Positions 1 through 64,000 of a stretch of DNA of 64,000 nucleotides are shown here, one piece after another (the stretch's first letter is position 1; each line of letters starts with the position of its first letter). The position numbers were made by a program, and so were the translations under genes. The notes beneath the pieces were generated by a model that saw nothing but the letters and a program-made list of their open reading frames with translations, had not been told where the DNA came from and searched no databases. The stretch spans positions 310,001 through 374,000 of the forward strand of contig JAFWEJ010000008.1 in assembly GCA_017512985.1 (NCBI GenBank), written 5' to 3'. The DNA is from Clostridia bacterium. Its GTDB lineage: Bacteria; Bacillota; Clostridia; Christensenellales; Aristaeellaceae.

Positions 1-198
1 GAAATGGAAGAAGCGGAGAACCGGATGAACGAAAATGAAATGATCCGGACGCTGAAGGATTACCGGAAAGATTTCCAGACGATGATGGACAACGTGAACA
101 GGATCCTTCGCCTGGTTATTACGGGAGAAACGGAAGACGAAAACGGCGGCGGCTCCGGCTGCAGCGGAAACTGCAGCGGCTGCAGCGGATGCCGCTGA
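1..198 (+). CDS. YlbF-family (RicF-like) protein, C-terminal part only
   Basis: The open frame runs in from the left edge, so only the last ~65 residues are visible; the ATG at base 4 is probably internal. The visible part is a charged helix (LKDYRKDFQTMMDNVNRILR) followed by a Gly/Ser/Cys tail with four cysteines (GCSGNCSGCSGCR). Clostridial YlbF-family proteins encoded just before mutS have this kind of helical body with a Cys-rich C-terminus. In Bacillus, YlbF (RicF) is part of the RicA-RicF-RicT iron-sulfur complex that acts on RNase Y. The stop lies 13 nt before mutS. Family call rests on context and tail only. Confidence 0.6.
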   Translation, partial: EMEEAENRMNENEMIRTLKDYRKDFQTMMDNVNRILRLVITGETEDENGGGSGCSGNCSGCSGCR

Positions 199-211
199 AA
201 GAGGGAAAAGC

Positions 212-2809
212 ATGGCACTATCACCCATGATGCAGCAGTACCTGCGGATTCATGACACGTATCCGGACTGCCTGCTCCTGTTCCGGCTCGGGGATTTCTA
301 CGAGCTGTTCTTTGAGGACGCGAAAACCGCGTCCAAAGAGCTCGAACTGACGCTGACGGGGAAAGACTGCGGACTGGAGGAACGCGCGCCGATGTGCGGC
401 GTACCGTTCCACTCTGTCAATACATATATCGAAAAGCTGATCGCCCGGGGATACAAGGTCGCCATCTGCGAGCAGATGGAGGATCCGGCGCTCGCGAAAG
501 GGCTGGTGGACCGGGACGTCGTCCGCGTGATCACTGCCGGTACGGTTACGGACCCGGCGATGCTTGAGGACAAGGCCAACAATTACATCATGTGCGTCTG
601 CATAGACGGAAAGCAGGCGGGAATCGCATGGGCGGACGTTTCCACGGGCGAGTTCTTTGTCATGGAACCGGAGATGAACCTGCTTGCGTCCCAGATTGCC
701 CGGATTCAGCCGATGGAAGTGATCTGCAACGACGCCGCGGCGCTGACCGCGGCAGCGGGCAGCGGGATCCGGGGACTGAACGGACAGCCCCAGGCCTGGT
801 TCCAGCGCAAAAACGCAGAGGAGACCCTGTGCAGCCATTTCCACCTGACGCAGCTGACCTCGCTCGGCCTGGCGGAGAGAAAGAACGCGGCATGCGCTGC
901 AGGCGCCCTGCTCCGCTACCTGCATGAAACCCAGAAAAACAGCCTGGAGCATATCCGGTCCGTGCGGTTCGCGGAAAACGGGCGGACCATGCTGCTTGAC
1001 CAGAATACGCGAAGGAACCTTGAACTGACGGAAAGCCTGAGGGGCGAGAAACGGAAGGGCACGCTGCTCGGACTGATCGACAAAACCAGCACCGCCATGG
1101 GCGGGCGCCTGCTCCGGAGCTGGGTGGAACAGCCGCTGCTGGAAGCCGGGGAGATCAACAGCCGGCTGGACGCGGTGGAGGAGCTGGTCCGGGACCGGGT
1201 GCTCGGCATGACGCTTTCCGAAGAGCTGGAAGGCGTATACGACATGGAACGCCTGATGAACAAGGTTGCGTACAGGAACATGAACGCCCGGGACTGCCTG
1301 GCGCTCTGCGCCAGCCTGAAGAGGATCCCCGCGATACGCGACCTGCTCCGGGACGTCCGTTCCGGTGAAATGACGCAGATCCGCGACGAACTGGACCCGC
1401 TGGAAGACCTTACGGAACTGCTCGAGCGGGCGATCCATCCGGACGCGCCTGCCGTAATCACGGAAGGCGGAATCATCCGGGGCGGCTATTCGCCCATGCT
1501 GGACGAATACCGGGAGGCGCAGACCAACGGCAAGAAGTGGATCCTTGACCTGGAAGCCTCCGAGCGGGAAGCGACGGGGATCCGGAACCTGCGTATCCAG
1601 TACAACAAAGTATTCGGATATTATATTGAGATCACGAAAAGCTTCCTCAGCCAGGTGCCGGACCGCTATATCCGGAAGCAGACGCTGACGAACGCGGAAC
1701 GGTTCATGACGCCCGAACTGAAGGAAGTGGAGCAGAAGATCATCGGCGCGCAGGAACAGAGCGTCCGGCTTGAGCTTCAGCTGTTCAGCGAGATCCGGGA
1801 CCGTATCGCGGAGCGGATCGGCAGCATTCAGCAGACCGCGCAGGCCCTGAAGAAACTGGACGTGTTCCAGAGCCTGAGCAGGACGGCTTCCGAAAACCGG
1901 TACGTGCGCCCGTCCATCAACACCGAGGGGACGCTGTCCATTACGGAGGGCCGGCATCCCGTCGTGGAACGGAACATGAAGGACGGCGAGTTCATTCCGA
2001 ACGACACGCTGCTGGACTGCGGCGAAAACCGGATGATGATCATCACCGGACCCAACATGGCCGGCAAGAGCACCTATATGCGGCAGGTGGCGCTGATCTG
2101 CCTGATGGCCCAGATCGGCAGCTTTGTACCCGCAAAGGAGGCCAGCCTGCCGGTATGCGACCGGATCTTCACGCGCGTGGGCGCCAGCGACGACCTTGCC
2201 AGCGGGCAGAGCACCTTCATGGTGGAGATGAGCGAGACCGCGCACATCCTGCGCAACGCCACGAAGAACAGCCTGATCATCCTGGACGAGATCGGGCGCG
2301 GAACGAGCACCTTTGACGGCCTGTCCATCGCGTGGGCTGTGGTTGAATACATCGCCGACAGGGAAAAAATCGGCGCGAAAACCCTGTTCGCGACGCATTA
2401 CCATGAACTGAGCGAGCTGGAAGGGCACCTGGAGGGCGTCAAGAATTACTGCATATCCGTAAAGGAACACGGCGAGGACGTGATTTTCCTGCGGAAGATC
2501 GTCCGGGGCGGAGCGGACAGGAGCTTCGGCGTCCATGTCGCGCGGCTCGCAGGGGTTCCGCATCCGGTCATCGTGCGCGCGCATGAAATCCAGGCGCGCC
2601 TGGAGGTCAGCGATATCAACCAGAACACGATCGGCCAGAACATCCTCGGCGAGGAATCCGTAAACAGGAAGAACGAGCAGGTGGACCTGTTCGAATACAG
2701 GAAAGATGAGATCATTCAGGAGCTGCAGCAGATCGACGTGATGGCGATCACGCCGATGGACGCAATGAACATGCTGTTTGTCCTGAGGGAAAAAGCCAGA
2801 AAACTGTAA
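212..2809 (+). CDS. mutS: DNA mismatch repair protein MutS
   Basis: Recognises mismatches and small loops and recruits MutL. The protein is 865 aa, full family length. The mismatch-reading Phe-X-Glu motif is present near the N-terminus (DFYELF, F29/E31). The ABC-type ATPase domain has a Walker A GPNMAGKS at about 613-620, a Walker B LIILDE around D692, and the signature region GRGTSTFDG. The C-terminus (about 800-865) is the usual helix-turn-helix dimerisation tail. Start ATG follows GAGGGAAA. It heads a mutS-mutL-miaA-ynbB run with 12 nt to mutL, so the repair pair is very likely co-transcribed. Confidence 0.98.
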   Translation: MALSPMMQQYLRIHDTYPDCLLLFRLGDFYELFFEDAKTASKELELTLTGKDCGLEERAPMCGVPFHSVNTYIEKLIARGYKVAICEQMEDPALAKGLVDRDVVRVITAGTVTDPAMLEDKANNYIMCVCIDGKQAGIAWADVSTGEFFVMEPEMNLLASQIARIQPMEVICNDAAALTAAAGSGIRGLNGQPQAWFQRKNAEETLCSHFHLTQLTSLGLAERKNAACAAGALLRYLHETQKNSLEHIRSVRFAENGRTMLLDQNTRRNLELTESLRGEKRKGTLLGLIDKTSTAMGGRLLRSWVEQPLLEAGEINSRLDAVEELVRDRVLGMTLSEELEGVYDMERLMNKVAYRNMNARDCLALCASLKRIPAIRDLLRDVRSGEMTQIRDELDPLEDLTELLERAIHPDAPAVITEGGIIRGGYSPMLDEYREAQTNGKKWILDLEASEREATGIRNLRIQYNKVFGYYIEITKSFLSQVPDRYIRKQTLTNAERFMTPELKEVEQKIIGAQEQSVRLELQLFSEIRDRIAERIGSIQQTAQALKKLDVFQSLSRTASENRYVRPSINTEGTLSITEGRHPVVERNMKDGEFIPNDTLLDCGENRMMIITGPNMAGKSTYMRQVALICLMAQIGSFVPAKEASLPVCDRIFTRVGASDDLASGQSTFMVEMSETAHILRNATKNSLIILDEIGRGTSTFDGLSIAWAVVEYIADREKIGAKTLFATHYHELSELEGHLEGVKNYCISVKEHGEDVIFLRKIVRGGADRSFGVHVARLAGVPHPVIVRAHEIQARLEVSDINQNTIGQNILGEESVNRKNEQVDLFEYRKDEIIQELQQIDVMAITPMDAMNMLFVLREKARKL

Positions 2810-2821
2810 AAGGAGCAGCAT

Positions 2822-4681
2822 ATGGGCAGGATCAGACCGCTGAGTGAAAACCTGATCGGCAAGATCGCAGCCGGGGAAGTCGTCGAACGGCCGGCCGCTG
2901 CGATCAAGGAACTGGTCGAAAACAGCCTGGACGCCGGCGCGACCGCGGTGACGGTGGAGATCAGGGAAGGCGGCATGGATTACATCCGCGTGGCCGACAA
3001 CGGGTGCGGGATAGACGAGAGCGATATCCGCATGGCGTTTGAGCGGCACGCGACCAGCAAAATCAGCCGGGAACAGGACCTGAACGCCATCGCGACGCTT
3101 GGGTTTCGCGGAGAAGCGCTCGCGAGCATCGCAGCCGTTTCAAAGGTGACGATGACGACGCGTACCGCCGAGCGGGAAACCGGGCTGAAAGTCACGAACG
3201 AAGGCGGAAAGATCACGGATATCCGGGAAACCGCCTGCCCCGTCGGAACGACCGTCGTCGTGAACGACCTGTTCTACAACGTGCCGGTCCGGAAGGGCTT
3301 CATGAAAAAAGCGGGGCAGGAAGCGGCGGCCGTTCATGAACTGATGACGCAGCTGCTGCTGAGCAGGCCCGACATCAGTTTCCGTTATATTTCGGGCGGA
3401 AAAACGGAATTCCATTCCCCGGGCGACGGGCAGTCCGCCACGGCGCTGCAGACCGTCTACGGCAGCCGCGCGATGAAAGCCATGAAAACGGTGGACGATC
3501 ACGGGAACGGACTGGTTATCCGGGGATTTGTCGGCATCGGGGAAAACGCGCGCGGGAACCGCAGCCAGGAACTGTTCTTTATCAACGGCCGGGTCATGCA
3601 CAGCAAAATCCTGAACGAAGCGGTGGAGAACGCCTGCAGGGAGCGGGTCATGATCGGAAAGTTCCCGGTCTGCGCGCTGTATATCACGATTGCCTACGAA
3701 GCGGTGGACGTCAATGTCCATCCGAATAAACTGGAGGTCCGGTTCAGGGATGAAACGGGCGTATATGAAGCCGTACACAGCGCGGTCCTGACGGCGCTGA
3801 AGGAACGCGACGCGCTTGAGCATCCCACGGAGATGCCCCTGGTTAAAGAGAAGGAAGCAGAGCCGGCGCCTGCCGCGCCGCGGATCGTTGTTCCGAAAAC
3901 GGATACGGTGGTCAGCGTCAGCAAAACGCTTCCCGCTGAGGCCGCGGCGGTTCCGCAGTCGGCTCCCTTCAGGCCCGCTCCTGAGTTCAGGGAAGTCAGG
4001 CCGGCTCCCGCAAAACAGGAGGAACAGCCGGCTCCCGCCGTACATTCCGTCCCGGTGATGCGTGAAAAGGCGGAGCAGGTCAGCACGATCCTTCCGGAAA
4101 TGAAAAAGCCGCTGAAGGTATTCGGCGCGCTGTTCAACACGTTTATCCTTGCTGAGTATGAAGACCAGCTGCTGATGATCGACCAGCATGCTGTGCACGA
4201 ACGCCTGCTGTTTGACCGGCTGATGAAGGAGCACATTAACGGAGACCAGGCCGGACAGGAGCTGCTCGTTCCCATTGTGGTCAGCGTGACGAACGCAGAA
4301 CAGCGGCTGCTGGAGGACAACCGGGAGGCACTGGAAAGCATCGGCATGACCGTTGAATCCTTTGGGGAACGCGACGTGGCCGTACGCACGATCCCGATGA
4401 TCCTGGGGGAAGCGCAGGCAAAGGATTTCATCAGGGACGTGATTGAGGAGCTGCAGAACGGACGGGATCCGACTTTCGAGAAAAAACGGACCGCGCTGCT
4501 GCAGACCGCCTGCAAGCACGCGGTAAAGGGCGGAGACGCGCTGACCGAAGACGAACTGCGGGATCTTCTCGATACGATGATCGAAAAGAAAGTGACGCCC
4601 ACATGCCCACACGGGAGGCCGCTGGTCGTGGCGATCACCCACAGGGAGCTGGACAAAAAGTTCAGGCGGATCCAGAAATGA
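2822..4681 (+). CDS. mutL: DNA mismatch repair endonuclease MutL
   Basis: Couples MutS to strand incision. The 619-aa protein has an N-terminal GHKL ATPase (ELVENSLDAGA, DNGCGI, TLGFRGEALASIAAV), a Pro/Ala-rich linker at roughly 330-420, and a C-terminal dimerisation and nuclease domain. Nuclease-type motifs are DQHAVHERLLFD near 454, QTACKHAVK, and CPHGRP near 595, as in bacteria lacking MutH. The last acidic position of the DQHA(X)2E(X)4E motif is Asp rather than Glu. Start ATG follows AAAGGAGCAGCAT. Its TGA overlaps the miaA ATG (ATGA), implying translational coupling. Confidence 0.97.
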   Translation: MGRIRPLSENLIGKIAAGEVVERPAAAIKELVENSLDAGATAVTVEIREGGMDYIRVADNGCGIDESDIRMAFERHATSKISREQDLNAIATLGFRGEALASIAAVSKVTMTTRTAERETGLKVTNEGGKITDIRETACPVGTTVVVNDLFYNVPVRKGFMKKAGQEAAAVHELMTQLLLSRPDISFRYISGGKTEFHSPGDGQSATALQTVYGSRAMKAMKTVDDHGNGLVIRGFVGIGENARGNRSQELFFINGRVMHSKILNEAVENACRERVMIGKFPVCALYITIAYEAVDVNVHPNKLEVRFRDETGVYEAVHSAVLTALKERDALEHPTEMPLVKEKEAEPAPAAPRIVVPKTDTVVSVSKTLPAEAAAVPQSAPFRPAPEFREVRPAPAKQEEQPAPAVHSVPVMREKAEQVSTILPEMKKPLKVFGALFNTFILAEYEDQLLMIDQHAVHERLLFDRLMKEHINGDQAGQELLVPIVVSVTNAEQRLLEDNREALESIGMTVESFGERDVAVRTIPMILGEAQAKDFIRDVIEELQNGRDPTFEKKRTALLQTACKHAVKGGDALTEDELRDLLDTMIEKKVTPTCPHGRPLVVAITHRELDKKFRRIQK

Positions 4682-5616
4682 CCGGGGCGGATATGACGGA
4701 AAAGATCGTCTGCAGGGTGCTGACCGGGCCCACCGCCAGCGGAAAGACGCAGATCGGCGTACAGCTCGCGAAGTCGGAAGGATGGCATATCATCTGCATG
4801 GACAGCATGCAGATCTACCGGCGGATGGATATCGGCACGGCCAAACCGACGGCGGAAGAAATGCAGGGCGTTCCGCACCACATGCTGGACATCTGTGAAC
4901 CGGCAGACGCATACAGCGTGGCCGATTACAGGGATGCGGCGGAAAAGCTGATCCTTTCGCTGCACGATCGGAACCGGAAGGCCCTTTTTGTCGGCGGAAC
5001 GGCGCTCTATCTGCAGGCAATGATGCATCCGATGTCCATGGGCGCCGTTCCGGCGGACGAGGCGCTGCGCGCGGAACTGAACACCGTTGCGCAGACGGAG
5101 GCGGGCAGGATTGAGCTGCACCGGGAACTGGCGGCGGTTGATCCGGTTACTGCCGGGAAGCTGCCTGTGAACGACGTCAGGCGCGTTATCCGGGCAATTG
5201 AAGTGTGGAAGGCAACCGGCGTTCCTTTCTCGGAGCAGCCGGCCCGGGAGAACGGAAACGACGGAAGATTCATATGGAAGGCCGTTTCCACGCAGATGGA
5301 CCGGGCGGTGCTCTACGAGCGGATCAACAGCCGCGTCACCGGGATGATCCGAAGCGGGCTGCGGGAAGAGGTTGAAGCGCTGCTGAACGAGGGAGTACCG
5401 GAGAATGCGCAGAGCATGAGCGGACTCGGATACAAGGAGATGATCCCCTGTATCCGCGGCGAATACAGCATCGAAGACGCGGCGGAACGGATCCGGACGG
5501 GAACGCGGCACTACGCAAAGCGCCAGATGACGTTCCTGCGCCGGGAAGAAAGCATACAGTATGTCAGGACAGACAGGGAGGGCGCCCTGGACGAGATCAG
5601 GCGCCTGCTCGCATGA
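4678..5616 (+). CDS. miaA: tRNA dimethylallyltransferase
   Basis: Adds the isopentenyl group to A37 of tRNAs reading UNN codons, using DMAPP. The 312-aa protein has a P-loop GPTASGKTQIG near the N-terminus, the DSMQIYRRMDIGTAKPT motif that contacts substrate tRNA, and the late GLGYKEMIP segment typical of MiaA. I chose the ATG at 4678, which overlaps the mutL stop; ATG 4693 (five codons later) is also possible. miaA after mutL is a common Firmicutes order; hfq, which often follows, is absent here. Confidence 0.95.
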   Translation: MTGADMTEKIVCRVLTGPTASGKTQIGVQLAKSEGWHIICMDSMQIYRRMDIGTAKPTAEEMQGVPHHMLDICEPADAYSVADYRDAAEKLILSLHDRNRKALFVGGTALYLQAMMHPMSMGAVPADEALRAELNTVAQTEAGRIELHRELAAVDPVTAGKLPVNDVRRVIRAIEVWKATGVPFSEQPARENGNDGRFIWKAVSTQMDRAVLYERINSRVTGMIRSGLREEVEALLNEGVPENAQSMSGLGYKEMIPCIRGEYSIEDAAERIRTGTRHYAKRQMTFLRREESIQYVRTDREGALDEIRRLLA

Positions 5617-5626
5617 AGGAGTAAGG

Positions 5627-6883
5627 ATGGACAGGATTGAACAGATGATCAGCACAGCGGAGAAGGAACTGGAGGGCTCTTTCTCCCTGATTGACGGGAA
5701 TGAGGTGGTCCGGACAAGGCAGGTGCTGGACGCGTTCCGGAAGAAGGGCGTCAGCTACCGGCATTTTGCACCTTCGTCCGGATACGGTTATGACGATATC
5801 GGGCGAGATACGCTCGAAAGGATCTACGCGGATCTTTTCCACACCGAAGCGGCGCTCATGAGGCCGCACGTCTCCAGCGGAACCGCCGCGCTGAGCCTGA
5901 CGCTGTTCGGGCTGACGCGCCCCGGCGACCGGATCGTCAGCGCCACGGGGATGCCCTATGATACGCTGCAGGGCGTGATCGGCACCGGGAAAGACACTCC
6001 TCCGGGATCCCTGAAGGAAATGGGCGTCAGCTTCGGATGTGTGGAGCTGAAGGACGGCAGGATCGATACAGCCGCAGTGGAACAGGCGATCACGGACAAC
6101 ACGACGCTTGTTATCGCGCAGCGCAGCCGCGGATACGCCTGGCGGCCGAGCCTTTTCCCGGAGGATTTTGAGGAACTGGCCGACATGATCCATACCCGCC
6201 ATCCCGGCGTAACGCTGATGGTGGATAACTGCTACGGTGAATTTGTCTGCGCGGACGAACCGACTGATCACGGCGCCGACCTGTGCGTCGGAAGCCTGAT
6301 CAAGAACCCGGGCGGCGGAATCGCCCCGACCGGCGGCTATGTGGCCGGGAAAAGGGAAGCGGTTGAACGGATCGCCGGCAGGCTGACCGCGCCCGGACTG
6401 GGCAGGGAGATCGGTTCCTATGAAGCCTCCTACCGTCCGTTCTACCAGGGACTGTTCATGGCCCCCCATACCGTGGCCCAGGCGCTGAAAACCGCTCTGC
6501 TCGCATCGAGGATATTTGAAAGGCTTGGTATGGAAACGACGCCTGCGTCCGCATCACGCCGGGCGGATATCATCCAGGCGATCAGAATGGAGACGCCGGA
6601 GCGCTTGGTCGCGTTCTGCCAGGGGATCCAGACCTCGAGCCCCGTGGACAGCATGGCGATGCCGGAACCCTGGGATATGCCGGGCTATGGGGACCAGGTC
6701 GTGATGGCAGCGGGAACGTTTGTGGCCGGCGCCAGCATTGAACTGAGCGCGGATGGACCGATACGGCCTCCGTACACCGCGTATATGCAGGGCGGACTGA
6801 CGTATGTGCACGGACGGATCGCGCTGGCGGAAGCATTGAGAAGAATGACGGAAACAGGCGCCCTGACCCTGCCGGAATCTTGA
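5627..6883 (+). CDS. Methionine gamma-lyase family PLP protein (YnbB/aluminium-resistance type)
   Basis: A 418-aa fold-type I PLP enzyme of the family named for YnbB of Bacillus, also annotated as aluminium resistance protein. Visible family marks are APSSGYGYDDIGRDTLE near residue 46, HVSSGTAALSLTLFGL near 80, and the PLP-lysine segment GSLIKNPGGGIAPTGGYVAG. The physiological substrate is not established for the family, so I assign no reaction. Start ATG 5627 follows GAAGGAGTAAGG; in-frame sequence upstream lies within miaA and is not needed. Its stop codon overlaps the -35 box of the transketolase promoter. Co-directional with mutS-mutL-miaA, 10 nt from miaA. Confidence 0.9.
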   Translation: MDRIEQMISTAEKELEGSFSLIDGNEVVRTRQVLDAFRKKGVSYRHFAPSSGYGYDDIGRDTLERIYADLFHTEAALMRPHVSSGTAALSLTLFGLTRPGDRIVSATGMPYDTLQGVIGTGKDTPPGSLKEMGVSFGCVELKDGRIDTAAVEQAITDNTTLVIAQRSRGYAWRPSLFPEDFEELADMIHTRHPGVTLMVDNCYGEFVCADEPTDHGADLCVGSLIKNPGGGIAPTGGYVAGKREAVERIAGRLTAPGLGREIGSYEASYRPFYQGLFMAPHTVAQALKTALLASRIFERLGMETTPASASRRADIIQAIRMETPERLVAFCQGIQTSSPVDSMAMPEPWDMPGYGDQVVMAAGTFVAGASIELSADGPIRPPYTAYMQGGLTYVHGRIALAEALRRMTETGALTLPES

Positions 6884-6908
6884 CAATGAATACACCGGAA
6901 CATATAAT
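6880..6908 (+). promoter_or_regulatory. Promoter of the split transketolase genes
   Basis: TTGACA (6880-6885), 17-bp spacer, TATAAT (6903-6908): an exact match to the housekeeping sigma consensus at optimal spacing. The -35 box shares bases with the stop codon of the upstream PLP-enzyme gene. Predicted start lies about 40 nt before the ATG at 6956. Confidence 0.9.
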
Positions 6909-6955
6909 ATTTTATTGTGTAAACCCAATCAAAACACCTGATCGGAGGGACGGAA

Positions 6956-7768
6956 ATGGACATTCAGACTCTTGAATCATACGCGCGGCAGGTGAGAAGA
7001 GACATCATTATCATGACTGCCGCCGCCGGTGCGGGGCATCCCGGCGGATCCCTTTCCAGCACGGAAGCTATGGTCGCACTGTATTTCGACGTGATGAACG
7101 TCGATCCAAAAGACGACAAAAACCCCGACCGTGACCGGTTTGTCCTTTCCAAGGGCCATTCCGCTCCCGCACTTTACGGCACGCTTTGCGAACGCGGTTT
7201 CTTCGGCCGGGAGGAGTTCGATCATTTCCGTCAGCTTCACGGCATTCTCCAGGGACATCCGGACACGAAAAAGTGCCCCGGCGTCGATGCTTCCACCGGA
7301 TCCCTCGGACAGGGCATTTCCATCGCGGTCGGCATGGCGCTGGGCGCGAAGCATACCGGGAAAAAGTGCCACGTCTATACGATCATCGGTGACGGCGAAA
7401 GCCAGGAAGGCCTCGTCTGGGAAGCCAGCATGGCCGCCGCGCATTACAAACTGGACAACCTGACGGTCATTCTTGACCATAACGGGCTCCAGATTGACGG
7501 CACCAACGACGAGGTCATGAGCCTCGGCGACATCAAGGCCAAGGCGCTTGCATTCGGATACGACGTCATCGAAGTGGCCGACGGCAACGACATGAAACAG
7601 GTCGTCGAAGCGCTGCACGCGCCCGCGTGTCCCGGAAAGCCCAGATATATCATCCTCAACACGCTCAAGGGCAAGGGCGTCAGCTTTATGGAAGGCCAGG
7701 TCGGCTGGCACGGAAAAGCGCCGAACGCTGAACAGGCCGCTCAGGCACTGAAAGAACTGGAGGGCTGA
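6956..7768 (+). CDS. Transketolase, N-terminal (TPP-binding) subunit
   Basis: First half of a two-gene transketolase that moves two-carbon ketol units in the non-oxidative pentose phosphate pathway. The 270-aa protein carries the thiamine diphosphate motif beginning GDGESQEG and ending with DHNGLQIDG, plus early AAAGAGHPGGSLSS and SKGHSAPALYG segments. It lacks the pyrimidine-binding and C-terminal domains, which are supplied by the next gene 4 nt downstream. RBS GGAGGGACGGAA precedes the ATG. Codon use leans to C-ending codons, in line with strong expression from the consensus promoter. Confidence 0.96.
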   Translation: MDIQTLESYARQVRRDIIIMTAAAGAGHPGGSLSSTEAMVALYFDVMNVDPKDDKNPDRDRFVLSKGHSAPALYGTLCERGFFGREEFDHFRQLHGILQGHPDTKKCPGVDASTGSLGQGISIAVGMALGAKHTGKKCHVYTIIGDGESQEGLVWEASMAAAHYKLDNLTVILDHNGLQIDGTNDEVMSLGDIKAKALAFGYDVIEVADGNDMKQVVEALHAPACPGKPRYIILNTLKGKGVSFMEGQVGWHGKAPNAEQAAQALKELEG

Positions 7769-7772
7769 GAAA

Positions 7773-8690
7773 ATGGAAAAGAAAGCAGTACGTGTTGCTT
7801 ACGGCGAAGCCCTTGTGAAACTGGGCGAAGAAAACGAAAAAGTCGTCGTGCTGGACGCTGACCTTGCCGGCGCGACCATGACAAACGGATTCAAGAAGGC
7901 TTATCCGGACCGGTTCTATGACTGCGGCATTGCCGAGGCGAACATGGTGGACGTGGCCGCCGGCATGAGCACGATGGGGCTGATTCCGTTCTGTTCCACG
8001 TTCGCGGTGTTTGCCGGACGGAACTACGACCAGATCCGGAACGGCGTGTGTTATCCGAAATTCAACGTAAAATTCGGTTTCAGCCATGCGGGCATCACCC
8101 TGGGTGAAGACGGCGGAAGCCATCAGGCCATCGAAGATATCGCCCTGATGCGCGTGCTTCCCGGGATGACCGTATTTGTTCCTTCCGACGCCAACGAGTG
8201 TTACCAGTGCGTCGAGGCCGCGGCGAAAATCGAAGGCCCCGTATATATCCGCACCGCAAGGCTTGCAACTCCCGTCTATGATCCCCGGCCCTTCACCGTC
8301 GGCAAGGGCGACGTGCTCCGCGACGGCACCGACTGCGCCATCTTTACCTGCGGGATCATGCTGGAACACGCTATCGAAGCGGCGGACATCCTCGCCGGGC
8401 AGGGCATCAATGCCGCGCTGGTTTCCTTCCATACGCTCAAGCCTTTTGACGAGGAACTGGCCCGGACATATACCGCAAAGTGTAAAAAAGTATTCACGGT
8501 GGAAGAACACTCCGTTATCGGAGGACTCGGGGACGCGGTCGCTTCTGCGATCATCGGCCACGGCGTTGAAAAATTCCTCAAGATCGGAATTAACGACGTA
8601 TTCGGCCAGAGCGGCAAACCGGCAGACCTGCTGAAAGAGTACGAACTGACCGGTCCGCAGATCGCGGAAAAGATCCTGAAGAATCTGTGA
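7773..8690 (+). CDS. Transketolase, C-terminal subunit
   Basis: Second half of the split transketolase (305 aa): pyrimidine-binding domain followed by the C-terminal domain. Visible motifs are DADLAGATMTNGFKKAYPDR near 28-47, DCGIAEANMVDVAAGMS (the catalytic Glu region), GVTLGEDG-type HAGITLGEDGGSHQ, and EEHSVIGGLGDAV in the C-terminal domain. Start ATG follows GGAGGGCTGAGAAA. A hairpin terminator directly after the stop closes the two-gene unit. Confidence 0.95.
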   Translation: MEKKAVRVAYGEALVKLGEENEKVVVLDADLAGATMTNGFKKAYPDRFYDCGIAEANMVDVAAGMSTMGLIPFCSTFAVFAGRNYDQIRNGVCYPKFNVKFGFSHAGITLGEDGGSHQAIEDIALMRVLPGMTVFVPSDANECYQCVEAAAKIEGPVYIRTARLATPVYDPRPFTVGKGDVLRDGTDCAIFTCGIMLEHAIEAADILAGQGINAALVSFHTLKPFDEELARTYTAKCKKVFTVEEHSVIGGLGDAVASAIIGHGVEKFLKIGINDVFGQSGKPADLLKEYELTGPQIAEKILKNL

Positions 8691-8698
8691 TCCTTTTT

Positions 8699-8738
8699 CC
8701 CCTTTCCGCCAGTCTGACTGACGCCGGAAAGGGGATTT
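8699..8738 (+). terminator. Terminator of the transketolase unit
   Basis: Ten-base-pair stem CCCCTTTCCG (8699-8708) / CGGAAAGGGG (8725-8734) with an inner AGTC-GACT pairing, then ATTTTC. It lies 8 nt after the transketolase stop. The T-run is short, but stem and position fit well. Confidence 0.75.
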
Positions 8739-8769
8739 TCTGCAAAAACGGACGGTCAGGGGTTAAAAG

Positions 8770-9639
8770 ATGTATTACGCATTTATTGTAAATCCTGCAG
8801 CAGGCACCGGCTTTTCACTGTCAGTCATGCAGAAGCTTGAGGAAAAGCTTTCCGCGGACAACGTCGAATACCGGATCTTTCAGACCGAAAAACCCGGCCA
8901 CGCTACGCAGATCGCCGCGGAGCTCGCGTCCGACCCGGATGCCGCGGCAGTGGTATCGGTGGGCGGAGACGGAACGGCGGGCGAAGTAGCCGCCGGGCTG
9001 ACAGGCACGGGGAAAACGATGGGAATCATTCCCGCGGGAACCGGGAACGACTTTATCAAATCCGCCGGAATTCCCAATGATCCGTCCGCTGCGCTTCAGC
9101 TGATTCTGAGCGGGGAAGCCCGTCCGATTGATACCGGCACCGTGAACGACCGCTTTTTCCTGAATGTATGCGGCACAGGTTTTGACGTAACAGTGCTGGA
9201 TTACGCGGAAAGCGAAAAAGAAAAGCACCGCGGGCTAACCCCTTATTTTCTGGGACTGATAAAAGCAATCTTTCACTACAAAAGCGTCAGGCTGACCGTT
9301 ACGGCGGACGGAGAGGAAGAGACAGGCGAATACCTGATCTGTTCCATCGCGAACGGACGGTTTATCGGCGGGGGAATCCCGATCTGCCCTGCGGCGGATA
9401 TCCGGGACGGGCTGCTCGACCTGGTCCTGATCCGCGGCATCGGAAGATGGCAGATACCGTTCCACCTTCCCGGGCTGATGCTTTCCCGAGCACTGAAATT
9501 CAGGATCACGCGGCACCGGAAAGTGAAGCGGGTCCTCATAGAGGGCAAGGACCTGAGAATTAACATAGATGGGGATATCGTGTCCCTGTCAAGCGTCGAT
9601 TTCAGGATCAATCCTGCGTCGCTGCACCTGATCTGCTGA
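8770..9639 (+). CDS. Diacylglycerol/lipid kinase family protein
   Basis: A 289-aa protein of the DagK/YegS lipid-kinase family, which phosphorylates diacylglycerol or related lipids for recycling into phospholipid synthesis. N-terminal VNPAAGTGFS, the nucleotide-binding VSVGGDGTAGEV near 58, and IIPAGTGNDFIKSAGIP near 88 are diagnostic. The C-terminal domain has NGRFIGGGIPICPAADIRDG, matching the family's second domain. Start ATG follows CAGGGGTTAAAAG. No membrane segment. The exact lipid substrate cannot be read from sequence. Confidence 0.92.
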   Translation: MYYAFIVNPAAGTGFSLSVMQKLEEKLSADNVEYRIFQTEKPGHATQIAAELASDPDAAAVVSVGGDGTAGEVAAGLTGTGKTMGIIPAGTGNDFIKSAGIPNDPSAALQLILSGEARPIDTGTVNDRFFLNVCGTGFDVTVLDYAESEKEKHRGLTPYFLGLIKAIFHYKSVRLTVTADGEEETGEYLICSIANGRFIGGGIPICPAADIRDGLLDLVLIRGIGRWQIPFHLPGLMLSRALKFRITRHRKVKRVLIEGKDLRINIDGDIVSLSSVDFRINPASLHLIC

Positions 9640-9683
9640 AGAAACACGGTTTCCGCATCCCATATCAAAAGGAGGAGATCCCC

Positions 9684-10238
9684 GTGACCGGAAAGCTGAA
9701 CATCCGCGACAGGGCCAAATCGCTCTGGATCAAAGGAATGAAAGCTGTCGGAAACACAGCGGCAAACATTGCGAACAACACCAGGTACAAGGTGGATGAA
9801 GTGACCATTCAGAACCGCCGCAGGGAGGTCCTGAACGATCTTGCGCACAAAACCTATGCCCTTTGGCTGAAGGGGGAAACCTTTCCGGAAGCCATGACGA
9901 AGATGCTCTCGGAGCTGAAACAGCTCGACGAGCAGCTTAACGACATGCGGGCGGAAAAATACGCCTCTTCCAACAGGATGGTCCGGCCTGTAACGGAGGA
10001 CATTCCTGCCGCTGCGGAAGACGAGGAAGAAATGGAAGAAGAGGAAGAAGAGGACGTCACGCCCGCCGAAGTACCGGATTCTCCGGTCAGCAATGAAATC
10101 AACGAACTGTTTGACGGCGCCGCTTCCGTCGGGAAAACGGCTGAAAAGGTGAACCAGTCCCTTGATCAGTTAAGCGACAGGATCCGGAATTTTCCGCAGA
10201 GCGCGGAAAGCACCGAAAATGAAAAAAGGCAGGAATGA
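9684..10238 (+). CDS. Unknown protein with acidic C-terminal half
   Basis: I do not recognise this 184-aa protein. It starts at a GTG preceded by GGAGGAGATCCCC. Residues 1-95 are mixed-charge and predicted helical (RDRAKSLWIKGMKAVGNTAA, then a region with KTYALWLKGETFPEAMTKML); about 110-130 is a Glu-run (EDEEEMEEEEEED); the rest contains NEINELFDGAAS and a short helix. There is no signal peptide or membrane segment. It sits between a lipid kinase and a membrane protein on the same strand, with 44 and 6 nt gaps. Possible helical scaffold; function not assignable. Confidence 0.7.
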   Translation: MTGKLNIRDRAKSLWIKGMKAVGNTAANIANNTRYKVDEVTIQNRRREVLNDLAHKTYALWLKGETFPEAMTKMLSELKQLDEQLNDMRAEKYASSNRMVRPVTEDIPAAAEDEEEMEEEEEEDVTPAEVPDSPVSNEINELFDGAASVGKTAEKVNQSLDQLSDRIRNFPQSAESTENEKRQE

Positions 10239-10244
10239 ACCCGC

Positions 10245-10856
10245 ATGAAGATCAGAATCCTGCGGATTCCGGCACTGCTGATCCTCCTGATATGCTGCTG
10301 CGTTTCCGCGCTTTGCGAAGAAGCCGGCAGGGTAACGCTTGTTCCGGGTGAGGAATGGTCCTGGTCCAGAGGTGCATACAACACTTTCTCCGGACAAATC
10401 GGGCTGAAGGAACATACCGGAACAGAACTGACGGTTTCCATCCGCATGGAGCTGCCGTATACGGAAACGGAGGAGCAAAGCCTGCCGGTCTTTACCTCCG
10501 TGAACGGAAAACGGATCGTAATGACGAAACAGAGCGATACCGTTCATTTCACTCCCGATGCAGACTGCCCCGACATGGCGTTTACCGCAGCGTTCAGGCT
10601 GCCGGACAGTCAGTACGTCAGTTCCGTGCCAATGGTTTTCACAGTCACGGACGCAGACGGAAAAGAGCTGTGTACGATCCGCGGCAGAATCGATTCGGAG
10701 GACAACGGATCCGGCAAAGCCGGCAATCCCTTCCATATTCCTGCCGATATCGGACTGATCACAGCAGTTACTGCTGGCACTGCCGCGGGTATCTGGATCA
10801 TTGTTATTATCAGGGGAATCCACAGAAAAAAGAAAAGAAGGACAGGAGCGTCATAA
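10245..10856 (+). CDS. Unknown single-pass membrane protein with signal peptide
   Basis: A 203-aa protein I cannot place in a family. It has an N-terminal signal peptide (MKIRILRIPALLILLICCC, cleavage likely after ALC/E), an extracellular beta-rich region of about 140 residues, and a C-terminal helix (ITAVTAGTAAGIWIIVIIRG) followed by KKKRR, giving a type I membrane topology. The stop is 3 nt before cysS. No sortase motif or convincing lipobox. Probably a surface-exposed structural or sensory protein, by topology only. Confidence 0.75.
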   Translation: MKIRILRIPALLILLICCCVSALCEEAGRVTLVPGEEWSWSRGAYNTFSGQIGLKEHTGTELTVSIRMELPYTETEEQSLPVFTSVNGKRIVMTKQSDTVHFTPDADCPDMAFTAAFRLPDSQYVSSVPMVFTVTDADGKELCTIRGRIDSEDNGSGKAGNPFHIPADIGLITAVTAGTAAGIWIIVIIRGIHRKKKRRTGAS

Positions 10857-10859
10857 TAT

Positions 10860-12266
10860 ATGCAGATCTATAACAGCATGACCCGGAAAAAGGAAACATT
10901 CACGCCGATCCATGAGGGGAAAGTCGGCATTTACGCCTGCGGACCCACCGTATACAACTATTTCCATATCGGCAACGCCAGGCCTTTCATCACATTTGAC
11001 GTGCTGAGGCGGCAGCTGGAAAGGGAAGGATACCAGGTCACCTTTGTCCAGAACTTTACCGACATTGACGATAAGATGATCAAAAGGGCCAACGAGGAAG
11101 GAATTACCGTCAAGGAACTGGCGGACCGCTTCATCGCCGAATACTACAAGGACGCGGCCGCGCTCGGGATCCGTCCCGCAACGGTGCATCCCAAGGCAAC
11201 GGAGCATATTCCGGAAATTATCAGCCTGATCGCCAGGCTGATCGAAAACGGCCGCGCCTACGCCACACCCTCCGGCGACGTCTACTACCGCGTATCCGCA
11301 TTTCCCGGATACGGCAAGCTTTCCGGCCAGAGTACAGACGACCGGGAGAACGGAGCGAGCGAGCGCCTGAACGTCGAGACGGACAAGGAATCACCGGAAG
11401 ATTTTGCGGTCTGGAAGGCAAAAAAGCCCGGAGAACCGTTCTGGGAAAGCCCGTGGGGCGAAGGCCGCCCGGGCTGGCATATCGAATGCTCCGCCATGAG
11501 CATGAAATATCTCGGCGAGACTTTTGACATTCACTGCGGCGGAAAGGACCTGCTGTTCCCGCATCATGAGAATGAGATTGCCCAGAGCGAAGGCGCGACG
11601 GGAAAACCGTTTGTCCGCTACTGGATGCACAACGGTTTCATCAATGTGGACAACCAGAAGATGAGCAAGAGCCTCAACAATTTCTTCACGGTCCGGGATA
11701 TCGCGAAGGAATACGACCTGGAGGCAGTCCGCCTCTTTATGCTCAGCGCCCATTACCGCAGCCCGATCAATTTCAGCCGCGATCAGATTGAAGCCGCGAA
11801 CGCAAGCCTGAACCGCCTGTATACCGCCAGAAACTCGCTGAAATTCCAGATGGACAACGGAGAAGACAGGCCGCTGAACGAGGAGGAAAAGGCCTTTACG
11901 GAGCGCCTGAAGGGATATGAAAAACGCTTTGACGACGCCATGGACGACGATATGAACACGGCGGACGCGCTCGGTGCCGTCTTTGAGCTGGTAAAGGACG
12001 CGAACGTGACAATCGGACAGGGCGCGTCACGCGAAGCGGCAAAGGCCGCGCTGGACAGCCTCGGAGCAATCTGCGACGTTCTCGGCATCCTCAGCAAGAA
12101 GGAGGAAGAACTTCCCGAGGAGATCGCGGAGCTTGTCCGTGAACGGGCTGAAGCAAGAAAGAACCGGGACTGGGCAAAGAGCGACGAACTCCGCGACCGG
12201 ATCATCAAAGCCGGTTATATCCTTGAGGATACCAAACAGGGACAGAAAGTCAGGAAAGATGTCTGA
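10860..12266 (+). CDS. cysS: Cysteinyl-tRNA synthetase
   Basis: Charges tRNA-Cys. The 468-aa class I synthetase has the HIGH-type motif FHIGNARPF with the zinc-ligand region YACGPTVYNY near residue 23-32, GWHIECSAMS (second zinc region), the HHENEIAQSE segment, and KMSKSLNNF. Length is normal. Start ATG at 10860 lies 3 nt after the previous stop, and there is no room for a T-box leader, so it depends on upstream transcription. Its last 8 nt overlap the ComEA-like gene. Confidence 0.98.
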   Translation: MQIYNSMTRKKETFTPIHEGKVGIYACGPTVYNYFHIGNARPFITFDVLRRQLEREGYQVTFVQNFTDIDDKMIKRANEEGITVKELADRFIAEYYKDAAALGIRPATVHPKATEHIPEIISLIARLIENGRAYATPSGDVYYRVSAFPGYGKLSGQSTDDRENGASERLNVETDKESPEDFAVWKAKKPGEPFWESPWGEGRPGWHIECSAMSMKYLGETFDIHCGGKDLLFPHHENEIAQSEGATGKPFVRYWMHNGFINVDNQKMSKSLNNFFTVRDIAKEYDLEAVRLFMLSAHYRSPINFSRDQIEAANASLNRLYTARNSLKFQMDNGEDRPLNEEEKAFTERLKGYEKRFDDAMDDDMNTADALGAVFELVKDANVTIGQGASREAAKAALDSLGAICDVLGILSKKEEELPEEIAELVRERAEARKNRDWAKSDELRDRIIKAGYILEDTKQGQKVRKDV

Positions 12267-12633
12267 GCGGATCAGAAAGGCCGCCGGCCTGGTCCTGCTG
12301 GTGGCCGGCCTTGCGGCCTGCGCGGTTCCCGCCCTCTGCGCACGGAAGGCGGGACCGGCCCGTTTTCGTTCCGGAGAGCGGCAGGACCAGGGGATTCCCG
12401 GAATTGCACCTGCGGGCAACGGAACCATAAACGTCAACGAGGCCGACGCAGAAGAACTGACCGCGCTGCCCGGCGTCGGGGAGACGATTGCCGCGCTGAT
12501 CGTCGCGGAACGCCGCGAACACGGTCCCTTCCATTATCCGGAGGACCTGACAGCCGTAAAGGGCATCGGGCTGAAAACGCTGGAGAAATTCCGTGACATG
12601 ATTTTAACCGAACAGAAAGAAAGCGGGGAATAA
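12259..12633 (+). CDS. ComEA-like helix-hairpin-helix DNA-binding protein
   Basis: A 124-aa protein with one N-terminal hydrophobic segment (AAGLVLLVAGLAACAVPAL) and a C-terminal ComEA-type (HhH)2 module: INVNEADAEELTALPGVGET followed by LTAVKGIGLKTLEKFRD. ComEA binds incoming DNA at the cell surface during competence, but short ComEA-like proteins also occur outside competence loci, and no comEB/comEC is adjacent. I chose the ATG at 12259 (after GGAAAG) because an upstream in-frame start lies deep inside cysS. It lies 1 nt before dnaX. Confidence 0.8.
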   Translation: MSERIRKAAGLVLLVAGLAACAVPALCARKAGPARFRSGERQDQGIPGIAPAGNGTINVNEADAEELTALPGVGETIAALIVAERREHGPFHYPEDLTAVKGIGLKTLEKFRDMILTEQKESGE

Positions 12634-12634
12634 G

Positions 12635-14260
12635 ATGGCATATCGCGCGCTATACCGGGAGTGGAGGCCGAAGGATTTCTCGCATGTCGTCGGACAGAAC
12701 GCGATCATCGACACCCTGAGGAACCAGGTGATTGCAAAGAGAATCGCGCACGCTTACCTGTTCTGCGGCTCCCGCGGAACAGGTAAGACATCCACGGCAA
12801 AGATCCTCGCCAAAGCGATCAACTGCCTGGATCCGAAGAACGGCGATCCCTGCGGCGAATGTGAAAACTGCCTGCGTGCAGACAGGGAAGAAACCCTGGA
12901 CGTGATCGAAATCGACGCAGCCAGCAACAACGGCGTTGATGAAATGCGCGAGCTCAGGGATACGGTCAAATATCCTCCGCAGTACGGCAACTATAAGGTA
13001 TATATCATTGACGAAGTCCATATGCTGTCCACCTCCGCTTTCAACGCGCTGCTGAAAACGCTGGAGGAACCGCCGGCGCATGTCGTGTTCATCCTGGCGA
13101 CCACGGAACCGCAGAAGCTTCCCGAAACGATCCTGAGCAGGTGCCAGCGTTTCGATTTCGGCAGAATTCCGATTCCGGAGATTGCGGGCCGGCTGAAGGA
13201 AGCGGCGGACGGAGCGGGCGCGGAAGTCACGAACGGCGCACTGATGCTGATTGCCAGGGCTGCCGAAGGCGGCATGCGCGACGCGCTGAGCATACTGGAC
13301 ATGTGCCTGGGATACAGCGACAAGGTGGACGAAAAACTGGTCCGCAGCATCCTCGGCACCAGCGACGCAGATTTCCTGTTTGAGTTCTGCGGCGCAATCG
13401 CTGAACGCGACGCGGGGAAGGCGTTCTCCATGATCGACCGGCTGATGCGTGAAGGAAAGGATCCGGCGGTATTCGCGAAAGACGTGTGCAGGCACGTCAG
13501 AACGCTGCTGATCGCCCAGGCGAGCCCGGGCGATCTTTCCAGGATCACGGATATCACGGACGAAGAAGCGGCAGAATATGTACGGCAGGGTGAACAGGTT
13601 ACCCTCAGCAGGCTGATCAGGATCCTGGACCTGTTCATGTCGCTTGAAACAGAGATGAGATGGTCCTCCACGCCGCGGCTTGCGCTTGAGAACGCCGCGG
13701 TCAAGTGCTGCCTGAAGATTGACGAAGCGGACAACCGGTCCCTGACGGACCGGATCACCGAGCTTGAGAAGCGCATTGACGACCTGAGCGCGCGGATCAG
13801 CAGCGGAGCCGTCCAGGCGCCTTCAGAACAGAATCCCGCCCCGGCCGCAAAGAAGACAGTAAAGCCGGGAGATTCCGCTCCAAAAACCGCCTCGGTGAAA
13901 GCGATAAAAACCGCGGAATCCGGCGCGGTCTGGAAAGAGTTCATGTCCAGGATCCAGAAAGCGGATATCACCGCCTGGAGTTACCTTTCCCAGGGAAGCC
14001 TGATCAGCAGCAGCGGACAGCAGTATCACTGGCAGGCGAACCGGCAGGAAGGCGAACAGCAGTACATCGCCGCCCTGAACAAACCGGAAAGGAACAGCAC
14101 CATCTGCACGATCCTGGGTGAGATCACGGGAAGCGAATGTTCCTTTTCGGCCGACAGGCATGATTCCGCCGCGGCAGACGACGGAAGCGACGAGACCTAT
14201 CTCAGGTCGATCTATGAAACGTTCGGCAGGGAACCGGTGGACATTGTCGACAAAATATGA
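12635..14260 (+). CDS. dnaX: DNA polymerase III subunits gamma/tau
   Basis: Clamp-loader ATPase of the replisome, 541 aa. The opening AYRALYREWRPKDFSHVVGQ is family-typical; Walker A is GSRGTGKTSTAK near 46-57; a four-Cys zinc module follows (CLDPKNGDPCGECENC); Walker B is IIDEVHML and the arginine-finger sensor ILSRCQRFDF is present. From about 390 the protein becomes a low-complexity Ala/Pro/Lys linker followed by a short tau-like domain. TAAG precedes the ATG, 1 nt after the ComEA-like gene. A bidirectional hairpin follows the stop. No recR or yaaK follows, unlike Bacillus. Confidence 0.97.
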   Translation: MAYRALYREWRPKDFSHVVGQNAIIDTLRNQVIAKRIAHAYLFCGSRGTGKTSTAKILAKAINCLDPKNGDPCGECENCLRADREETLDVIEIDAASNNGVDEMRELRDTVKYPPQYGNYKVYIIDEVHMLSTSAFNALLKTLEEPPAHVVFILATTEPQKLPETILSRCQRFDFGRIPIPEIAGRLKEAADGAGAEVTNGALMLIARAAEGGMRDALSILDMCLGYSDKVDEKLVRSILGTSDADFLFEFCGAIAERDAGKAFSMIDRLMREGKDPAVFAKDVCRHVRTLLIAQASPGDLSRITDITDEEAAEYVRQGEQVTLSRLIRILDLFMSLETEMRWSSTPRLALENAAVKCCLKIDEADNRSLTDRITELEKRIDDLSARISSGAVQAPSEQNPAPAAKKTVKPGDSAPKTASVKAIKTAESGAVWKEFMSRIQKADITAWSYLSQGSLISSSGQQYHWQANRQEGEQQYIAALNKPERNSTICTILGEITGSECSFSADRHDSAAADDGSDETYLRSIYETFGREPVDIVDKI

Positions 14261-14261
14261 A

Positions 14262-14291
14262 AAGCAGCCCGGCTGATGCCGGGCTGCTTTA
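14262..14291 (+). terminator. Bidirectional terminator between dnaX and yajC
   Basis: Perfect 10-bp stem GCAGCCCGGC (14264-14273) / GCCGGGCTGC (14278-14287), TGAT loop, T-run on the plus side and A-run before it. It serves dnaX on plus and yajC (ending at 14306) on minus. Confidence 0.9.
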
Positions 14292-14305
14292 TTGTATGGC
14301 TTTGA

Positions 14306-14716
14306 TCAGTTGAGTTCCTGCGCGTCGTTCTCGATGGTGAGCTCCTCAACGCTGCGGATCGCCCAGCGGGCAACGACCATGCTCATGTTGTCCTTGCCGA
14401 CGGACAGTGTGATCGTATCGTCCTTCAGGCCGGTGATTGTACCGTAGATACCGCCGATGGTGCAGATGCGGTCTCCGGCTTTCAGGTTGTTCAGCATTTC
14501 CTTTACCTGCTTGTCCTTTTTCCGCTGGGGACGGATCAGCATGAACCAGAAAACAACGAAGATCAGGATCAGCGGAAGGAAAGTGGTGGCCAGGGCGGCA
14601 ATGGAGCTGACCTGCTGTGCAGCTTCTCCTTCTGCGGCTGCACCGGCGGCAGCAGTGCCGGCAGCGGCGGCGTCCTCGGCAACGGCGGCGGCGATACCGA
14701 AAAGTTTCTCAAACAT
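14306..14716 (-). CDS. yajC: Preprotein translocase subunit YajC
   Basis: Accessory subunit of the Sec translocon. The 136-aa protein has a membrane helix (about 46-62, TTFLPLILIFVVFWFMLIRP) followed by the hallmark RPQRKKDKQVKEM and the KAGDRICTIGGIYGTITGL soluble domain. Unusually, about 40 residues before the helix are Ala/Glu-rich (AAAVAEDAAAAGTAAAGAA), making the protein longer than a typical ~90-110-aa YajC. RBS AAAGGAG lies upstream of the ATG. It has its own consensus-spaced promoter and a terminator shared with dnaX; secDF and tgt are not adjacent. Confidence 0.93.
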   Translation of the reverse strand: MFEKLFGIAAAVAEDAAAAGTAAAGAAAEGEAAQQVSSIAALATTFLPLILIFVVFWFMLIRPQRKKDKQVKEMLNNLKAGDRICTIGGIYGTITGLKDDTITLSVGKDNMSMVVARWAIRSVEELTIENDAQELN

Positions 14717-14754
14717 GATGAAATAAAACTCCTTTCAAGCTCAGATGCCTGCTC

Positions 14755-14783
14755 ATTATAACAGACAATACAGGACGTTACAA
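14755..14783 (-). promoter_or_regulatory. Promoter of yajC
   Basis: On the minus strand: TTGTAA (14783-14778), 17-bp spacer, TATAAT (14760-14755), about 30 nt before the predicted leader of yajC. It sits in the 100-nt gap after the DUF1667 gene. Confidence 0.8.
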
Positions 14784-14815
14784 GACAAAGCAGTTAAAAA
14801 ACAAAAGCCGCGTCT

Positions 14816-15172
14816 TCATTCCAGGCTGCGCGTCGCAACGATATCGGAGCCGGATCCGAGGACATCCCGCAGGATTACCTGTCCCGCGCGGACCGGCAGT
14901 GAAACGCTGACGCGGCCGAGTTCTTCCATAACAGAGCCGATCAGCTTTTTCGGCACAGGGTTGTTTGTTTTGACGGAAAGCGGCGTACGGCTGCCGCTGA
15001 CCGGGATGACGGCGGTGATCATGCGCAGGGGCAGCGTACATTCCTGGCGGGCGTAAGACGCGCCGCGGGGGCAGGTGTTACCCGAAACGGATTCGAACTC
15101 GCCGCTGTCAGTAAGCGTCACGGTCATGCGGCATCCGACAGGGCAGTTGATACAGGTAATGATCTGTTCCAT
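14816..15172 (-). CDS. DUF1667 domain protein (GlpA/B-associated, Cys-rich)
   Basis: A 118-aa protein of the DUF1667 family, found encoded beside GlpA/GlpB-like flavoproteins in Firmicutes. Four N-terminal cysteines appear in a CINCPVGC...CPRGASYARQEC arrangement, likely a metal or iron-sulfur site; the C-terminal half (KTNNPVPKKLIGSVMEELG) is the family's conserved region. It is the last gene of a three-gene minus-strand operon, 5 nt after the preceding flavoprotein. Its likely role is an electron-transfer or assembly subunit of the complex; this is inference from context. Confidence 0.85.
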   Translation of the reverse strand: MEQIITCINCPVGCRMTVTLTDSGEFESVSGNTCPRGASYARQECTLPLRMITAVIPVSGSRTPLSVKTNNPVPKKLIGSVMEELGRVSVSLPVRAGQVILRDVLGSGSDIVATRSLE

Positions 15173-15177
15173 CTCTG

Positions 15178-16437
15178 TCAGCTCCTTTCAATCCGGACGG
15201 TGACCACGTCCTCCGGAAGGGAAGCAAGATCCTCCGGTTTCAGTGTGATCAGCGCCATTTCGCCGGGCGTAAAAATCATGGCTTTTTTCCGGCAGATTTC
15301 CCTGCCGCCGCATTCCACGACGGCCGCGCTGCCGCGGTATACGCCCGCGGGCCTGAACATCAGGCTGACAGGGCCGGCGGCCTCTTTCCGGATCTTCTGG
15401 GGAACCGTGCCCCGCACGCCGTCGCCGTCCAGGACCTTGATATACGGGCCGCCGCAGGAGCCGTGCAGGACATATTCCGCCGCCGCGGCGCCCGCTTTGA
15501 AGCTTTCTTCGGAAACATAGTCGACCAGGTCATGGACGTGGAGGACATTACCGCAGGAAAAGATTCCCGGGACACCGGTACAGAAACTGTCGTCCACGAC
15601 AGCGCCGGAAGTGGCGGGAGACAGCTCAATCCCGGCGCCGGCCGTCAGCTCGTTTTCCGGAATCAGGCCGCAGGAAAGCAGAAGCGTATCGCAGTCCAAA
15701 TCGATCTCTGTGCCCGGAACCGGATTCCTCTTTTCGTCAACCCTGGAAACGGTAACTCCCTCCAGCCTTTCCCGGCCGCGGATATCCGTCACGGTATGGC
15801 TGAGATAGAGCGGGATGCCGTAATCCTGAAGGCACTGGACAATATTCCGGTTCAGGCCGGAGGAATAGGGCATGATCTCCACGCAGGCGAGCACCTTTGC
15901 GCCCTGCAGCGTCATGCGACGGGCCATGATGAGGCCGATATCCCCGGAGCCCAGAATCACAACGCGCTTTCCGGGCATGTATCCTTCCAGGTTCACAAAA
16001 CGCTGCGCTGTTCCGGCCGAGTAGATTCCGGCGCAGCGGGTGCCGGGGGTACAAAGCGCCCCGCGGGGACGTTCCCGGCAGCCCATGGCCAGGACAACGG
16101 CTTTGGCACGGATAACCTGCAGGCCGCGCGCCGAAGACAGGCAGACAGCGGTACAGTCCGGCGAAACGGAAAGCACCATGGTGGAGCATTCGATCGGGAT
16201 ATCCAGTTCCGCCGCACGGTCGATATCGCGCTGCGCATATTCCGGCCCTGTCAGTTCCTCTTTGAAACGATGCAGGCCGAAACCGTTGTGGATACACTGC
16301 CGGAGAATGCCGCCCGGCTCATTTTCCCGTTCGACGACGAGTACGGATCCGATTCCGCTTTCACGGGCGGCGATTGCGGCGGCCAGGCCCGCGGGACCGG
16401 CGCCGACGACCAGGATATCGACATTCCGCTCACTCAT
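15178..16437 (-). CDS. NAD(P)/FAD-dependent oxidoreductase (GlpB-like partner)
   Basis: A 419-aa two-dinucleotide-binding flavoprotein. The FAD motif VVGAGPAGLAAAIAARESG is near 7-25, the redox-region segment LRQCIHNGFG near 48, a second Rossmann motif VVILGSGDIGLIMARRM near 160, and the C-terminal FAD-contact VPGIFSCGNVLHVHDLVD. It belongs to the pyridine-nucleotide-disulfide reductase-like family that accompanies GlpA-type glycerol-3-phosphate dehydrogenases in Clostridia. Overlaps the upstream gene by 8 nt. The substrate is not provable here; electron transfer from glycerol-3-phosphate or a related hydroxyacid is the favoured reading. Confidence 0.88.
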   Translation of the reverse strand: MSERNVDILVVGAGPAGLAAAIAARESGIGSVLVVERENEPGGILRQCIHNGFGLHRFKEELTGPEYAQRDIDRAAELDIPIECSTMVLSVSPDCTAVCLSSARGLQVIRAKAVVLAMGCRERPRGALCTPGTRCAGIYSAGTAQRFVNLEGYMPGKRVVILGSGDIGLIMARRMTLQGAKVLACVEIMPYSSGLNRNIVQCLQDYGIPLYLSHTVTDIRGRERLEGVTVSRVDEKRNPVPGTEIDLDCDTLLLSCGLIPENELTAGAGIELSPATSGAVVDDSFCTGVPGIFSCGNVLHVHDLVDYVSEESFKAGAAAAEYVLHGSCGGPYIKVLDGDGVRGTVPQKIRKEAAGPVSLMFRPAGVYRGSAAVVECGGREICRKKAMIFTPGEMALITLKPEDLASLPEDVVTVRIERS

Positions 16438-17899
16438 GTTCCGGCACCTCCTTCAGGAAAGATGAGACCGTTCCGGAAAGCAGGAAACTGTTTCCTCCGT
16501 TCTTGGTGATCTCCTCAAACGGCATTCCGGTTTCATCCGCAATGATTTCCGCAACGCGGGGAAGGCAGAAGCCGCCCTGGCACCGGCCCATGCCTGCCCG
16601 CGTGCGGCGTTTGACCGCGTCCACTGAGCGGGCGCCCACAGGACGGCGTATCGCGGCGCGGATCTCGGCTTCCGTGACCGTCTCGCAGCGGCAGATAATC
16701 TGCCCGTACGCGGGATCGGAACGGACCGCCTCTTCGCGTTCGGCCAGAGTCATGTCGTGGAACGGCTTCGGCGCAGGCACATAAGGAACCGTGCTGGTTT
16801 TTTGCGGAAGTTTAAGGAAGGAAGCAATCATCCCGGCCAGCTCGGCGCCGATCGCCGGGGCGGAAGAAAGGCCGGGGCTTTCGATTCCGATAGCTTCAAA
16901 ATATCCGGGACAGCCTTCGCAGGGGCCGACAACAAAGTCATCAACGGTCAGATGCGCCCGGACGCCGCTGAAATTCGTGATATTGGTACGCACGGACAGG
17001 CCCGGCCAGGTGAGCACGGCCTTCCGAAGCACTTCGGCCAGGCCGGCGGAAGTGGTGGCGGTATCCATCGGATCGCTGATGTCCTCCGCATTCGGCCCGA
17101 TGAGCAGGTTGCCGTGAACGGTCGGCGTGACAAGGACGCCTTTTCCCATGGCGGACGGGCACTGGAAAACGGTGCGGGAGAAGGGCTGCCTGTCTGATCT
17201 GTCCAGCAGATAGTACTGTCCGCGCCGGTGGACCATATGAAGCTTATCACCGGAAAGCATATTATGGATCTCCGCGCCGGAAGCGCCGGCGCAGTTCACG
17301 AGAACACGGCAGGCGTATGATGCGCCGCGCGTCTGTACGTCATATCTTCCGTCGGGGAGGACGGAAATCCGCAGAACCTCTTCGCCGAAGCGGAATGAAA
17401 CCCCGTTGAGCGCCGCGTCATCAGCAAGCGCGAAGGCAAATTCGTAAGGGCTGACGATCGCGCCGTCCGGAACAGAAAGCGCGCAGACGACATCCGGATT
17501 CAGCGAGGGCTCCAGCGACAGAACGGCATCCCGTTCAAGGATCTCAAGCCTTTTGACGCCGTTTTTTTCACCGCGCTCTTTCAGCGCGAGGAGCGTGGAA
17601 CGGTCGCCTTCGTTCAGGGCGATGACCAGCGAGCCGTTCCGCCGCCAGGGCACGCCGAGTTCCTCGCACAGCGCGGGAAACATCGCCGCGCCGCGCACAT
17701 TGTAATATGCCTTGCGCGTTCCCGGCGCGGCGTCATAACCGGCATGGACAATTCCGCTGTTGGCTTTTGTGGCTCCCTCGGCCACGTCGCTTTCCCTGTC
17801 AAGCACGGTCACGGACGCCTCAAAGCGGGAAAGCTCCCTGGCCAGTGAGCAGCCTGTCACTCCGGAACCGATGATCAGGATATCCGATTCTGTATGCAT
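16430..17899 (-). CDS. GlpA/GlpO-like FAD-dependent oxidoreductase with C-terminal BFD [2Fe-2S] domain
   Basis: A 489-aa flavoprotein of the glycerol-3-phosphate dehydrogenase/DAO family. FAD motif IIGSGVTGCSLARELSR is near the N-terminus; the central DAO fold has GATKANSGIVHAGYDA; the C-terminus (about 405-475) is a bacterioferredoxin-type domain with CRCETVTEAEI and GRCQGGFC supplying four cysteines. L-2-hydroxyglutarate oxidase is a related alternative, but the BFD domain and the GlpB/DUF1667 partners favour the GlpA-like complex. I start at ATG 17899 after GGGAGGCGACATC; longer in-frame starts would cross its own promoter. No glpK or glpF is nearby. Confidence 0.88.
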   Translation of the reverse strand: MHTESDILIIGSGVTGCSLARELSRFEASVTVLDRESDVAEGATKANSGIVHAGYDAAPGTRKAYYNVRGAAMFPALCEELGVPWRRNGSLVIALNEGDRSTLLALKERGEKNGVKRLEILERDAVLSLEPSLNPDVVCALSVPDGAIVSPYEFAFALADDAALNGVSFRFGEEVLRISVLPDGRYDVQTRGASYACRVLVNCAGASGAEIHNMLSGDKLHMVHRRGQYYLLDRSDRQPFSRTVFQCPSAMGKGVLVTPTVHGNLLIGPNAEDISDPMDTATTSAGLAEVLRKAVLTWPGLSVRTNITNFSGVRAHLTVDDFVVGPCEGCPGYFEAIGIESPGLSSAPAIGAELAGMIASFLKLPQKTSTVPYVPAPKPFHDMTLAEREEAVRSDPAYGQIICRCETVTEAEIRAAIRRPVGARSVDAVKRRTRAGMGRCQGGFCLPRVAEIIADETGMPFEEITKNGGNSFLLSGTVSSFLKEVPEHE

Positions 17900-17921
17900 G
17901 ATGTCGCCTCCCAATAAACCA

Positions 17922-17950
17922 ATTTTACCAAAAAATACCGGGATCTGCAA
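17922..17950 (-). promoter_or_regulatory. Promoter of the GlpA/GlpB/DUF1667-like operon
   Basis: On the minus strand: TTGCAG (17950-17945), 17-bp spacer, TAAAAT (17927-17922), about 23 nt upstream of the start codon. Divergent from the PfkB-operon promoter 44 nt away. Confidence 0.75.
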
Positions 17951-17993
17951 TGAATAAAAGAAGCTGCGGACCTCATCCGGGCGGCAGGATGAG

Positions 17994-18022
17994 TTGCGCA
18001 TGACAGGCCGGAATGGTATAAT
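17994..18022 (+). promoter_or_regulatory. Promoter of the PfkB-to-TlyA operon
   Basis: TTGCGC (17994-17999), 17-bp spacer, TATAAT (18017-18022), about 31 nt before the ATG at 18054. The -35 is weak but the -10 is exact. Confidence 0.7.
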
Positions 18023-18053
18023 AATCTGAATTGAGTATGACGGAGGAAGCGGC

Positions 18054-18980
18054 ATGATCACAACCATTTGCCTGAATCCATGCTTTGACAAAACCGTCAG
18101 CGTCGACAGGCTCCAGCCGGGACAGGTGAACCGGATCAGGGAGGCCCGCGTTGACCTGGGCGGAAAAGGCATCAATGTTGCCGTCGTCGCGAAACGCCTC
18201 GGCCTTGAAGTACAGTGCCTGGGCATTATGGGAGAGAACGGCGCGGCTGAACTGACCGCCCTGATGGACCGGGAGGAGCTCAGTCACCGTTTTATGACGG
18301 TGCCGGGCCATGTCAGGACCAATATGAAGGTGTACAGCCTGGACGGGCAGGGCGTTACGGAACTGAACGAGCCAGGTACCCCGCTGAACGAAAGCAGCCT
18401 GGCTGAGTTCACCCGGATTGCGGAAGAGGAAACGGCCGGCAGCGATATGGTCGTGCTGACGGGAAGCCTGCCGCCCGGATGTCCCGAAGGGACGTACAGG
18501 GACCTGCTGAAGGCGCTGGACGGAAAAAAATGCATTCTCGATACGGAAGGGAAAGAGCTTGAGCTTGCCGCAAAGGGCGCGCATCCCTTCCTGATCAAGC
18601 CCAATCTCCGCGAAATGGAAGCGACCCTCGGCATAGAGCTGAGAACCATGCGCGCAATCCGGGACGCGGCGCTCCTGTTTGTGCGCCTCGGGGTGCAGCA
18701 TTCGGTTGTATCCATGGGCGCGATGGGCGCAATGTATATCTCCGCCGACAAAACGCTGTTCGCTCCCGCGCTGCGCGTGGAAACGAAGTCAACGGTCGGG
18801 GCGGGGGACGCGATGATCGGCGGCATGCTGCTCGGATACGAGATTGAAAAGGATATGGCAAAAGCATTCAGGTACGGCATCGCAGCCGGAGCCGCCAGCG
18901 TGATGACCGAAGGAACCCAGCTGATCGTCCGCTCCGATTTTGATGCGCTGCTGGACCAGGTCAGGATTCAGGAAGTGTAA
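18054..18980 (+). CDS. 1-phosphofructokinase-family (PfkB) sugar kinase
   Basis: A 308-aa ribokinase-fold kinase. CLNPCFDKTV near the start and LGGKGINVAVVAKRLG near 38 match the 1-phosphofructokinase/tagatose-6-phosphate kinase branch of PfkB; the catalytic GAGD motif is in STVGAGDAMIGG. It probably phosphorylates fructose-1-phosphate or a similar hexose phosphate with ATP, but no PTS or sugar-regulator gene is adjacent, so the substrate stays open. RBS GGAGGAAGCGGC precedes the ATG. First gene of a seven-gene plus-strand run ending with tlyA. Confidence 0.9.
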   Translation: MITTICLNPCFDKTVSVDRLQPGQVNRIREARVDLGGKGINVAVVAKRLGLEVQCLGIMGENGAAELTALMDREELSHRFMTVPGHVRTNMKVYSLDGQGVTELNEPGTPLNESSLAEFTRIAEEETAGSDMVVLTGSLPPGCPEGTYRDLLKALDGKKCILDTEGKELELAAKGAHPFLIKPNLREMEATLGIELRTMRAIRDAALLFVRLGVQHSVVSMGAMGAMYISADKTLFAPALRVETKSTVGAGDAMIGGMLLGYEIEKDMAKAFRYGIAAGAASVMTEGTQLIVRSDFDALLDQVRIQEV

Positions 18981-18982
18981 GC

Positions 18983-19450
18983 ATGCTGTTCCGACACAAC
19001 AGACCCGAATATTCCGACGGCGTGATCGACCTGATCCCGATGCATATCGGCGCGCCGAACAGGGAACTCGGATTCGGGCACGAACAGGTCTGGAAGATCA
19101 CGCTCCATAACGAGAGGCAGGAGATCGGGCAGATCAGCTACCGGGACGGGGAAAGCCGGTGCGTCTATTACTACGGGCATATCGGTTACCATATCGATCC
19201 GCCCTACCGGGGACGGCATTTCGCATACCGGGCCTGCAGGCTTATTGAGCGGGAAATAAGCCTTTCCGGAAAAACCTCTGTCGTGATCACCTGCGATCCC
19301 GACAATGAACCGAGCCGGAAAACCTGCGAAAAACTCGGATGCCTGTTTGAGCGGATTGCGAACGTACCGGAAGATATATACAGAAAATTTGAGATCAGTC
19401 AGCAGAAATGCCGGTACATCTGGCATCCTGCCGGAACGGACGAACAATGA
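18983..19450 (+). CDS. GNAT-family N-acetyltransferase
   Basis: A 155-aa acyl-CoA acetyltransferase fold. A beta-strand-rich N-terminal half (WKITLHNERQEIGQISYRDG) leads to the acetyl-CoA loop IDPPYRGRHFAYRACRLIER and the C-terminal CDPDNEPSRKTCEKLGC segment typical of RimJ-like GNATs, where the Asn and Cys-Gly positions recur. The substrate is unknown. The start ATG is 2 nt after the sugar-kinase stop, and its TGA overlaps the next ATG, so it is translationally coupled in the operon. Confidence 0.85.
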   Translation: MLFRHNRPEYSDGVIDLIPMHIGAPNRELGFGHEQVWKITLHNERQEIGQISYRDGESRCVYYYGHIGYHIDPPYRGRHFAYRACRLIEREISLSGKTSVVITCDPDNEPSRKTCEKLGCLFERIANVPEDIYRKFEISQQKCRYIWHPAGTDEQ

Positions 19451-20229
19451 AAGAGATTGTTAAAGGCGCGGAGATCTGTTACAGGATCGAAGGCGAAGGG
19501 AAGAGCAGGGTGTTGCTTCTTCACGGATGGGGCTGCGATATGAAAATGATGCAGCCTGTCGCCGACGCGCTGAAAAACGATCATATGACCCTGGCGGTTG
19601 ACCTGCCCGGACACGGTGAAAGCGGCAGGCCCCCGGAACCATGGGGTGTGCCCGAATACGCGGAATGCGTCCTGGAGCTGCTTGAGAAGCTGTCCTATAC
19701 GCCCTGCATGGTGGTGGCCCACAGTTTCGGATGCCGCATCGCGGCATGGATCGAAGCCGAACATCCCGGCATATTTGAAAAGATCGTTTTCACCGGCGCC
19801 GCCGGGATCCGGCCGAAGCAGACGGAAGAAGGCAGGAAACGCAGCGAAAAATACAAAAAGCTCAAAGGATACTGCGAAACGGCGAAAAAGATCCCGCTGA
19901 TCGGGAAGGCCGCAGAAGGCTGGGAAGAAAAACTGCGGCAGAAATACGGCAGCCGCGATTACAACGCGCTGGATGAAGAAATGCGCAGGACCTTTGTCCG
20001 CGTCATAAACCTGGACCTGACGGATCTTTACGACCGGTTCCGCGCGCCCACGCTGCTGATCTGGGGCGACGCGGATACGGAAACGCCGCTCTGGATGGCG
20101 AAGGAAATGGAGAAAAGGATTCCGGACGCGGGCCTGGTGATTCTGGAGGGCGGCACCCACTTTGCCTACCTGGAGCAGGCGGCCCGTTTCAATACGATCG
20201 TAAGGCATTTTCTGAAGGAGGAGGCATAA
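19447..20229 (+). CDS. Alpha/beta hydrolase
   Basis: A 260-aa alpha/beta-hydrolase. It has the oxyanion HGWG motif in LLLHGWGCD near 20, the nucleophile elbow VAHSFGCRIAA (Ser about 96), an acid in IWGDADTETPL, and the catalytic His in EGGTHFAYLEQ: a complete triad. A lid region of about 60 residues is Lys/Glu-rich. ATG 19447 overlaps the GNAT stop (ATGA); an in-frame ATG at 19408 lies inside the preceding gene. The next gene begins 1 nt after its stop. Substrate not assignable; the location beside MurF-like and Ddl genes suggests envelope metabolism, weakly. Confidence 0.9.
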   Translation: MKEIVKGAEICYRIEGEGKSRVLLLHGWGCDMKMMQPVADALKNDHMTLAVDLPGHGESGRPPEPWGVPEYAECVLELLEKLSYTPCMVVAHSFGCRIAAWIEAEHPGIFEKIVFTGAAGIRPKQTEEGRKRSEKYKKLKGYCETAKKIPLIGKAAEGWEEKLRQKYGSRDYNALDEEMRRTFVRVINLDLTDLYDRFRAPTLLIWGDADTETPLWMAKEMEKRIPDAGLVILEGGTHFAYLEQAARFNTIVRHFLKEEA

Positions 20230-20230
20230 T

Positions 20231-21829
20231 ATGATCCTGTCCATCCTTCACAGCCTCGCGGCCGCCGCCGGATGCCTGCTTGCAGCAAGGATCCTGCTGC
20301 ATTATTTCCAGCTGGAAAGCTATCAGTTTCCCGGCTATTTCAGGACGCTGAAACGGAATCTGTTCAAATCGCTGCTGCCCGGCGTCTGCATGGCAGCCCT
20401 GACGGCCGTTTCCCTGTTTGTCCTTCGCCGGCTCACCGGAAACGCCTGGCTGCGCCTGGCCGCCGCCGCGGCCGTGCTGGCAGGGGGCGGTTACCTTACC
20501 GGAAAAAACTGCTCTGAAAAACACGCGAAAAAAGCGTTTGTCCTTACCGCCCGCGTGAAGCGGCTGTATGCCGTTTCCGCCATCGTTATGACGCTGGTTC
20601 TCCGCCTTGCCGTATTCGCGGCGGGTGAGAACGGGACCGCCGCCGACCTGGCCGTGATCCTGTTTCCGCTGTTCTTGCCGGCCTGGGTTGCCCTGTGCGG
20701 GCTTCTTGCCTGGCCTGTGGAAAAGGCGATCAGCGAAATGTATTTCCGCGACGCCCAGAGGATTCTCCGGGAGCGAAGCGACCTGATCCGCATCGGTATC
20801 ACGGGAAGCTGGGGAAAGACCAGCGTGAAGTTTATCCTCGGCACGATCCTGGAGGAGAAATACCACACGCTGGTCACGCCGGCCAGCTTCAATACGCCCA
20901 TGGGGGTCACCAAAGTGATCCGTTCCAGGCTGGAGCCTGCCCACCGCTTCTTTGTGGCGGAGATGGGAGCCCGGCATGTGGGCGATATTAAGGAAATGTG
21001 CCGCCTGGTCCATCCGCGGCTCGGCATCCTGACCTCCGTCGGCCCGCAGCACCTGGACACTTTCAAAACGGTGGAACGGGTTGCGAAAACCAAATACGAG
21101 CTGATTAACGCGCTGCCGGAGGAAGGAGAGGCTTTCTTTGCCGACGATCACGGAATCTGCGCGGAGCTGTATGAGAAAACACGGATCAGGAAACACCTGA
21201 CCGGACTGGATCCGGAAAGGGATGAAATATGGGCGGAAGACATCCGCTATTCACCGGAAGGCAGTTCGTTCATCCTCTGTACCGGTGAAAAAAGGGTTCC
21301 CTGTGATACGCAGCTGCTGGGTGAACTGAACATCCGGAATATCCTTCTGTGCGCTTCCGTCGCGCTTTCAGTCGGCCTGAGCGCGGAACAGATTGCACGG
21401 GGGATTTCAAAGATTGCCCCGGTTGAGCACCGGCTTCAGCTGATTCGCCATCCGGGCGGGCCCAACGTGATTGACGACGCGTTCAACAGCAATATCCGCG
21501 GCGCGCAGCAGGCGTTCCAGGTACTGAAGCAGTTTCCGGGAAAACGGATGGTCATCACGCCCGGAATGGTGGAGCTGGGAGACCGGGAATATGAGATGAA
21601 CCGGGAATTCGGCGCGGCGATGGCAGGATGCTGCGATATCGCCGTTCTGGTCGGCAGGAAACGCAGCGAAGCGATCGCGCAGGGACTGAAGGAAAAGGGT
21701 TTTCCGGAAGAATCCATCCGCGTGACGGGTTCCCTTGAGGAAGCGGCCGGCGTGATGCGCGAGCTGGCCGGGGCCGGGGATACAGTGCTTTTTGAAAACG
21801 ACCTGCCGGATCACTATACAGAATCGTAA
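20231..21829 (+). CDS. Membrane-anchored Mur ligase (MurF-like)
   Basis: Predicted UDP-MurNAc-tripeptide:D-Ala-D-Ala ligase family member, 532 aa. Residues 1-165 contain about four hydrophobic helices, unlike soluble MurF, which instead has an N-terminal UDP-substrate domain. The ligase core follows: P-loop GITGSWGKTSVKFI near 195-208, TPASFNTPMGV, the metal/Glu segment FVAEMGARHVGDI, TSVGPQHLDTF, and EHRLQLIR...VIDDAFNSN, which is MurF-typical. It directly precedes ddl, which makes its D-Ala-D-Ala substrate. Either the cell's MurF with membrane anchoring or a specialised Mur ligase; another murF elsewhere would decide. Confidence 0.85.
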   Translation: MILSILHSLAAAAGCLLAARILLHYFQLESYQFPGYFRTLKRNLFKSLLPGVCMAALTAVSLFVLRRLTGNAWLRLAAAAAVLAGGGYLTGKNCSEKHAKKAFVLTARVKRLYAVSAIVMTLVLRLAVFAAGENGTAADLAVILFPLFLPAWVALCGLLAWPVEKAISEMYFRDAQRILRERSDLIRIGITGSWGKTSVKFILGTILEEKYHTLVTPASFNTPMGVTKVIRSRLEPAHRFFVAEMGARHVGDIKEMCRLVHPRLGILTSVGPQHLDTFKTVERVAKTKYELINALPEEGEAFFADDHGICAELYEKTRIRKHLTGLDPERDEIWAEDIRYSPEGSSFILCTGEKRVPCDTQLLGELNIRNILLCASVALSVGLSAEQIARGISKIAPVEHRLQLIRHPGGPNVIDDAFNSNIRGAQQAFQVLKQFPGKRMVITPGMVELGDREYEMNREFGAAMAGCCDIAVLVGRKRSEAIAQGLKEKGFPEESIRVTGSLEEAAGVMRELAGAGDTVLFENDLPDHYTES

Positions 21830-21843
21830 CGGGGGATATGCGT

Positions 21844-23058
21844 ATGAAAAAACAGATCGGCGTGATTTTCGGGAGCAGAAGCTGCGAAAGGGAAGTCGCG
21901 ATCATCAGCGCTGTACAGCTGATGCGGCACGCTGACAGTGATAAATACGACGTGATTCCGGTGTATATCGACGAAAACGGCAGCTGGTATACGGGTGAAA
22001 AGCTGAAGGACATCAACGCGTACAGGCCGTTCAGGGCGGAGCAGGGCGGCATCACAAAGGTGTTTCCGGATCTTACCGCAGGGTCCGGCGCGCTGCTGAA
22101 GGTCAGCAAGGGAACAGGCCTGTTCAGCCGGGAGAAGGTTGAGATCGTTGCCCGGATCGACGCGTATATCATTGTGATGCACGGACTGAACGGCGAGGAC
22201 GGAACGCTCCAGGGACTGATGGAACTGGCGAAGGTGCCCTATACGTCCACCGGGGTGGCGGGGAGCGCCATCGGCATGGACAAGATCATGATGAAACAAT
22301 TCTTCCGCGGCGCGGGGCTGCCTGTCCTTCCGGGACTCTGGTTTTCCAGGTCCGCTTTTGAGCGGGACAGGGACGCCGTCCTGAAGCAGGTGGAAAAGGA
22401 ACTGGGTTTTCCGGTGTTTGTCAAACCGGCGAATCTCGGATCCAGCATCGGCGTCAGCCGCGCGGACGATTCCGCGTCGCTTGCGGACAGCCTGGAGCTT
22501 GCCTTTGAATACGACCGGCGCGTGCTGGTTGAACAGGGCCTGGACAAGCCGATCGAGCTGAACTGCAGCGTGCTGGGATACGACGATGAAACCGAAGCGT
22601 CCCCGATTGAAATGCCCCTGGGAAACGGCGAATTACTCGACTTCAGCGACAAATACCTCGCTTCAGGCGGAAGCAAGGGGATGGCCAGCCTGCACCGGGT
22701 CCTGCCTGCGCCGATTGAGGACAGCCTCCGGGACGAAATACAGAAAATGAGCTGTGAGATCTTCCGGATGCTGGACTGCAAGGGAGTTGTCCGGATCGAT
22801 TATATGTTCGACCGGAAAACAGAAAAGATCTATATCACAGAGATCAATACCATTCCGGGAAGCCTCGCGTTTTATCTCTGGGAGAACGCAGGATTATCCT
22901 ACAGCAGGCTGATTGACCGGATGGTCGGATATGCCGAAAAGGCTTTTGAGGACAAAAACAGCGCAAATTTCGCCTATACGAGCGATATCCTGAAAGGCGT
23001 TTCCTTCGGGACAAAGGGAACCAAAGGCGCGAAAGGCAGCAAGGGAGCCAAATACTGA
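21844..23058 (+). CDS. ddl: D-alanine--D-alanine ligase
   Basis: Makes D-Ala-D-Ala for peptidoglycan. The 404-aa ATP-grasp enzyme has GSRSCEREVAIISAVQLM near the start, HGLNGEDGTLQGLMEL, VFVKPANLGSSIGVS, and RIDYMFD...ITEINTIPGS. It is longer than the usual 340-380 aa, partly from a C-terminal tail of five Gly-X-Lys triplets ending the protein (GTKGTKGAKGSKGAKY). I prefer ATG 21844 (8 nt from GGGGG) over ATG 21838, which is only 2 nt from it. Follows the MurF-like gene by 14 nt. Confidence 0.95.
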   Translation: MKKQIGVIFGSRSCEREVAIISAVQLMRHADSDKYDVIPVYIDENGSWYTGEKLKDINAYRPFRAEQGGITKVFPDLTAGSGALLKVSKGTGLFSREKVEIVARIDAYIIVMHGLNGEDGTLQGLMELAKVPYTSTGVAGSAIGMDKIMMKQFFRGAGLPVLPGLWFSRSAFERDRDAVLKQVEKELGFPVFVKPANLGSSIGVSRADDSASLADSLELAFEYDRRVLVEQGLDKPIELNCSVLGYDDETEASPIEMPLGNGELLDFSDKYLASGGSKGMASLHRVLPAPIEDSLRDEIQKMSCEIFRMLDCKGVVRIDYMFDRKTEKIYITEINTIPGSLAFYLWENAGLSYSRLIDRMVGYAEKAFEDKNSANFAYTSDILKGVSFGTKGTKGAKGSKGAKY

Positions 23059-23088
23059 GAACAAAACCGCGAAAGGTCCGTTACAGTG

Positions 23089-24966
23089 ATGCTTGAATCG
23101 ATCCATTCCCCGCGGGACCTGGACAAACTGAGCTATGAACAGCTTGAAAGCCTGGCAGGGGAGATCCGCAACGAACTGATCACCACCGTTTCAGCGAACG
23201 GCGGCCATCTTGCGTCCAACCTGGGCATTGTGGAACTCACGCTGGCGCTGCACCGCGTGTTTCATATGCCCGAAGACAGGATTGTTTTTGACGTCGGCCA
23301 CCAGAGCTATGTGCACAAGATGGTCACCGGACGGTACGACCGGTTTTCCACCCTCCGTTCCTACGGGGGTATCTCCGGATTTCCGAAACGGTGCGAAAGC
23401 GAATACGACTGTTTTGAGACCGGGCACGCCAGCACAGCTATCTCCGCCGCCCTCGGCATGGCCCGGGCCCGGGATTACCGGAAAGAACAGTATGAAGTGA
23501 TCGCTGTCGTCGGAGACGGAGCGCTGACAGGCGGCATGTGCTATGAGGCGCTGAACGACGCGGGGAACAGCGGGACGAAGATGATCGTTATCCTGAACGA
23601 CAATGAAATGAGCATTGCCCCGAACGTCGGCGCCCTGTCAAACTATCTTACGAATCTACGGATCAGCGCGGGTTGGCAGAGCGCCAAGCGGAAAGTCAGG
23701 CACCTGAACAGCATTCCCGTGATCGGCAGGCCGCTGTACAGGATGATTCACGGCGCCAAGAAGCTGATCAGGACAGTGCTTTTACGGTACAGCGAACTCG
23801 GATTCTTTGAAGCGCTCGGATTTTCCTACTTCGGGCCGATCAGCGGGCACGACCTGGCCGGCATGGAAAACGCTTTCCGGCAGGCGCAGATGTATAAAGG
23901 ACCCTGCGTGATCCATGTGCTGACAAAAAAAGGATACGGATACGACAAGGCGGAAGAACGGCCGGAAGCCTTCCACGGCACTCCGCCCTTCTATATTGAA
24001 ACCGGAAACCGCGTCGACAAGCCTGACAGGCCGTCCCTGGGCCACGTCATGGCCGATACGCTGGCCGACATGACGGAAAAGGATCCGCGGATCGTAGCCA
24101 TTACAGCCGCCATGAAACTCGGCACCGGGCTGGATCATTTCGCGGAAAAGTTCCCGGACAGGCTCATTGACGTAGGCATAGCGGAAGAGCACGCAGCCAC
24201 CATGGCAGCCGGCCTTGCCGCGGGCGGCATGAGGCCGTATGTCGCTGTATACGCCAGCTTCTTCCAGCGCTGTTACGACCAGATGCTGCACGACGTCTGC
24301 ATGCAGCAGCTCCCGGTGACATTCCTGCTGGACAGGAGCGGAATCGGCGGCGAAGACGGACAAACCCATCACGGACTGTTTGACCTTTCAATGACCATAC
24401 CGGTTCCTGGACTGACGGTTCTGGCTCCCTGCTCATCGGAGGAACTCGTGTCCATGCTCAGATGGACAGCCGGACAGGACGGCCCGTGCGTCATCAGATA
24501 TCCGAAATCCCTGGGCACTTTTGAAACAGACCTGCCGTACCTGCCTTTTACAGTGGGCACCTGGCACGCGCTGAACGAAATGTCCGGCGTAATCCTGCTG
24601 GCGACAGGTTCCATGACGGCAAGGGCGGTCCGGGCAAGGGACATCCTCGGGAAACAGGGCATTGCCGCTGCGGTCGTCAATTGCTCCACCGTCAAGCCGC
24701 TTGACGAACAGTTCCTTGCCTCCGTTCCTGAGACAGCAAAGGTATTTACGCTGGAAGAACATATGCTGAACGGCGGATTCGGCGCATATGTGTCGCAGAC
24801 CTGCCTCAGCCGCGGATGGACAGTGCCTGTCCGCTGCTTCGGGGTGGAAGATACATTCATACAGCACGGCGACCATGAGCATCTGATGCAGGACGCCGGC
24901 CTCAGCGCGGAACAGATTGCGGAAAAAATCGCCGCCGACGTGAAGGGAGAAGGAACGCTTGGCTGA
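23089..24966 (+). CDS. dxs: 1-deoxy-D-xylulose-5-phosphate synthase
   Basis: First step of the MEP isoprenoid pathway, condensing pyruvate with glyceraldehyde-3-phosphate; it supplies the undecaprenyl carrier and MiaA's donor. The 625-aa TPP enzyme has GGHLASNLGIVELTLALH, VGHQSYVHKM, the TPP motif GDGALTGGMCYEALND through NDNEMSIAPNVG, and the late DVGIAEEHAATMAAGLAAGG with the catalytic Glu. GTG 23086 immediately before the ATG is an alternative start. It overlaps tlyA by 8 nt. IspD/IspF, a later step in the pathway, are encoded at 42.7-43.9 kb. Confidence 0.97.
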   Translation: MLESIHSPRDLDKLSYEQLESLAGEIRNELITTVSANGGHLASNLGIVELTLALHRVFHMPEDRIVFDVGHQSYVHKMVTGRYDRFSTLRSYGGISGFPKRCESEYDCFETGHASTAISAALGMARARDYRKEQYEVIAVVGDGALTGGMCYEALNDAGNSGTKMIVILNDNEMSIAPNVGALSNYLTNLRISAGWQSAKRKVRHLNSIPVIGRPLYRMIHGAKKLIRTVLLRYSELGFFEALGFSYFGPISGHDLAGMENAFRQAQMYKGPCVIHVLTKKGYGYDKAEERPEAFHGTPPFYIETGNRVDKPDRPSLGHVMADTLADMTEKDPRIVAITAAMKLGTGLDHFAEKFPDRLIDVGIAEEHAATMAAGLAAGGMRPYVAVYASFFQRCYDQMLHDVCMQQLPVTFLLDRSGIGGEDGQTHHGLFDLSMTIPVPGLTVLAPCSSEELVSMLRWTAGQDGPCVIRYPKSLGTFETDLPYLPFTVGTWHALNEMSGVILLATGSMTARAVRARDILGKQGIAAAVVNCSTVKPLDEQFLASVPETAKVFTLEEHMLNGGFGAYVSQTCLSRGWTVPVRCFGVEDTFIQHGDHEHLMQDAGLSAEQIAEKIAADVKGEGTLG

Positions 24967-25771
24967 AAAAATGAGGGCGGATGTCGCGCTTGTCCGGCAG
25001 CAGCTGTGTGAAAGCAGGGAACGGGCCCAGGCCGCTATCATGGAAGGCCGGGTTTTTCTTGCTGAAAAGCGGATCAATAAAGCCTCGGAAATGATCGGTG
25101 ACGGAGAGATCCTGACGCTGAAGACTGCCGAAAGCGAATATGTCAGCCGCGGAGCGCTCAAACTGGAGAAAGCGATCCGGGTTTTCAACGCGGATCTTGC
25201 CGGAAAAGTCGTCATGGATATCGGATCCAGCACAGGCGGTTTTACGGATGTATGCCTGCGCAGCGGCGCTTCCCGGGTTTATTCAATCGATGTCGGTTAC
25301 GGACAGCTGGATTGGAAGCTGAGAAACGATCCGCGCGTAACGGTGATGGAGAGGACAAACGCACGATACCTGGAACAGGATATGTTTCCGGAAAGGCCTT
25401 CCGTCACCGTTATGGACGTCAGCTTTATTTCCATCCGGCTGATCCTTCCGGTTGCCGCCGGCATTATGGGAGACAGCGGCGTCTTTTATACGCTGATCAA
25501 ACCGCAGTTTGAAGCAGGCAGGGAGCATGTTGGCAAGAACGGCGTCGTACGCGACAGGGCAACGCATTGTAATGTACTCAACGGGATTATCCGGTTTACG
25601 GAGCAGATGGGATGGAACACCGTCGCGATGGATTATTCCCCGATCACAGGGCCGAAGGGCAATATCGAATTTCTCGCGGAGATCCGGAAGCAGGACGGAA
25701 CAACGGCTGCTTTTACGGAGGAAAAAGTAAATGCGCTTGTGTCGCAAGCGCATGAGATGATGCTGAAATAA
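24959..25771 (+). CDS. tlyA: TlyA-family rRNA 2'-O-methyltransferase/hemolysin
   Basis: A 270-aa protein with an N-terminal S4 RNA-binding domain (VRQQLCESRERAQAAIMEG) and an FtsJ-type methyltransferase: SAM motif VMDIGSSTGGFTDVCL, then DVGYGQLDWKLRNDPRV and VMDVSFISIRLILP, all typical of TlyA. TlyA methylates 16S and 23S rRNA riboses in mycobacteria; the same family in Bacillus is YqxC. The start is a TTG at 24959 after GGAGAAGGAACGC, overlapping dxs; ATG 24971 is possible. Its TAA abuts the stop of convergent rluA with no gap. Confidence 0.93.
   Translation: MAEKMRADVALVRQQLCESRERAQAAIMEGRVFLAEKRINKASEMIGDGEILTLKTAESEYVSRGALKLEKAIRVFNADLAGKVVMDIGSSTGGFTDVCLRSGASRVYSIDVGYGQLDWKLRNDPRVTVMERTNARYLEQDMFPERPSVTVMDVSFISIRLILPVAAGIMGDSGVFYTLIKPQFEAGREHVGKNGVVRDRATHCNVLNGIIRFTEQMGWNTVAMDYSPITGPKGNIEFLAEIRKQDGTTAAFTEEKVNALVSQAHEMMLK
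25719..25753 (-). terminator. Terminator of rluA, inside the tlyA coding end
   Basis: Perfect 9-bp stem ATGCGCTTG (25731-25739) / CAAGCGCAT (25745-25753) with a 5-nt loop. Read on the minus strand it is followed by TTACTTTTT. It lies about 20 nt past the rluA stop, within the last codons of tlyA. Confidence 0.6.
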
Positions 25772-26422
25772 TTATTTCCGGGAAGAAAACAGATTCCATG
25801 GAAAAACGGATGGCGGCGCAGAACGGACGCAGACTGCGCCGCTTTTTCCGTCCGGATGCGGGAAACCGATCTCTGAAGACCAGAGCGCGACCGTGTCCGC
25901 AGGGACCCGGGATCCGTATTTCCTGTCACCGACAAGCGGAAACTTCCTGGACGCGAACTGAACGCGGATCTGATGGGTTCTGCCGGTATGCAGCCTGACG
26001 CGGACCAGGGAAAGCGTCTGTCCGCCGTACTGAACAGAGGAAAGGATTTCCCATTCGCATCGGGCTTCCTTTACTCCCTTTCTCGGGCTTTTCACGACAT
26101 ATGTCTTATTGCGGGTCCTGTCGTGCCAGAGAAGATCCTCCCAGATCCCGAAGGATTCCGCGGGAAGACCGGATACGACGGCCAGGTATTCCTTGTTGAC
26201 TTCACTGTTCAGGAACAGACGCTGGAGCGCCGCGCAGCATTGGGATGAAAGGGCAAAGACGACAACGCCCCCCGTACCCTGATCCAGGCGGTGGACGGGC
26301 CATACCTTCAGTCCGGCCTGTTCACTGAGCAGTTCCGGAAGGCCCGGCGATTCGGAAGATACGCCGACAGGTTTTTCACAGACGATCAGGGAAGAATCCC
26401 GGTGCAGAATCATGACGCTCAC
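25772..26422 (-). CDS. RluA-family RNA pseudouridine synthase
   Basis: A 216-aa pseudouridine synthase. The catalytic-Asp motif HRLDQGTGGVVVFA is near 46-59; further family segments are VNKEYLAVVSG, LHTGRTHQIRVQFA and PLVGDRKYG. There is no S4 domain, so it resembles the short RluA/TruC-like members. Target uridines unknown. I start at GTG 26422, 8 nt from GGGG; TTG 26428 and ATG 26413 are alternatives. It stands inverted inside the otherwise standard dxs-tlyA-nadK-argR-recN series, sharing a zero-gap tail junction with tlyA. Confidence 0.9.
   Translation of the reverse strand: MSVMILHRDSSLIVCEKPVGVSSESPGLPELLSEQAGLKVWPVHRLDQGTGGVVVFALSSQCCAALQRLFLNSEVNKEYLAVVSGLPAESFGIWEDLLWHDRTRNKTYVVKSPRKGVKEARCEWEILSSVQYGGQTLSLVRVRLHTGRTHQIRVQFASRKFPLVGDRKYGSRVPADTVALWSSEIGFPHPDGKSGAVCVRSAPPSVFPWNLFSSRK
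25813..25847 (+). terminator. Terminator of the tlyA operon, inside the rluA coding end
   Basis: Perfect 9-bp stem GCGGCGCAG (25813-25821) / CTGCGCCGC (25834-25842), 12-nt loop, then TTTTT. It lies about 40 nt past the tlyA stop, within the C-terminal codons of the opposite rluA. Confidence 0.7.
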
Positions 26423-26493
26423 GGACAAAACCCCTTTTCCTGTGAATACCGGCGGTATAAATATCCATTATCAATGAAAAACAACCCTCCGGC

Positions 26494-26522
26494 TTGAGTA
26501 AATATACACATTGTGGTACTAT
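26494..26522 (+). promoter_or_regulatory. Promoter of nadK-argR-recN
   Basis: TTGAGT (26494-26499), 17-bp spacer, TACTAT (26517-26522), with the nadK ATG 30 nt downstream. Divergent from rluA, whose upstream region also has a TTGTTT/TTTATA pair on the minus strand. No convincing ARG box was seen here. Confidence 0.6.
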
Positions 26523-26552
26523 TCTGTCAAACAGCTGAAAGGGAAGAAACGT

Positions 26553-27365
26553 ATGCTGAAAGCAGCCGGACTGGTCCTGAACAGGCAGAATGAAAAAGCG
26601 GTACGGTACGCGGGAAAAGCAGCCGCGTTCCTTCGGGAAAACCGGATCACAGCCTTTGATCTTCAGCATGATGATCCGGATACGGTTCCGGACCTGATCG
26701 TCACCTTCGGCGGAGACGGCACCCTCCTGATGGGAGCAGGATACGCGCTGCGGTATGATATCCCGCTGCTGGGCATCAATCTGGGGACGGTAGGTTTCCT
26801 GACGGAAGAGGATCCCGACCATCTTGAGGAAGCGCTCGGTGCGATCATCAGGGGAGATTACCAGCTTGAAACAAGAAGCCTTCTCCGGGTACTGAACGGA
26901 AAGACCGGGGAATGTTTTTACGCGCTGAACGACGCGGTCATCACCCGGGGAGGATATGCCCGGCTGATCCGGGTGGATGCTTCAGTAAACGGAAAGGAAT
27001 ACGCATCCTTTACGGCAGACGGAATTATTGCCGCCACGCCGACCGGGTCCACCGGCTATTCCCTGTCCGCCGGCGGCCCGATCATCGAGCCGGGCATGAA
27101 CTGTATCGTTATTACGCCGGTCTGTCCGCACAGCATGATGCACTGCCCGTGCATTGTACCCGAGGACGCGGACATCCGCTTCCTCCTGAATCCGGACAGG
27201 GAACAGACGGCTGAACTTCAGATAGACGGGCGCAGCATGGGAAGCCTGAACGCGGGAGATGAGATCCACGTAACGGGCACGGAAAAAAAGATCCGGCTGA
27301 TCAGGCTTCACGAATATGATTTCTTTGGCCTTACACGGCGGAAACTGAGCGAATGGGGATCCTGA
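26553..27365 (+). CDS. nadK: NAD kinase
   Basis: Phosphorylates NAD to NADP. The 270-aa protein has the signature VTFGGDGTLLMGAGYAL near 43-60, GINLGTVGFLTE, NDAVITRG, and ADGIIAATPTGSTGYSLSAG with the C-terminal ITPVCPHSMM segment. I start at ATG 26553 after GGGAAGAAACGT, giving a protein that begins MLKAAGLVLN; an upstream in-frame ATG at 26511 overlaps the promoter and is rejected. It is followed by argR with an 18-nt gap, the usual clostridial order. Confidence 0.96.
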   Translation: MLKAAGLVLNRQNEKAVRYAGKAAAFLRENRITAFDLQHDDPDTVPDLIVTFGGDGTLLMGAGYALRYDIPLLGINLGTVGFLTEEDPDHLEEALGAIIRGDYQLETRSLLRVLNGKTGECFYALNDAVITRGGYARLIRVDASVNGKEYASFTADGIIAATPTGSTGYSLSAGGPIIEPGMNCIVITPVCPHSMMHCPCIVPEDADIRFLLNPDREQTAELQIDGRSMGSLNAGDEIHVTGTEKKIRLIRLHEYDFFGLTRRKLSEWGS

Positions 27366-27383
27366 GAACGGAGGTTTCGAAGC

Positions 27384-27839
27384 ATGAAAACAAAACGCCA
27401 GAATGAAATTGTACGCCTGATCGCATCCGGGGATATCGAGACCCAGGAGGAACTGGCGTCCGCGTTGCGTGCGCTGGGATATAAAGTGACGCAGGCCACC
27501 GTTTCCAGGGACATCCGTGAGCTTCGGCTGATCAAGGTGCCCGCCAAAGGCGGCGGATTCAAATACGCAAAACCGGAAAGGCATGAGACCGCCGTCAGTG
27601 AAAGGCTGGCAAGAATCCTGTCAGACTCGCTTGTGAACGTCGATTCATCCGGCAACATGATTGTCGTCAAAACACTGAGTGGTTCGGCCAATGTGGCGGC
27701 CGAAGCACTTGACAACCTTGGCTGGAGCGAGATTCTCGGCACGATCGCCGGAGACAATACAATCTTCATCGTCGTCCGGAACGAGGCCGATACAGCGGAG
27801 ATCACCGGCAGGATCCGCAGGCTGACGGATCAGCGGTAA
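27384..27839 (+). CDS. argR: Arginine repressor
   Basis: Arginine-responsive regulator of arginine synthesis and catabolism, 151 aa. It has an N-terminal winged helix (RQNEIVRLIASGDIETQEEL, then YKVTQATVSRDIRELRLIKV) and a C-terminal oligomerisation and arginine-binding domain with GTIAGDNTIFIVVR. The length is normal. RBS CGGAGGTTTCGAAGC. In Bacillus and Clostridium argR sits before recN, as here; no arginine biosynthesis gene lies in the window, although proA (proline, glutamate family) does. Confidence 0.96.
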   Translation: MKTKRQNEIVRLIASGDIETQEELASALRALGYKVTQATVSRDIRELRLIKVPAKGGGFKYAKPERHETAVSERLARILSDSLVNVDSSGNMIVVKTLSGSANVAAEALDNLGWSEILGTIAGDNTIFIVVRNEADTAEITGRIRRLTDQR

Positions 27840-27855
27840 AGGCCAGGAGAGGAAT

Positions 27856-29610
27856 ATGCTTGAAAGTTTAACGATCCGCCAGGTTGCGCTGATCGACGAA
27901 GTCACGATCCGGTTTCACCGGGGCATGCAGGTGCTTACCGGAGAAACGGGTGCGGGCAAAAGCATCGTGGTTGATTCCGTCAACCTGATTCTGGGCGGGC
28001 GCGCCGACAGGGATCTTATCCGTTCCGGAAGCGATAAAGCGACGGTGGAAGCGGTCTTTAACACGGCGGGAAATTCCGGCGTGAAGGCTTTCATGGAACA
28101 GGAGAATATTGAATACGACGGGGAAACCGTAACGGTATTCAGGGAGATTTCCGCAGGCGGAAGAAACCTGTGCCGCGTATGCGGTGTGCTGATCCCCGTA
28201 TCCAGGCTGAAGGACCTTGCCGTACACCTGATGGACCTGCACGGGCAGAGCGAACACCAGTTCCTTGCCGATCCGGAGCGGCACATGGCTTTCCTGGACC
28301 AGACAGGGGACGTAAAGCATACGGAGCTGCTCGAACAGGTCCGGAAGGATTACGGGCAGTTTATCGGCAATCACCGGGCCTACGCGAAACTGGTGAAACA
28401 GAACGAGAACCGCGAATCCCGTATGCTTTCGCTGGAAAGGGACCTGGAGGAGCTTAAAAAAGCCGCTGTCCGTCCCGGTGAAGCCGCCGAGCTCGCCGAA
28501 CGGCGGAAACAGCTGGAAAAAGCGGAAAAGGAATCGGAATCTTACCGGTCCGTATCCGAACTCTTGTCCGGCACGGACGGAAAAGGAGGCCTGCCGGATG
28601 TAAAACAGGCCGTTTCAGAACTGAAGGCGCTTGCCCAGCGGGATGAATCGGTCAGGGAGATCAGCGCACGGTGCGAAACGCTGTATTATGAGCTGGAAGA
28701 CGTCGCATACCGGATCAGCATGAAATGCAGCGAAACGGAATATGATCCTGCGGAGCTGGAGAAAACCGACAGCAGGCTTGACCGTATTCACCGGCTGGAG
28801 AGAAAATTCGGCACGGACGCGGATTCACTTTCTGGGATGCTGGAAAAGACAGAATCGGAATACCGGCTGCTCGCCGGACTGGAGAGCGAGATCGGCAGGA
28901 TGTCGGCGGAGCACAAAAAACTGCTCGCTGCATACCGGAATACCGCAAGGCAACTGACAGAATCCAGGAAACGGCTCGCGTCGGCGTTCGAGGAAAAAAT
29001 GACGGGGGAGCTTTCCCAGCTCGGCATGGAAAACACCCGCTTCAGGGTCGAATTCAAGCAGAACGATACCGGCAGGCCGACGATGCCGACGCCGGACGGG
29101 GACGACAGGATTGAATTCCTGATCAGCCCGAATCCGGGAGAACCGCTTAAGCCGCTTGCGCGGATCGCATCCGGCGGCGAGCTGAGCAGGCTTATGCTGG
29201 CAGTCAAGACGCTGGAATCTTCCCGATCCGGAACAGACGCAATGGTTTTCGATGAGATAGACACCGGAATCAGCGGCAGGATGGCACAGGCGGTGGCTGA
29301 AAAGATGGTTGCGATCTCCGCGGACAGGCAGGTAATCTGCGTGACGCATCTGCCTCAGATCGCGGCGGCGGCCGATTACCATTATCTGGTCCGGAAATCC
29401 GTGGCGGACGGAAGGACGCACACTTCCGTGGGAGAACTGGACCTGCAGGGAAGGACAGGCGAACTGAGCCGTATGATCAGCGGCGCGGATGGCGTGACGC
29501 AGGAGTCAGACGCCTACGCGGCCAGCATGCTCCAGGCGGCCGCCGAACTCAGGCATAAAAGCTTCATCGCGGCAGGGGCCGATTGTCTTAACAAATCTGA
29601 AACAAATTGA
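27856..29610 (+). CDS. recN: DNA repair protein RecN
   Basis: SMC-like ATPase acting early in double-strand break repair, 584 aa. Walker A is in GETGAGKSIVVDSVNLILGG near 33; the central part (about 150-370) is coiled-coil, rich in Glu/Lys/Leu; the C-terminal ATPase half has IASGGELSRLMLAVK, the Walker B MVFDEIDTGISGRMAQAV, and VICVTHLPQIAAAAD. RBS AGGAGAGGAAT. It ends the nadK-argR-recN run; the ppdK promoter begins 10 nt after its stop. Confidence 0.96.
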   Translation: MLESLTIRQVALIDEVTIRFHRGMQVLTGETGAGKSIVVDSVNLILGGRADRDLIRSGSDKATVEAVFNTAGNSGVKAFMEQENIEYDGETVTVFREISAGGRNLCRVCGVLIPVSRLKDLAVHLMDLHGQSEHQFLADPERHMAFLDQTGDVKHTELLEQVRKDYGQFIGNHRAYAKLVKQNENRESRMLSLERDLEELKKAAVRPGEAAELAERRKQLEKAEKESESYRSVSELLSGTDGKGGLPDVKQAVSELKALAQRDESVREISARCETLYYELEDVAYRISMKCSETEYDPAELEKTDSRLDRIHRLERKFGTDADSLSGMLEKTESEYRLLAGLESEIGRMSAEHKKLLAAYRNTARQLTESRKRLASAFEEKMTGELSQLGMENTRFRVEFKQNDTGRPTMPTPDGDDRIEFLISPNPGEPLKPLARIASGGELSRLMLAVKTLESSRSGTDAMVFDEIDTGISGRMAQAVAEKMVAISADRQVICVTHLPQIAAAADYHYLVRKSVADGRTHTSVGELDLQGRTGELSRMISGADGVTQESDAYAASMLQAAAELRHKSFIAAGADCLNKSETN

Positions 29611-29620
29611 GCAAAAACAC

Positions 29621-29649
29621 TTGCAATCATGGTGCTCACTCTATATAAT
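29621..29649 (+). promoter_or_regulatory. Promoter of ppdK
   Basis: TTGCAA (29621-29626), 17-bp spacer, TATAAT (29644-29649). The leader of about 70 nt to the ATG at 29726 ends in a strong RBS, GGGGAGGAATTTTTGA. No riboswitch was recognised in it. Confidence 0.85.
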
Positions 29650-29725
29650 TAAATAATACAATAGCGCTTCGGATCTCCATACAGGACTGTCCGATCTGCG
29701 AAAAAAATCGGGGAGGAATTTTTGA

Positions 29726-32365
29726 ATGTCCAAAAAGTATCTGTACCTCTTCACAGAAGGCGACGCCACCATGCGTGAACTGCTGGGCGGCAAAGGCGCG
29801 AATCTGGCAGAAATGACTAAGGTCGGCCTTCCTGTCCCGCAGGGCTTTACGATTTCCACAGAAGCCTGCACACAGTATTATGAAGACGGTCGTCAGATCA
29901 ATGATGAGATCCAGGCGCAGATCATTGAATATATTGCCAAAATGGAGGAGATCAACGGCAAGAAATTCGGCGATCTGAAGAACCCGCTGCTGGTTTCCGT
30001 CCGTTCCGGCGCGCGCGCGTCCATGCCCGGCATGATGGATACCATCCTTAACCTCGGCCTGAACGACGCTGTCGTTGAAGCGATGATCGCGGGAAACAGC
30101 GACCCCAAATTCGCCCGCTTCGTTTATGACAGCTACCGCCGTTTCATCCAGATGTATTCCGACGTCGTTATGGAAGTCGGGAAAAAATATTTCGAGCAGC
30201 TGATTGACGAAATGAAAGCCAGGAAAGGCGTCACATACGACGTCGAGCTGACCGCGGAAGACCTGAAGGAACTGGCTTCCCAGTTCAAGGCGGAATATAA
30301 GTCCAAGATCGGCGCAGATTTCCCCTCCGACCCGAAGGAACAGCTGATGGGCGCAATCAAAGCCGTATTCCGTTCCTGGGACAATCCCCGCGCGAACGTT
30401 TACCGCCGCGACAACGACATTCCCTACAGCTGGGGTACTGCCGTCAACGTCATGCCGATGGTATTCGGCAACCTGAACGACAATTCCGGCACGGGCGTCG
30501 CCTTCACGCGCGATCCCGCCACCGGTGAAAACAAGCTGATGGGCGAATTCCTGGTTAACGCCCAGGGCGAAGACGTCGTTGCCGGCGTACGTACGCCGAT
30601 GCCGATCTCCCAGATGAAGGACCAGTTCCCGGAAGCTTACGCTGAATTTGAAAAAGTATGCGCGCTGCTGGAAAACCACTACCGCGACATGCAGGACATG
30701 GAATTCACCGTTGAGAACGGAAAGCTTTACATGCTCCAGTGCCGCAACGGCAAGCGCACCGCGCAGGCGGCGCTGAAAATCGCGTGCGACCTCGTGGATG
30801 AAGGCATGCGGACGGAAGAAGAAGCCGTTTCCATGATCGATCCCCGCAACCTGGATACGCTGCTGCATCCCCAGTTCGATACCGCCGCACTGAAAAAGGC
30901 GACGCCCATCGGCAAGGGACTCGGCGCTTCCCCCGGAGCCGCCTGCGGTAAGATCGTGTTTACGGCTGAGGACGCCGAAGCATGGGCAAAGCGCGGTGAA
31001 AAGGTGGTCCTGGTCCGCCTGGAAACTTCTCCCGAAGACATTACCGGCATGAAGAGCGCCCAGGGTATCCTGACCGTCCGCGGCGGCATGACCAGCCACG
31101 CGGCCGTTGTGGCCCGCGGCATGGGAACCTGCTGCGTTTCCGGCTGCGGCGACATCGCCATGGACGAAGAAAACAAGAAGTTCACGCTGGCCGGAAAGAC
31201 CTTCCGCGAAGGCGATTTCATTTCCATTGACGGTACGACCGGCAATATCTACGACGGCCTGATCCCGACTGTTGACGCCAAGATTGCCGGCGAATTCGGC
31301 CGCATCATGGCCTGGGCGGACAAATACCGCAGGCTGAAGGTACGGACCAACGCGGATACGCCCGCTGACGCGAGGAAAGCGCGTGAACTCGGCGCCGAGG
31401 GTATCGGACTGTGCCGTACCGAGCATATGTTCTTTGAGCCGGAAAGGATCGCCGCTTTCCGTGAAATGATCTGCTCCGACACCGCGGAAGAACGTGAAGC
31501 CGCGCTGAACAAGATCCTTCCTTACCAGCAGAGCGACTTTGAAAAACTCTACGAAGCGCTTGAGGGATATCCGGTATGCATCCGCTTCCTGGATCCGCCG
31601 CTGCACGAGTTTGTTCCCTCCACGGAGGAAGACATCAAACTGCTCGCCGATTCACAGGGCAAGAGCGTCGAAACGATCAAGAACATTATTGCTTCGCTGC
31701 ACGAATTCAACCCGATGATGGGCCACCGCGGATGCCGCCTGGCCGTCACCTATCCCGAAATCGCCCGGATGCAGACCAAGGCTGTCATCCGTGCTGCCAT
31801 CAAAACGCAGAAAGCACATCCCGACTGGAATATCAGGCCCGAAATCATGATTCCGCTTGTCTGCGAAGTCAAGGAACTGAAATATGTCAAGAAGACGGTT
31901 GTGGAAACCGCGGACGCAGAGATCAAAGAAGCCGGCGTCACCCTGGAGTATGAGGTCGGCACGATGATCGAAATCCCGCGCGCCGCGCTGACCGCCGATG
32001 AAATCGCGAAGGAAGCCGATTTCTTCTGCTTCGGCACGAACGACCTGACCCAGATGACCTTCGGCTTCAGCCGTGACGATGCCGGCAAGTTCCTGGGCGC
32101 CTACTACGAATCCAAGATCTTCGAGAGCGATCCGTTTGCAAGGCTGGATCAGACCGGCGTCGGCAAGCTGATGGAAATGGCCATCACGCTCGGACGCCCT
32201 GTGAATCCGAAGCTCCATGTCGGTATCTGTGGCGAACACGGCGGCGATCCGAGCTCTGTAGAATTCTGCCACAGGATCGGACTGGATTACGTCAGCTGTT
32301 CTCCCTTCCGCGTTCCGATTGCCCGCCTCGCCGCCGCACAGGCCGCGATTGCAGCCAAAAAATAA
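29726..32365 (+). CDS. ppdK: Pyruvate, phosphate dikinase
   Basis: Interconverts pyruvate, ATP and Pi with PEP, AMP and PPi, a reversible glycolytic step common in Clostridia. The 879-aa enzyme has an N-terminal ATP-grasp domain (GGKGANLAEMTKVGLPVPQG; SVRSGARASMPGMMDT), the swivelling phospho-histidine domain with GGMTSHAAVVARGMG (catalytic His about 458), and a C-terminal TIM barrel with GLCRTEHMFF and HVGICGEHGG (catalytic Cys about 835). Its C-ending codon preference is stronger than its neighbours', suggesting high expression. It is a single-gene unit, with its own promoter and terminator. Confidence 0.98.
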   Translation: MSKKYLYLFTEGDATMRELLGGKGANLAEMTKVGLPVPQGFTISTEACTQYYEDGRQINDEIQAQIIEYIAKMEEINGKKFGDLKNPLLVSVRSGARASMPGMMDTILNLGLNDAVVEAMIAGNSDPKFARFVYDSYRRFIQMYSDVVMEVGKKYFEQLIDEMKARKGVTYDVELTAEDLKELASQFKAEYKSKIGADFPSDPKEQLMGAIKAVFRSWDNPRANVYRRDNDIPYSWGTAVNVMPMVFGNLNDNSGTGVAFTRDPATGENKLMGEFLVNAQGEDVVAGVRTPMPISQMKDQFPEAYAEFEKVCALLENHYRDMQDMEFTVENGKLYMLQCRNGKRTAQAALKIACDLVDEGMRTEEEAVSMIDPRNLDTLLHPQFDTAALKKATPIGKGLGASPGAACGKIVFTAEDAEAWAKRGEKVVLVRLETSPEDITGMKSAQGILTVRGGMTSHAAVVARGMGTCCVSGCGDIAMDEENKKFTLAGKTFREGDFISIDGTTGNIYDGLIPTVDAKIAGEFGRIMAWADKYRRLKVRTNADTPADARKARELGAEGIGLCRTEHMFFEPERIAAFREMICSDTAEEREAALNKILPYQQSDFEKLYEALEGYPVCIRFLDPPLHEFVPSTEEDIKLLADSQGKSVETIKNIIASLHEFNPMMGHRGCRLAVTYPEIARMQTKAVIRAAIKTQKAHPDWNIRPEIMIPLVCEVKELKYVKKTVVETADAEIKEAGVTLEYEVGTMIEIPRAALTADEIAKEADFFCFGTNDLTQMTFGFSRDDAGKFLGAYYESKIFESDPFARLDQTGVGKLMEMAITLGRPVNPKLHVGICGEHGGDPSSVEFCHRIGLDYVSCSPFRVPIARLAAAQAAIAAKK

Positions 32366-32381
32366 ATCAGGGGAAAAAATC

Positions 32382-32412
32382 CTGCCCGGACACCGGTCCG
32401 GGCAGATTTTTT
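32382..32412 (+). terminator. Bidirectional terminator between ppdK and recX
   Basis: Ten-bp stem CTGCCCGGAC (32382-32391) / GTCCGGGCAG (32396-32405) with ACCG loop, then ATTTTTTA on plus; the minus side also ends in a T-run (GGATTTTTT). It terminates ppdK and recX. Confidence 0.92.
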
Positions 32413-33034
32413 ATTCTGTTTCTTCTTCAGCCTCCCGGCACGCTTTTCCGGCTGTTTCCCAGTCGTATCCTTTCCTGACCAGGGAAGCAATCACTTTCTG
32501 CCGGTTTTTCCGCATATCTCCGGCAGTGCCGACGCGTTTCCAAGCCTTACGCGCCAGCGCGGCGGCATTGTTCTCCTGTTCGCCTGTATCGGATGCCCCG
32601 AGAATCATTTCGATCATCCCGTCGGGAATTCCTTTCATTTTCAGTTCCCGGCGGATCACGGAAGGCCCGTAACCCTTCGAAAGCCTGTAACGGACCCACT
32701 GGCTGCAGAAATCTTCATCGTTGAGGAGCTTTTCTTTTTCGAGTTTATAAACGACCAGTTCCGCGACGTCTTCCGTATAGCGCAGCCTGACCAGGCGCGA
32801 GGTAATTTCCTTCCTGCTGCAGGGCCTGCGCGCAAGCATCGATACGGCATGGTTCAGAGCGCGCGGATACTGGGAAAGACGGATCTTCTGAAGGAAACCC
32901 TCCCTTCCGAGGGACAGCCCTGCACGGAGCCCGGTTCCGGGCAGGTCCGCTTCCCGAAGCCAGAACTTTTCTCCGCTGTCCAGCAGGATGCATACTGACG
33001 CGCGGACGCGGGTAATTTCACTGACCGTTACCAT
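32411..33034 (-). CDS. recX: Regulatory protein RecX
   Basis: Modulator of RecA filaments, 207 aa. It shows the repeated three-helix RecX units: ALNHAVSMLARRPCSRKEIT, then LVRLRYTEDVAELVVYKLEK, and WVRYRLSKGYGPSVIRRELK with the last repeat ending in RKGYDWETAGKACRE. The N-terminal ~60 residues are a beta domain seen in Firmicutes RecX. Its start overlaps the end of the serine-hydrolase gene by 7 nt, so it is translated from the lgt operon; recA is not in the window. Confidence 0.88.
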   Translation of the reverse strand: MVTVSEITRVRASVCILLDSGEKFWLREADLPGTGLRAGLSLGREGFLQKIRLSQYPRALNHAVSMLARRPCSRKEITSRLVRLRYTEDVAELVVYKLEKEKLLNDEDFCSQWVRYRLSKGYGPSVIRRELKMKGIPDGMIEMILGASDTGEQENNAAALARKAWKRVGTAGDMRKNRQKVIASLVRKGYDWETAGKACREAEEETE

Positions 33035-34179
33035 GAGGGCAGCTCCTTTCGGAAGGCCCAGCGGAGCAGGTCCCGGTTCAGCAGCCCCAGGCGTCCGATC
33101 CGCGCTTCACTGGAACCGCCATTGAGCATAATGACGCTCCGGCCGGTATCCGCCTCCCAGAAAGCCCCGTCCGCACAGCCGTAAGCGAATCCCTGATGGC
33201 CCAGGATCAGGCTGCCGGATATTGAAGGCTCAGATATCCTGAGCAATCCGTATCCGTAGGAAAGGGTCGGGGAGAGCGCACCGTAGGAAGCATGCTGCGC
33301 GCACATGTCAGCCACCCTGCCTTCGGACAGGAATTCTTTCCCTTTGCAGATCAGCACATCAAGAAGAATCTGAAGGGAAGAAATATCCGTATACATGCTG
33401 CCGGCCGTATGCCCGTAATGCCGGAGCGGATCAGCGGAGTTGAGCGGAACGGAACCGAGAGGCGTAAGGATCAGGTCACAACCCTTATGATACGGAAGGA
33501 TCCGTGTTACGGGCATGATCCGGCCGGCCGGCAGCCGGCAGCCTTCCAGCGTCGCGTTCATTCCGAGGGGCTCAAAAAGGCGTTCCCGGAAAAGCGCGCC
33601 GACCGGCTGTCCGGTTACGGCTTCCATGACGGATCCGATCAGGCCGAAACCGAGATTGGAATAGTGAAATGATTCTCCGGGCTGAAAACGCCGGGCGTCC
33701 GGGAGAAGATCAGGAAAAGGGACGCCCTTTTCAAGGGATGATTCCAGGCCGGGCGGGTCGACAAGGCCGGAAGTATGGGAAAGCAGATGCCTGAGGGTAA
33801 TCCCCTCCAGCACGGACCCGGCGGCCGAATCAAAAAAGGCGCTTACGGGACGGTCCGGATCAAGGACCTGTTCGTCAAAAAGGCGTGAAGCTAGAACGGC
33901 AGCCGCCGTTTTGGTGATTGAAGCGACACGGAAGTATGTGTCCGGCACAGCCTCATGTCTCGGAGAGGCGGACGACGTACAGATCAGGGAGGAATCCGCG
34001 CCGGACTGCAGCAGAACCGCGGAACCGAGCACGTGATGCCGGCGCAGCATCCCTTCGAATTCTTTCCGGCAGACAAGGGAACGGCCGGAGACTGAAGATA
34101 AGGGACGCGGTCCGCAGGATGGCGCGAAGAAAGGAAGCATGAAACGGTATGCCGCGTTTTTAAATCTTGTTGTCGGCAT
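33028..34179 (-). CDS. Serine hydrolase (class C beta-lactamase/penicillin-binding family)
   Basis: A 383-aa beta-lactamase-fold protein. The catalytic SxxK is in RVASITKTAAAVLA, the Tyr-x-Asn in FHYSNLGFGLIG, and a third-motif candidate is LGHQGFAYG (HxG), as in esterase or D-aminopeptidase branches. HLLSHTSGLVD is also family-typical. There is no obvious signal peptide at the N-terminus, so a cytosolic location is likely. I start at ATG 34179 after GGGGAGGTGCATC; it overlaps the end of lgt by 20 nt. Substrate unknown; antibiotic resistance is not implied. Confidence 0.88.
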   Translation of the reverse strand: MPTTRFKNAAYRFMLPFFAPSCGPRPLSSVSGRSLVCRKEFEGMLRRHHVLGSAVLLQSGADSSLICTSSASPRHEAVPDTYFRVASITKTAAAVLASRLFDEQVLDPDRPVSAFFDSAAGSVLEGITLRHLLSHTSGLVDPPGLESSLEKGVPFPDLLPDARRFQPGESFHYSNLGFGLIGSVMEAVTGQPVGALFRERLFEPLGMNATLEGCRLPAGRIMPVTRILPYHKGCDLILTPLGSVPLNSADPLRHYGHTAGSMYTDISSLQILLDVLICKGKEFLSEGRVADMCAQHASYGALSPTLSYGYGLLRISEPSISGSLILGHQGFAYGCADGAFWEADTGRSVIMLNGGSSEARIGRLGLLNRDLLRWAFRKELPSW

Positions 34180-35143
34180 GATGCACCTCCCCGGCATTAC
34201 AGGACCTGAAAACGGCGAAGAAAACGAGAATCAGAAGCACAGCGCAGCCTGAAAGAAACGGAACGACCTGGGAGACAGGAAGGCCGGACAGGAACGCCCC
34301 GGAAAGCGTATACAGAAGCAGGAAAAGCGCAACGGCCAGCGCGGCGGGAACCGCGGTGAAACAAAGGACAGCGGAACGCCGCCGGGAGCGGTACAGAAGA
34401 AAAGAATAACGCAGCAGCACAAAAACGCAGAGGATGACGCTGAGCAGCTGGCTGACCCTGACAGAAGAGCCGGCATACAGGGAATCCAGGCGCAGTTCTT
34501 CGACCACAAGCCTTCCGGCGCCGTAAAGAAAAAGATAGGAGAAGAAAGCGTCACCCTGTCTCCGGAAAGATTTCCGGCGTGCCAGAATCAAATAAAGAAA
34601 GATCAGGAAATCCCACAGGGATTCATAGAAGAATGTTGCAAGATGCCATGCATAACCGTCGTCGGGAATCTGCACGGCCAGCGGAAAAAAGCAGAGGGCG
34701 GGATTGCTTACCGCAGCTCCGTAGGCTTCCATATTGAACCAGTTTCCCCATCGCCCGATGCACTGGGCCAGCGCGAGCCCGGGGACGATCAGGTCGCAGA
34801 CCTGCAGGGAAGGAAGCCTGCGAACCCTGCAGAAAACAAACAGGACGATCACTCCGGCGATGATCCCGCCGTAGATGGCGATTCCGCCTTCCCAGATCCG
34901 GAAGATTGAAAGAAGATCGTTCCGGAAACTGTCCCATGAAAAAACGACGTAATAGATTCTTGCGCCAACGATGCCGCAGGGAAGAAGCCACAGGGCAAGA
35001 TCGATAACGGTATCCCGGGGCAGGCCCGACCTGCGCTCCCCGCGGCAGGCCAAAAGGATCGCCAGGACAACTCCGGTGACGATCAGAAAACTGTACCACG
35101 GTACCGGCCCGACAAGATAACGGGAATAAGGGACTGATGACAT
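34160..35143 (-). CDS. lgt: Prolipoprotein diacylglyceryl transferase
   Basis: Transfers diacylglycerol from phosphatidylglycerol to the lipobox cysteine of prolipoproteins in the membrane. The 327-aa polytopic protein has around seven to nine membrane helices; the Lgt signature GRWGNWFNMEAYG is near 125-137, and GGIAIYGGIIAG precedes it. It is somewhat longer than typical, with extra hydrophobic segments after the usual last helix (about 265-320). Start ATG 35143 follows CGGAGTCTGTTT. First gene of the lgt-hydrolase-recX operon, from a perfect-consensus promoter. Confidence 0.92.
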   Translation of the reverse strand: MSSVPYSRYLVGPVPWYSFLIVTGVVLAILLACRGERRSGLPRDTVIDLALWLLPCGIVGARIYYVVFSWDSFRNDLLSIFRIWEGGIAIYGGIIAGVIVLFVFCRVRRLPSLQVCDLIVPGLALAQCIGRWGNWFNMEAYGAAVSNPALCFFPLAVQIPDDGYAWHLATFFYESLWDFLIFLYLILARRKSFRRQGDAFFSYLFLYGAGRLVVEELRLDSLYAGSSVRVSQLLSVILCVFVLLRYSFLLYRSRRRSAVLCFTAVPAALAVALFLLLYTLSGAFLSGLPVSQVVPFLSGCAVLLILVFFAVFRSCNAGEVHHADNKI

Positions 35144-35171
35144 AAACAGACTCCGGTAAAAGAATAAAACC

Positions 35172-35200
35172 ATTATAAAATCCACGGTTGCCGGTGTCAA
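35172..35200 (-). promoter_or_regulatory. Promoter of lgt-hydrolase-recX
   Basis: On the minus strand: TTGACA (35200-35195), 17-bp spacer, TATAAT (35177-35172), an exact consensus. Divergent from the upp promoter 29 nt away. Confidence 0.9.
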
Positions 35201-35229
35201 CGAAAAGAGAAAAAACCGCTCCGGAATCA

Positions 35230-35936
<707 letters not shown>

Positions 35937-35938
35937 CC

Positions 35939-37609
35939 ATGCCCCAGAAACAGACATTCAGCCGTCCGCCTGTACTGAACATATCCTGTTCTTTTCCGGC
36001 CGCAGGCACAGTCAGGACATCGGACAGCCGCATTAGCAGACTCTATCGGAAAACCGGAAGCTATATTGAGCAGCCCTGTGTATGGGAGGGCCTGTTCAGG
36101 CTTGCCTGCATGGTTAAAAGCAAACCGCTGGAGGAACCGGTTACCGCCCGTATCGCGGACGCATGCGGGGAAACGGAAAACGGTTCATTCCCGGGCACTT
36201 TAACGGACCAGGTCTCTGTTGCGCGCGCCGCCCTTGCGCTGTATGAATACAATACGGACAGGAATATCCTGAAGCGGATCGCAGAATGGCTCAGGTATAT
36301 CGAGATCGAATTTGATACGGTCGTGACGCAGGACGGCATTCTTTACAGGCCGGCCGACCTGATGGAATTTCTTGTACGGTATTATCAGGCGTCCGGCGTC
36401 AGATCCGCGCTGAGGATCTGCGCCAGGATCCGTTCCGAAGCGTTCGACTGGACCACCGCACTGCACACTTTCCAGCAGTCCATACCGATTCCGGGCAGCG
36501 AAAAGGACGGTAAATACCCGATCCCCGGCGTCAGCCCGGAACAGATCGAATACGATCAGAAGGAAAAACTCATCAACCACGCGGAACTGCTGGCGGACGG
36601 ATTCAGATATACGCTGTTTGCCGGAATCTTCAGCGGACACGGCCAGGATCTTTCCTCCGGCCGTTCCGCCTGGGCATATCTCGAAAAACACCATCACGCT
36701 CTTTGCGGCGGAACAACAGGCGATCCGTACCTGAGCGGAAACGCTCCGGATCAGCCGGTGAGCACCATGGCGCTTTGCGCGTGGGCCGAAGCCTTCGCCT
36801 CGCAGATGCTCCTGACAGACAGCCTGTGGGCTGCCGCGGAGCTTACACGCATCGTATACAACGGATTTGACGACTGCCTGAACCGCGATCCGGTTCCCGG
36901 AATACAATACGTCAATACCGTCCGCAGAGAAGAAACCGGTCCGCAGGAGCCTGCCGTGCTCTATGCCAGGCTTTCCCGGGCTGCAGCTTCCGTTTTCCAT
37001 TACGCGGTTTCGACGACAGAAAAAGGCATCCGGATCAACTGCCTGCTCCCGGCAAAATATATGCTCATGGTTCAGAAGCAGACGCTGATCCTTCATACGG
37101 ATCTGTCGTCAGTATCCTTCCAGTGCCGGAAGCCCGTTTCCGCGCAGCTTGAACTTTATATTTCGCCTTTCTGCAGCTGCAGCATTCACCTGACCAGGGA
37201 TGGACAGGCCGCGCGATCCGCGGAAGGAGGCGGCTACCGGGACGGCGGAAGACTCCTTACGACGGATGATATCTGGCAGAACGGCGACAGGATCGAGCTT
37301 ATTCCGGACGACCGGGTCCTTTCGGCTGCTACGCACCACCAGGGAGTCTGCTATATGCATATGAACAGGCTGCTGTGCATTCCCGCCGATGAGGAAGGGT
37401 TTGCGAGGGCGGCCTGCGGTGAAACTTCCATGGAAAACGGTAAAGGATCCGTGCTGACGGCCGCGGCTGAGAAATGGCACCTCAGGGAAGGCGGCATCCC
37501 GGCGGATATTCCGGTACTTCCCGAAACCAAAGGAGAACCCGTAAAAACCGAACTGACAGAATATGCTTCAGGCCGGCAGCGGATCACAATGATTCCGAGG
37601 GCAAAATAA
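35939..37609 (+). CDS. Glycoside hydrolase family 127-like protein, cytosolic
   Basis: A 556-aa protein that resembles the GH127/DUF1680 (six-hairpin, beta-L-arabinofuranosidase) family. The helical part has LYEYNTDRNILKRIAEWLRY and the key segment CGGTTGDPYLSGNAP near 256 followed by LCAWAEAFASQMLLTDSLWA and AAELTRIVYNGFDDC, matching the order G-T/H-x-D-E/P-x-L-S-G ... Y-N found in that family. The last 150 residues are a beta-rich domain. There is no signal peptide. Catalytic residues are not certain (the usual Glu of DEHL is Pro here), so activity is doubtful. Lies 2 nt from upp and 2 nt from dusB. Confidence 0.6.
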   Translation: MPQKQTFSRPPVLNISCSFPAAGTVRTSDSRISRLYRKTGSYIEQPCVWEGLFRLACMVKSKPLEEPVTARIADACGETENGSFPGTLTDQVSVARAALALYEYNTDRNILKRIAEWLRYIEIEFDTVVTQDGILYRPADLMEFLVRYYQASGVRSALRICARIRSEAFDWTTALHTFQQSIPIPGSEKDGKYPIPGVSPEQIEYDQKEKLINHAELLADGFRYTLFAGIFSGHGQDLSSGRSAWAYLEKHHHALCGGTTGDPYLSGNAPDQPVSTMALCAWAEAFASQMLLTDSLWAAAELTRIVYNGFDDCLNRDPVPGIQYVNTVRREETGPQEPAVLYARLSRAAASVFHYAVSTTEKGIRINCLLPAKYMLMVQKQTLILHTDLSSVSFQCRKPVSAQLELYISPFCSCSIHLTRDGQAARSAEGGGYRDGGRLLTTDDIWQNGDRIELIPDDRVLSAATHHQGVCYMHMNRLLCIPADEEGFARAACGETSMENGKGSVLTAAAEKWHLREGGIPADIPVLPETKGEPVKTELTEYASGRQRITMIPRAK

Positions 37610-37611
37610 CC

Positions 37612-38571
37612 ATGTTTGAGGTTCGACTTGCACCGATGTGCGGGATCACCGACCATATTTTCAGGACGCTCTGCTATGAAATGGGCTGCGACCTGGCATA
37701 TACGGAAATGATCAGCGCCATGGGTTATCTCTGTGCGCCTGAACAGCGGGCGACAAAGGAACTTATGATCCGCGGGGAGAATGAGCCGAAGCTGGTTCTG
37801 CAGCTTTTCGGAAGGGATCCTGACACTGTCGCGGAAGCGGCAGGACGGATCTGCGCGCTCGGTATATACGACGGGATTGACCTGAATATGGGGTGCCCGG
37901 CAAAGAAGATCGCGCCGTCCGGTGAAGGATGCGGGCTGATGCGTACGCCGGAAACCGCCTTCAGCATGATGAAAAAGACGGTTGCCGCATGCAGTGTTCC
38001 GGTCAGCGTAAAAATGCGGACCGGTTATGACAGGGATCATATCAACGTGCTTGAATTTGCCGGGATGGCGGAAGAAGCGGGGGTCAGTTCCATCACCGTG
38101 CACGGGCGAACCCGGGAACAGCAGTACAGCGGAGAGGCGGACTGGGAGATTATTGCGGCTGTCCGTGACCGCGTACATATTCCCGTATACGGAAACGGCG
38201 ACATTTTCACAGCGGAAGACGCGCTGCAGAAACAGGCTGCGGGGCATACAGACGGCGTCATGATCGGCAGGGGAGCCATGGGAAATCCATGGATTTTCAG
38301 GGAAATCAGGGACCTGCAGGCCGGCCGTGAACCGAAAGCGTTAACGCCTGAAGAGAAACGGGATATGATCGTCAGGCATTACGGAATGATGCTGGCGTCA
38401 AGGCCGGAGAAGATCGCCGTCCGGGAAATGAGAAAGCATATCGGCTGGTATATCAGGGGAATGAAAGGCGCGGCGCAGTTCAGGGCGGAGATCAACCGCT
38501 GCCCAGATGCGAAACAGGCGCTGAAACTGATCGGGCAGTTTTTTGAAAACCTGCAGGAGGAGGAAGCATGA
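37612..38571 (+). CDS. dusB: tRNA dihydrouridine synthase (DusB-type)
   Basis: FMN enzyme reducing uridines in tRNA D-loops. The 319-aa TIM-barrel protein has LAPMCGITDHIFR at the start, LNMGCPAKKIAPSGEGCGLM near 95-114 with the catalytic Cys of NMGCP, VKMRTGYD, VHGRTREQQYSGEADW, and YGNGDIFTAEDA, then MIGRGAMGNPWIF, all diagnostic. I start at ATG 37612, 2 nt after the GH127-like gene; longer in-frame starts overlap that gene. Its TGA overlaps the next ATG. Confidence 0.94.
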   Translation: MFEVRLAPMCGITDHIFRTLCYEMGCDLAYTEMISAMGYLCAPEQRATKELMIRGENEPKLVLQLFGRDPDTVAEAAGRICALGIYDGIDLNMGCPAKKIAPSGEGCGLMRTPETAFSMMKKTVAACSVPVSVKMRTGYDRDHINVLEFAGMAEEAGVSSITVHGRTREQQYSGEADWEIIAAVRDRVHIPVYGNGDIFTAEDALQKQAAGHTDGVMIGRGAMGNPWIFREIRDLQAGREPKALTPEEKRDMIVRHYGMMLASRPEKIAVREMRKHIGWYIRGMKGAAQFRAEINRCPDAKQALKLIGQFFENLQEEEA

Positions 38572-39944
38572 GAAACAGAAGATTCATCCATACGGCTGTT
38601 CTTTTGATTTCCGCCTTCCTGATCGGCTCAGCGCATGCCGCTTACGCGGACGGTATCGGATCGGACGCCCTGATGACAGGAAGGACGGACTTTCCTATAA
38701 CAGTAAAAGTTTCAGAACCTGTATTCAGGCTGATTGCCAGGTTCGGAGCAGACAGAACAGAAAGCTTTAACAAAATCCTGAAGCATATCGGTTTCTCTGT
38801 TACGGTCGATGGCGATCTTTCGGAAACGGTCATTTCCGTGGACAGCGAGCCGGCATTTTCATACCTGGAGACTTCAGGAGACGGAGAAAAGAGAACCGTT
38901 TATTCATTTGATCCGGATACGGCGTATATCTGCGGGAACGACGGTGCGGAGAAGGAAGAAAACGGAATCACAGGTTTTCTCGAAGATCACTTCTTTACGC
39001 TGAACAGGCTGCTTGACGGCTTTTATCCCTTCTTTGAAAAAACCGCGGAAACATTCAGCGAATTCAGCAAATCAACCAAAACCAGCCTCAATTTCAGCGG
39101 TTACGGAAGAGGCGTACGACAGATTTCGATCGTACTTCCGGCCCAATATGTGAGCGAGCACTTACCGGAAGCCTGTGCAGCCATTGCGGACGCGGAAGAC
39201 ATCCGGCAGTTTGTCGGCAGGCTCATTTTCAAAGGGACTCAGAAGATTATGCTCCTTTATGACCAGGAAGACCGGCTGCTCCGGATCAGATATGACGGGG
39301 AGGCGGGTTTCAGCGAAGATTCCATGCGCAGCGTGTCCGCCGCCTGGAGATGCGTGAGGAACGGGAATGAGAAAAAGGACCATCTCACACTGAAAACGCC
39401 GGCAAAAAAAGGTGGAGACAGGTATAACCTGACCTATGAAAGGGCAGTCAGCCTGCAGGACGATTCAACGCAGAAAATCAGCTGGGATCTCCAGATTGAT
39501 CTGAAGGACGGGGAACTCCGTGAAAAGGATTCATTTACCGGTGAGCTGTCCGCAGGGGATCAGCTGAACGGAAATATCGTTTATTCTCGAAAAACGGACG
39601 GAACGGAACAGACGGTCACGATCGTTCCGGCAATGAAAAAAGAAAATGGGGACGAATACGCGGGTGCTCTTGAAATTAAAGAGAATTCGGGTAAAATAAT
39701 TACAAGCAGTTTCACGGCTCAGCTGTCGGTCGGTCCCGGCGTCAGCCTGACCGCTCCCGAATACGTGAAAGAATATATTCCGGAAACGCAGGATCCGGAT
39801 GATGAAAATAAAGCGGACCCGGTTCAGGACAGGATCGCCGGCATACTCATCACGAAACTGCTTGCCCTTCCGCAGGAAGATCTCGGATACTTCAGCATGG
39901 ATATTCCTGCCGACACCTGGAATTCGCTTTTGCAATCATATTGA
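38568..39944 (+). CDS. Secreted protein of unknown family (cassette gene 1)
   Basis: A 458-aa exported protein I do not recognise. Signal peptide MRNRRFIHTAVLLISAFLIG with likely cleavage after AHA or YA; no lipobox. The mature part is mixed helix (residues 50-200, including a FEKTAETFSEFSKSTKTSLN stretch) and then beta-rich (TYERAVSLQDDSTQKISWDL; LNGNIVYSRKTDGTEQTVTI), with alternating polar/apolar strands. The C-terminus is helical (RIAGILITKLLALPQEDLGY). The ATG overlaps the dusB stop (ATGA). First of three adjacent genes with the same layout: signal peptide, helical middle, strand-rich second half, hydrophobic C-terminal stretch. Confidence 0.75.
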   Translation: MRNRRFIHTAVLLISAFLIGSAHAAYADGIGSDALMTGRTDFPITVKVSEPVFRLIARFGADRTESFNKILKHIGFSVTVDGDLSETVISVDSEPAFSYLETSGDGEKRTVYSFDPDTAYICGNDGAEKEENGITGFLEDHFFTLNRLLDGFYPFFEKTAETFSEFSKSTKTSLNFSGYGRGVRQISIVLPAQYVSEHLPEACAAIADAEDIRQFVGRLIFKGTQKIMLLYDQEDRLLRIRYDGEAGFSEDSMRSVSAAWRCVRNGNEKKDHLTLKTPAKKGGDRYNLTYERAVSLQDDSTQKISWDLQIDLKDGELREKDSFTGELSAGDQLNGNIVYSRKTDGTEQTVTIVPAMKKENGDEYAGALEIKENSGKIITSSFTAQLSVGPGVSLTAPEYVKEYIPETQDPDDENKADPVQDRIAGILITKLLALPQEDLGYFSMDIPADTWNSLLQSY

Positions 39945-39958
39945 TAGGAGATCTCATC

Positions 39959-41554
39959 ATGAAAAAGAAAGTATTTTCCATGATCATCATGCTGATCATC
40001 CTTGTGACAGGCACCTGTCATGCGGCCAGCTATACGCTTCAGGAGAAGATGTACAATCAGCTGTCCATCGGAAGCGGGCTGAAGGGCACCTTCAGCATTA
40101 AAGCGGAAGGGGAAAAATTCCGTACTCCATTCCTGGACGCCGTGACGGACGCTGAATGGTCGCTCCGCGGAATACAATCCGGCAGCGACCTGCATTATTA
40201 TGTCTTCCAGACCAACGAACAGGAAGAGCAGTCCGCGTTTTCCGAACTGTACCGCAAAGAAGGCACCTATTATTTCAAAAGCGATATGGTCCAGGGAAAA
40301 ATCCTTTCTTTTCCTGTCCTCAGCCAGATTCTGGAATCCCTTTTTCCGGCAGGAGGGGAAAACGGAACTTCCACTTCGTTTATCTCAAAAATCATTTCCC
40401 TGCCTGAAAACACACGGAAGGAAAAATGGGAGCCTGTCATCCAGCGTTATCAGAACGAACTGGAGATGTGGCTTGCGGATTTCACGGTCAAGGCAGACAC
40501 CGTAAAAATGGAGAACAATCTTTCCGCACTTGATTTTTCATATGAGATTCCGACGGAAAGCATCAATGAGGAAACCGTTAAGATCCTGGGCAGGATTATG
40601 TCGGACCAGGACGCGACTGCGCTGCTGGATACCGTGATGACAGAAGAGGAAAAAAAGATTTACCTGAATCCCAACCTGCTCTATTTCTATGCGGAAACGC
40701 TTCAGTCCCTCCGGATTGTACAGCCCGTCCGCATGTCGAAAAGGGTATCTGCAATCGGCGACCTGATCAGGTTCCGCCTTGAGCTTCCGCTTGACGAGAA
40801 TTCCACAGGCTACCGTTCCGTCTGTATCGAGATGATCGGCCAGCTGACGGTTATCACGCTGGTCAAGACCGGCGAAACGATGCTTGTCAGTTTCATGTCC
40901 GCGGACAAGCTGAAACAGCCTGCTTTTGAACAGTCCTTCTGGTATGCGCGCATCAATTCCGACCCGGAAAAGGCAAAGGACAACAAAGCGGTGCGGATCG
41001 ACGTCAAAAAAACCACCGATTCCTATGAAAAAGACGAAAAATCCCATGAAACCGAGCATTATGATATTTCAATCCTGCAGGATACCGCATATCTTCCCGC
41101 AGACACGGATCTTTCCCTCCTGACAGATTACGATCCGGTCACGGCGGCGGTGGAACTTCATTATTCCAGCAAATATGCCCAGAACAGCGCCACGACGCTG
41201 GAGTTTTCCGCAGATATTCAGCAGGCGGATTCCCGGATGAAGATTGCCGGAAAGCTTAAAACAGCCGCGCCATGGCTCTTCATGCCATTTGAGGTCAATG
41301 ATCCTGTGCCGGTCGGTACGGACAGGGAAAAGGTCCTGGATCCGTATATCACAGACTGGATCAGCAACGCGGCGTCCCTGGTTCATCATACGGCAGCGGA
41401 CGCGGAAGAAACTTCCGGGCCTGCCGAAACGGAACAGCAGGCGGAAGAACCCGCTCCTGAAGAAGAATCCGCTCCCGAAGAAGAACCGACCGGTAATGAG
41501 GACGGCGGTCAGGAAGCGGAAACTGTGCCGCTGGATGTTCAGGGCGAAGAATAA
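39959..41554 (+). CDS. Secreted protein of unknown family (cassette gene 2), acidic tail
   Basis: A 531-aa exported protein of unknown family. Signal peptide MKKKVFSMIIMLIILVTG, cleavage likely after CHA. The N-terminal domain includes YNQLSIGSGLKGTFSIKAEG and FYAETLQSLRIVQPVRMSKR; the second half has strand-rich repeats (AAVELHYSSKYAQNSATTLE). Residues from about 475 are a low-complexity Glu/Pro/Ala tail (AEEPAPEEESAPEEEPTG), suggesting a surface-exposed or wall-spanning flexible end. I start at ATG 39959 after GATAGGAGATCTCATC; a longer start at 39941 lacks an RBS. 14 nt after gene 1. Confidence 0.75.
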   Translation: MKKKVFSMIIMLIILVTGTCHAASYTLQEKMYNQLSIGSGLKGTFSIKAEGEKFRTPFLDAVTDAEWSLRGIQSGSDLHYYVFQTNEQEEQSAFSELYRKEGTYYFKSDMVQGKILSFPVLSQILESLFPAGGENGTSTSFISKIISLPENTRKEKWEPVIQRYQNELEMWLADFTVKADTVKMENNLSALDFSYEIPTESINEETVKILGRIMSDQDATALLDTVMTEEEKKIYLNPNLLYFYAETLQSLRIVQPVRMSKRVSAIGDLIRFRLELPLDENSTGYRSVCIEMIGQLTVITLVKTGETMLVSFMSADKLKQPAFEQSFWYARINSDPEKAKDNKAVRIDVKKTTDSYEKDEKSHETEHYDISILQDTAYLPADTDLSLLTDYDPVTAAVELHYSSKYAQNSATTLEFSADIQQADSRMKIAGKLKTAAPWLFMPFEVNDPVPVGTDREKVLDPYITDWISNAASLVHHTAADAEETSGPAETEQQAEEPAPEEESAPEEEPTGNEDGGQEAETVPLDVQGEE

Positions 41555-41589
41555 AATTGTCTGACACACAATTGGTTTTGAGGAGAAAA

Positions 41590-42741
41590 ATGAGAAGGAC
41601 AGTCTGTTTTCTGGCCGTTATCGCGCTGCTCTGCGGATCATGTGCCTGCGCGGACCTGCATTCGGATATAAAGTGCGTGCCGGCCGGGAAATCCGGAACG
41701 GCGGTAACATTCGATCTGTATGAACAGGAAGGCGCTGTCTATACGGTTTCATCGCTTTTTCCGGACCATGTATATGTATACCGGAATGATTCAGGGATAT
41801 CCTTCACGGTAACGGATTTCACGGTAATGCTCTCGCAGCGTTCCGAACTGGCTGCCGCGGCGGATACCCTGATCGGATCCCGGTTCGCGCAATGGATCGG
41901 GAAAAGGCTTTCGGAGCCTCAGTACGGCGTCTGGACCGGGGAGCTTTTTGACCGCGCGTCTTCTGTGAGAAACGCGGAATTCGGGATAGATGAACTCATT
42001 TCTTTCCTTGACGTGCAGACAGATCCGCAGGATCCGGAGGGATCCCCGTTAAGGTATGTGCGGCTGCTGGCTTACAAAGCGGCTCTTAACCTGGCAAATT
42101 CCGGCATGACTGTTTCCGTACGTTCCTTTGACGAAGGAAAGTACCTTTCCGCAGAAGTGCATCAGCAGGACGACGTAATCATGACGGTTTCCGCAGACTG
42201 CTCGGAGAGCAGCGCAAAACACATACGGATCATTTACAGGGAAGAGGGAAGGTATTATTTCAGGGACATCTCGTTCCGCTGCGACGGTGAACGCTTTACG
42301 GCGGAAACCGCGCTGCGGAGCAGCGACGCTTCATCCTTTGCCGGAGCCAAAGACGGACTGCTTTTCAGCGAAACGTTTACAGCAAATGACGGAACGGATC
42401 AGTCCGTCGGTTTTGAATGGAGATTTGAGGCGCCGGCGCTTAAGGATCTTCTGATCGTTTCCGGATCGGCAAAAACGGAGGGAACTGACAGCGCCCGCGT
42501 TGACGCCTCCGTTTCCATCGGCGAACCCGGGAATACAGTTCTCCTCATTTCCGCTTCAGACGAACCGCTGGCCAGGCCGGTGTCGTTCACTGACAAGGAA
42601 GAGGTTACGGCAGACAACAAAACCGGAAGCGACTGGATTCAACTCTCAGCCACATCCGGCCTGATGATGTTTGCGGCTGAGATCATTCCCGCGCTTCCGG
42701 CTCCGTATCAGAAAATCATCTGGAATCTGCTCGGTCAATAG
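41590..42741 (+). CDS. Secreted protein of unknown family (cassette gene 3)
   Basis: A 383-aa exported protein of unknown family. Signal peptide MRRTVCFLAVIALLCGSCAC with cleavage likely after ACA; the Cys residues do not form a proper lipobox. The mature part contains helices (AAAADTLIGSRFAQWIGKRL) then a strand-rich half (FEAPALKDLLIVSGSAKTEG) and a hydrophobic C-terminal helix (SGLMMFAAEIIPALPAPYQK). RBS TTGAGGAGAAAA before ATG 41590; an upstream in-frame ATG at 41557 is less likely. It is 35 nt after gene 2 and ends inside the loop of the operon terminator. Confidence 0.75.
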   Translation: MRRTVCFLAVIALLCGSCACADLHSDIKCVPAGKSGTAVTFDLYEQEGAVYTVSSLFPDHVYVYRNDSGISFTVTDFTVMLSQRSELAAAADTLIGSRFAQWIGKRLSEPQYGVWTGELFDRASSVRNAEFGIDELISFLDVQTDPQDPEGSPLRYVRLLAYKAALNLANSGMTVSVRSFDEGKYLSAEVHQQDDVIMTVSADCSESSAKHIRIIYREEGRYYFRDISFRCDGERFTAETALRSSDASSFAGAKDGLLFSETFTANDGTDQSVGFEWRFEAPALKDLLIVSGSAKTEGTDSARVDASVSIGEPGNTVLLISASDEPLARPVSFTDKEEVTADNKTGSDWIQLSATSGLMMFAAEIIPALPAPYQKIIWNLLGQ

Positions 42742-42757
42742 GGCAGATTCATTTTTT
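42723..42757 (+). terminator. Terminator of the upp-dusB-secreted operon
   Basis: Perfect 8-bp stem GAATCTGC (42723-42730) / GCAGATTC (42743-42750), 12-nt loop containing the stop codon of cassette gene 3, then ATTTTTT (42751-42757). The T-run reaches into the last codons of convergent ispDF, 7 nt beyond the stop. Confidence 0.7.
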
Positions 42758-43912
42758 CTCTGTGACCGTACAGACCGCATAGGAGGATATTCCCTCCATA
42801 CGCCCTTCAAAACCAAGATGTTCCGTGGTTGTCGCTTTTACGCTGACACGGTCAACGGGAAGGCCGAGGGCTGCGGCGACGTTTTCCTTCATAAGGGGAA
42901 TAAAAGGAAGCAGTTTCGGCTTCTGGGCGGCAACGGTGATATCGGCATTGTACAGCACATATCCGTGTTCATCCAGGATATGTGCTGTTTCTTTCAGTAA
43001 AAGCAGGGAAGAAATGCCTTCAAAACGCTCATCATGATCCGGGAAATGCGTGCCGATATCTCCAAGGGCGCAGGCGCCGAGCATGGCGTCCATCAGCGCG
43101 TGAAGCGCCACGTCGGCGTCGCTGTGGCCCAGAAGGCCCAGCTCAAACGGAATTTCAACCCCGCAAAGGATCAGTTTTCTGTCCTTCACCAGGCGGTGAA
43201 CATCATAACCCATTCCGATACGCACAGGAGAAACAGCTCCTTCCAGGATATTCCTTGCACGGGCAAGGTCTTCCGGTTCTGTCAGTTTGATGTTGGCGGG
43301 ATCGCCGCGGATGACTTTCACGGGAATATGATAATGTTCAAGAACTCCGGCGTCATCCGTGCAGTCAATTCCATCACGGGCGGCCTTGCGGGAAGCGGAT
43401 ATGACAGTTTCCGCGCGGAAACCCTGCGGCGTCTGGATTTCATACAGGAGAGAGCGGTCGGGCGTATACTCAGCAAAGCCGTCCGGATCGCAGACCTTGA
43501 AGGTGCTGGAAGCGGGAACGCCCGGAACGCAGGCTCCGTATTTCAGGACACCGTCCGCAACGCGCCCGGCCACATCGGGAGTGACAAGACACCTGGCCGC
43601 GTCGTGAATCAGGATGATGTCATCCGGATCGGGAGAGATTGAACCAAGGCCGTTCAGCACGGATCCCTGCCGGGTTTTTCCCGCTTCCGCAAAACGGACA
43701 GGGAAGGGGAACGCGATTTCTTTCATGGCGGAGAGGATTACAGGCTGTTCATCCGCGCGCGCGACGATCACCATTTCATCCGCTATGGTCACAAACGCTT
43801 CCATGCTCCTGATAATCACGGGCTTTCCGCACACGGGCAGAAGGATCTTGTTTACAGGCGCGCCCATTCTCTCACCTTTGCCGCCGGCGAGCATGATCAC
43901 ATAAGTTTTCAT
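42749..43912 (-). CDS. ispDF: Bifunctional IspD/IspF (MEP pathway)
   Basis: Fusion of two MEP-pathway enzymes in one 387-aa protein. Residues 1-225 are IspD (CDP-ME synthase): LAGGKGERMGAPVNKILLPV, HDAARCLVTPDV, QTPQGFRAETV, VKVIRGDPANIKLTEPED. Residues about 230-387 are IspF (MECDP synthase): GMGYDVHRL, LLGHSDADVALHALMDA, FPDHDERFEG, KATTTEHLGFEGR, with the zinc ligands Asp-x-His and the later His intact. Such fusions are better known in alpha- and epsilonproteobacteria. The ATG overlaps the rqcP stop by 4 nt. Confidence 0.95.
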   Translation of the reverse strand: MKTYVIMLAGGKGERMGAPVNKILLPVCGKPVIIRSMEAFVTIADEMVIVARADEQPVILSAMKEIAFPFPVRFAEAGKTRQGSVLNGLGSISPDPDDIILIHDAARCLVTPDVAGRVADGVLKYGACVPGVPASSTFKVCDPDGFAEYTPDRSLLYEIQTPQGFRAETVISASRKAARDGIDCTDDAGVLEHYHIPVKVIRGDPANIKLTEPEDLARARNILEGAVSPVRIGMGYDVHRLVKDRKLILCGVEIPFELGLLGHSDADVALHALMDAMLGACALGDIGTHFPDHDERFEGISSLLLLKETAHILDEHGYVLYNADITVAAQKPKLLPFIPLMKENVAAALGLPVDRVSVKATTTEHLGFEGRMEGISSYAVCTVTEKK

Positions 43913-44187
43913 GTTTTGCTCCGTTCCGCCGAAAGGAAAGCGTCCTCATTCAGTACTTTATACATTTCAGCGGCATGGTCTTTGGAAACGGTTTCCGCAA
44001 CGGCAAGCACCTCATAATGCCCCGTATGTTCGCCGAAGCGGATGCTGATCACATCTCCGGGATTTACAGGGGACGCGGGCTTCGCCACCTTATCGTTGAT
44101 CATCACTCTTCCGCCGCTGCATGCATCGGAGGCGACAGTACGGCGCTTGATGATCCTGGATACTTTCAGATATTTGTCAATACGCAT
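43909..44187 (-). CDS. rqcP: Ribosome-associated quality control S4 protein RqcP (YabO)
   Basis: A 92-aa S4-domain protein with the RqcP/YabO sequence layout: MRIDKYLKVSRIIKRRTVAS, then SGGRVMINDKVAKPASPVNPGD and AAEMYKVL near the C-terminus. In Bacillus RqcP works with RqcH to add poly-Ala tails to stalled nascent chains on 50S subunits. The gene order yabM-yabN-hup-rqcP supports the call over an HslR heat-shock protein. RBS GAGGACATC. The hup terminator lies just upstream, so expression needs read-through or a promoter I could not find. Confidence 0.88.
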   Translation of the reverse strand: MRIDKYLKVSRIIKRRTVASDACSGGRVMINDKVAKPASPVNPGDVISIRFGEHTGHYEVLAVAETVSKDHAAEMYKVLNEDAFLSAERSKT

Positions 44188-44200
44188 GATGTCCTCACAT

Positions 44201-44232
44201 AATAAAACCCGCAGGAAGCATGTTCCTGCGGG
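44201..44232 (-). terminator. Terminator after hup
   Basis: On the minus strand: 10-bp stem CCCGCAGGAA / TTCCTGCGGG (44232-44223 and 44217-44208) with a 5-nt loop, then TTTTATTA. It lies 14 nt past the hup stop and just before rqcP. Confidence 0.88.
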
Positions 44233-44245
44233 CAGAAACGATTTA

Positions 44246-44539
44246 TTATTTCTTGGCCTTTTTCTTGGTGTTGACCTTGTCCTTCAGCGCTTTGCCGGCC
44301 TTGAAGGTAGGAGCCTTGGAAGCCTTGATTTTGATCTCGGCGCCGGTCCGCGGATTACGTGCGGTACGGGCGGGACGCTTTTTCACATCGAAGGTGCCGA
44401 ATCCAATCAGCTGTACCTTTTCGCCCTTGGCGAGCGCGCCGTTGATGGTGTCAACGAAGGCGTTGAGGGCCTTCTCGGCATTCTTCTTGGAGAGCTGGGT
44501 TTTGTCAGCCAGAGCATTGATCAGTTCGCTTTTGTTCAC
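44246..44539 (-). CDS. hup: HU family DNA-binding protein
   Basis: Nucleoid protein that bends and compacts DNA, 97 aa. [20 protein letters not shown] at the start, the beta-arm core [20 protein letters not shown], and the C-terminal [19 protein letters not shown] segment are typical; a seven-residue Lys-rich tail (NTKKKAKK) follows. RBS AAGGAGGAATAACCT lies before the ATG. A perfect 20-bp palindrome sits in the leader just before this RBS. hup between yabN and rqcP is the standard Firmicutes order. Confidence 0.97.
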
Positions 44540-44556
44540 AGGTTATTCCTCCTTGT

Positions 44557-44576
44557 TTTTATGCGATCGCATAAAA
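44557..44576. promoter_or_regulatory. Perfect 20-bp palindrome in the hup leader
   Basis: TTTTATGC-GATC-GCATAAAA reads identically on both strands and lies 18-37 nt before the hup ATG, right upstream of its RBS. It could be a repressor operator or, as RNA, an 8-bp hairpin with a GAUC loop that affects initiation. A weak TTGAAT/TACCTA promoter (44610-44582, minus) would place it in the transcript. Role is inferred. Confidence 0.6.
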
Positions 44577-44602
44577 GAATATAGGTATGCCAAAGACAGG
44601 AA

Positions 44603-46039
44603 TTATTCAATTTCGCCTTCAACATGGTTTAAGTATACACCTAGTTCGCTGAAAGTCAAGTGTTCCAATGATTTTCCATCTTCATTTATTGCTTTTTCCG
44701 CTGTTTTCAGCCTGCTTTTCAGATGATCTACAGCCTGATGGAGCAGGATTTCCCCGTCTTCGCCCAGGACGTGGCAAAGTTCAGCGCAGAGAAGGAGCAG
44801 GCAGCCCGGCGCGTTTTTATCAGGATCGCCGGTTCCGGCAGCCATAGCGGATACAAGGCGAAGGATATCATCCAGGACCGGTCCGGCTTCCTGCCTGACA
44901 GCGGCGGTTGAGGAAAGCTTTTTCAATACCTTTGCCGCGTATTTCAGCGAGGGCAGGCCGGAAACGACGTCGTCAAGTCCGGAGACGACGGTCTGATGAC
45001 CGTTCTCCTCCTGCTTGATCTGTTCCCAGGCAGCCCGGACGCTATCGGGATCCTTCAGATTGCGGTTTCCGAAAACGTGCGGGTGCCTGCGGATCATCTT
45101 GCTGCAGATCGATGAGACGACGTCGTTGAAAGTAAACTCGTCAAACGCCTTTCCGATGGATGAATGAAAAACGACCTGGAACAGAAGATCTCCCAGCTCC
45201 TCGCCGAGATGGTCCGTGTCCTCCTGATCGATGCTCGCGATACATTCCCAGGCTTCCTCGATCATATAGGATCGAAGGGATTCGTGCGTCTGGATCCTGT
45301 CCCAGGGACAGCCGGAAGGGGAACGGAGGCGGTCCATAATCGCCGTCAGGTCATTCATGACAAAACGGCCGCGTTCCAGATAACCGCTGCCGGGAATCAG
45401 GACGGCGGAGCTGTGGTCGATGCCGGGCTGCCTGTCCAGCTGCCAGAGCTGAATCCGGAGGGGCTCTCCGCCCTCCCGGAGCAGGAGGACCTGATGTTCA
45501 TCCTCCAGCAGCTCTGAAAGGAACAGTTTGACCTGTCCTGCCAGGATGCCGTTATCCAGTTCGGTGACCAGCAGGGTTCGGTTCGGATCATAGGAAAACT
45601 CTTCTGTCAGATCGGCCGCGGGCACGACAGTAACCGCTGCGTCCGGCAGCGAGGACAGGGACGCGGAGAGAAAACGGTCATACGCGCTTACTCCGGGAAT
45701 GACAGATACGGAAACACGGGCCGTTTTCACGGCACAAAGGGCAGCCACGCTCCGGTCCGTCAGCGCGTCCGGAACGGCATATACGACGCGGCCATTTTCC
45801 GCCAGGCTGACCAGGTGTTCAGCAATCCGCAGATTCAGGCGGTCAAAGTCCTCACATTCATCATAGAGGCTGTCCAGCGTGGAAAAAGAAATACATTTTT
45901 CCTGCAGCCAGGAGACCAGCGGGTGTTTTCCTGTGCGAAGAACAAGCGTTTCACTTTCCTGAAGCGCGCGGACCGTTTTAACGTTCAGCAGTTCCGGATC
46001 CCCTGAACCGACGGATACGACAATGATGCCGGAATTCAT
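44603..46039 (-). CDS. mazG: Tetrapyrrole-methylase-like/MazG fusion (YabN)
   Basis: A 478-aa two-domain protein matching YabN of Bacillus. Residues 1-210 are a SAM-dependent tetrapyrrole (corrin/porphyrin) methylase-like domain beginning IIVVSVGSGDPELLNVKTVR, with VIPGVSAYDRFLSASL. Residues 225-478 are MazG, a nucleoside triphosphate pyrophosphohydrolase: SGCPWDRIQTHESLRSYMIE, EELGDLLFQVVFHSSIG, and RRHPHVFGNR with the metal-binding Glu/Asp set. MazG hydrolyses non-canonical NTPs. Overlaps yabM by 4 nt. The methylase half lacks a known substrate in this family. Confidence 0.93.
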   Translation of the reverse strand: MNSGIIVVSVGSGDPELLNVKTVRALQESETLVLRTGKHPLVSWLQEKCISFSTLDSLYDECEDFDRLNLRIAEHLVSLAENGRVVYAVPDALTDRSVAALCAVKTARVSVSVIPGVSAYDRFLSASLSSLPDAAVTVVPAADLTEEFSYDPNRTLLVTELDNGILAGQVKLFLSELLEDEHQVLLLREGGEPLRIQLWQLDRQPGIDHSSAVLIPGSGYLERGRFVMNDLTAIMDRLRSPSGCPWDRIQTHESLRSYMIEEAWECIASIDQEDTDHLGEELGDLLFQVVFHSSIGKAFDEFTFNDVVSSICSKMIRRHPHVFGNRNLKDPDSVRAAWEQIKQEENGHQTVVSGLDDVVSGLPSLKYAAKVLKKLSSTAAVRQEAGPVLDDILRLVSAMAAGTGDPDKNAPGCLLLLCAELCHVLGEDGEILLHQAVDHLKSRLKTAEKAINEDGKSLEHLTFSELGVYLNHVEGEIE

Positions 46040-47616
46040 ACTTTTCTTCCTTTTCTTCGGATCATTTTCCTGATATCGCTGACCGAAACAACTTTCAGCA
46101 GGACGGCGGCTGCTGCGTATACGGCTATGCCTGCAGCAATTTCAACGATCGTACAGAAACGATTCATGGGAAGCAGACGCTGAAGCAGCCATACGGTGAC
46201 GCCCATTACGGCGGCCGCAGCGCCGGGACGCAGCACCCATTCAATGATATTAAACCGCATATTCGTATACTTGCATAAATAATATGTATTAATAATCATT
46301 ACTACCGAATAGCAGGCAATGGACGCGTAAGGACCGCCGTGGATATGGATGCCGGGCGTCCCGATCAGGATGTAATTCAGCAGGATTTTGACTGCCACAC
46401 CCGCGATCATCGTATACATGGGAATCTTCTGCTTACGAAGGCCCTGGAGAATGCTGCTGGTCGCCTGTACAACAGTGAATAATACAACAGTCATGGCAGA
46501 AAAAGTCAGAAGTTCAGAAGCCAGAATCATCTTTGCTTCTGAAAACCCGCTTACATTACCATAAAAGAAATATACGATTTGTTTGGCCAGGATGCTCATG
46601 CCGACTGAGCATGGAAAACCAATGATAAAAGCATATCGCATGCCGGTATGAGTTTCCCTGCAGATACCGGCATGATCGTCTTTAGCTTTATATGCGGATA
46701 TTGCCGGCACCAAACTCATGGAAATTGCAAGCGCAAGAGCTGTCGGAATATTGATCAGCCGAATTACGACGCTGGTAAAAATCCCGTAATATGCTTTGGC
46801 AACGTCTCTTTCAATTCCCGAAAACACCATTCTGTTGACCATCATCGCAGAATCAACAAACTGTGAAAAGGGAATAATGCAGGCGCTGATGGTGATTGGT
46901 ATTGAGATCATAACCAGGCGGGAGAGGAGCGCTTTCCGGGGAGATTCCGCAAGATCAGGATCCTGCGGATAGCTGTCGAATTCCTTCTTTTTCACATAGA
47001 AGCGGATTACGATATAAGCCAGCGCGATGGTTTCGGAAAGCGTTATACCGAGCAGCGCGCCCGCGGCGCCCGCGGTTACGCTCTGCTTCAGCCCGAGCGC
47101 GGCCAGGGGCAGGGAAAGGGCGACTTTTCCGACCTGCTCCATGACCTGGGACACCGCGGTCGGTACCATGTTCTGCTGGCCCTGGAACAGGCCGCGGAAA
47201 GCGGAAAGGACGCAGACGATGACCACGCAGGGAGCGATTGCATAATAGCCTGCGGACGTTTCCTCCACGCCGACCATATTCACCAGCATCCGGTTGCAGA
47301 GGATCATCAGTATGGAGAAGAAGAGACCGACGGTGAAAAGCGTCATCAGCGCGCAGCGGAACGTATTCCACGCGTTCCTGCGGTCATTCCGGGCGAGGTA
47401 GCCGGCAACGAGCCTGGATACGGCAACCGGAAGTCCGGCGCTGGAAATGGTCAGCAGGAGGGTGTAAGTCGGATAGACAAGATAGAAATCTGCTGCAACA
47501 TCCGTACTGATCATATTCAGCGGAATGGAAAAAAGCACTCCGATGAATTTGCAGATGATGCCGGCGATGCTCAGCACGGAAACGCTTTTTACGACGGATT
47601 TCGTTTTTTCTGACAT
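46036..47616 (-). CDS. MOP-superfamily polysaccharide/lipid flippase (YabM/SpoVB-like)
   Basis: A 526-aa polytopic membrane protein with about 14 hydrophobic segments and the MurJ/SpoVB opening VKSVSVLSIAGIICKFIGVL and RLVAGYLARNDRRNAWNT. Neighbourhood (mazG-hup-rqcP downstream) matches YabM of Bacillus, a SpoVB paralog. Members flip lipid-linked saccharides; for this one, peptidoglycan precursor or spore-cortex export is plausible but unproven. It follows trkH by 29 nt and overlaps mazG by 4 nt. No RBS or promoter signal of its own was obvious beyond GGAGTTC. Confidence 0.88.
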   Translation of the reverse strand: MSEKTKSVVKSVSVLSIAGIICKFIGVLFSIPLNMISTDVAADFYLVYPTYTLLLTISSAGLPVAVSRLVAGYLARNDRRNAWNTFRCALMTLFTVGLFFSILMILCNRMLVNMVGVEETSAGYYAIAPCVVIVCVLSAFRGLFQGQQNMVPTAVSQVMEQVGKVALSLPLAALGLKQSVTAGAAGALLGITLSETIALAYIVIRFYVKKKEFDSYPQDPDLAESPRKALLSRLVMISIPITISACIIPFSQFVDSAMMVNRMVFSGIERDVAKAYYGIFTSVVIRLINIPTALALAISMSLVPAISAYKAKDDHAGICRETHTGMRYAFIIGFPCSVGMSILAKQIVYFFYGNVSGFSEAKMILASELLTFSAMTVVLFTVVQATSSILQGLRKQKIPMYTMIAGVAVKILLNYILIGTPGIHIHGGPYASIACYSVVMIINTYYLCKYTNMRFNIIEWVLRPGAAAAVMGVTVWLLQRLLPMNRFCTIVEIAAGIAVYAAAAVLLKVVSVSDIRKMIRRKGRKV

Positions 47617-47645
47617 GGAACTCCTCGCTTCCCGGTGATCCCGGA

Positions 47646-49109
47646 TCAGTATTTATGCCACGCGGAACGCGTAAAGAGAATGAACAGCGGAAGCAGTTCA
47701 AGCCGGCCGAAGAGCATCAGGAAGGACGCTACGATCTTGGCGTGAACCGTATAACCGGAGTAATTGAATACCGGTCCGACCGATCCCAGCCCGGGACCGA
47801 CGTTGCTGACGCAGGTCAGGGCGGCGGAAAGGTTGGTTGTCAGGTCATATCCGCTGCCGAGGGACATGATGAACCCGCCGATCAGGATCAGGACAATATA
47901 CATGAAAACGAACTGGGCGATCTGGGAAAGCATGTGTTCGTCAACGGCTTTCCCGTCAAGGCGGATAACGTCCATTTTCTTGGGCTGGCCTGTCGCACGG
48001 ATATTGCGCCGGGAAAGCTTGGTGAGCAGGATAATCCGGATTACCTTGATGCCGCCTGCCGTCGAACCGGCGCAGGAGCCGATCAGCATTGCAATCACAA
48101 TAATGATGTGCGAAGAGGCAGGCCACTGGTTGAAGTCATAGGTCACAAAACCGGTCGTCGACATGATCGAACTGATCTGGAATGAACCGTAACGCAGGGA
48201 TGTCAGGAAATCTCCCTGATAATGCTCCAGATTGAGCAGGGATACAATCAGCATGAATCCGACTGCAAAAATGAAATACCAGCGAAATTCCTCATCCCTG
48301 AAAAACGCTTTGAAGCGTTCTCCGATAAGAAACCTGTAATACAGCGCAAAGTTCACGCCGAACATGAACATGAAAATCGTTATGGCAACTTCCACAGGCA
48401 CGCTGTTGAAATGGGCGATACTGTCCCCGTAACTGCTGAAACCGCCGGTACCCGCGGTCGCCATGGTGTGGATCGCCGCGTCATAGGGAGAAAGGCCGCA
48501 GATCAGGAGCGTGACGAATTCGATCAGCGAAAGGAGAATATAGATTTTATAAAGGATCTTGGCTGTGGTTCCTGTTTTGGGAACCAGTTTGCTCAGGGAG
48601 GGACCCGGGCTTTCCGCCTTGACCAGGTGAGCCGTCCGTCCGGTCAGTTTGGGAAGCAGCGCAAGCGTAAGCACCAGCACACCCATGCCGCCGATCCAGT
48701 GAGTGGTGGCGCGCCAGAACATAACCCCTTTGGGGAAACGTTCAAACATCTCAGCGGTGACAATGCTGGCACCTGTCGTGGTAAGGCCGGAAACCGTCTC
48801 AAAAAATGCTTCCTCAAAGCGCGGAATGATTCCGGAAAGCATAAAGGGAACCGCGCCGAAAAGCCCGAGGAAGATCCAGCCGAGGGCTGTGATGATAAAG
48901 CCTTCCTTCAGGCGCAGATGCGAGTCCCGGTCCCTTCCTGGCAGAAAACTGAGGGCCGAACCGGCCACGATATTGATCAGGATGCTGTAACCAAGCGCGG
49001 AAGCGTCCCCGCTCCGGAACCAGAGCGCAATAAGCAGCGCCGGCACCATTGCGGCCGCTTCGATCAGGAGCAGGGCGCCGAGCATTCTGATGATCAGTCT
49101 GCGGTTCAT
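47646..49109 (-). CDS. trkH: Potassium uptake protein TrkH
   Basis: Membrane subunit of the Trk potassium system, 487 aa, with about ten membrane helices in four M1-P-M2 repeats. Filter-like P-loops are SGLTTTGASIV, ATAGTGGFSSY, STTGFVTYDF and SNVGPGLGSV, each contributing the conserved Gly. RTAHLVKAESPGPSLSKLVP is the typical cytosolic linker. The ATG overlaps the trkA stop (4 nt), so stoichiometric coupling is likely. Start ATG 49109. Confidence 0.95.
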   Translation of the reverse strand: MNRRLIIRMLGALLLIEAAAMVPALLIALWFRSGDASALGYSILINIVAGSALSFLPGRDRDSHLRLKEGFIITALGWIFLGLFGAVPFMLSGIIPRFEEAFFETVSGLTTTGASIVTAEMFERFPKGVMFWRATTHWIGGMGVLVLTLALLPKLTGRTAHLVKAESPGPSLSKLVPKTGTTAKILYKIYILLSLIEFVTLLICGLSPYDAAIHTMATAGTGGFSSYGDSIAHFNSVPVEVAITIFMFMFGVNFALYYRFLIGERFKAFFRDEEFRWYFIFAVGFMLIVSLLNLEHYQGDFLTSLRYGSFQISSIMSTTGFVTYDFNQWPASSHIIIVIAMLIGSCAGSTAGGIKVIRIILLTKLSRRNIRATGQPKKMDVIRLDGKAVDEHMLSQIAQFVFMYIVLILIGGFIMSLGSGYDLTTNLSAALTCVSNVGPGLGSVGPVFNYSGYTVHAKIVASFLMLFGRLELLPLFILFTRSAWHKY

Positions 49110-50470
49110 TTGTAGAGCACCTCATTCAGGTCGGAGATACCCGGTTCAACAGATATGATCACGACGTGGTCGTTTTCCTCAATATGGTCGTTTCCGAAGG
49201 GAACAATGATTTTTCCCTGATGTACGATAATGGATACCAGGGAGCCTTTTTTGAGGTTCAGGTCCTTCAGCGGAATCCCGATATAGGAATCGCTCTTTCT
49301 GGCGATGAATTCAATGGCTTCCGCCTTGCCGCCCACGAGCCGGTACAGCCTTTCGATCTTCGTTCCGTTGCTGTTCAGGCGGGCACGGACATAACGCAGA
49401 ATGGTGGAGGAAGTGATGAACTGCGGACTGATTACCGAGTCCAGGCCGAGATCGTTCAGGATTTCCTGATAGCCCATCCGGCTGTTTTTCGCGATGACTT
49501 TCGGTACGCCGCAGCGGGCCGCATGCATGCCGCAGATCAGGTTTTCCTCATCCCGGTTGCTGAGGGAAACGAAGGCGTCCATCTGGGAAAGCCCCTGTTC
49601 CTCAAGCAGGTCCTGATCCGTTCCGTCGCCCAAGATCACGTCCACTTTGGGAAGCTGTTCGCTGAGCGTACGGGCTTTCTGCGGATTAATTTCAAAAAGC
49701 GTTACATGAATGCCCATTGGCACGATCAGGCGGGAGAGATAATAGGAAATCCTGCCGCCGCCGAGAAGCATGACGCTGCGGATTTTATGCTTGTTTCTTC
49801 CGAGAAAGCGGAAATATTCAGTGATGGTCATCATATCACCGGAAACAAACACCTTGTCCCCCGGCTGGATCGCAAAATCTCCGCCCGGGGTTACGACGGT
49901 GCTGTTCCGTTCCACCATCGCATAAAGGATTCGGGGCAGGCGCGGCACTTTCGCGGCAAGATCCTTCATGGGAATGCCGATGAAACAGTCTTCTTCCTGG
50001 GCGCGGAATTCAACCATCTCCACGAGGCCCTTGGCAAACGATTCGATACTGCCGGCAAAGGGATAGCGGAGCAGCCGGCTGATTTCCAGCGCGGTGGCGC
50101 GTTCGGGATTGATAGCGACGTCAATGCCCAGTTCGTTCTGGAGCAGCGTCTGGCTTTCGTTGAATTCCGGATCGCGGATCCGGGCAATGGTGTAGCTGGC
50201 GCCGAGGCGCTTGGAGATGAGGCAGGCCAGCATGTTTGTCTCATCGCTCTCTGTGGACGCAATCACGATATTGGCTTTATCAACGCCGGCTTCAAGAAGG
50301 ACCTTTGCGTTGGCGCCGTTTCCTTTGATGCACAGGGCGTCCAGAGCACCGCTGCATCTTTCGATTACTTCATCGTCCTTGTCGATGATGATGACATCAT
50401 GTTCTTCCGCGATGAGATGTTCAGCCAGCGTATAACCGACTTTTCCCGCGCCGATGACAATGATTCTCAT
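49106..50470 (-). CDS. trkA: Trk system potassium regulator TrkA
   Basis: Cytosolic gating subunit of TrkH, 454 aa, with two RCK (KTN) modules: RCK_N1 MRIIVIGAGKVGYTLAEHLI with the NAD-binding Asp (IIIDKDDE), RCK_C1 to about 220, RCK_N2 SVMLLGGGRISYYLSRLIV, and RCK_C2. The duplicated layout is TrkA rather than KtrA. RBS TGGAGGTCCTGGC. A TAAAAT box lies at 50499-50504 on the minus strand, but a matching -35 is poor. First gene of trkA-trkH-yabM-mazG-hup. Confidence 0.95.
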   Translation of the reverse strand: MRIIVIGAGKVGYTLAEHLIAEEHDVIIIDKDDEVIERCSGALDALCIKGNGANAKVLLEAGVDKANIVIASTESDETNMLACLISKRLGASYTIARIRDPEFNESQTLLQNELGIDVAINPERATALEISRLLRYPFAGSIESFAKGLVEMVEFRAQEEDCFIGIPMKDLAAKVPRLPRILYAMVERNSTVVTPGGDFAIQPGDKVFVSGDMMTITEYFRFLGRNKHKIRSVMLLGGGRISYYLSRLIVPMGIHVTLFEINPQKARTLSEQLPKVDVILGDGTDQDLLEEQGLSQMDAFVSLSNRDEENLICGMHAARCGVPKVIAKNSRMGYQEILNDLGLDSVISPQFITSSTILRYVRARLNSNGTKIERLYRLVGGKAEAIEFIARKSDSYIGIPLKDLNLKKGSLVSIIVHQGKIIVPFGNDHIEENDHVVIISVEPGISDLNEVLYK

Positions 50471-50522
50471 GCCAGGACCTCCAATAATAAATCAAATAAT
50501 TTTACCATTTTTCACGGATAAA

Positions 50523-50561
50523 AGAAAGAAAAAAATAACAGTGCAGACGAATCTGCACTGT
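50523..50561 (-). terminator. Terminator of tRNA-Ser
   Basis: On the minus strand: 10-bp stem (50561-50552 / 50547-50538, ACAGTGCAGA arms) with a 4-nt loop, followed by TTATTTTTTTCTTT. Confidence 0.88.
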
Positions 50562-50562
50562 A

Positions 50563-50653
50563 TGGCGGAGAGTCAGGGATTTGAACCCTGGGTGAGGTAT
50601 CACCCCACACACGATTTCCAGTCGTGCGCCTTAGACCACTCAGCCAACTCTCC
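50563..50653 (-). tRNA. tRNA-Ser (anticodon GGA)
   Basis: Class II cloverleaf with acceptor GGAGAGT / ...ACTCTCC, long variable arm (TGGGGTGATACCTCA-type stem), T-arm GGTTCAAATCC, and anticodon loop CTGGAAA. The gene encodes CCA at its 3' end (50565-50563). 91 nt. A promoter lies upstream and a terminator downstream, so it is an independent unit. Confidence 0.95.
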
Positions 50654-50680
50654 ACAGCGGGCGAATGCTCACATGAGAGC

Positions 50681-50708
50681 ATTATAGTTTGTTTTCTGCT
50701 TTTGTCAA
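50681..50708 (-). promoter_or_regulatory. Promoter of tRNA-Ser
   Basis: On the minus strand: TTGACA (50708-50703), 16-bp spacer, TATAAT (50686-50681). The -35 box includes the stop codon of the pseudouridine-synthase gene at 50705. Confidence 0.85.
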
Positions 50709-51412
50709 GGTCTGAGTTTTGTGATCTCCTCATCGGTCAGCTTTCTCCACATCCCGGAAGGGAGGTCTCCGAGATATACAGGACCGAACCGGACCCTTTT
50801 CAGGCGGACAACCTGATGGCCGACAGCAGATACCATTTTCCTCACCTGGCGGTTCCGGCCTTCATGAATGGTAATGAGCAGTTCGGTCGAAAAAGCGTCG
50901 TGACGGATAAGCCTGACTTCAGCGGGGGAGGTCATCCTTCCGTCGATCAGGACGCCTTTACGGAGGGTACGGATCTCCTCATCGGTCACGTTGTTGGAAA
51001 CCCTGGTCAGATAGGACTTCGGAATTTCAAAACTCGGATGAAGAAGCCTGTTCATCAGGTCGCCGTCGTTGGTCAGGATCAGAAGGCCTTCACTGTCATA
51101 GTCCAGGCGGCCGACAGGGAAAAGCCGGACAGGATAATCCCTGAAGCGGTCCAGCACCGTCGCGCGTCCTTCCGGATCGCTGACGGTCGTTACTTCACCG
51201 ACGGGTTTGTTGTAAGCGATATAATGTTTTTCCTCTTCGGGATGAACCGGAAGGCCGTCCACGGTGACGGCATCGTGTTCGCCGTCCACCTGTGTTCCCA
51301 GTTCGGTTACGATCACTCCGTTTACAGTGATCCGGCCTTCGGTGATCATTTTTTCAGCGTTTCTTCTGGACGCTACCCCGCAGGACGCGAGGAATTTCTG
51401 CAGACGAATCAT
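50705..51412 (-). CDS. RsuA/RluB-family 16S/23S rRNA pseudouridine synthase
   Basis: A 235-aa protein with an N-terminal S4 domain (LQKFLASCGVASRRNAEKMI, then EGRITVNG) and a catalytic domain with VGRLDYDSEGLLILTNDGDL (catalytic Asp), KSYLTRVSN, and IHEGRNRQVRKMVSAVGH. Family members modify one uridine in 16S (RsuA) or 23S (RluB/F) rRNA; the Bacillus order near scpB is not present here. ATG 51412 is 5 nt from GAAAGGG; ATG 51415 is alternative. It lies 17 nt after proA. Confidence 0.92.
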   Translation of the reverse strand: MIRLQKFLASCGVASRRNAEKMITEGRITVNGVIVTELGTQVDGEHDAVTVDGLPVHPEEEKHYIAYNKPVGEVTTVSDPEGRATVLDRFRDYPVRLFPVGRLDYDSEGLLILTNDGDLMNRLLHPSFEIPKSYLTRVSNNVTDEEIRTLRKGVLIDGRMTSPAEVRLIRHDAFSTELLITIHEGRNRQVRKMVSAVGHQVVRLKRVRFGPVYLGDLPSGMWRKLTDEEITKLRP

Positions 51413-51429
51413 CATATCCCTTTCACCGG

Positions 51430-52728
51430 TCAGTACGGGCAATTCTCAGACAGCGGCCTGTGCGTGTAGACGACGGATCCGTCTTTGACTTCCTTCATGG
51501 TCTGGCCTGAACCGATCAGTTTGTACTTATAGGTGGTAAGGCCTTCCAGGCCCATCGGGCCCCTGGCATGAAGCTTGCCGGTTGCGATGCCGACTTCCGC
51601 CCCGAGGCCGTATACAAAACCGTCCGCAAAGCGTGTGGATACATTCCAGTATACGCCGGCGCTGTCGACGCTGTTCATGAATTCAGAGGCCGCGGCGGCG
51701 TCCTTTGTGACAATACAGTCAGTATGATGCGATCCGAAGCGGTTGATGTGTTCGACGGCTTCCCGAAGAGATGAAACGATCCGGACGGAAACGATATAAT
51801 CAAGATATTCGGATGACCAGTCCGACTCCGTCGCGGGAACACAGGGAATCAGCGCCTGAACTTCAGCGTCCCCGCGAACTTCAACATTTGCGGCGGAATA
51901 CCGCGCGGCGATTTCCGGCAGGAAAGAGGGCGCGATATCGCGGTGGACGAGAAGGGTTTCCATTGCATTGCAGACGGAAACATTCTGAACCTTGCTGTCC
52001 AGGGCGATTTTGACGGCGGTCCCGGGATCCGCGTCCCGGTCTATATATACATGGCAGATTCCATCTGAATGGCCGAGCACAGGAATCCGGCTGTTGTCCA
52101 TGATATAACGGACAAAGCTGTTGCTGCCGCGCGGTATAATCAGGTCGATCAGCGTATCTTCCTTCAGCATCTGCGCCACGTCTTCCCGGCTTTCAAGAAG
52201 CTGCGCCGTATCGGCCGGAAGCTCCGCCTGCTCCAGCGCTTTGCGGACGAGCCCGCAAAGGACCTGGTTGGTTTTCAGGGCTTCGCGTCCGCCCTTGAGC
52301 AGGACGGCATTACCGCTTTTGATGCACAGGGAGGAAATCTGAATCAACGCGTCAGGGCGGCTTTCAAAAATGACGCCGATCACGCCGATCGGGCAGGATA
52401 CCCGGTACAGTTTGAGGGAATCCGCCAGTTCTGTTGAGCAGAGGGTTCTGTTGATCGGATCCGGCAGGCCGCAAAGCGCCTGCAGTCCGCGGATGACCTG
52501 GTTCAGCTTTTCCTCTCCGAAAGCAAGGCGGTGAAGCAGCGGCGCAGCCAGGTTTTCCGCCGAGGCAGCCTCCAGATCGGCGCGGTTGGCCTCAAAAACC
52601 TGCTCCTTTTCAGCGGAAAGCAGGCCGGCAAGCGCGGAAAGCGCTTCATTCCTTTTTTCATGGGAAGCAACGGAAACAGTATAAAACGCGCTGCGCGCAC
52701 GGGATGACATTTCATGCAGGTCTTTCAA
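51430..52728 (-). CDS. proA: Gamma-glutamyl phosphate reductase
   Basis: Second step of proline synthesis: reduces glutamyl-5-phosphate with NADPH. The 432-aa ALDH-fold enzyme has GVIFESRPDALIQISSLCIK, ALLKGGREAL-type VLLKGGREALKTN, the catalytic Cys in NVSVCNAMETLLVH, and AEVGIATGKLHARGPMGLEG at the end. The start appears to be a TTG at 52728 after GGAGGGGG; ATG 52710 is alternative. proB, usually adjacent, is absent from the window. Confidence 0.95.
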   Translation of the reverse strand: MKDLHEMSSRARSAFYTVSVASHEKRNEALSALAGLLSAEKEQVFEANRADLEAASAENLAAPLLHRLAFGEEKLNQVIRGLQALCGLPDPINRTLCSTELADSLKLYRVSCPIGVIGVIFESRPDALIQISSLCIKSGNAVLLKGGREALKTNQVLCGLVRKALEQAELPADTAQLLESREDVAQMLKEDTLIDLIIPRGSNSFVRYIMDNSRIPVLGHSDGICHVYIDRDADPGTAVKIALDSKVQNVSVCNAMETLLVHRDIAPSFLPEIAARYSAANVEVRGDAEVQALIPCVPATESDWSSEYLDYIVSVRIVSSLREAVEHINRFGSHHTDCIVTKDAAAASEFMNSVDSAGVYWNVSTRFADGFVYGLGAEVGIATGKLHARGPMGLEGLTTYKYKLIGSGQTMKEVKDGSVVYTHRPLSENCPY

Positions 52729-52750
52729 GCAAACCCCCTCCTTTGCAGGG

Positions 52751-52779
52751 ATTATAGCAGACAATTCGGCGATTGAAAA
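52751..52779 (-). promoter_or_regulatory. Promoter of proA
   Basis: On the minus strand: TTTTCA (52779-52774), 17-bp spacer, TATAAT (52756-52751), 23 nt before the TTG start. Its -35 overlaps the -35 of the divergent smpB promoter. Confidence 0.65.
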
Positions 52780-52801
52780 GGGAAGGACGAAGTGTTATAA
52801 T
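52773..52801 (+). promoter_or_regulatory. Promoter of smpB
   Basis: TTGAAA (52773-52778), 17-bp spacer, TATAAT (52796-52801), 21 nt before the smpB ATG. Shares its -35 with the divergent proA promoter. Confidence 0.8.
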
Positions 52802-52821
52802 TTTTCCGGGAGGACTGCCTT

Positions 52822-53289
52822 ATGCCGCATCAACAGGGAATCAAAACCGTCGCGCAGAACCGCAAAGCATATCACGATTATTTTGTCGAGGAAAAGTATG
52901 AATGCGGCATCGCCCTTTTCGGAACAGAGGTCAAAAGCATCCGACAGGGGAAAGTGAACCTGAAGGAAAGCTGGGCACAGATCCGGAAAGGGGAGGTCTG
53001 GGTCGAAGGAATGCACATCAGCCCCTATGAGCAGGGAAACATTTACAACCGTGATCCGCTCAGGGCAAAGAAACTCCTGCTTCACAGAAGCGAAATCCGC
53101 AAGCTGGACGGGCTGGTCATGCGGCAGGGATTCACGCTGATTCCGCTGGAAATGTATCTGAAAGACGGAAGGGTAAAGGTTCAGCTCGGGCTATGTAAAG
53201 GCAAGCAGCTTCACGACAAGCGGGACAGCATGGCTAAGAAGGATTCGGAGCGCGAGATCCAGCGCGCTCTGAGGCAAAGGCAGAAATAA
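52822..53289 (+). CDS. smpB: SsrA-binding protein SmpB
   Basis: Binds tmRNA and delivers it to stalled ribosomes. The 155-aa protein has [48 protein letters not shown], and the C-terminal [20 protein letters not shown] that inserts into the mRNA channel. RBS GGGAGGACTGCCTT. It is directly followed by its partner RNA gene ssrA 26 nt downstream, on the same strand, as in many Firmicutes. Confidence 0.97.
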
Positions 53290-53315
53290 AACGCTGTTGT
53301 CAGAAACAAATATTC

Positions 53316-53656
53316 GGGGATGATCCGGTTTCGACGGGGACATCAGAGGAAGGATAAGCGAGCCGCAGCCCCTGTACTGCGTATCAACGGGGAAAAACAA
53401 TAACTGACAATAGCAATTACGCTTTCGCGGCTTAATGCCGCGCGTCGGCCCTGACCGCCTGCAGATCAGGCAACCGGCGTCATTAATGCAGGGAACGAGT
53501 TTCGCCTAAGCTTTGCAGCGGGATCCGTAATTATGAAGCTACTTCATCTTCTGTTTTTCCGCGGACAGTCCATGAAGGAATTTTAATCACGGAATGCGCT
53601 CGGAGAAAGTCCTTCTGAAGGGTTTTCGGACAGGGGTTCGACTCCCCTCATCTCCA
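53316..53656 (+). ncRNA. ssrA: Transfer-messenger RNA (tmRNA)
   Basis: Rescues ribosomes from broken mRNAs and tags the peptide for proteolysis. The 5' end GGGGATGATCCGGTTTCGAC pairs through GGGGATG with CATCTCC at the 3' end, giving the tRNA-like acceptor; the T-arm is GGGGTTCGACTCCCC. The tag reading frame runs from GGA 53391 to TAA 53433-53435 and encodes GKTITDNSNYAFAA; the GKT opening and AA end match the Bacillus tag layout. CCA is not encoded. No clear separate promoter, so it may be read from smpB. Confidence 0.95.
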
Positions 53657-53661
53657 CAAGA

Positions 53662-53699
53662 AACGCCGCCGGCTGTAAAGCCGGCGGCGTTGTATATTA
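53662..53699 (+). terminator. Terminator of ssrA
   Basis: Perfect 12-bp stem AACGCCGCCGGC (53662-53673) / GCCGGCGGCGTT (53680-53691), 6-nt loop, then a T-rich tail TGTATATT. It faces the tRNA-Leu terminator on the other strand. Confidence 0.82.
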
Positions 53700-53726
53700 A
53701 AAGGTTCCGGATATGCATCCGGAACC
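53695..53726 (-). terminator. Terminator of tRNA-Leu
   Basis: On the minus strand: 10-bp stem (GGTTCCGGAT arms at 53726-53717 / 53712-53703) with a 4-nt loop, followed by TTTTAATA. Confidence 0.85.
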
Positions 53727-53731
53727 CTGTG

Positions 53732-53813
53732 TGCGGTCGACGGGACTTGAACCCGTACCCGTTGCCGGACACGCCCCTCAAACGTGCGCGTATGCCGATT
53801 CCGCCACGACCGC
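53732..53813 (-). tRNA. tRNA-Leu (anticodon GAG)
   Basis: Class II cloverleaf: acceptor GCGGTCG / CGACCGC, anticodon loop TTGAGGG, short variable stem, T-arm GGGTTCAAGTCCC. 82 nt, CCA not encoded. Reads CUC/CUU. Independent unit with a consensus promoter and its own terminator. Confidence 0.94.
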
Positions 53814-53827
53814 GAACAAACATCGAA

Positions 53828-53856
53828 ATTATAAAGCCGAGTTTTTGCTTTGTCAA
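53828..53856 (-). promoter_or_regulatory. Promoter of tRNA-Leu
   Basis: On the minus strand: TTGACA (53856-53851), 17-bp spacer, TATAAT (53833-53828), an exact consensus 15 nt before the tRNA. Confidence 0.9.
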
Positions 53857-53871
53857 GCTGAATGGAAAAAC

Positions 53872-53900
53872 TTGCGGTGAAATGAGGAAAGAAGTAAGAT
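53872..53900 (+). promoter_or_regulatory. Possible promoter of the L,D-transpeptidase/CapA-like gene
   Basis: TTGCGG (53872-53877), 17-bp spacer, TAAGAT (53895-53900); leader of about 24 nt to the ATG with AAAGGAGCCCGTACAG. A weaker match than its neighbours. Confidence 0.45.
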
Positions 53901-53930
53901 AAGCATAACAAATGAAAGGAGCCCGTACAG

Positions 53931-56381
53931 ATGCGCCCGAATGCAAGGCTGATCCCCGCGATTCTGGTTTTTGTGCTGCTTGCCCTCATCAGTATCGCTT
54001 TTACCGGATCCGGAGAAGAAACTTATGCAGTCAGGCGGATCGGAAACATTCATCCGTACGCGGACAATTCCTTTCAGGTCACCGCGCCGGAAAGCGGCAT
54101 GCTCGAAATCAGGATACATGACAATATTTGCGTTTACCGTGTACTTCGACAGCAGGTGGAAGCGGGGGAAACCGTTATTCACTGGGACGGCTGCGGATAC
54201 AACCGTGAAAAGCTGTATGAAAAAACATATACGGTCACGGCCGAACTGACAGGCGGATCAGGACAGACCTTCACGGTTTCCTACGATTCTCCGGTGGAAT
54301 ATCCCGCGCAATGCCTTCAGTACGCGCTTCCTTCCTCCGAAAACCTGTACCTTGACGACGCCGATTCCTGGTTTCTGGAATTCAGGACCGTAAAAAAAGG
54401 AACCGTCGTGATCACTGTCCGGTCGAACGCCGATCCGGATGATGTATATTCCTATTCGGTCGCTGCGGCGGGCGGAAAAATCAGCAGAAAGAACTTTACT
54501 GAGCTTGCCGGCAAAAAGAAAATTCCGGCGGCGGGCGAATATACGCTGTGCATATCGGAAAGCTCCATACCGGAAGAAGTATATGAATATCCGCTGCATA
54601 TCACGGAATCCGCGCCTGAACGCGAACCGGTCACGGTGACCGGGGAGATTCTTCCCGAGCGGGGTATGTCCGACAGCGAGATCTGGGAACTGATGATGAA
54701 ACCGTCGGTTGTGATCGATATTGATTCTTTCAGGCATCAGGAGGTCCATGCGTCGCCGGATCCCGAAAGCCCTTCGTTGGGTACGCTCCACGGACAGAGC
54801 CAGGGTGTAAAGGTGATCCGGATCGAGAATGAATGGGCGATGATCGGGGCATGGAACCATGAAGAAGCCGCATATGTGGAAGGATGGGTACCGCTTTCAA
54901 AGCTGAAAACCGAAGCGCCCCGGGGTGAGTACGGGCTTCTGATCGACAAGCAGAAACAGACGCTGACCGTATACCGGAACGGGGAAGCGATTGATACGCT
55001 GCTTGTATCCACCGGCAGGGCGGAAAAGGGCAGCCTTTATCAGGAGACGTCGGCAGGATGTTTCCTGACCGGATATCACCGGGTCAATTTCTCGATGAAC
55101 GGAAAAAAATACGATTACGTCATCCAGTACGACGGCGGAAACCTGCTGCACCAGACGCCGTACGACTGGGGCCAGCAAAAGAAGGATTTCACCCTCGGCA
55201 GGGGATATCTCGGAGCGAAGGCTTCCCACGCGTGCATACGCATCCAGCCTGAACCGGGGCAGGGCGGACTGAACGCGTACTGGCTGTTTACGCATATCCC
55301 GTACCATACGCGCGTCATGATCCTGGACGATCCGTGGGAACGGGAATCCGCAGCGGAGAAACTGAAAAGGGGAAAGAACGACGACGTCGACGTTTCTGCG
55401 CTCCGCGGGACCGATTCCTTCGGCAGCGGATCCGGCGGCACCGTGGAGATCACATTCGCAGGTTCCTTTATTCCCGGAGGAGACAGGGCTTTCAACCAGC
55501 GGAAGGAAAGCTTTGCTTCCTTCTGCAGCCAGCAGGGATATGATTCCGTCATCGGAAGCCTGGAGGATATTTTCCGGAGCGACGACCTGACCTGCGTCAG
55601 CCTCGGATGCGTGATCCAGAAGTCTCCGGACGTTATTCCGGAACAGAAAGGGACGTTGTTCGCGCCTGCGGGAGCTGAAAAGATCTTTGATAACGCTTCC
55701 GTCGAACTGGTGCAGATGACGGACGAAAGGCTTGCTCTTTCAGGCGGCGGTTTCGAAGCGGATACAGCCGACCTGATCCGGCCCGGGGCGGAAGTCCTGG
55801 AACGGAACGGAACCGCAGCCGTAAGGCTGAAAGGCCACCTGTTCGGTTTTGCAGGATGCGCCGAAAGCGATTACCTGAAGGAACCGGGGATCATCGATTC
55901 CCTGATCGGAGAGCTTCGGGAAGCCGGATGCGAAAAGATCATCATGCTGTTCAGCTGGTCCGAATCACGGGAGCAGCAGCATACGATTGTGCATGAAGCC
56001 ATGGCGCACAGAAGCATACGCGCCGGTGCGGACCTTGTCGTCGGGAACATCCGCGGCGCGGTACGCGGAATTGACTTCATGGAAGGCGTTCCGGTTGTCT
56101 ACAGCACCGGCGACCTGCTGAACGGAAGCACATCCGCCAGGCCGAAATCCCAGCAGGGCATCCTGGTCCGGGCCGCTTTCTGTTTTAATGAGAAAGAAGA
56201 GCTTTCCGTGACCGTTATCCCGATCCTGCCATACGGAAGCGCTGATTCGAACCGGAACGAATACAGCCCCGCGTCGGAGATGAATCCGGAAGAGCGCAGA
56301 AAGACATTCAGGAACGTCTGGCAGGATTCCTCCGAAGCAGCCCTGAAGAAAATTCAGTTCTATATGGATGATCAGTTGTAG
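53931..56381 (+). CDS. L,D-transpeptidase fused to a CapA-like domain lacking metal-site residues
   Basis: An 816-aa exported protein. Signal anchor RLIPAILVFVLLALISIAF; a FlgD-type Ig-like region about 38-105 (VTAPESGMLEIRIHD...HWDGCG); an SH3-like segment about 275-330 (VIRIENEWAMIG...GWVPLSKLK); a YkuD L,D-transpeptidase domain about 333-460 with ASHACIRI (Cys 435; the usual SHG is SHA) and His 407 upstream. Residues about 503-816 follow the CapA fold (ITFAGSFIPGGD; GADLVVGNIRGAVRGIDFME; VVYSTGDLL), but the four metal motifs of active CapA (GD, NLE, HWG, GHHPH) are GS, SLG, SWS and GNIRG. Likely wall-modifying enzyme plus a ligand-binding pseudoenzyme. Tail overlaps the rRNA methyltransferase gene by 10 nt. 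Confidence 0.8.
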   Translation: MRPNARLIPAILVFVLLALISIAFTGSGEETYAVRRIGNIHPYADNSFQVTAPESGMLEIRIHDNICVYRVLRQQVEAGETVIHWDGCGYNREKLYEKTYTVTAELTGGSGQTFTVSYDSPVEYPAQCLQYALPSSENLYLDDADSWFLEFRTVKKGTVVITVRSNADPDDVYSYSVAAAGGKISRKNFTELAGKKKIPAAGEYTLCISESSIPEEVYEYPLHITESAPEREPVTVTGEILPERGMSDSEIWELMMKPSVVIDIDSFRHQEVHASPDPESPSLGTLHGQSQGVKVIRIENEWAMIGAWNHEEAAYVEGWVPLSKLKTEAPRGEYGLLIDKQKQTLTVYRNGEAIDTLLVSTGRAEKGSLYQETSAGCFLTGYHRVNFSMNGKKYDYVIQYDGGNLLHQTPYDWGQQKKDFTLGRGYLGAKASHACIRIQPEPGQGGLNAYWLFTHIPYHTRVMILDDPWERESAAEKLKRGKNDDVDVSALRGTDSFGSGSGGTVEITFAGSFIPGGDRAFNQRKESFASFCSQQGYDSVIGSLEDIFRSDDLTCVSLGCVIQKSPDVIPEQKGTLFAPAGAEKIFDNASVELVQMTDERLALSGGGFEADTADLIRPGAEVLERNGTAAVRLKGHLFGFAGCAESDYLKEPGIIDSLIGELREAGCEKIIMLFSWSESREQQHTIVHEAMAHRSIRAGADLVVGNIRGAVRGIDFMEGVPVVYSTGDLLNGSTSARPKSQQGILVRAAFCFNEKEELSVTVIPILPYGSADSNRNEYSPASEMNPEERRKTFRNVWQDSSEAALKKIQFYMDDQL

Positions 56382-57493
56382 ATATAATAGACGCATTCCA
56401 GCCGGCCGTTATACAGCCGGCGTTTTTTGTCCGCTTTTTTCCCGAAACTTCTTTCAAAGGCGGGATCCGATGAGATGGCGCAAAGGCGCCATCCGGGATG
56501 GCGGCCTTTCAGAAGGAACAGGTCGTGATAAAGCGCCCGGCACTGCTTCTGGTCGCCGAGGCGTTCCCCGTAAGGAGGATTGCAGATAAAAACCCCGTTT
56601 TCAGCCTCCAGCTTCAGTTCCTGAAGCGGAATGCATTCCAGGCTTACCGTGCCGTCTCCGAGGCCGGCCTGGCGCATATGCCGGCGCGCCAGCTCCAGCG
56701 CTTCCGGATCAATATCTGATCCGCTGATCCCGCTGACCCGGGAAATATCCGCCTGGGAAAGGACGGTCTGACGGATCTGTTCCAGGCTTAACTTCCGGAA
56801 ACAGGAAAAGGATTCCATCGCAAAAGGCCTGTCAGAACCGGGCGCCTTGCCTGCAGCCATCAGGGCAGCTTCGGCAAGGATTGTGCCGGTACCGCAGCAC
56901 GGATCGTGAAGAGGCTGTCCGGGACGCCATCCGCTCAGTTCAACAAGCGCGGCCGCAAGCGTTTCACGGAGGGGCGCTTCGCCGTTCCAGGTTCTGTAAC
57001 CGCGCCGTGAAAGCGCTTTTCCGGAAGTGTTCAGCATGATCATAGCCTCGTCGTTCCGGATTGACAGATGAACAGGAAGGGAAGAGCCGGTTTCCGGGAA
57101 AACCTGCCGCCCCGTTTTCCGCCTGAGTTTTTCGATAATCGATTTCTTTGTGATGGACTGGCAGTCCCGGGGGCTCATCAGAACGCTGCGCGTGCATTTG
57201 CAGGTTACGTCAATTGATTCATCCCCGGAGAAGAAGGAGGGCCAGTCGATTTCCTGAACCAGGGTGAAAAGCTGCTCAAAGGAACGGCAGGGACCCCTGT
57301 AAAGAACGATGAAAAGCCTGTCGGTAAAGTGCATGAGCAGGTTCAGCCGGAAAAGTTCCTGCGCGGACGCGCTGAAACATACGCCTCCGTTTTCAGCTGA
57401 AACATTACCGGCGCCCGTTCTTTTCAATTCTCCCGCGACAAGGCCTTCCATTCCGAAAGCGGAAGCGGCATAGCACTGATAAACGTCATTCAC
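56372..57493 (-). CDS. THUMP-domain class I SAM-dependent rRNA methyltransferase (RlmL/YpsC-like)
   Basis: A 373-aa methyltransferase of the YpsC/RlmL N-terminal type. The start region VYQCYAASAFGMEGLVAGEL and ENGGVCFSASAQELFRLNL form the ferredoxin-like and THUMP part; LHDPCCGTGTILAEAALMAA is SAM motif I; ICNPPYGERLGDQ is the N6/N2 catalytic NPPY motif. These methylate guanosine N2 (m2G) in 23S rRNA; the exact target is not readable. The start is GTG 57493 after GGGAGGGATGCCGCG; a longer in-frame ATG lies within the promoter region. Its promoter is divergent from darA. Confidence 0.9.
   Translation of the reverse strand: MNDVYQCYAASAFGMEGLVAGELKRTGAGNVSAENGGVCFSASAQELFRLNLLMHFTDRLFIVLYRGPCRSFEQLFTLVQEIDWPSFFSGDESIDVTCKCTRSVLMSPRDCQSITKKSIIEKLRRKTGRQVFPETGSSLPVHLSIRNDEAMIMLNTSGKALSRRGYRTWNGEAPLRETLAAALVELSGWRPGQPLHDPCCGTGTILAEAALMAAGKAPGSDRPFAMESFSCFRKLSLEQIRQTVLSQADISRVSGISGSDIDPEALELARRHMRQAGLGDGTVSLECIPLQELKLEAENGVFICNPPYGERLGDQKQCRALYHDLFLLKGRHPGWRLCAISSDPAFERSFGKKADKKRRLYNGRLECVYYIYN
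56401..56428 (+). terminator. Terminator of the L,D-transpeptidase/CapA-like gene
   Basis: GC-only 6-bp stem GCCGGC (56401-56406) / GCCGGC (56416-56421), 9-nt loop, then GTTTTTT. It lies 20 nt past the stop and inside the last codons of the convergent methyltransferase gene. Confidence 0.6.
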
Positions 57494-57513
57494 CGCGGCA
57501 TCCCTCCCGGAAC

Positions 57514-57542
57514 AGTTTACAGGCTTTTGCGGGATGTGTAAA
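57514..57542 (-). promoter_or_regulatory. Promoter of the rRNA methyltransferase
   Basis: On the minus strand: TTTACA (57542-57537), 17-bp spacer, TAAACT (57519-57514), 21 nt before the GTG start. Divergent from the darA promoter. Confidence 0.65.
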
Positions 57543-57576
57543 GAACAGATCCTAGAAGAGGACACATGCCGGAAAC

Positions 57577-57605
57577 TTGCTTTTATTCCTCATTCAGCGT
57601 ATAAT
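57577..57605 (+). promoter_or_regulatory. Promoter of darA-holB-ricT
   Basis: TTGCTT (57577-57582), 17-bp spacer, TATAAT (57600-57605), 34 nt before the darA ATG. Confidence 0.8.
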
Positions 57606-57638
57606 TTTTCAAATAAATCAGGGAGGGGATGAAAGACC

Positions 57639-57974
57639 GTGAAGCTCATCATCGCCGTAGTACAGGACGAGGATTCTTCAAGGCTTCTGTCTGTTCTTAT
57701 GCAGCAGGGTTTCGGCGTTACAAAGCTGGCAACGACAGGCGGATTTCTGAAAGCCGGCAATACGACGCTGCTTCTGGGCGTCGACGACAGCAGGCTGGAT
57801 GAAGCGATCGCCGCGATTGAATCTGTCTGCAAGAGCAGGAAACAGATCTCCACAGCAGCTTCCACGCTGGTCGGCGGAATGACGCAGGGAGAATACACCG
57901 CCTTCCCGATTGAGGTGACGGTCGGCGGCGCCACGCTGTTTGTACTGACCGTGGATCAGTTCCTGAAAGTGTAA
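57639..57974 (+). CDS. darA: Cyclic-di-AMP receptor DarA (YaaQ/PstA)
   Basis: A 111-aa PII-like protein that binds c-di-AMP. MKLIIAVVQDEDSSRLLSVL, QQGFGVTKLATTGGFLKAGN, and VGGATLFVLTVDQF match the family; the loop KLATTGGFLKAGNTT is the nucleotide-binding region. RBS AGGGAGGGGATGAAAGACC. The trio darA-holB-ricT is the standard Firmicutes order (yaaQ-(yaaR)-holB-yaaT); yaaR is missing here. Overlap or contact: holB starts 1 nt after its stop. Downstream targets of DarA are unknown, but potassium homeostasis (Trk) is in the same window. Confidence 0.96.
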   Translation: MKLIIAVVQDEDSSRLLSVLMQQGFGVTKLATTGGFLKAGNTTLLLGVDDSRLDEAIAAIESVCKSRKQISTAASTLVGGMTQGEYTAFPIEVTVGGATLFVLTVDQFLKV

Positions 57975-57975
57975 C

Positions 57976-59004
57976 ATGAAGGATATGATCTGTTTTGAGG
58001 ATTTCCTGCCGCAGGGAGAGGAAGTCACATCACTGCAGAGCAGGATCGCGGAAGGAAAGCTTGTTCATGCCCTGATGATCACCGGTGAACCCGGGACCGG
58101 CAAGCGTACGCTGGCCGCACTGACCGCTTCCGCGCTGATGTGCAGGGCGCAGACAGGAATTCCGTGCGGAGAATGCGCGGGATGCAGGATGGCCGCTTCC
58201 GGCGAGCATCCGGATATTACCGTCATCGAGAAGGGCGTTCCGCTTTCTCCGGAAACCGCAAAAGGGCGTTCCACCATTCCTGTGGATGATATCCGCGAAA
58301 TGATCCGCATCTGCAGCCAGTACCCTTTTGAGGGCGGAAACCGGGCCGTTATCATCCGCGACGCCGAAAACATGACGCCCCAGGCGCAGAACTGCCTGCT
58401 TAAAATCCTGGAGGAACCGCCGCAGAACACATATTTCATCCTTACGACCTCCCATCCGGATCAGATGCTAACCACGGTCAGAAGCAGATGCCGGCAGGTT
58501 AAACTGAGTCCATGGGATGAATCCTTCATTGAAACAGTGCTGATCCGGTCCGGAACTGAAAAGGAAAAAGCAAAGAAAGCCGCTTCCGTTTCAGCGGGTT
58601 CCATCGGAAACGCCATACGGCTTGTTTCGGACGACGGATACTGGCAGCTTCGCGAAGAAGTGATGAACGCTTTTTTCAGGAACAGGAAACGCAGTGAGAT
58701 CCTGGCGGTATCCACTTCCTGGAAAGACAGGAAAACGGACGCCGACACGGTATTCTCGATCCTGGAGGACGATATGCGCCGACTGATGAGGTACCGGATC
58801 GTTCCGGACAGCAAACCGGACATCGGCGAATTTCCCGCAGAATGGCAGCGCTTCGCGGCTGAAGCGGCTCCGGAACGCTTTGCAAACCTGAACGACAGGA
58901 TCCGGGAAGCCAGGAAACAGAACGCGTTCAACGTGAATTTCCAGGCAATTATCGAGCGGCTGCTCTTAACATTTACAGGAGAAAGTGACCTATGGCTAAA
59001 CTGA
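57976..59004 (+). CDS. holB: DNA polymerase III subunit delta'
   Basis: Clamp-loader subunit paralogous to DnaX, 342 aa. It has GEPGTGKRTLAALTASALMC near the N-terminus, a four-Cys zinc module (CRAQTGIPCGECAGC), and RDAENMTPQAQNCLLKILEE in place of the DnaX box, with TTVRSRCRQVKL. The P-loop is present but the family's ATPase is degenerate in many species. Starts 1 nt after darA and overlaps ricT by 13 nt, so the three are coupled. Confidence 0.93.
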   Translation: MKDMICFEDFLPQGEEVTSLQSRIAEGKLVHALMITGEPGTGKRTLAALTASALMCRAQTGIPCGECAGCRMAASGEHPDITVIEKGVPLSPETAKGRSTIPVDDIREMIRICSQYPFEGGNRAVIIRDAENMTPQAQNCLLKILEEPPQNTYFILTTSHPDQMLTTVRSRCRQVKLSPWDESFIETVLIRSGTEKEKAKKAASVSAGSIGNAIRLVSDDGYWQLREEVMNAFFRNRKRSEILAVSTSWKDRKTDADTVFSILEDDMRRLMRYRIVPDSKPDIGEFPAEWQRFAAEAAPERFANLNDRIREARKQNAFNVNFQAIIERLLLTFTGESDLWLN

Positions 59005-60194
59005 TTGGAGTACAGTTCCAGAAAAACGGAAAACTGTATTATTTTGACGCGAACGGATTTGAAGTGAAACCCGGCGATTATGTCATCGTCGATACCGCGC
59101 GCGGGCACGACCTGGGCGAGGTGACAATGGGCCCCCGCGAAGCAGATGAAGAAACATGGCGCAGCCCGCTCAAAAAAACGATACGCATCGCCACGGAGCA
59201 GGATATCCAGCATGGCGTGGAAAACAGGCAGAAGGAAAAGGAAGCCTTCTCGGTATGCCAGAAAAAGATCGCAGAGCACAAGCTCGAGATGAAACTGGTA
59301 TCCGTTGAATACGCTTTTGACAACAGCAAGATCCTGTTCTTCTTCACCGCCAACGGACGCGTTGATTTCCGCGCCCTTGTCAAGGACCTGGCTTCCATCT
59401 TCAAAATGAGGATTGAACTGCGGCAGATCGGCGTACGGGATGAGGCAAAAATGCTGGGCGGGCTCGGACCCTGCGGCAGGCCGATCTGCTGCGGGACATT
59501 CCTGGATCAGTTCCAGCCCGTATCCATCAAGATGGCCAAGGAACAGAACCTTTCCCTTAATCCGACAAAGATCAGCGGCGTATGCGGAAGACTGATGTGC
59601 TGCCTGAAATATGAACAGGAGCACTATGAGATGACGCGGAAGAAGATGCCCAAGATCGGCCGGGAAGTGATCACACCCGACGGGGCAGGCCCCGTTACAG
59701 ACCTCAATATCGTTAAGGAAACGGTGTTTGTACGCCTGACAAACGGCGATACCAGCGAGATAAAGGAATATCCGCTTGAAGCGGTAACACGGCCGCAGGA
59801 ACCCCAGCAGTGGCAGGAGTCCGTAAAGAAACACCCAGTCAGGGAGGAAAAGGATGAACTTCCCGACGAAACCGTGATTATTGAAGAAACGGAATACGCG
59901 ATCCGGGAAGACGCGGCTGAAGAGGCCCCCGCTGCAGACGCGCCTGTGCCTTGCCCCGACAGGGAAAGAAACCGCGCGAAATTCCGAAAAGGCGTCCTGG
60001 GACAGCCGGTAAGGCGTGAGAACCCGAACCGGACGGACATTCCCGCGGCAGGCGCTGCTCCCGAACCGGAGAAAGGGAAGGCCGGGCCGGGGGCCGCGCC
60101 GGCGGCGGAAACCGCGCCTGCGGACACCGGACTGAAAGGCGCCTGGGCGGACGCGCTCGAGAAAGCCATACAGGCGATCAGCCAGGATAAATGA
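58992..60194 (+). CDS. ricT: Ric complex subunit RicT (YaaT), PSP1 domain
   Basis: A 400-aa PSP1-family protein. MAKLIGVQFQKNGKLYYFDA at the start; the PSP1 core includes VEYAFDNSKILFFFTANGRV and GGLGPCGRPICCGTF followed by CGRLMCCLKYEQ, giving six cysteines for iron-sulfur binding. With RicA and RicF it forms a [4Fe-4S] complex that directs RNase Y maturation events and sporulation/competence in Bacillus. From about 275 the protein is a long acidic, Ala/Pro-rich tail not seen in Bacillus YaaT. Overlaps holB by 13 nt. Confidence 0.93.
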   Translation: MAKLIGVQFQKNGKLYYFDANGFEVKPGDYVIVDTARGHDLGEVTMGPREADEETWRSPLKKTIRIATEQDIQHGVENRQKEKEAFSVCQKKIAEHKLEMKLVSVEYAFDNSKILFFFTANGRVDFRALVKDLASIFKMRIELRQIGVRDEAKMLGGLGPCGRPICCGTFLDQFQPVSIKMAKEQNLSLNPTKISGVCGRLMCCLKYEQEHYEMTRKKMPKIGREVITPDGAGPVTDLNIVKETVFVRLTNGDTSEIKEYPLEAVTRPQEPQQWQESVKKHPVREEKDELPDETVIIEETEYAIREDAAEEAPAADAPVPCPDRERNRAKFRKGVLGQPVRRENPNRTDIPAAGAAPEPEKGKAGPGAAPAAETAPADTGLKGAWADALEKAIQAISQDK

Positions 60195-60198
60195 TATA

Positions 60199-60227
60199 TT
60201 GATTTTCCACATATTCAATGCTATAAT
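60199..60227 (+). promoter_or_regulatory. Promoter of the ferredoxin gene
   Basis: TTGATT (60199-60204), 17-bp spacer, TATAAT (60222-60227). An inverted repeat begins 13 nt downstream of the -10, and the ATG lies at 60277. Confidence 0.78.
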
Positions 60228-60239
60228 CCAGTCAGATTC

Positions 60240-60255
60240 TCACGTGAACACGTGA
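60240..60255. promoter_or_regulatory. Operator-like inverted repeat at the ferredoxin promoter
   Basis: TCACGTG-AA-CACGTGA, a perfect 7-2-7 inverted repeat (16 bp) between the -10 box and the RBS, overlapping the expected transcript start region. Position suits a repressor operator. It does not match Rex, Fur or ArgR consensus that I know. Confidence 0.6.
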
Positions 60256-60276
60256 TTATAATGAGGAGGTTTTCCA

Positions 60277-60447
60277 ATGGCTTACAAGATTTCCGACGAA
60301 TGCATCAGCTGCGGTGCCTGTGCCGCTGAATGTCCCGTTTCCGCGATCAGCGAAGGCGACGGCAAGTATGAGATCAATCCCGAAGTCTGCATCGAATGCG
60401 GCGCCTGCGCCGAGACCTGCCCGGTCGGCGCTCCTGCCCAGGCATAA
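60277..60447 (+). CDS. 2[4Fe-4S] clostridial-type ferredoxin
   Basis: A 56-aa low-potential electron carrier. Two cluster motifs: CISCGACAAECPVSAI and CIECGACAETCPVGAP, each C-x2-C-x2-C-x3-C-P. The gene is too short for many gene-callers' cut-offs but has a strong RBS (GAGGAGGTTTTCC), promoter and terminator, and the exact length of clostridial ferredoxins. It is a single-gene unit, so partner reductases or hydrogenases lie elsewhere. Confidence 0.96.
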   Translation: MAYKISDECISCGACAAECPVSAISEGDGKYEINPEVCIECGACAETCPVGAPAQA

Positions 60448-60460
60448 GAGATCAGAATGA

Positions 60461-60493
60461 AAAACAGCCGTCATCCGACGGCTGTTTTTTTCT
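60461..60493 (+). terminator. Terminator of the ferredoxin gene
   Basis: 12-bp stem AAAACAGCCGTC (60461-60472) / GACGGCTGTTTT (60477-60488), 4-nt loop, then TTTTC. Confidence 0.9.
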
Positions 60494-60500
60494 TCCGATG

Positions 60501-60535
60501 CAAAAAGAAAAACCGGAAGCCTGACGCTTCCGGTT
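60501..60535 (-). terminator. Terminator of tRNA-Lys
   Basis: On the minus strand: 10-bp stem (AACCGGAAGC arms at 60535-60526 / 60520-60511) with a 5-nt loop, followed by a T-rich run (TTTCTTTTTG). Confidence 0.85.
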
Positions 60536-60539
60536 GCTG

Positions 60540-60612
60540 TACACCATTAGGGACTCGAACCCTAGACACCCTGATTAAGAGTCAGGTGCTCTACCAACTG
60601 AGCTAATGGTGC
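60540..60612 (-). tRNA. tRNA-Lys (anticodon CTT)
   Basis: Acceptor GCACCAT / ATGGTGT (closing G-U pair), D-arm GCTCAGTTGGTAGAGC, anticodon loop CTCTTAA, T-arm TAGGGTTCGAGTCCCTA. 73 nt, CCA not encoded. Independent unit with promoter and terminator. Confidence 0.93.
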
Positions 60613-60628
60613 TCACGCAGCAAAAGTT

Positions 60629-60656
60629 ATTATACACAATATTGATTCACTGTCAA
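60629..60656 (-). promoter_or_regulatory. Promoter of tRNA-Lys
   Basis: On the minus strand: TTGACA (60656-60651), 16-bp spacer, TATAAT (60634-60629), 17 nt before the tRNA. Confidence 0.88.
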
Positions 60657-60698
60657 GCAATTTTTTCACCGGCAGATATCGTTTCCCGGGAAGGTTTA

Positions 60699-60707
60699 TG
60701 ATATAAT
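60699..60707 (+). promoter_or_regulatory. Extended -10 promoter of mrnC-thyX-rlmB-sigH
   Basis: TGATATAAT: exact TATAAT (60702-60707) with an extended -10 TG one base upstream. No good -35 is present, which an extended -10 can offset. Confidence 0.6.
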
Positions 60708-60737
60708 GCTTTTATCATGCCGATGGGGGATAAATCG

Positions 60738-61151
60738 TTGAGCCTTCGTTTCGAAAGAATGATGGAAGAACACGAAGCTGCGCAGATGAACGCGCTTCAG
60801 CTGGCCTACCTGGGGGACTCCGTATGGGAACTGATCATCCGGTATGACCTGACTGTCCGGAAGCTGAACGTGCACAACATGCATAAAAACTGCGTAAACA
60901 TGGTCAACGCCCGTTCCCAGTCGCAGATTCTTTTCTCCATATATGATATTCTCTACGAAAGGGAACAGGAGATTGTCCGCAGGGGCCGGAACGCCCACGC
61001 AAAGCATCCGGTGCCGAAAAACCAGAACCCGGACGATTATGCCCAGGCCACAGGCTTCGAAGCCCTGTTCGGATATCTGTATGTAACGGGACAGAACGAA
61101 AGAATACAACAGCTGGTCAATCATATGAAAGAGGTGAATCCGGATGCCTGA
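60738..61151 (+). CDS. mrnC: Mini-ribonuclease III
   Basis: RNase III-like nuclease lacking a dsRNA-binding domain, maturing 23S rRNA ends. The 137-aa protein has LQLAYLGDSVWELIIRYDL (the acidic RNase III signature), VNARSQSQILF, and GRNAHAKHPVPKN with ATGFEALFGYLYV. I start at TTG 60738, 6 nt after GGGGGAT, because ATG 60717 and 60723 would leave almost no leader after the promoter. Overlaps thyX by 8 nt; in Bacillus it lies between cysS and rlmB. Confidence 0.9.
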   Translation: MSLRFERMMEEHEAAQMNALQLAYLGDSVWELIIRYDLTVRKLNVHNMHKNCVNMVNARSQSQILFSIYDILYEREQEIVRRGRNAHAKHPVPKNQNPDDYAQATGFEALFGYLYVTGQNERIQQLVNHMKEVNPDA

Positions 61152-61890
61152 ACAGAAAAAACTGAAAGTTATCCTTCTACGCCATACGCTGTCTCCGGAA
61201 GAAACAGTCGCGCTTGCGGCGAAACTCTGCTATTCAAAATCCACCATATCCGACCTGAATGAAAAGATTTCCAGCAAGGACCAGTCCGATTTCATCGGAA
61301 AGCTGATGGATATGGGCCATGAATCCGTCCTGGAGCACGCCTCGTTCACTTTCGGCGTGGAGGGTGTGAGCCGGGTCCTGCTCGCCCAGCTGACCAGGCA
61401 CAGGATCGCCAGCTTTTCAGTCCAGAGCCAGCGCTATGTATCCTATGAAAATGGATTCGGGTATATCATTCCGGAGAGCATCGCAGCGCTCGGAGACGAT
61501 TATGCCGCCAGGTTCCATGAGCAGATGAAAACGATCGAATCCTGGTATACAGACTGGCAGAAACTGCTCGGAAAGGGCGAAAAATCCAACGAGGACGCGC
61601 GTTTTGTCCTGCCCAACGCCTGCGAGACAAGGATAATGGTCACCATGAACGTACGCGAACTGCGCCACTTCTTCTCCCTGAGAATGTGCAACCGCGCGCA
61701 GTGGGAAATCAGGAAAATGGCGGAAGAGATGTTCAGGCTCTGCTTTGAAACGGCGCCGGCGCTGTTTATGAACGCAGGCCCCGCCTGCATTCGCGGAAAA
61801 TGCCCCGAAGGAGAAAAAAGCTGCGGCCAGGCCGCAAGAATCCGGGAAGAACGTGAAAAGCTGATCAGGGAAGCAGCAAAGGAGAACTGA
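61144..61890 (+). CDS. thyX: FAD-dependent thymidylate synthase ThyX
   Basis: Makes dTMP from dUMP with methylene-THF, FAD and NADPH. The 248-aa protein carries the ThyX motif TRHRIASFSVQSQRYV (RHRxxS...SxRY) near 80-95, with EHASFTFGVEGVSR before it and FSLRMCNRAQWEIRKMAEEM after it. thyA is not seen in the window. It sits between mrnC and rlmB, a position not found in Bacillus. The last 2 nt gap to rlmB implies one operon. Confidence 0.95.
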   Translation: MPEQKKLKVILLRHTLSPEETVALAAKLCYSKSTISDLNEKISSKDQSDFIGKLMDMGHESVLEHASFTFGVEGVSRVLLAQLTRHRIASFSVQSQRYVSYENGFGYIIPESIAALGDDYAARFHEQMKTIESWYTDWQKLLGKGEKSNEDARFVLPNACETRIMVTMNVRELRHFFSLRMCNRAQWEIRKMAEEMFRLCFETAPALFMNAGPACIRGKCPEGEKSCGQAARIREEREKLIREAAKEN

Positions 61891-61892
61891 AA

Positions 61893-62816
61893 ATGCCTTA
61901 CGATCCGAAAAAGAACACCCGGTCCTCATACCGGAACCGGAACGACCGGACTGAGAGCAGAAAACCGGGTACGTCCGGAAACAGGAGAAACAGCCCTGTC
62001 CGTTTTTCCGACACGGAAGAAAAAGACAGATACCGCCGCTATGAATACAAACCGGCAGAAGCTGTATTCCGTCCGGAAAAAACCGAAGAGGCGAACGAGT
62101 ATATCCTGACCGGGCGCAACCCGATCCGCGAAGCCCTGAGAAACGGGCATGACCTGGAAAAAATGCTTGTGCAGAAAGGCGAACTCTCCGGCTCCGCCAG
62201 GGAGATCGTCCAGAAAGCAAAAGAGCAGAAGGTACAGATCCAGGTTGTTGAAAAAAGCAGGCTGGACGCAATCGCGCCGAATCACCAGGGGCTGATCGCC
62301 TTTGCTTCCGCCTACCAGTATTCAACGGTGGAAGACATTCTGCGGACCGCGGAAGAAAAAGGGGAGAAACCTTTTCTGATTGTCCTGGACGGAATCACCG
62401 ACCCGCACAATCTCGGCGCGATCATCCGCACCGCCGAATGCGCCGGCGTTCACGGGATTATCATTCCCCAGCACCGGAGCGTAGGGCTTTCGCCGGCGGC
62501 AGTCAAATCCTCCGCGGGAGCGGTTGAATATGTAAAGGTCGCCCGGGTAAACAACCTCAGCCGGACAATCGAACAGCTTCAGAAGGAAGGCGTCTGGTTC
62601 TACGCGGTCACCATGAACGGGACCGACTACCGGAAGGTCGCCTTCGACGGGGGAGTGGCGCTTGTGATCGGTGCGGAGGAAGACGGAATCAGCCGCCTGG
62701 TGCTTGAAAAATGCGATCAGGCCGTTTCCCTGCCGATGACTGGAAAAATTGAAAGCCTGAACGCGTCGGTCGCAGCGGGCATCATGATGTACCGTGTCTT
62801 TGACAGCAGACGGTAA
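61893..62816 (+). CDS. rlmB: 23S rRNA (guanosine-2'-O-)-methyltransferase RlmB (TrmH family)
   Basis: A 307-aa SPOUT methyltransferase. Residues 1-65 are disordered, rich in Arg, Asn and charged residues; then the L30e-like domain starting YILTGRNPIREALRNGHDLE, and the SPOUT knot motifs VLDGITDPHNLGAIIRTAEC, VIGAEEDGISRLV and LPMTGKIESLNASVAAGI. It belongs to the rlmB/yacO type that precedes sigH in Bacillus. Start ATG follows GGAGAACTGAAA. The N-terminal extension is longer than usual. Confidence 0.92.
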   Translation: MPYDPKKNTRSSYRNRNDRTESRKPGTSGNRRNSPVRFSDTEEKDRYRRYEYKPAEAVFRPEKTEEANEYILTGRNPIREALRNGHDLEKMLVQKGELSGSAREIVQKAKEQKVQIQVVEKSRLDAIAPNHQGLIAFASAYQYSTVEDILRTAEEKGEKPFLIVLDGITDPHNLGAIIRTAECAGVHGIIIPQHRSVGLSPAAVKSSAGAVEYVKVARVNNLSRTIEQLQKEGVWFYAVTMNGTDYRKVAFDGGVALVIGAEEDGISRLVLEKCDQAVSLPMTGKIESLNASVAAGIMMYRVFDSRR

Positions 62817-62855
62817 ATGCGTCCCCGGCTATTCTTCACATACGGAGTTGATAGG

Positions 62856-63581
62856 ATGACAAACGGGAAAAGGAATGAGATAAAGCAGGCTGATGTGCAG
62901 CGCGGGATCCTGAACGATACCCGGGCGGCGGATGAGCATGCAGAGGATCCGATCCCTTTCAAAGATACATTCGGCTCGATGCCGGATGAAGAGATCGTAC
63001 AGCTATGCCATGAGGGAAACGCGGACGCGGAAGAATACCTGCTCAACAAATACAAAAATTTTGTTAGATCAAAGGCCCGCAGTTATTTCCTGATCGGCGC
63101 AGACCATGAAGATATTGTCCAGGAAGGTATGATTGGCCTGTATAAGGCTATCAGGGATTTCAAGCATGAAAAGCTGAGTTCTTTCCGGGCGTTTGCCGAA
63201 CTGTGCATCACCCGGCAGATCATTACCGCGATCAAGACAGCCACCCGTCAGAAGCATATTCCCCTGAACAGCTATGTTTCGCTGAACAAGCCGCTGTATG
63301 ATGAAGAAAGCGACCGGACGCTGCTTGATATCATCATGGAAGGAAGCGCCGGCAATCCGGAGGACATGATCATCAACCAGGAGAACCTGGGCAATATCCA
63401 CCAGAAGATCAACGAGGTGCTTTCCGGGCTGGAACAGGAAGTGCTGTCCGCGTACCTGGACGGAAAAAGCTACCAGGAGATCGCTGAATCCCTTGGAAGG
63501 CATGTGAAATCGATCGATAACGCTTTGCAGAGAGTGAAAAGGAAACTGGAAAAATACCTTGAAGAAAACGGCCGTTTCTGA
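62856..63581 (+). CDS. sigH: RNA polymerase sigma factor SigH family
   Basis: A 241-aa sigma-70-family factor. It has region 2 with EDIVQEGMIGLYKAIRDFKH and SSFRAFAELCITRQIITAIK, and region 4 with QEVLSAYLDGKSYQEIAESL and HVKSIDNALQRVKRKLEKYL. In Bacillus SigH drives early stationary-phase, sporulation and competence genes; order rlmB-(yacP)-sigH is conserved, with yacP missing here. I start at ATG 62856 after GGAGTTGATAGG; an in-frame start at 62817 lacks an RBS. The stop codon lies in the loop of its terminator. Confidence 0.93.
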   Translation: MTNGKRNEIKQADVQRGILNDTRAADEHAEDPIPFKDTFGSMPDEEIVQLCHEGNADAEEYLLNKYKNFVRSKARSYFLIGADHEDIVQEGMIGLYKAIRDFKHEKLSSFRAFAELCITRQIITAIKTATRQKHIPLNSYVSLNKPLYDEESDRTLLDIIMEGSAGNPEDMIINQENLGNIHQKINEVLSGLEQEVLSAYLDGKSYQEIAESLGRHVKSIDNALQRVKRKLEKYLEENGRF

Positions 63582-63595
63582 CGGCCGTTTGTTTA
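63566..63595 (+). terminator. Terminator of the mrnC-sigH operon
   Basis: 10-bp stem AAACGGCCGT (63566-63575) / ACGGCCGTTT (63581-63590), TTCTG loop (sigH's stop codon overlaps it), then GTTTATG. The T-run is short. Confidence 0.65.
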
Positions 63596-63601
63596 TGCGT
63601 T

Positions 63602-64000
63602 TTATTCCTTTATGCTGCTGAAGAATTCCGGACAGTACCAGCATTGGCCGTCCCCGTCAAAGAGATACGGATCCGCTGCGGTAAAAATGAATTCCGTGCC
63701 GTCTGAAAGCTTCAGGACCAGGCGTTCCTGCCCTGAGGACTCACCGGAATCGGCATTTTCGGCCGTCCCGGAAAGAACGGCGGCGAGGGAAGCGCATTTT
63801 TCAGCGTCCGTAACAGCGGAAGAACCTTCGAGTTCAACGGAAACCACGGAACCAGGATCAAAACCGTCCCGGAAGAGGGAGGCGTTTTCCGAACCGGTAC
63901 CGCCGGCCGCGAAGACATTGATTTCACCGGGGCCGCCGGGCCGGACGGGCTGAAGCGTGTTCAGCGCCAGAACCATGACAGCCAGTGCTGCGAGCGCGCC
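63602..64000 (-). CDS. Unknown membrane-anchored protein, truncated at the right edge
   Basis: Incomplete at the window edge: the frame stays open to base 64000. The visible 133 residues begin with a hydrophobic stretch (GALAALAVMVLALNTLQPV), likely part of a membrane anchor or signal, followed by an Ala/Gly/Ser-rich extracellular region (INVFAAGGTGSENASLF) and a beta-rich end with LVLKLSDGTEFIFTAADPYL and a CWYC pair near the C-terminus. Not recognised. Convergent with the sigH operon. Confidence 0.6.
   Translation of the reverse strand, partial: GALAALAVMVLALNTLQPVRPGGPGEINVFAAGGTGSENASLFRDGFDPGSVVSVELEGSSAVTDAEKCASLAAVLSGTAENADSGESSGQERLVLKLSDGTEFIFTAADPYLFDGDGQCWYCPEFFSSIKE

Follow-up and report, generated by a model that had tools for sequence, protein, structure and literature searches.

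An L,D-transpeptidase fused, in at least nine genera of one family, to a CapA/MslH-like domain whose catalytic residues are lost in one clade

Why would a predicted cell-wall cross-linking enzyme carry, in the same polypeptide, a CapA-like domain stripped of its catalytic residues? The question is raised by an open reading frame in the window, a stretch of 64,000 nucleotides from a gut bacterium of the Clostridia, and is addressed here by computation. The frame has 816 codons, begins with ATG and contains no internal stop (Table 1). The purine-rich GAAAGGAG at 53914-53921, identified by eye, lies nine bases 5' of the ATG. On the other side, a minus-strand gene for an RlmL-type methyltransferase overlaps the last ten bases of the fusion gene, and beyond it are genes for a cyclic-di-AMP receptor, DNA polymerase III delta' and a PSP1 protein.

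Table 1. The fusion gene, its predicted parts, its changed catalytic positions and the genes before it, in window coordinates
Feature	Position	Strand	Remark
Entire fusion gene (816 aa), coding for an L,D-transpeptidase whose C-terminal CapA/MslH-like domain is without catalytic residues	53931..56381	+	
N-terminal hydrophobic stretch, residues 1-33	53931..54029	+	probably a signal peptide or a membrane anchor
Ig-like part (FlgD_ig-like), residues 56-109	54096..54257	+	below cut-off in the window; E <= 0.001 in 18/42 family members
SH3-like part, about residues 260-328	54708..54914	+	SH3_3 in 10/42 family members; model beta-rich; limits by eye
YkuD L,D-transpeptidase domain, residues 334-464	54930..55322	+	H407, S432-H433-A434-C435, R437
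Variable linker, residues 469-503	55335..55439	+	low identity among relatives
CapA/MslH-like calcineurin-fold domain without catalytic residues, residues 504-814	55440..56372	+	
S512 in place of Asp of GD (MslH D11)	55464..55466	+	alignment; MslH numbering, here and below, from excerpts of PMC10406935
G559 in place of Glu of NLE (MslH E44)	55605..55607	+	alignment
E599, R600, L603 in places of N-H-xx-D (MslH N87, H88, D91)	55725..55739	+	alignment
S675 in place of His of HWG (taken as MslH H259, inferred)	55953..55955	+	alignment
I707-R708-G709 in place of HPH (709 = MslH H295)	56049..56057	+	alignment
SmpB	52822-53289		before the gene
tmRNA	53316-53657		before the gene
tRNA-Leu	53731-53813	-	before the gene

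Two parts of the protein are recognized by Pfam above cut-off: YkuD at residues 334-464 (37.6 bits, cut-off 23.4) and PGA_cap at residues 654-732 (43.8 bits, cut-off 27). The match to FlgD_ig at residues 56-109 (17.5 bits) falls short of its cut-off of 27. Among 42 family members scanned, the window protein included, YkuD is matched in 42, PGA_cap in 41, FlgD_ig in 18 and SH3_3 in 10. An earlier note on this DNA had read Ig-like, SH3-like, YkuD and CapA-like parts in one polypeptide; the latter two are supported by Pfam in the window protein itself, and the Ig-like and SH3-like parts are so named from relatives, of which Pfam matches only some, and from the beta-rich structure model.

The structure model, built from an alignment containing intact relatives, gives the C-terminal part the expected CapA/MslH-like fold with high confidence, as the earlier note had proposed. 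Profile and fold both place this part in the CapA/PGA_cap family. A Foldseek search with the full model ranked MslH first (8.3e-12). Complement C3 and other beta-rich proteins were also matched, with poor TM-scores, and we take these as chance matches from the beta-rich front part. Sequence searches against the PDB give weak matches, with E-values of 0.58 and 0.82 in phmmer for the window protein alone; for a profile of the clade that has lost the catalytic residues (described below), the best match is a viral capsid protein (E 0.15), and MslH has an E-value of 0.16. The structure and a profile of intact relatives are therefore needed to link the domain to MslH.

MslH is the epimerase of the C-terminal Trp of a lasso peptide (PDB 8gq9, 8itg, 8ith and 8gqb), and excerpts of PMC10406935 give D11, E44, N87, H88, D91, H259 and H295 as its metal ligands and catalytic residues. 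Eight aligned catalytic or metal positions were compared, which in window numbering and with the family residues are D512, E559, N599, H600, D603, H675, H707 and H709. By profile alignment and the numbering in those excerpts, seven of them correspond to the MslH residues, the match to H259 being inferred; H707 has no such assignment there. The window protein keeps none of the eight, and each differs from the family residue. All four motif replacements listed in the earlier note are real (GD to GS at 512, NLE to SLG at 557-559, HWG to SWS at 675-677 and GHHPH to GNIRG at 705-709), and a fifth, which it had missed, changes NNHxxD to DERxxL at 598-603. The window domain thus has none of the Asp, Glu, Asn-His-xx-Asp, His and HPH residues expected of a catalytically active metalloenzyme of the CapA/MslH type.

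The window domain differs from MslH, as described in the excerpts, in lacking its catalytic and metal residues, in being shorter and in being fused to a transpeptidase. In the same excerpts, a grip domain and the partner subunit of a dimer help to form the cleft of MslH, and both may be absent from the shorter window domain. The ten neighbouring genes scanned include neither a lasso-peptide gene, another difference from MslH, nor a poly-gamma-glutamate synthase gene. YmdB (4b2o) appears in these excerpts as a metal-dependent calcineurin-fold phosphodiesterase with a full ligand set, whereas the window domain is without those ligands. The likeness to CapA/PgsA (PGA_cap, PF09587) consists in the Pfam match above cut-off, but the catalytic motifs are lost. 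CapC (PF14102), a subunit of the poly-gamma-glutamate synthase, was found in the Bacillus subtilis control and in 0 of 45 genus genomes, many of which are incomplete (89.7% completeness for the genome that holds the window). A role in poly-gamma-glutamate synthesis is therefore unlikely. PGA_cap matches occur in all 45 genomes, with 1 to 8 in each, and the genome of the window also holds four stand-alone CapA copies with catalytic motifs. For proteins of these bacteria, a CapA annotation does not have to imply capsule synthesis. Compensation by extra stand-alone CapA genes was considered and rejected: an informal tally, which counted the fusion where it matched and used other genus genomes at least 80% complete, gives 5-7 PGA_cap matches per genome in the seven species whose lost-site fusion is full length against 2-8 in the others, with no trend.

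The combination is not a one-off but an architecture of at least nine genera of the family, in which the CapA part usually has its catalytic residues. Some match to the whole protein was obtained in 63 of 100 related genomes. With profile A1, a single near-full-length match is present in at least 49 of 308 family genomes from at least nine genera, two-piece matches being left out of the count. Among the matches listed for 101 genomes of the order, at least six of them from the family, none outside the family spans the fusion (both domains, E 1e-20). A scan of genome contigs gave 57 loci; many have sample names that refer to the ruminant gut, and two bear the name Candidatus Limiplasma. The fusion is ancestral, the CapA/MslH-like part having been joined before the genus arose. 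Neither a YkuD and CapA-like combination nor a pseudoenzyme transpeptidase was found in the open-licence PMC literature, among the matches listed (titles and abstract starts), which agrees with the earlier remark that no such protein had been described. The architecture combines known parts in a variant that is new to the literature searched.

The RlmL-type gene is the next gene 3' in all 31 genus-clade loci (L008, L010, L011, L013, L019, L038-L058, L066, L068, L073, L076 and L092). Further neighbours are mostly conserved too where the contig extends, including at L058, L066, L073, L076 and L092, whose CapA-less frames stop at most about 75 bases from the methyltransferase gene. Because the RlmL-type gene and neighbours are shared, the genus-clade loci are taken as orthologs at one locus.

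The state of the CapA part was compared in 61 protein rows, from which 25 duplicate loci and the fragment L094 had been left out beforehand. The part is missing in 13 rows and present in 48. All eight catalytic sites are kept in 36 of the latter, seven in L029, four in L022, three in L020 and none in nine. When the rows with lost or partly lost sites are set aside, 37 remain; seven of the positions do not vary among them, and 36 have H709. The nine rows with no site left comprise seven full-length proteins (L008, which is the window protein, and L009-L014) together with L025 and L027. About 100 residues are gone from the first half of the CapA part in L025 and L027, which keep the GADLVxG segment and an open frame. 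L020 and L022, with their sites partly lost, are possible intermediates.

In a tree built on residues 40-468, with the CapA part left out, the nine lost rows form a single clade (bootstrap 100, SH-aLRT 100), and L020 and L022 group with the CapA-less L034. Among groups named for AU tests after the first tree had been inspected, a clade of the nine with L020 and L022 is rejected (p-AU 0.003), and the same clade with L034 added is not (p-AU 0.27); a single clade of the CapA-less L034, L035, L073, L076 and L092 is rejected (p-AU 0.011). It is thus unlikely that L034 and the group formed by the other four lost the whole domain in a single event. A second independent loss of the sites in L020 and L022 was considered, but its independence is unproved given the p-AU once L034 is included. 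The strongest point of interest is that one orthologous locus offers a natural series of states, in which the fused CapA domain has its sites intact, partly lost or all lost while the domain is conserved, is shortened by an internal deletion, or is absent. The role of the CapA-like domain for an L,D-transpeptidase can thus be approached by comparing close relatives.

The YkuD signature consists of a catalytic Cys in SH.C together with an Arg and an upstream His. The window protein passes the YkuD profile and has C435, H407, H433 and R437. All 61 rows share H407, S432, C435 and R437, and 55 of them also have H433; at position 434, 28 rows carry Ala and 33 carry Gly. The domain is expected to be active. 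The SHAC motif, pointed out earlier as varied, is present but prevails in the genus clade, where 27 of the 31 rows have it; the remaining four (L035, L073, L076 and L092, at the same locus) have SHGC and no CapA part. As a mark of the lost CapA domain SHAC was rejected, being common to intact members of the genus. Among seven YkuD matches in the genome of the window, only the fusion gene has SHAC and four others have SHGC; an SH.C-type motif was not picked up in the remaining two, for which the frame choice is possibly wrong. The His of SHGC is replaced in L037, L071 and L085-L088 (SQGC, SDGC, SEGC).

LdtMt2, which we take to be an L,D-transpeptidase of Ig-Ig-YkuD order, superposes poorly over the whole length (rmsd 19-20 Å). 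The window protein differs from it in having SHAC for SHGC, an extra SH3-like part and the C-terminal CapA-like domain. PDB 4xxt is, by its title, a fusion of predicted Zn-dependent amidase/peptidase (cell wall hydrolase/DD-carboxypeptidase). Title and a weak match (residues 339-441, E 0.58) suggest a similar pairing of a transpeptidase-like region with a second wall-enzyme domain, but the partner domain, judged by the title, is a different one.

Selection on the CapA part was estimated from dN/dS (Nei-Gojobori counts, 500 codon resamples). For residues 504-810, the three pairs among L011-L013, which share branches, give 0.105 (0.068-0.151), 0.186 (0.121-0.276) and 0.137 (0.089-0.191), and the window protein against L009 gives 0.270 (0.151-0.391) at a dS of 1.5. 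These four pairs are the usable ones; many others, L025-L027 among them, are saturated at synonymous sites. In the same four pairs, the YkuD domain gives 0.013-0.041. The dN of the CapA part relative to residues 40-468 has a median of 2.07 in 21 lost-lost pairs against 0.80 in 91 intact-intact pairs, which makes the lost-clade domain about 2.6 times faster than the intact one relative to the rest of the protein. The constraint on the lost-clade domain is relaxed, yet far from neutral. Of the earlier suggestion, a retained fold with lost catalytic residues is upheld by the structure model and the absence of all eight aligned sites, and selection still acts on the domain. The domain has the features of a pseudoenzyme, namely homology to an active family (activity in the relatives being inferred from their residues), loss of the catalytic residues and purifying selection.

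The explanation that we favour, with moderate confidence, is that an active transpeptidase is combined with a catalytically dead but selected domain that has a non-catalytic job, most likely the holding of a ligand or partner. A secreted or membrane-anchored L,D-transpeptidase would cross-link or anchor peptide stems via Cys435. Its C-terminal domain derives from a CapA/MslH-like metal-dependent enzyme fused before the genus arose. In the window's clade, the whole catalytic centre has been lost and the predicted fold is kept by purifying selection. The domain may keep a wall peptide, a polymer or a partner protein bound within the former cleft or close to it, by which the transpeptidase would be placed correctly. 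Points against this explanation are the higher relative dN, the former sites that are not specially conserved, the loss of about 100 residues in two members of the clade, the loss of the whole domain in other lineages, the grip domain and dimer partner that the shorter domain may lack, and the presence of intact relatives in the alignment behind the structure model.

It is possible, though not probable, that the domain acts chiefly as a spacer, structural or partner-binding, which serves stability, dimer formation or depth in the wall, and that the old cleft is empty. The fold is kept. In the lost clade, conservation is highest at residues 504-523, 624-663 and 684-743 (block identity 0.56-0.70, against a domain mean of 0.51), while the eight positions that used to be catalytic are, in its seven full-length rows, unremarkable as a set (conservation 0.458, domain mean 0.507). 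However, these data fit ligand binding equally well, the former-site positions 705-709 fall within a conserved stretch, and the domain has been dropped whole in other lineages. Ligand holding is our first guess and a plain structural role the second. A conserved new pocket at the metal site is unsupported, as the former catalytic positions are together no better conserved than the domain average.

The faster evolution, the internal deletion in L025 and L027, and the loss of the whole domain in L034 and, at the same locus, in L035, L073, L076 and L092 would also be expected of a decaying relic heading for deletion. Such a relic is nevertheless unlikely: all seven full-length members of the clade have an open frame and a near-constant length (257-259 aa over residues 504-760), and the fold is predicted with high confidence. 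Because dN/dS is 0.10-0.27 in four pairs despite the faster evolution, the domain is interpreted as a pseudoenzyme under selection. A new catalytic activity that uses other residues is very improbable. The full-length lost proteins do share changed positions, chosen post hoc (G559 in 6/7, D/E598 in 7/7, D/E599 in 7/7, S675 in 6/7, N706 in 6/7 and G709 in 6/7), but the former sites as a set show no more conservation than randomly drawn positions of the domain. An artefact in which a frameshift or a misassembly joins two genes can be dismissed, as the fusion occurs in many species of at least nine genera and in separate assemblies, with identical domain order, a single frame and, within the genus, the same locus and the same following gene (31/31).

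The favoured reading, of a dead domain that holds a ligand or partner, could be extended to the intact fusions, which might be two-step wall enzymes. Their MslH-like domain would prepare a wall peptide for the transpeptidase by editing its C-terminal residue, through epimerisation or trimming for example; in the window's clade this step would have become dispensable and the domain would be kept as a peptide holder. This extension is doubtful, but if true it would tie MslH-type chemistry to peptidoglycan. The fusion offers the lead that CapA/MslH-type enzymes may act on cell-wall peptides.

The genome of the window also encodes another CapA-like protein (L005; orthologs L103-L108), which is about 450 aa long, begins with a hydrophobic stretch and is likewise without most of the catalytic residues. 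GD, NNH and HWG are changed in all seven, the Glu of NLE is kept in all seven and the last His of HPH in five. The group appears to be a degenerate CapA family of its own, stand-alone and distinct from the fusion, within the genus. Elsewhere in the order, a genome from a different family has a CapA part (G371:C51:29930-30889) within a 609-aa frame, which is longer than the usual stand-alone CapA.
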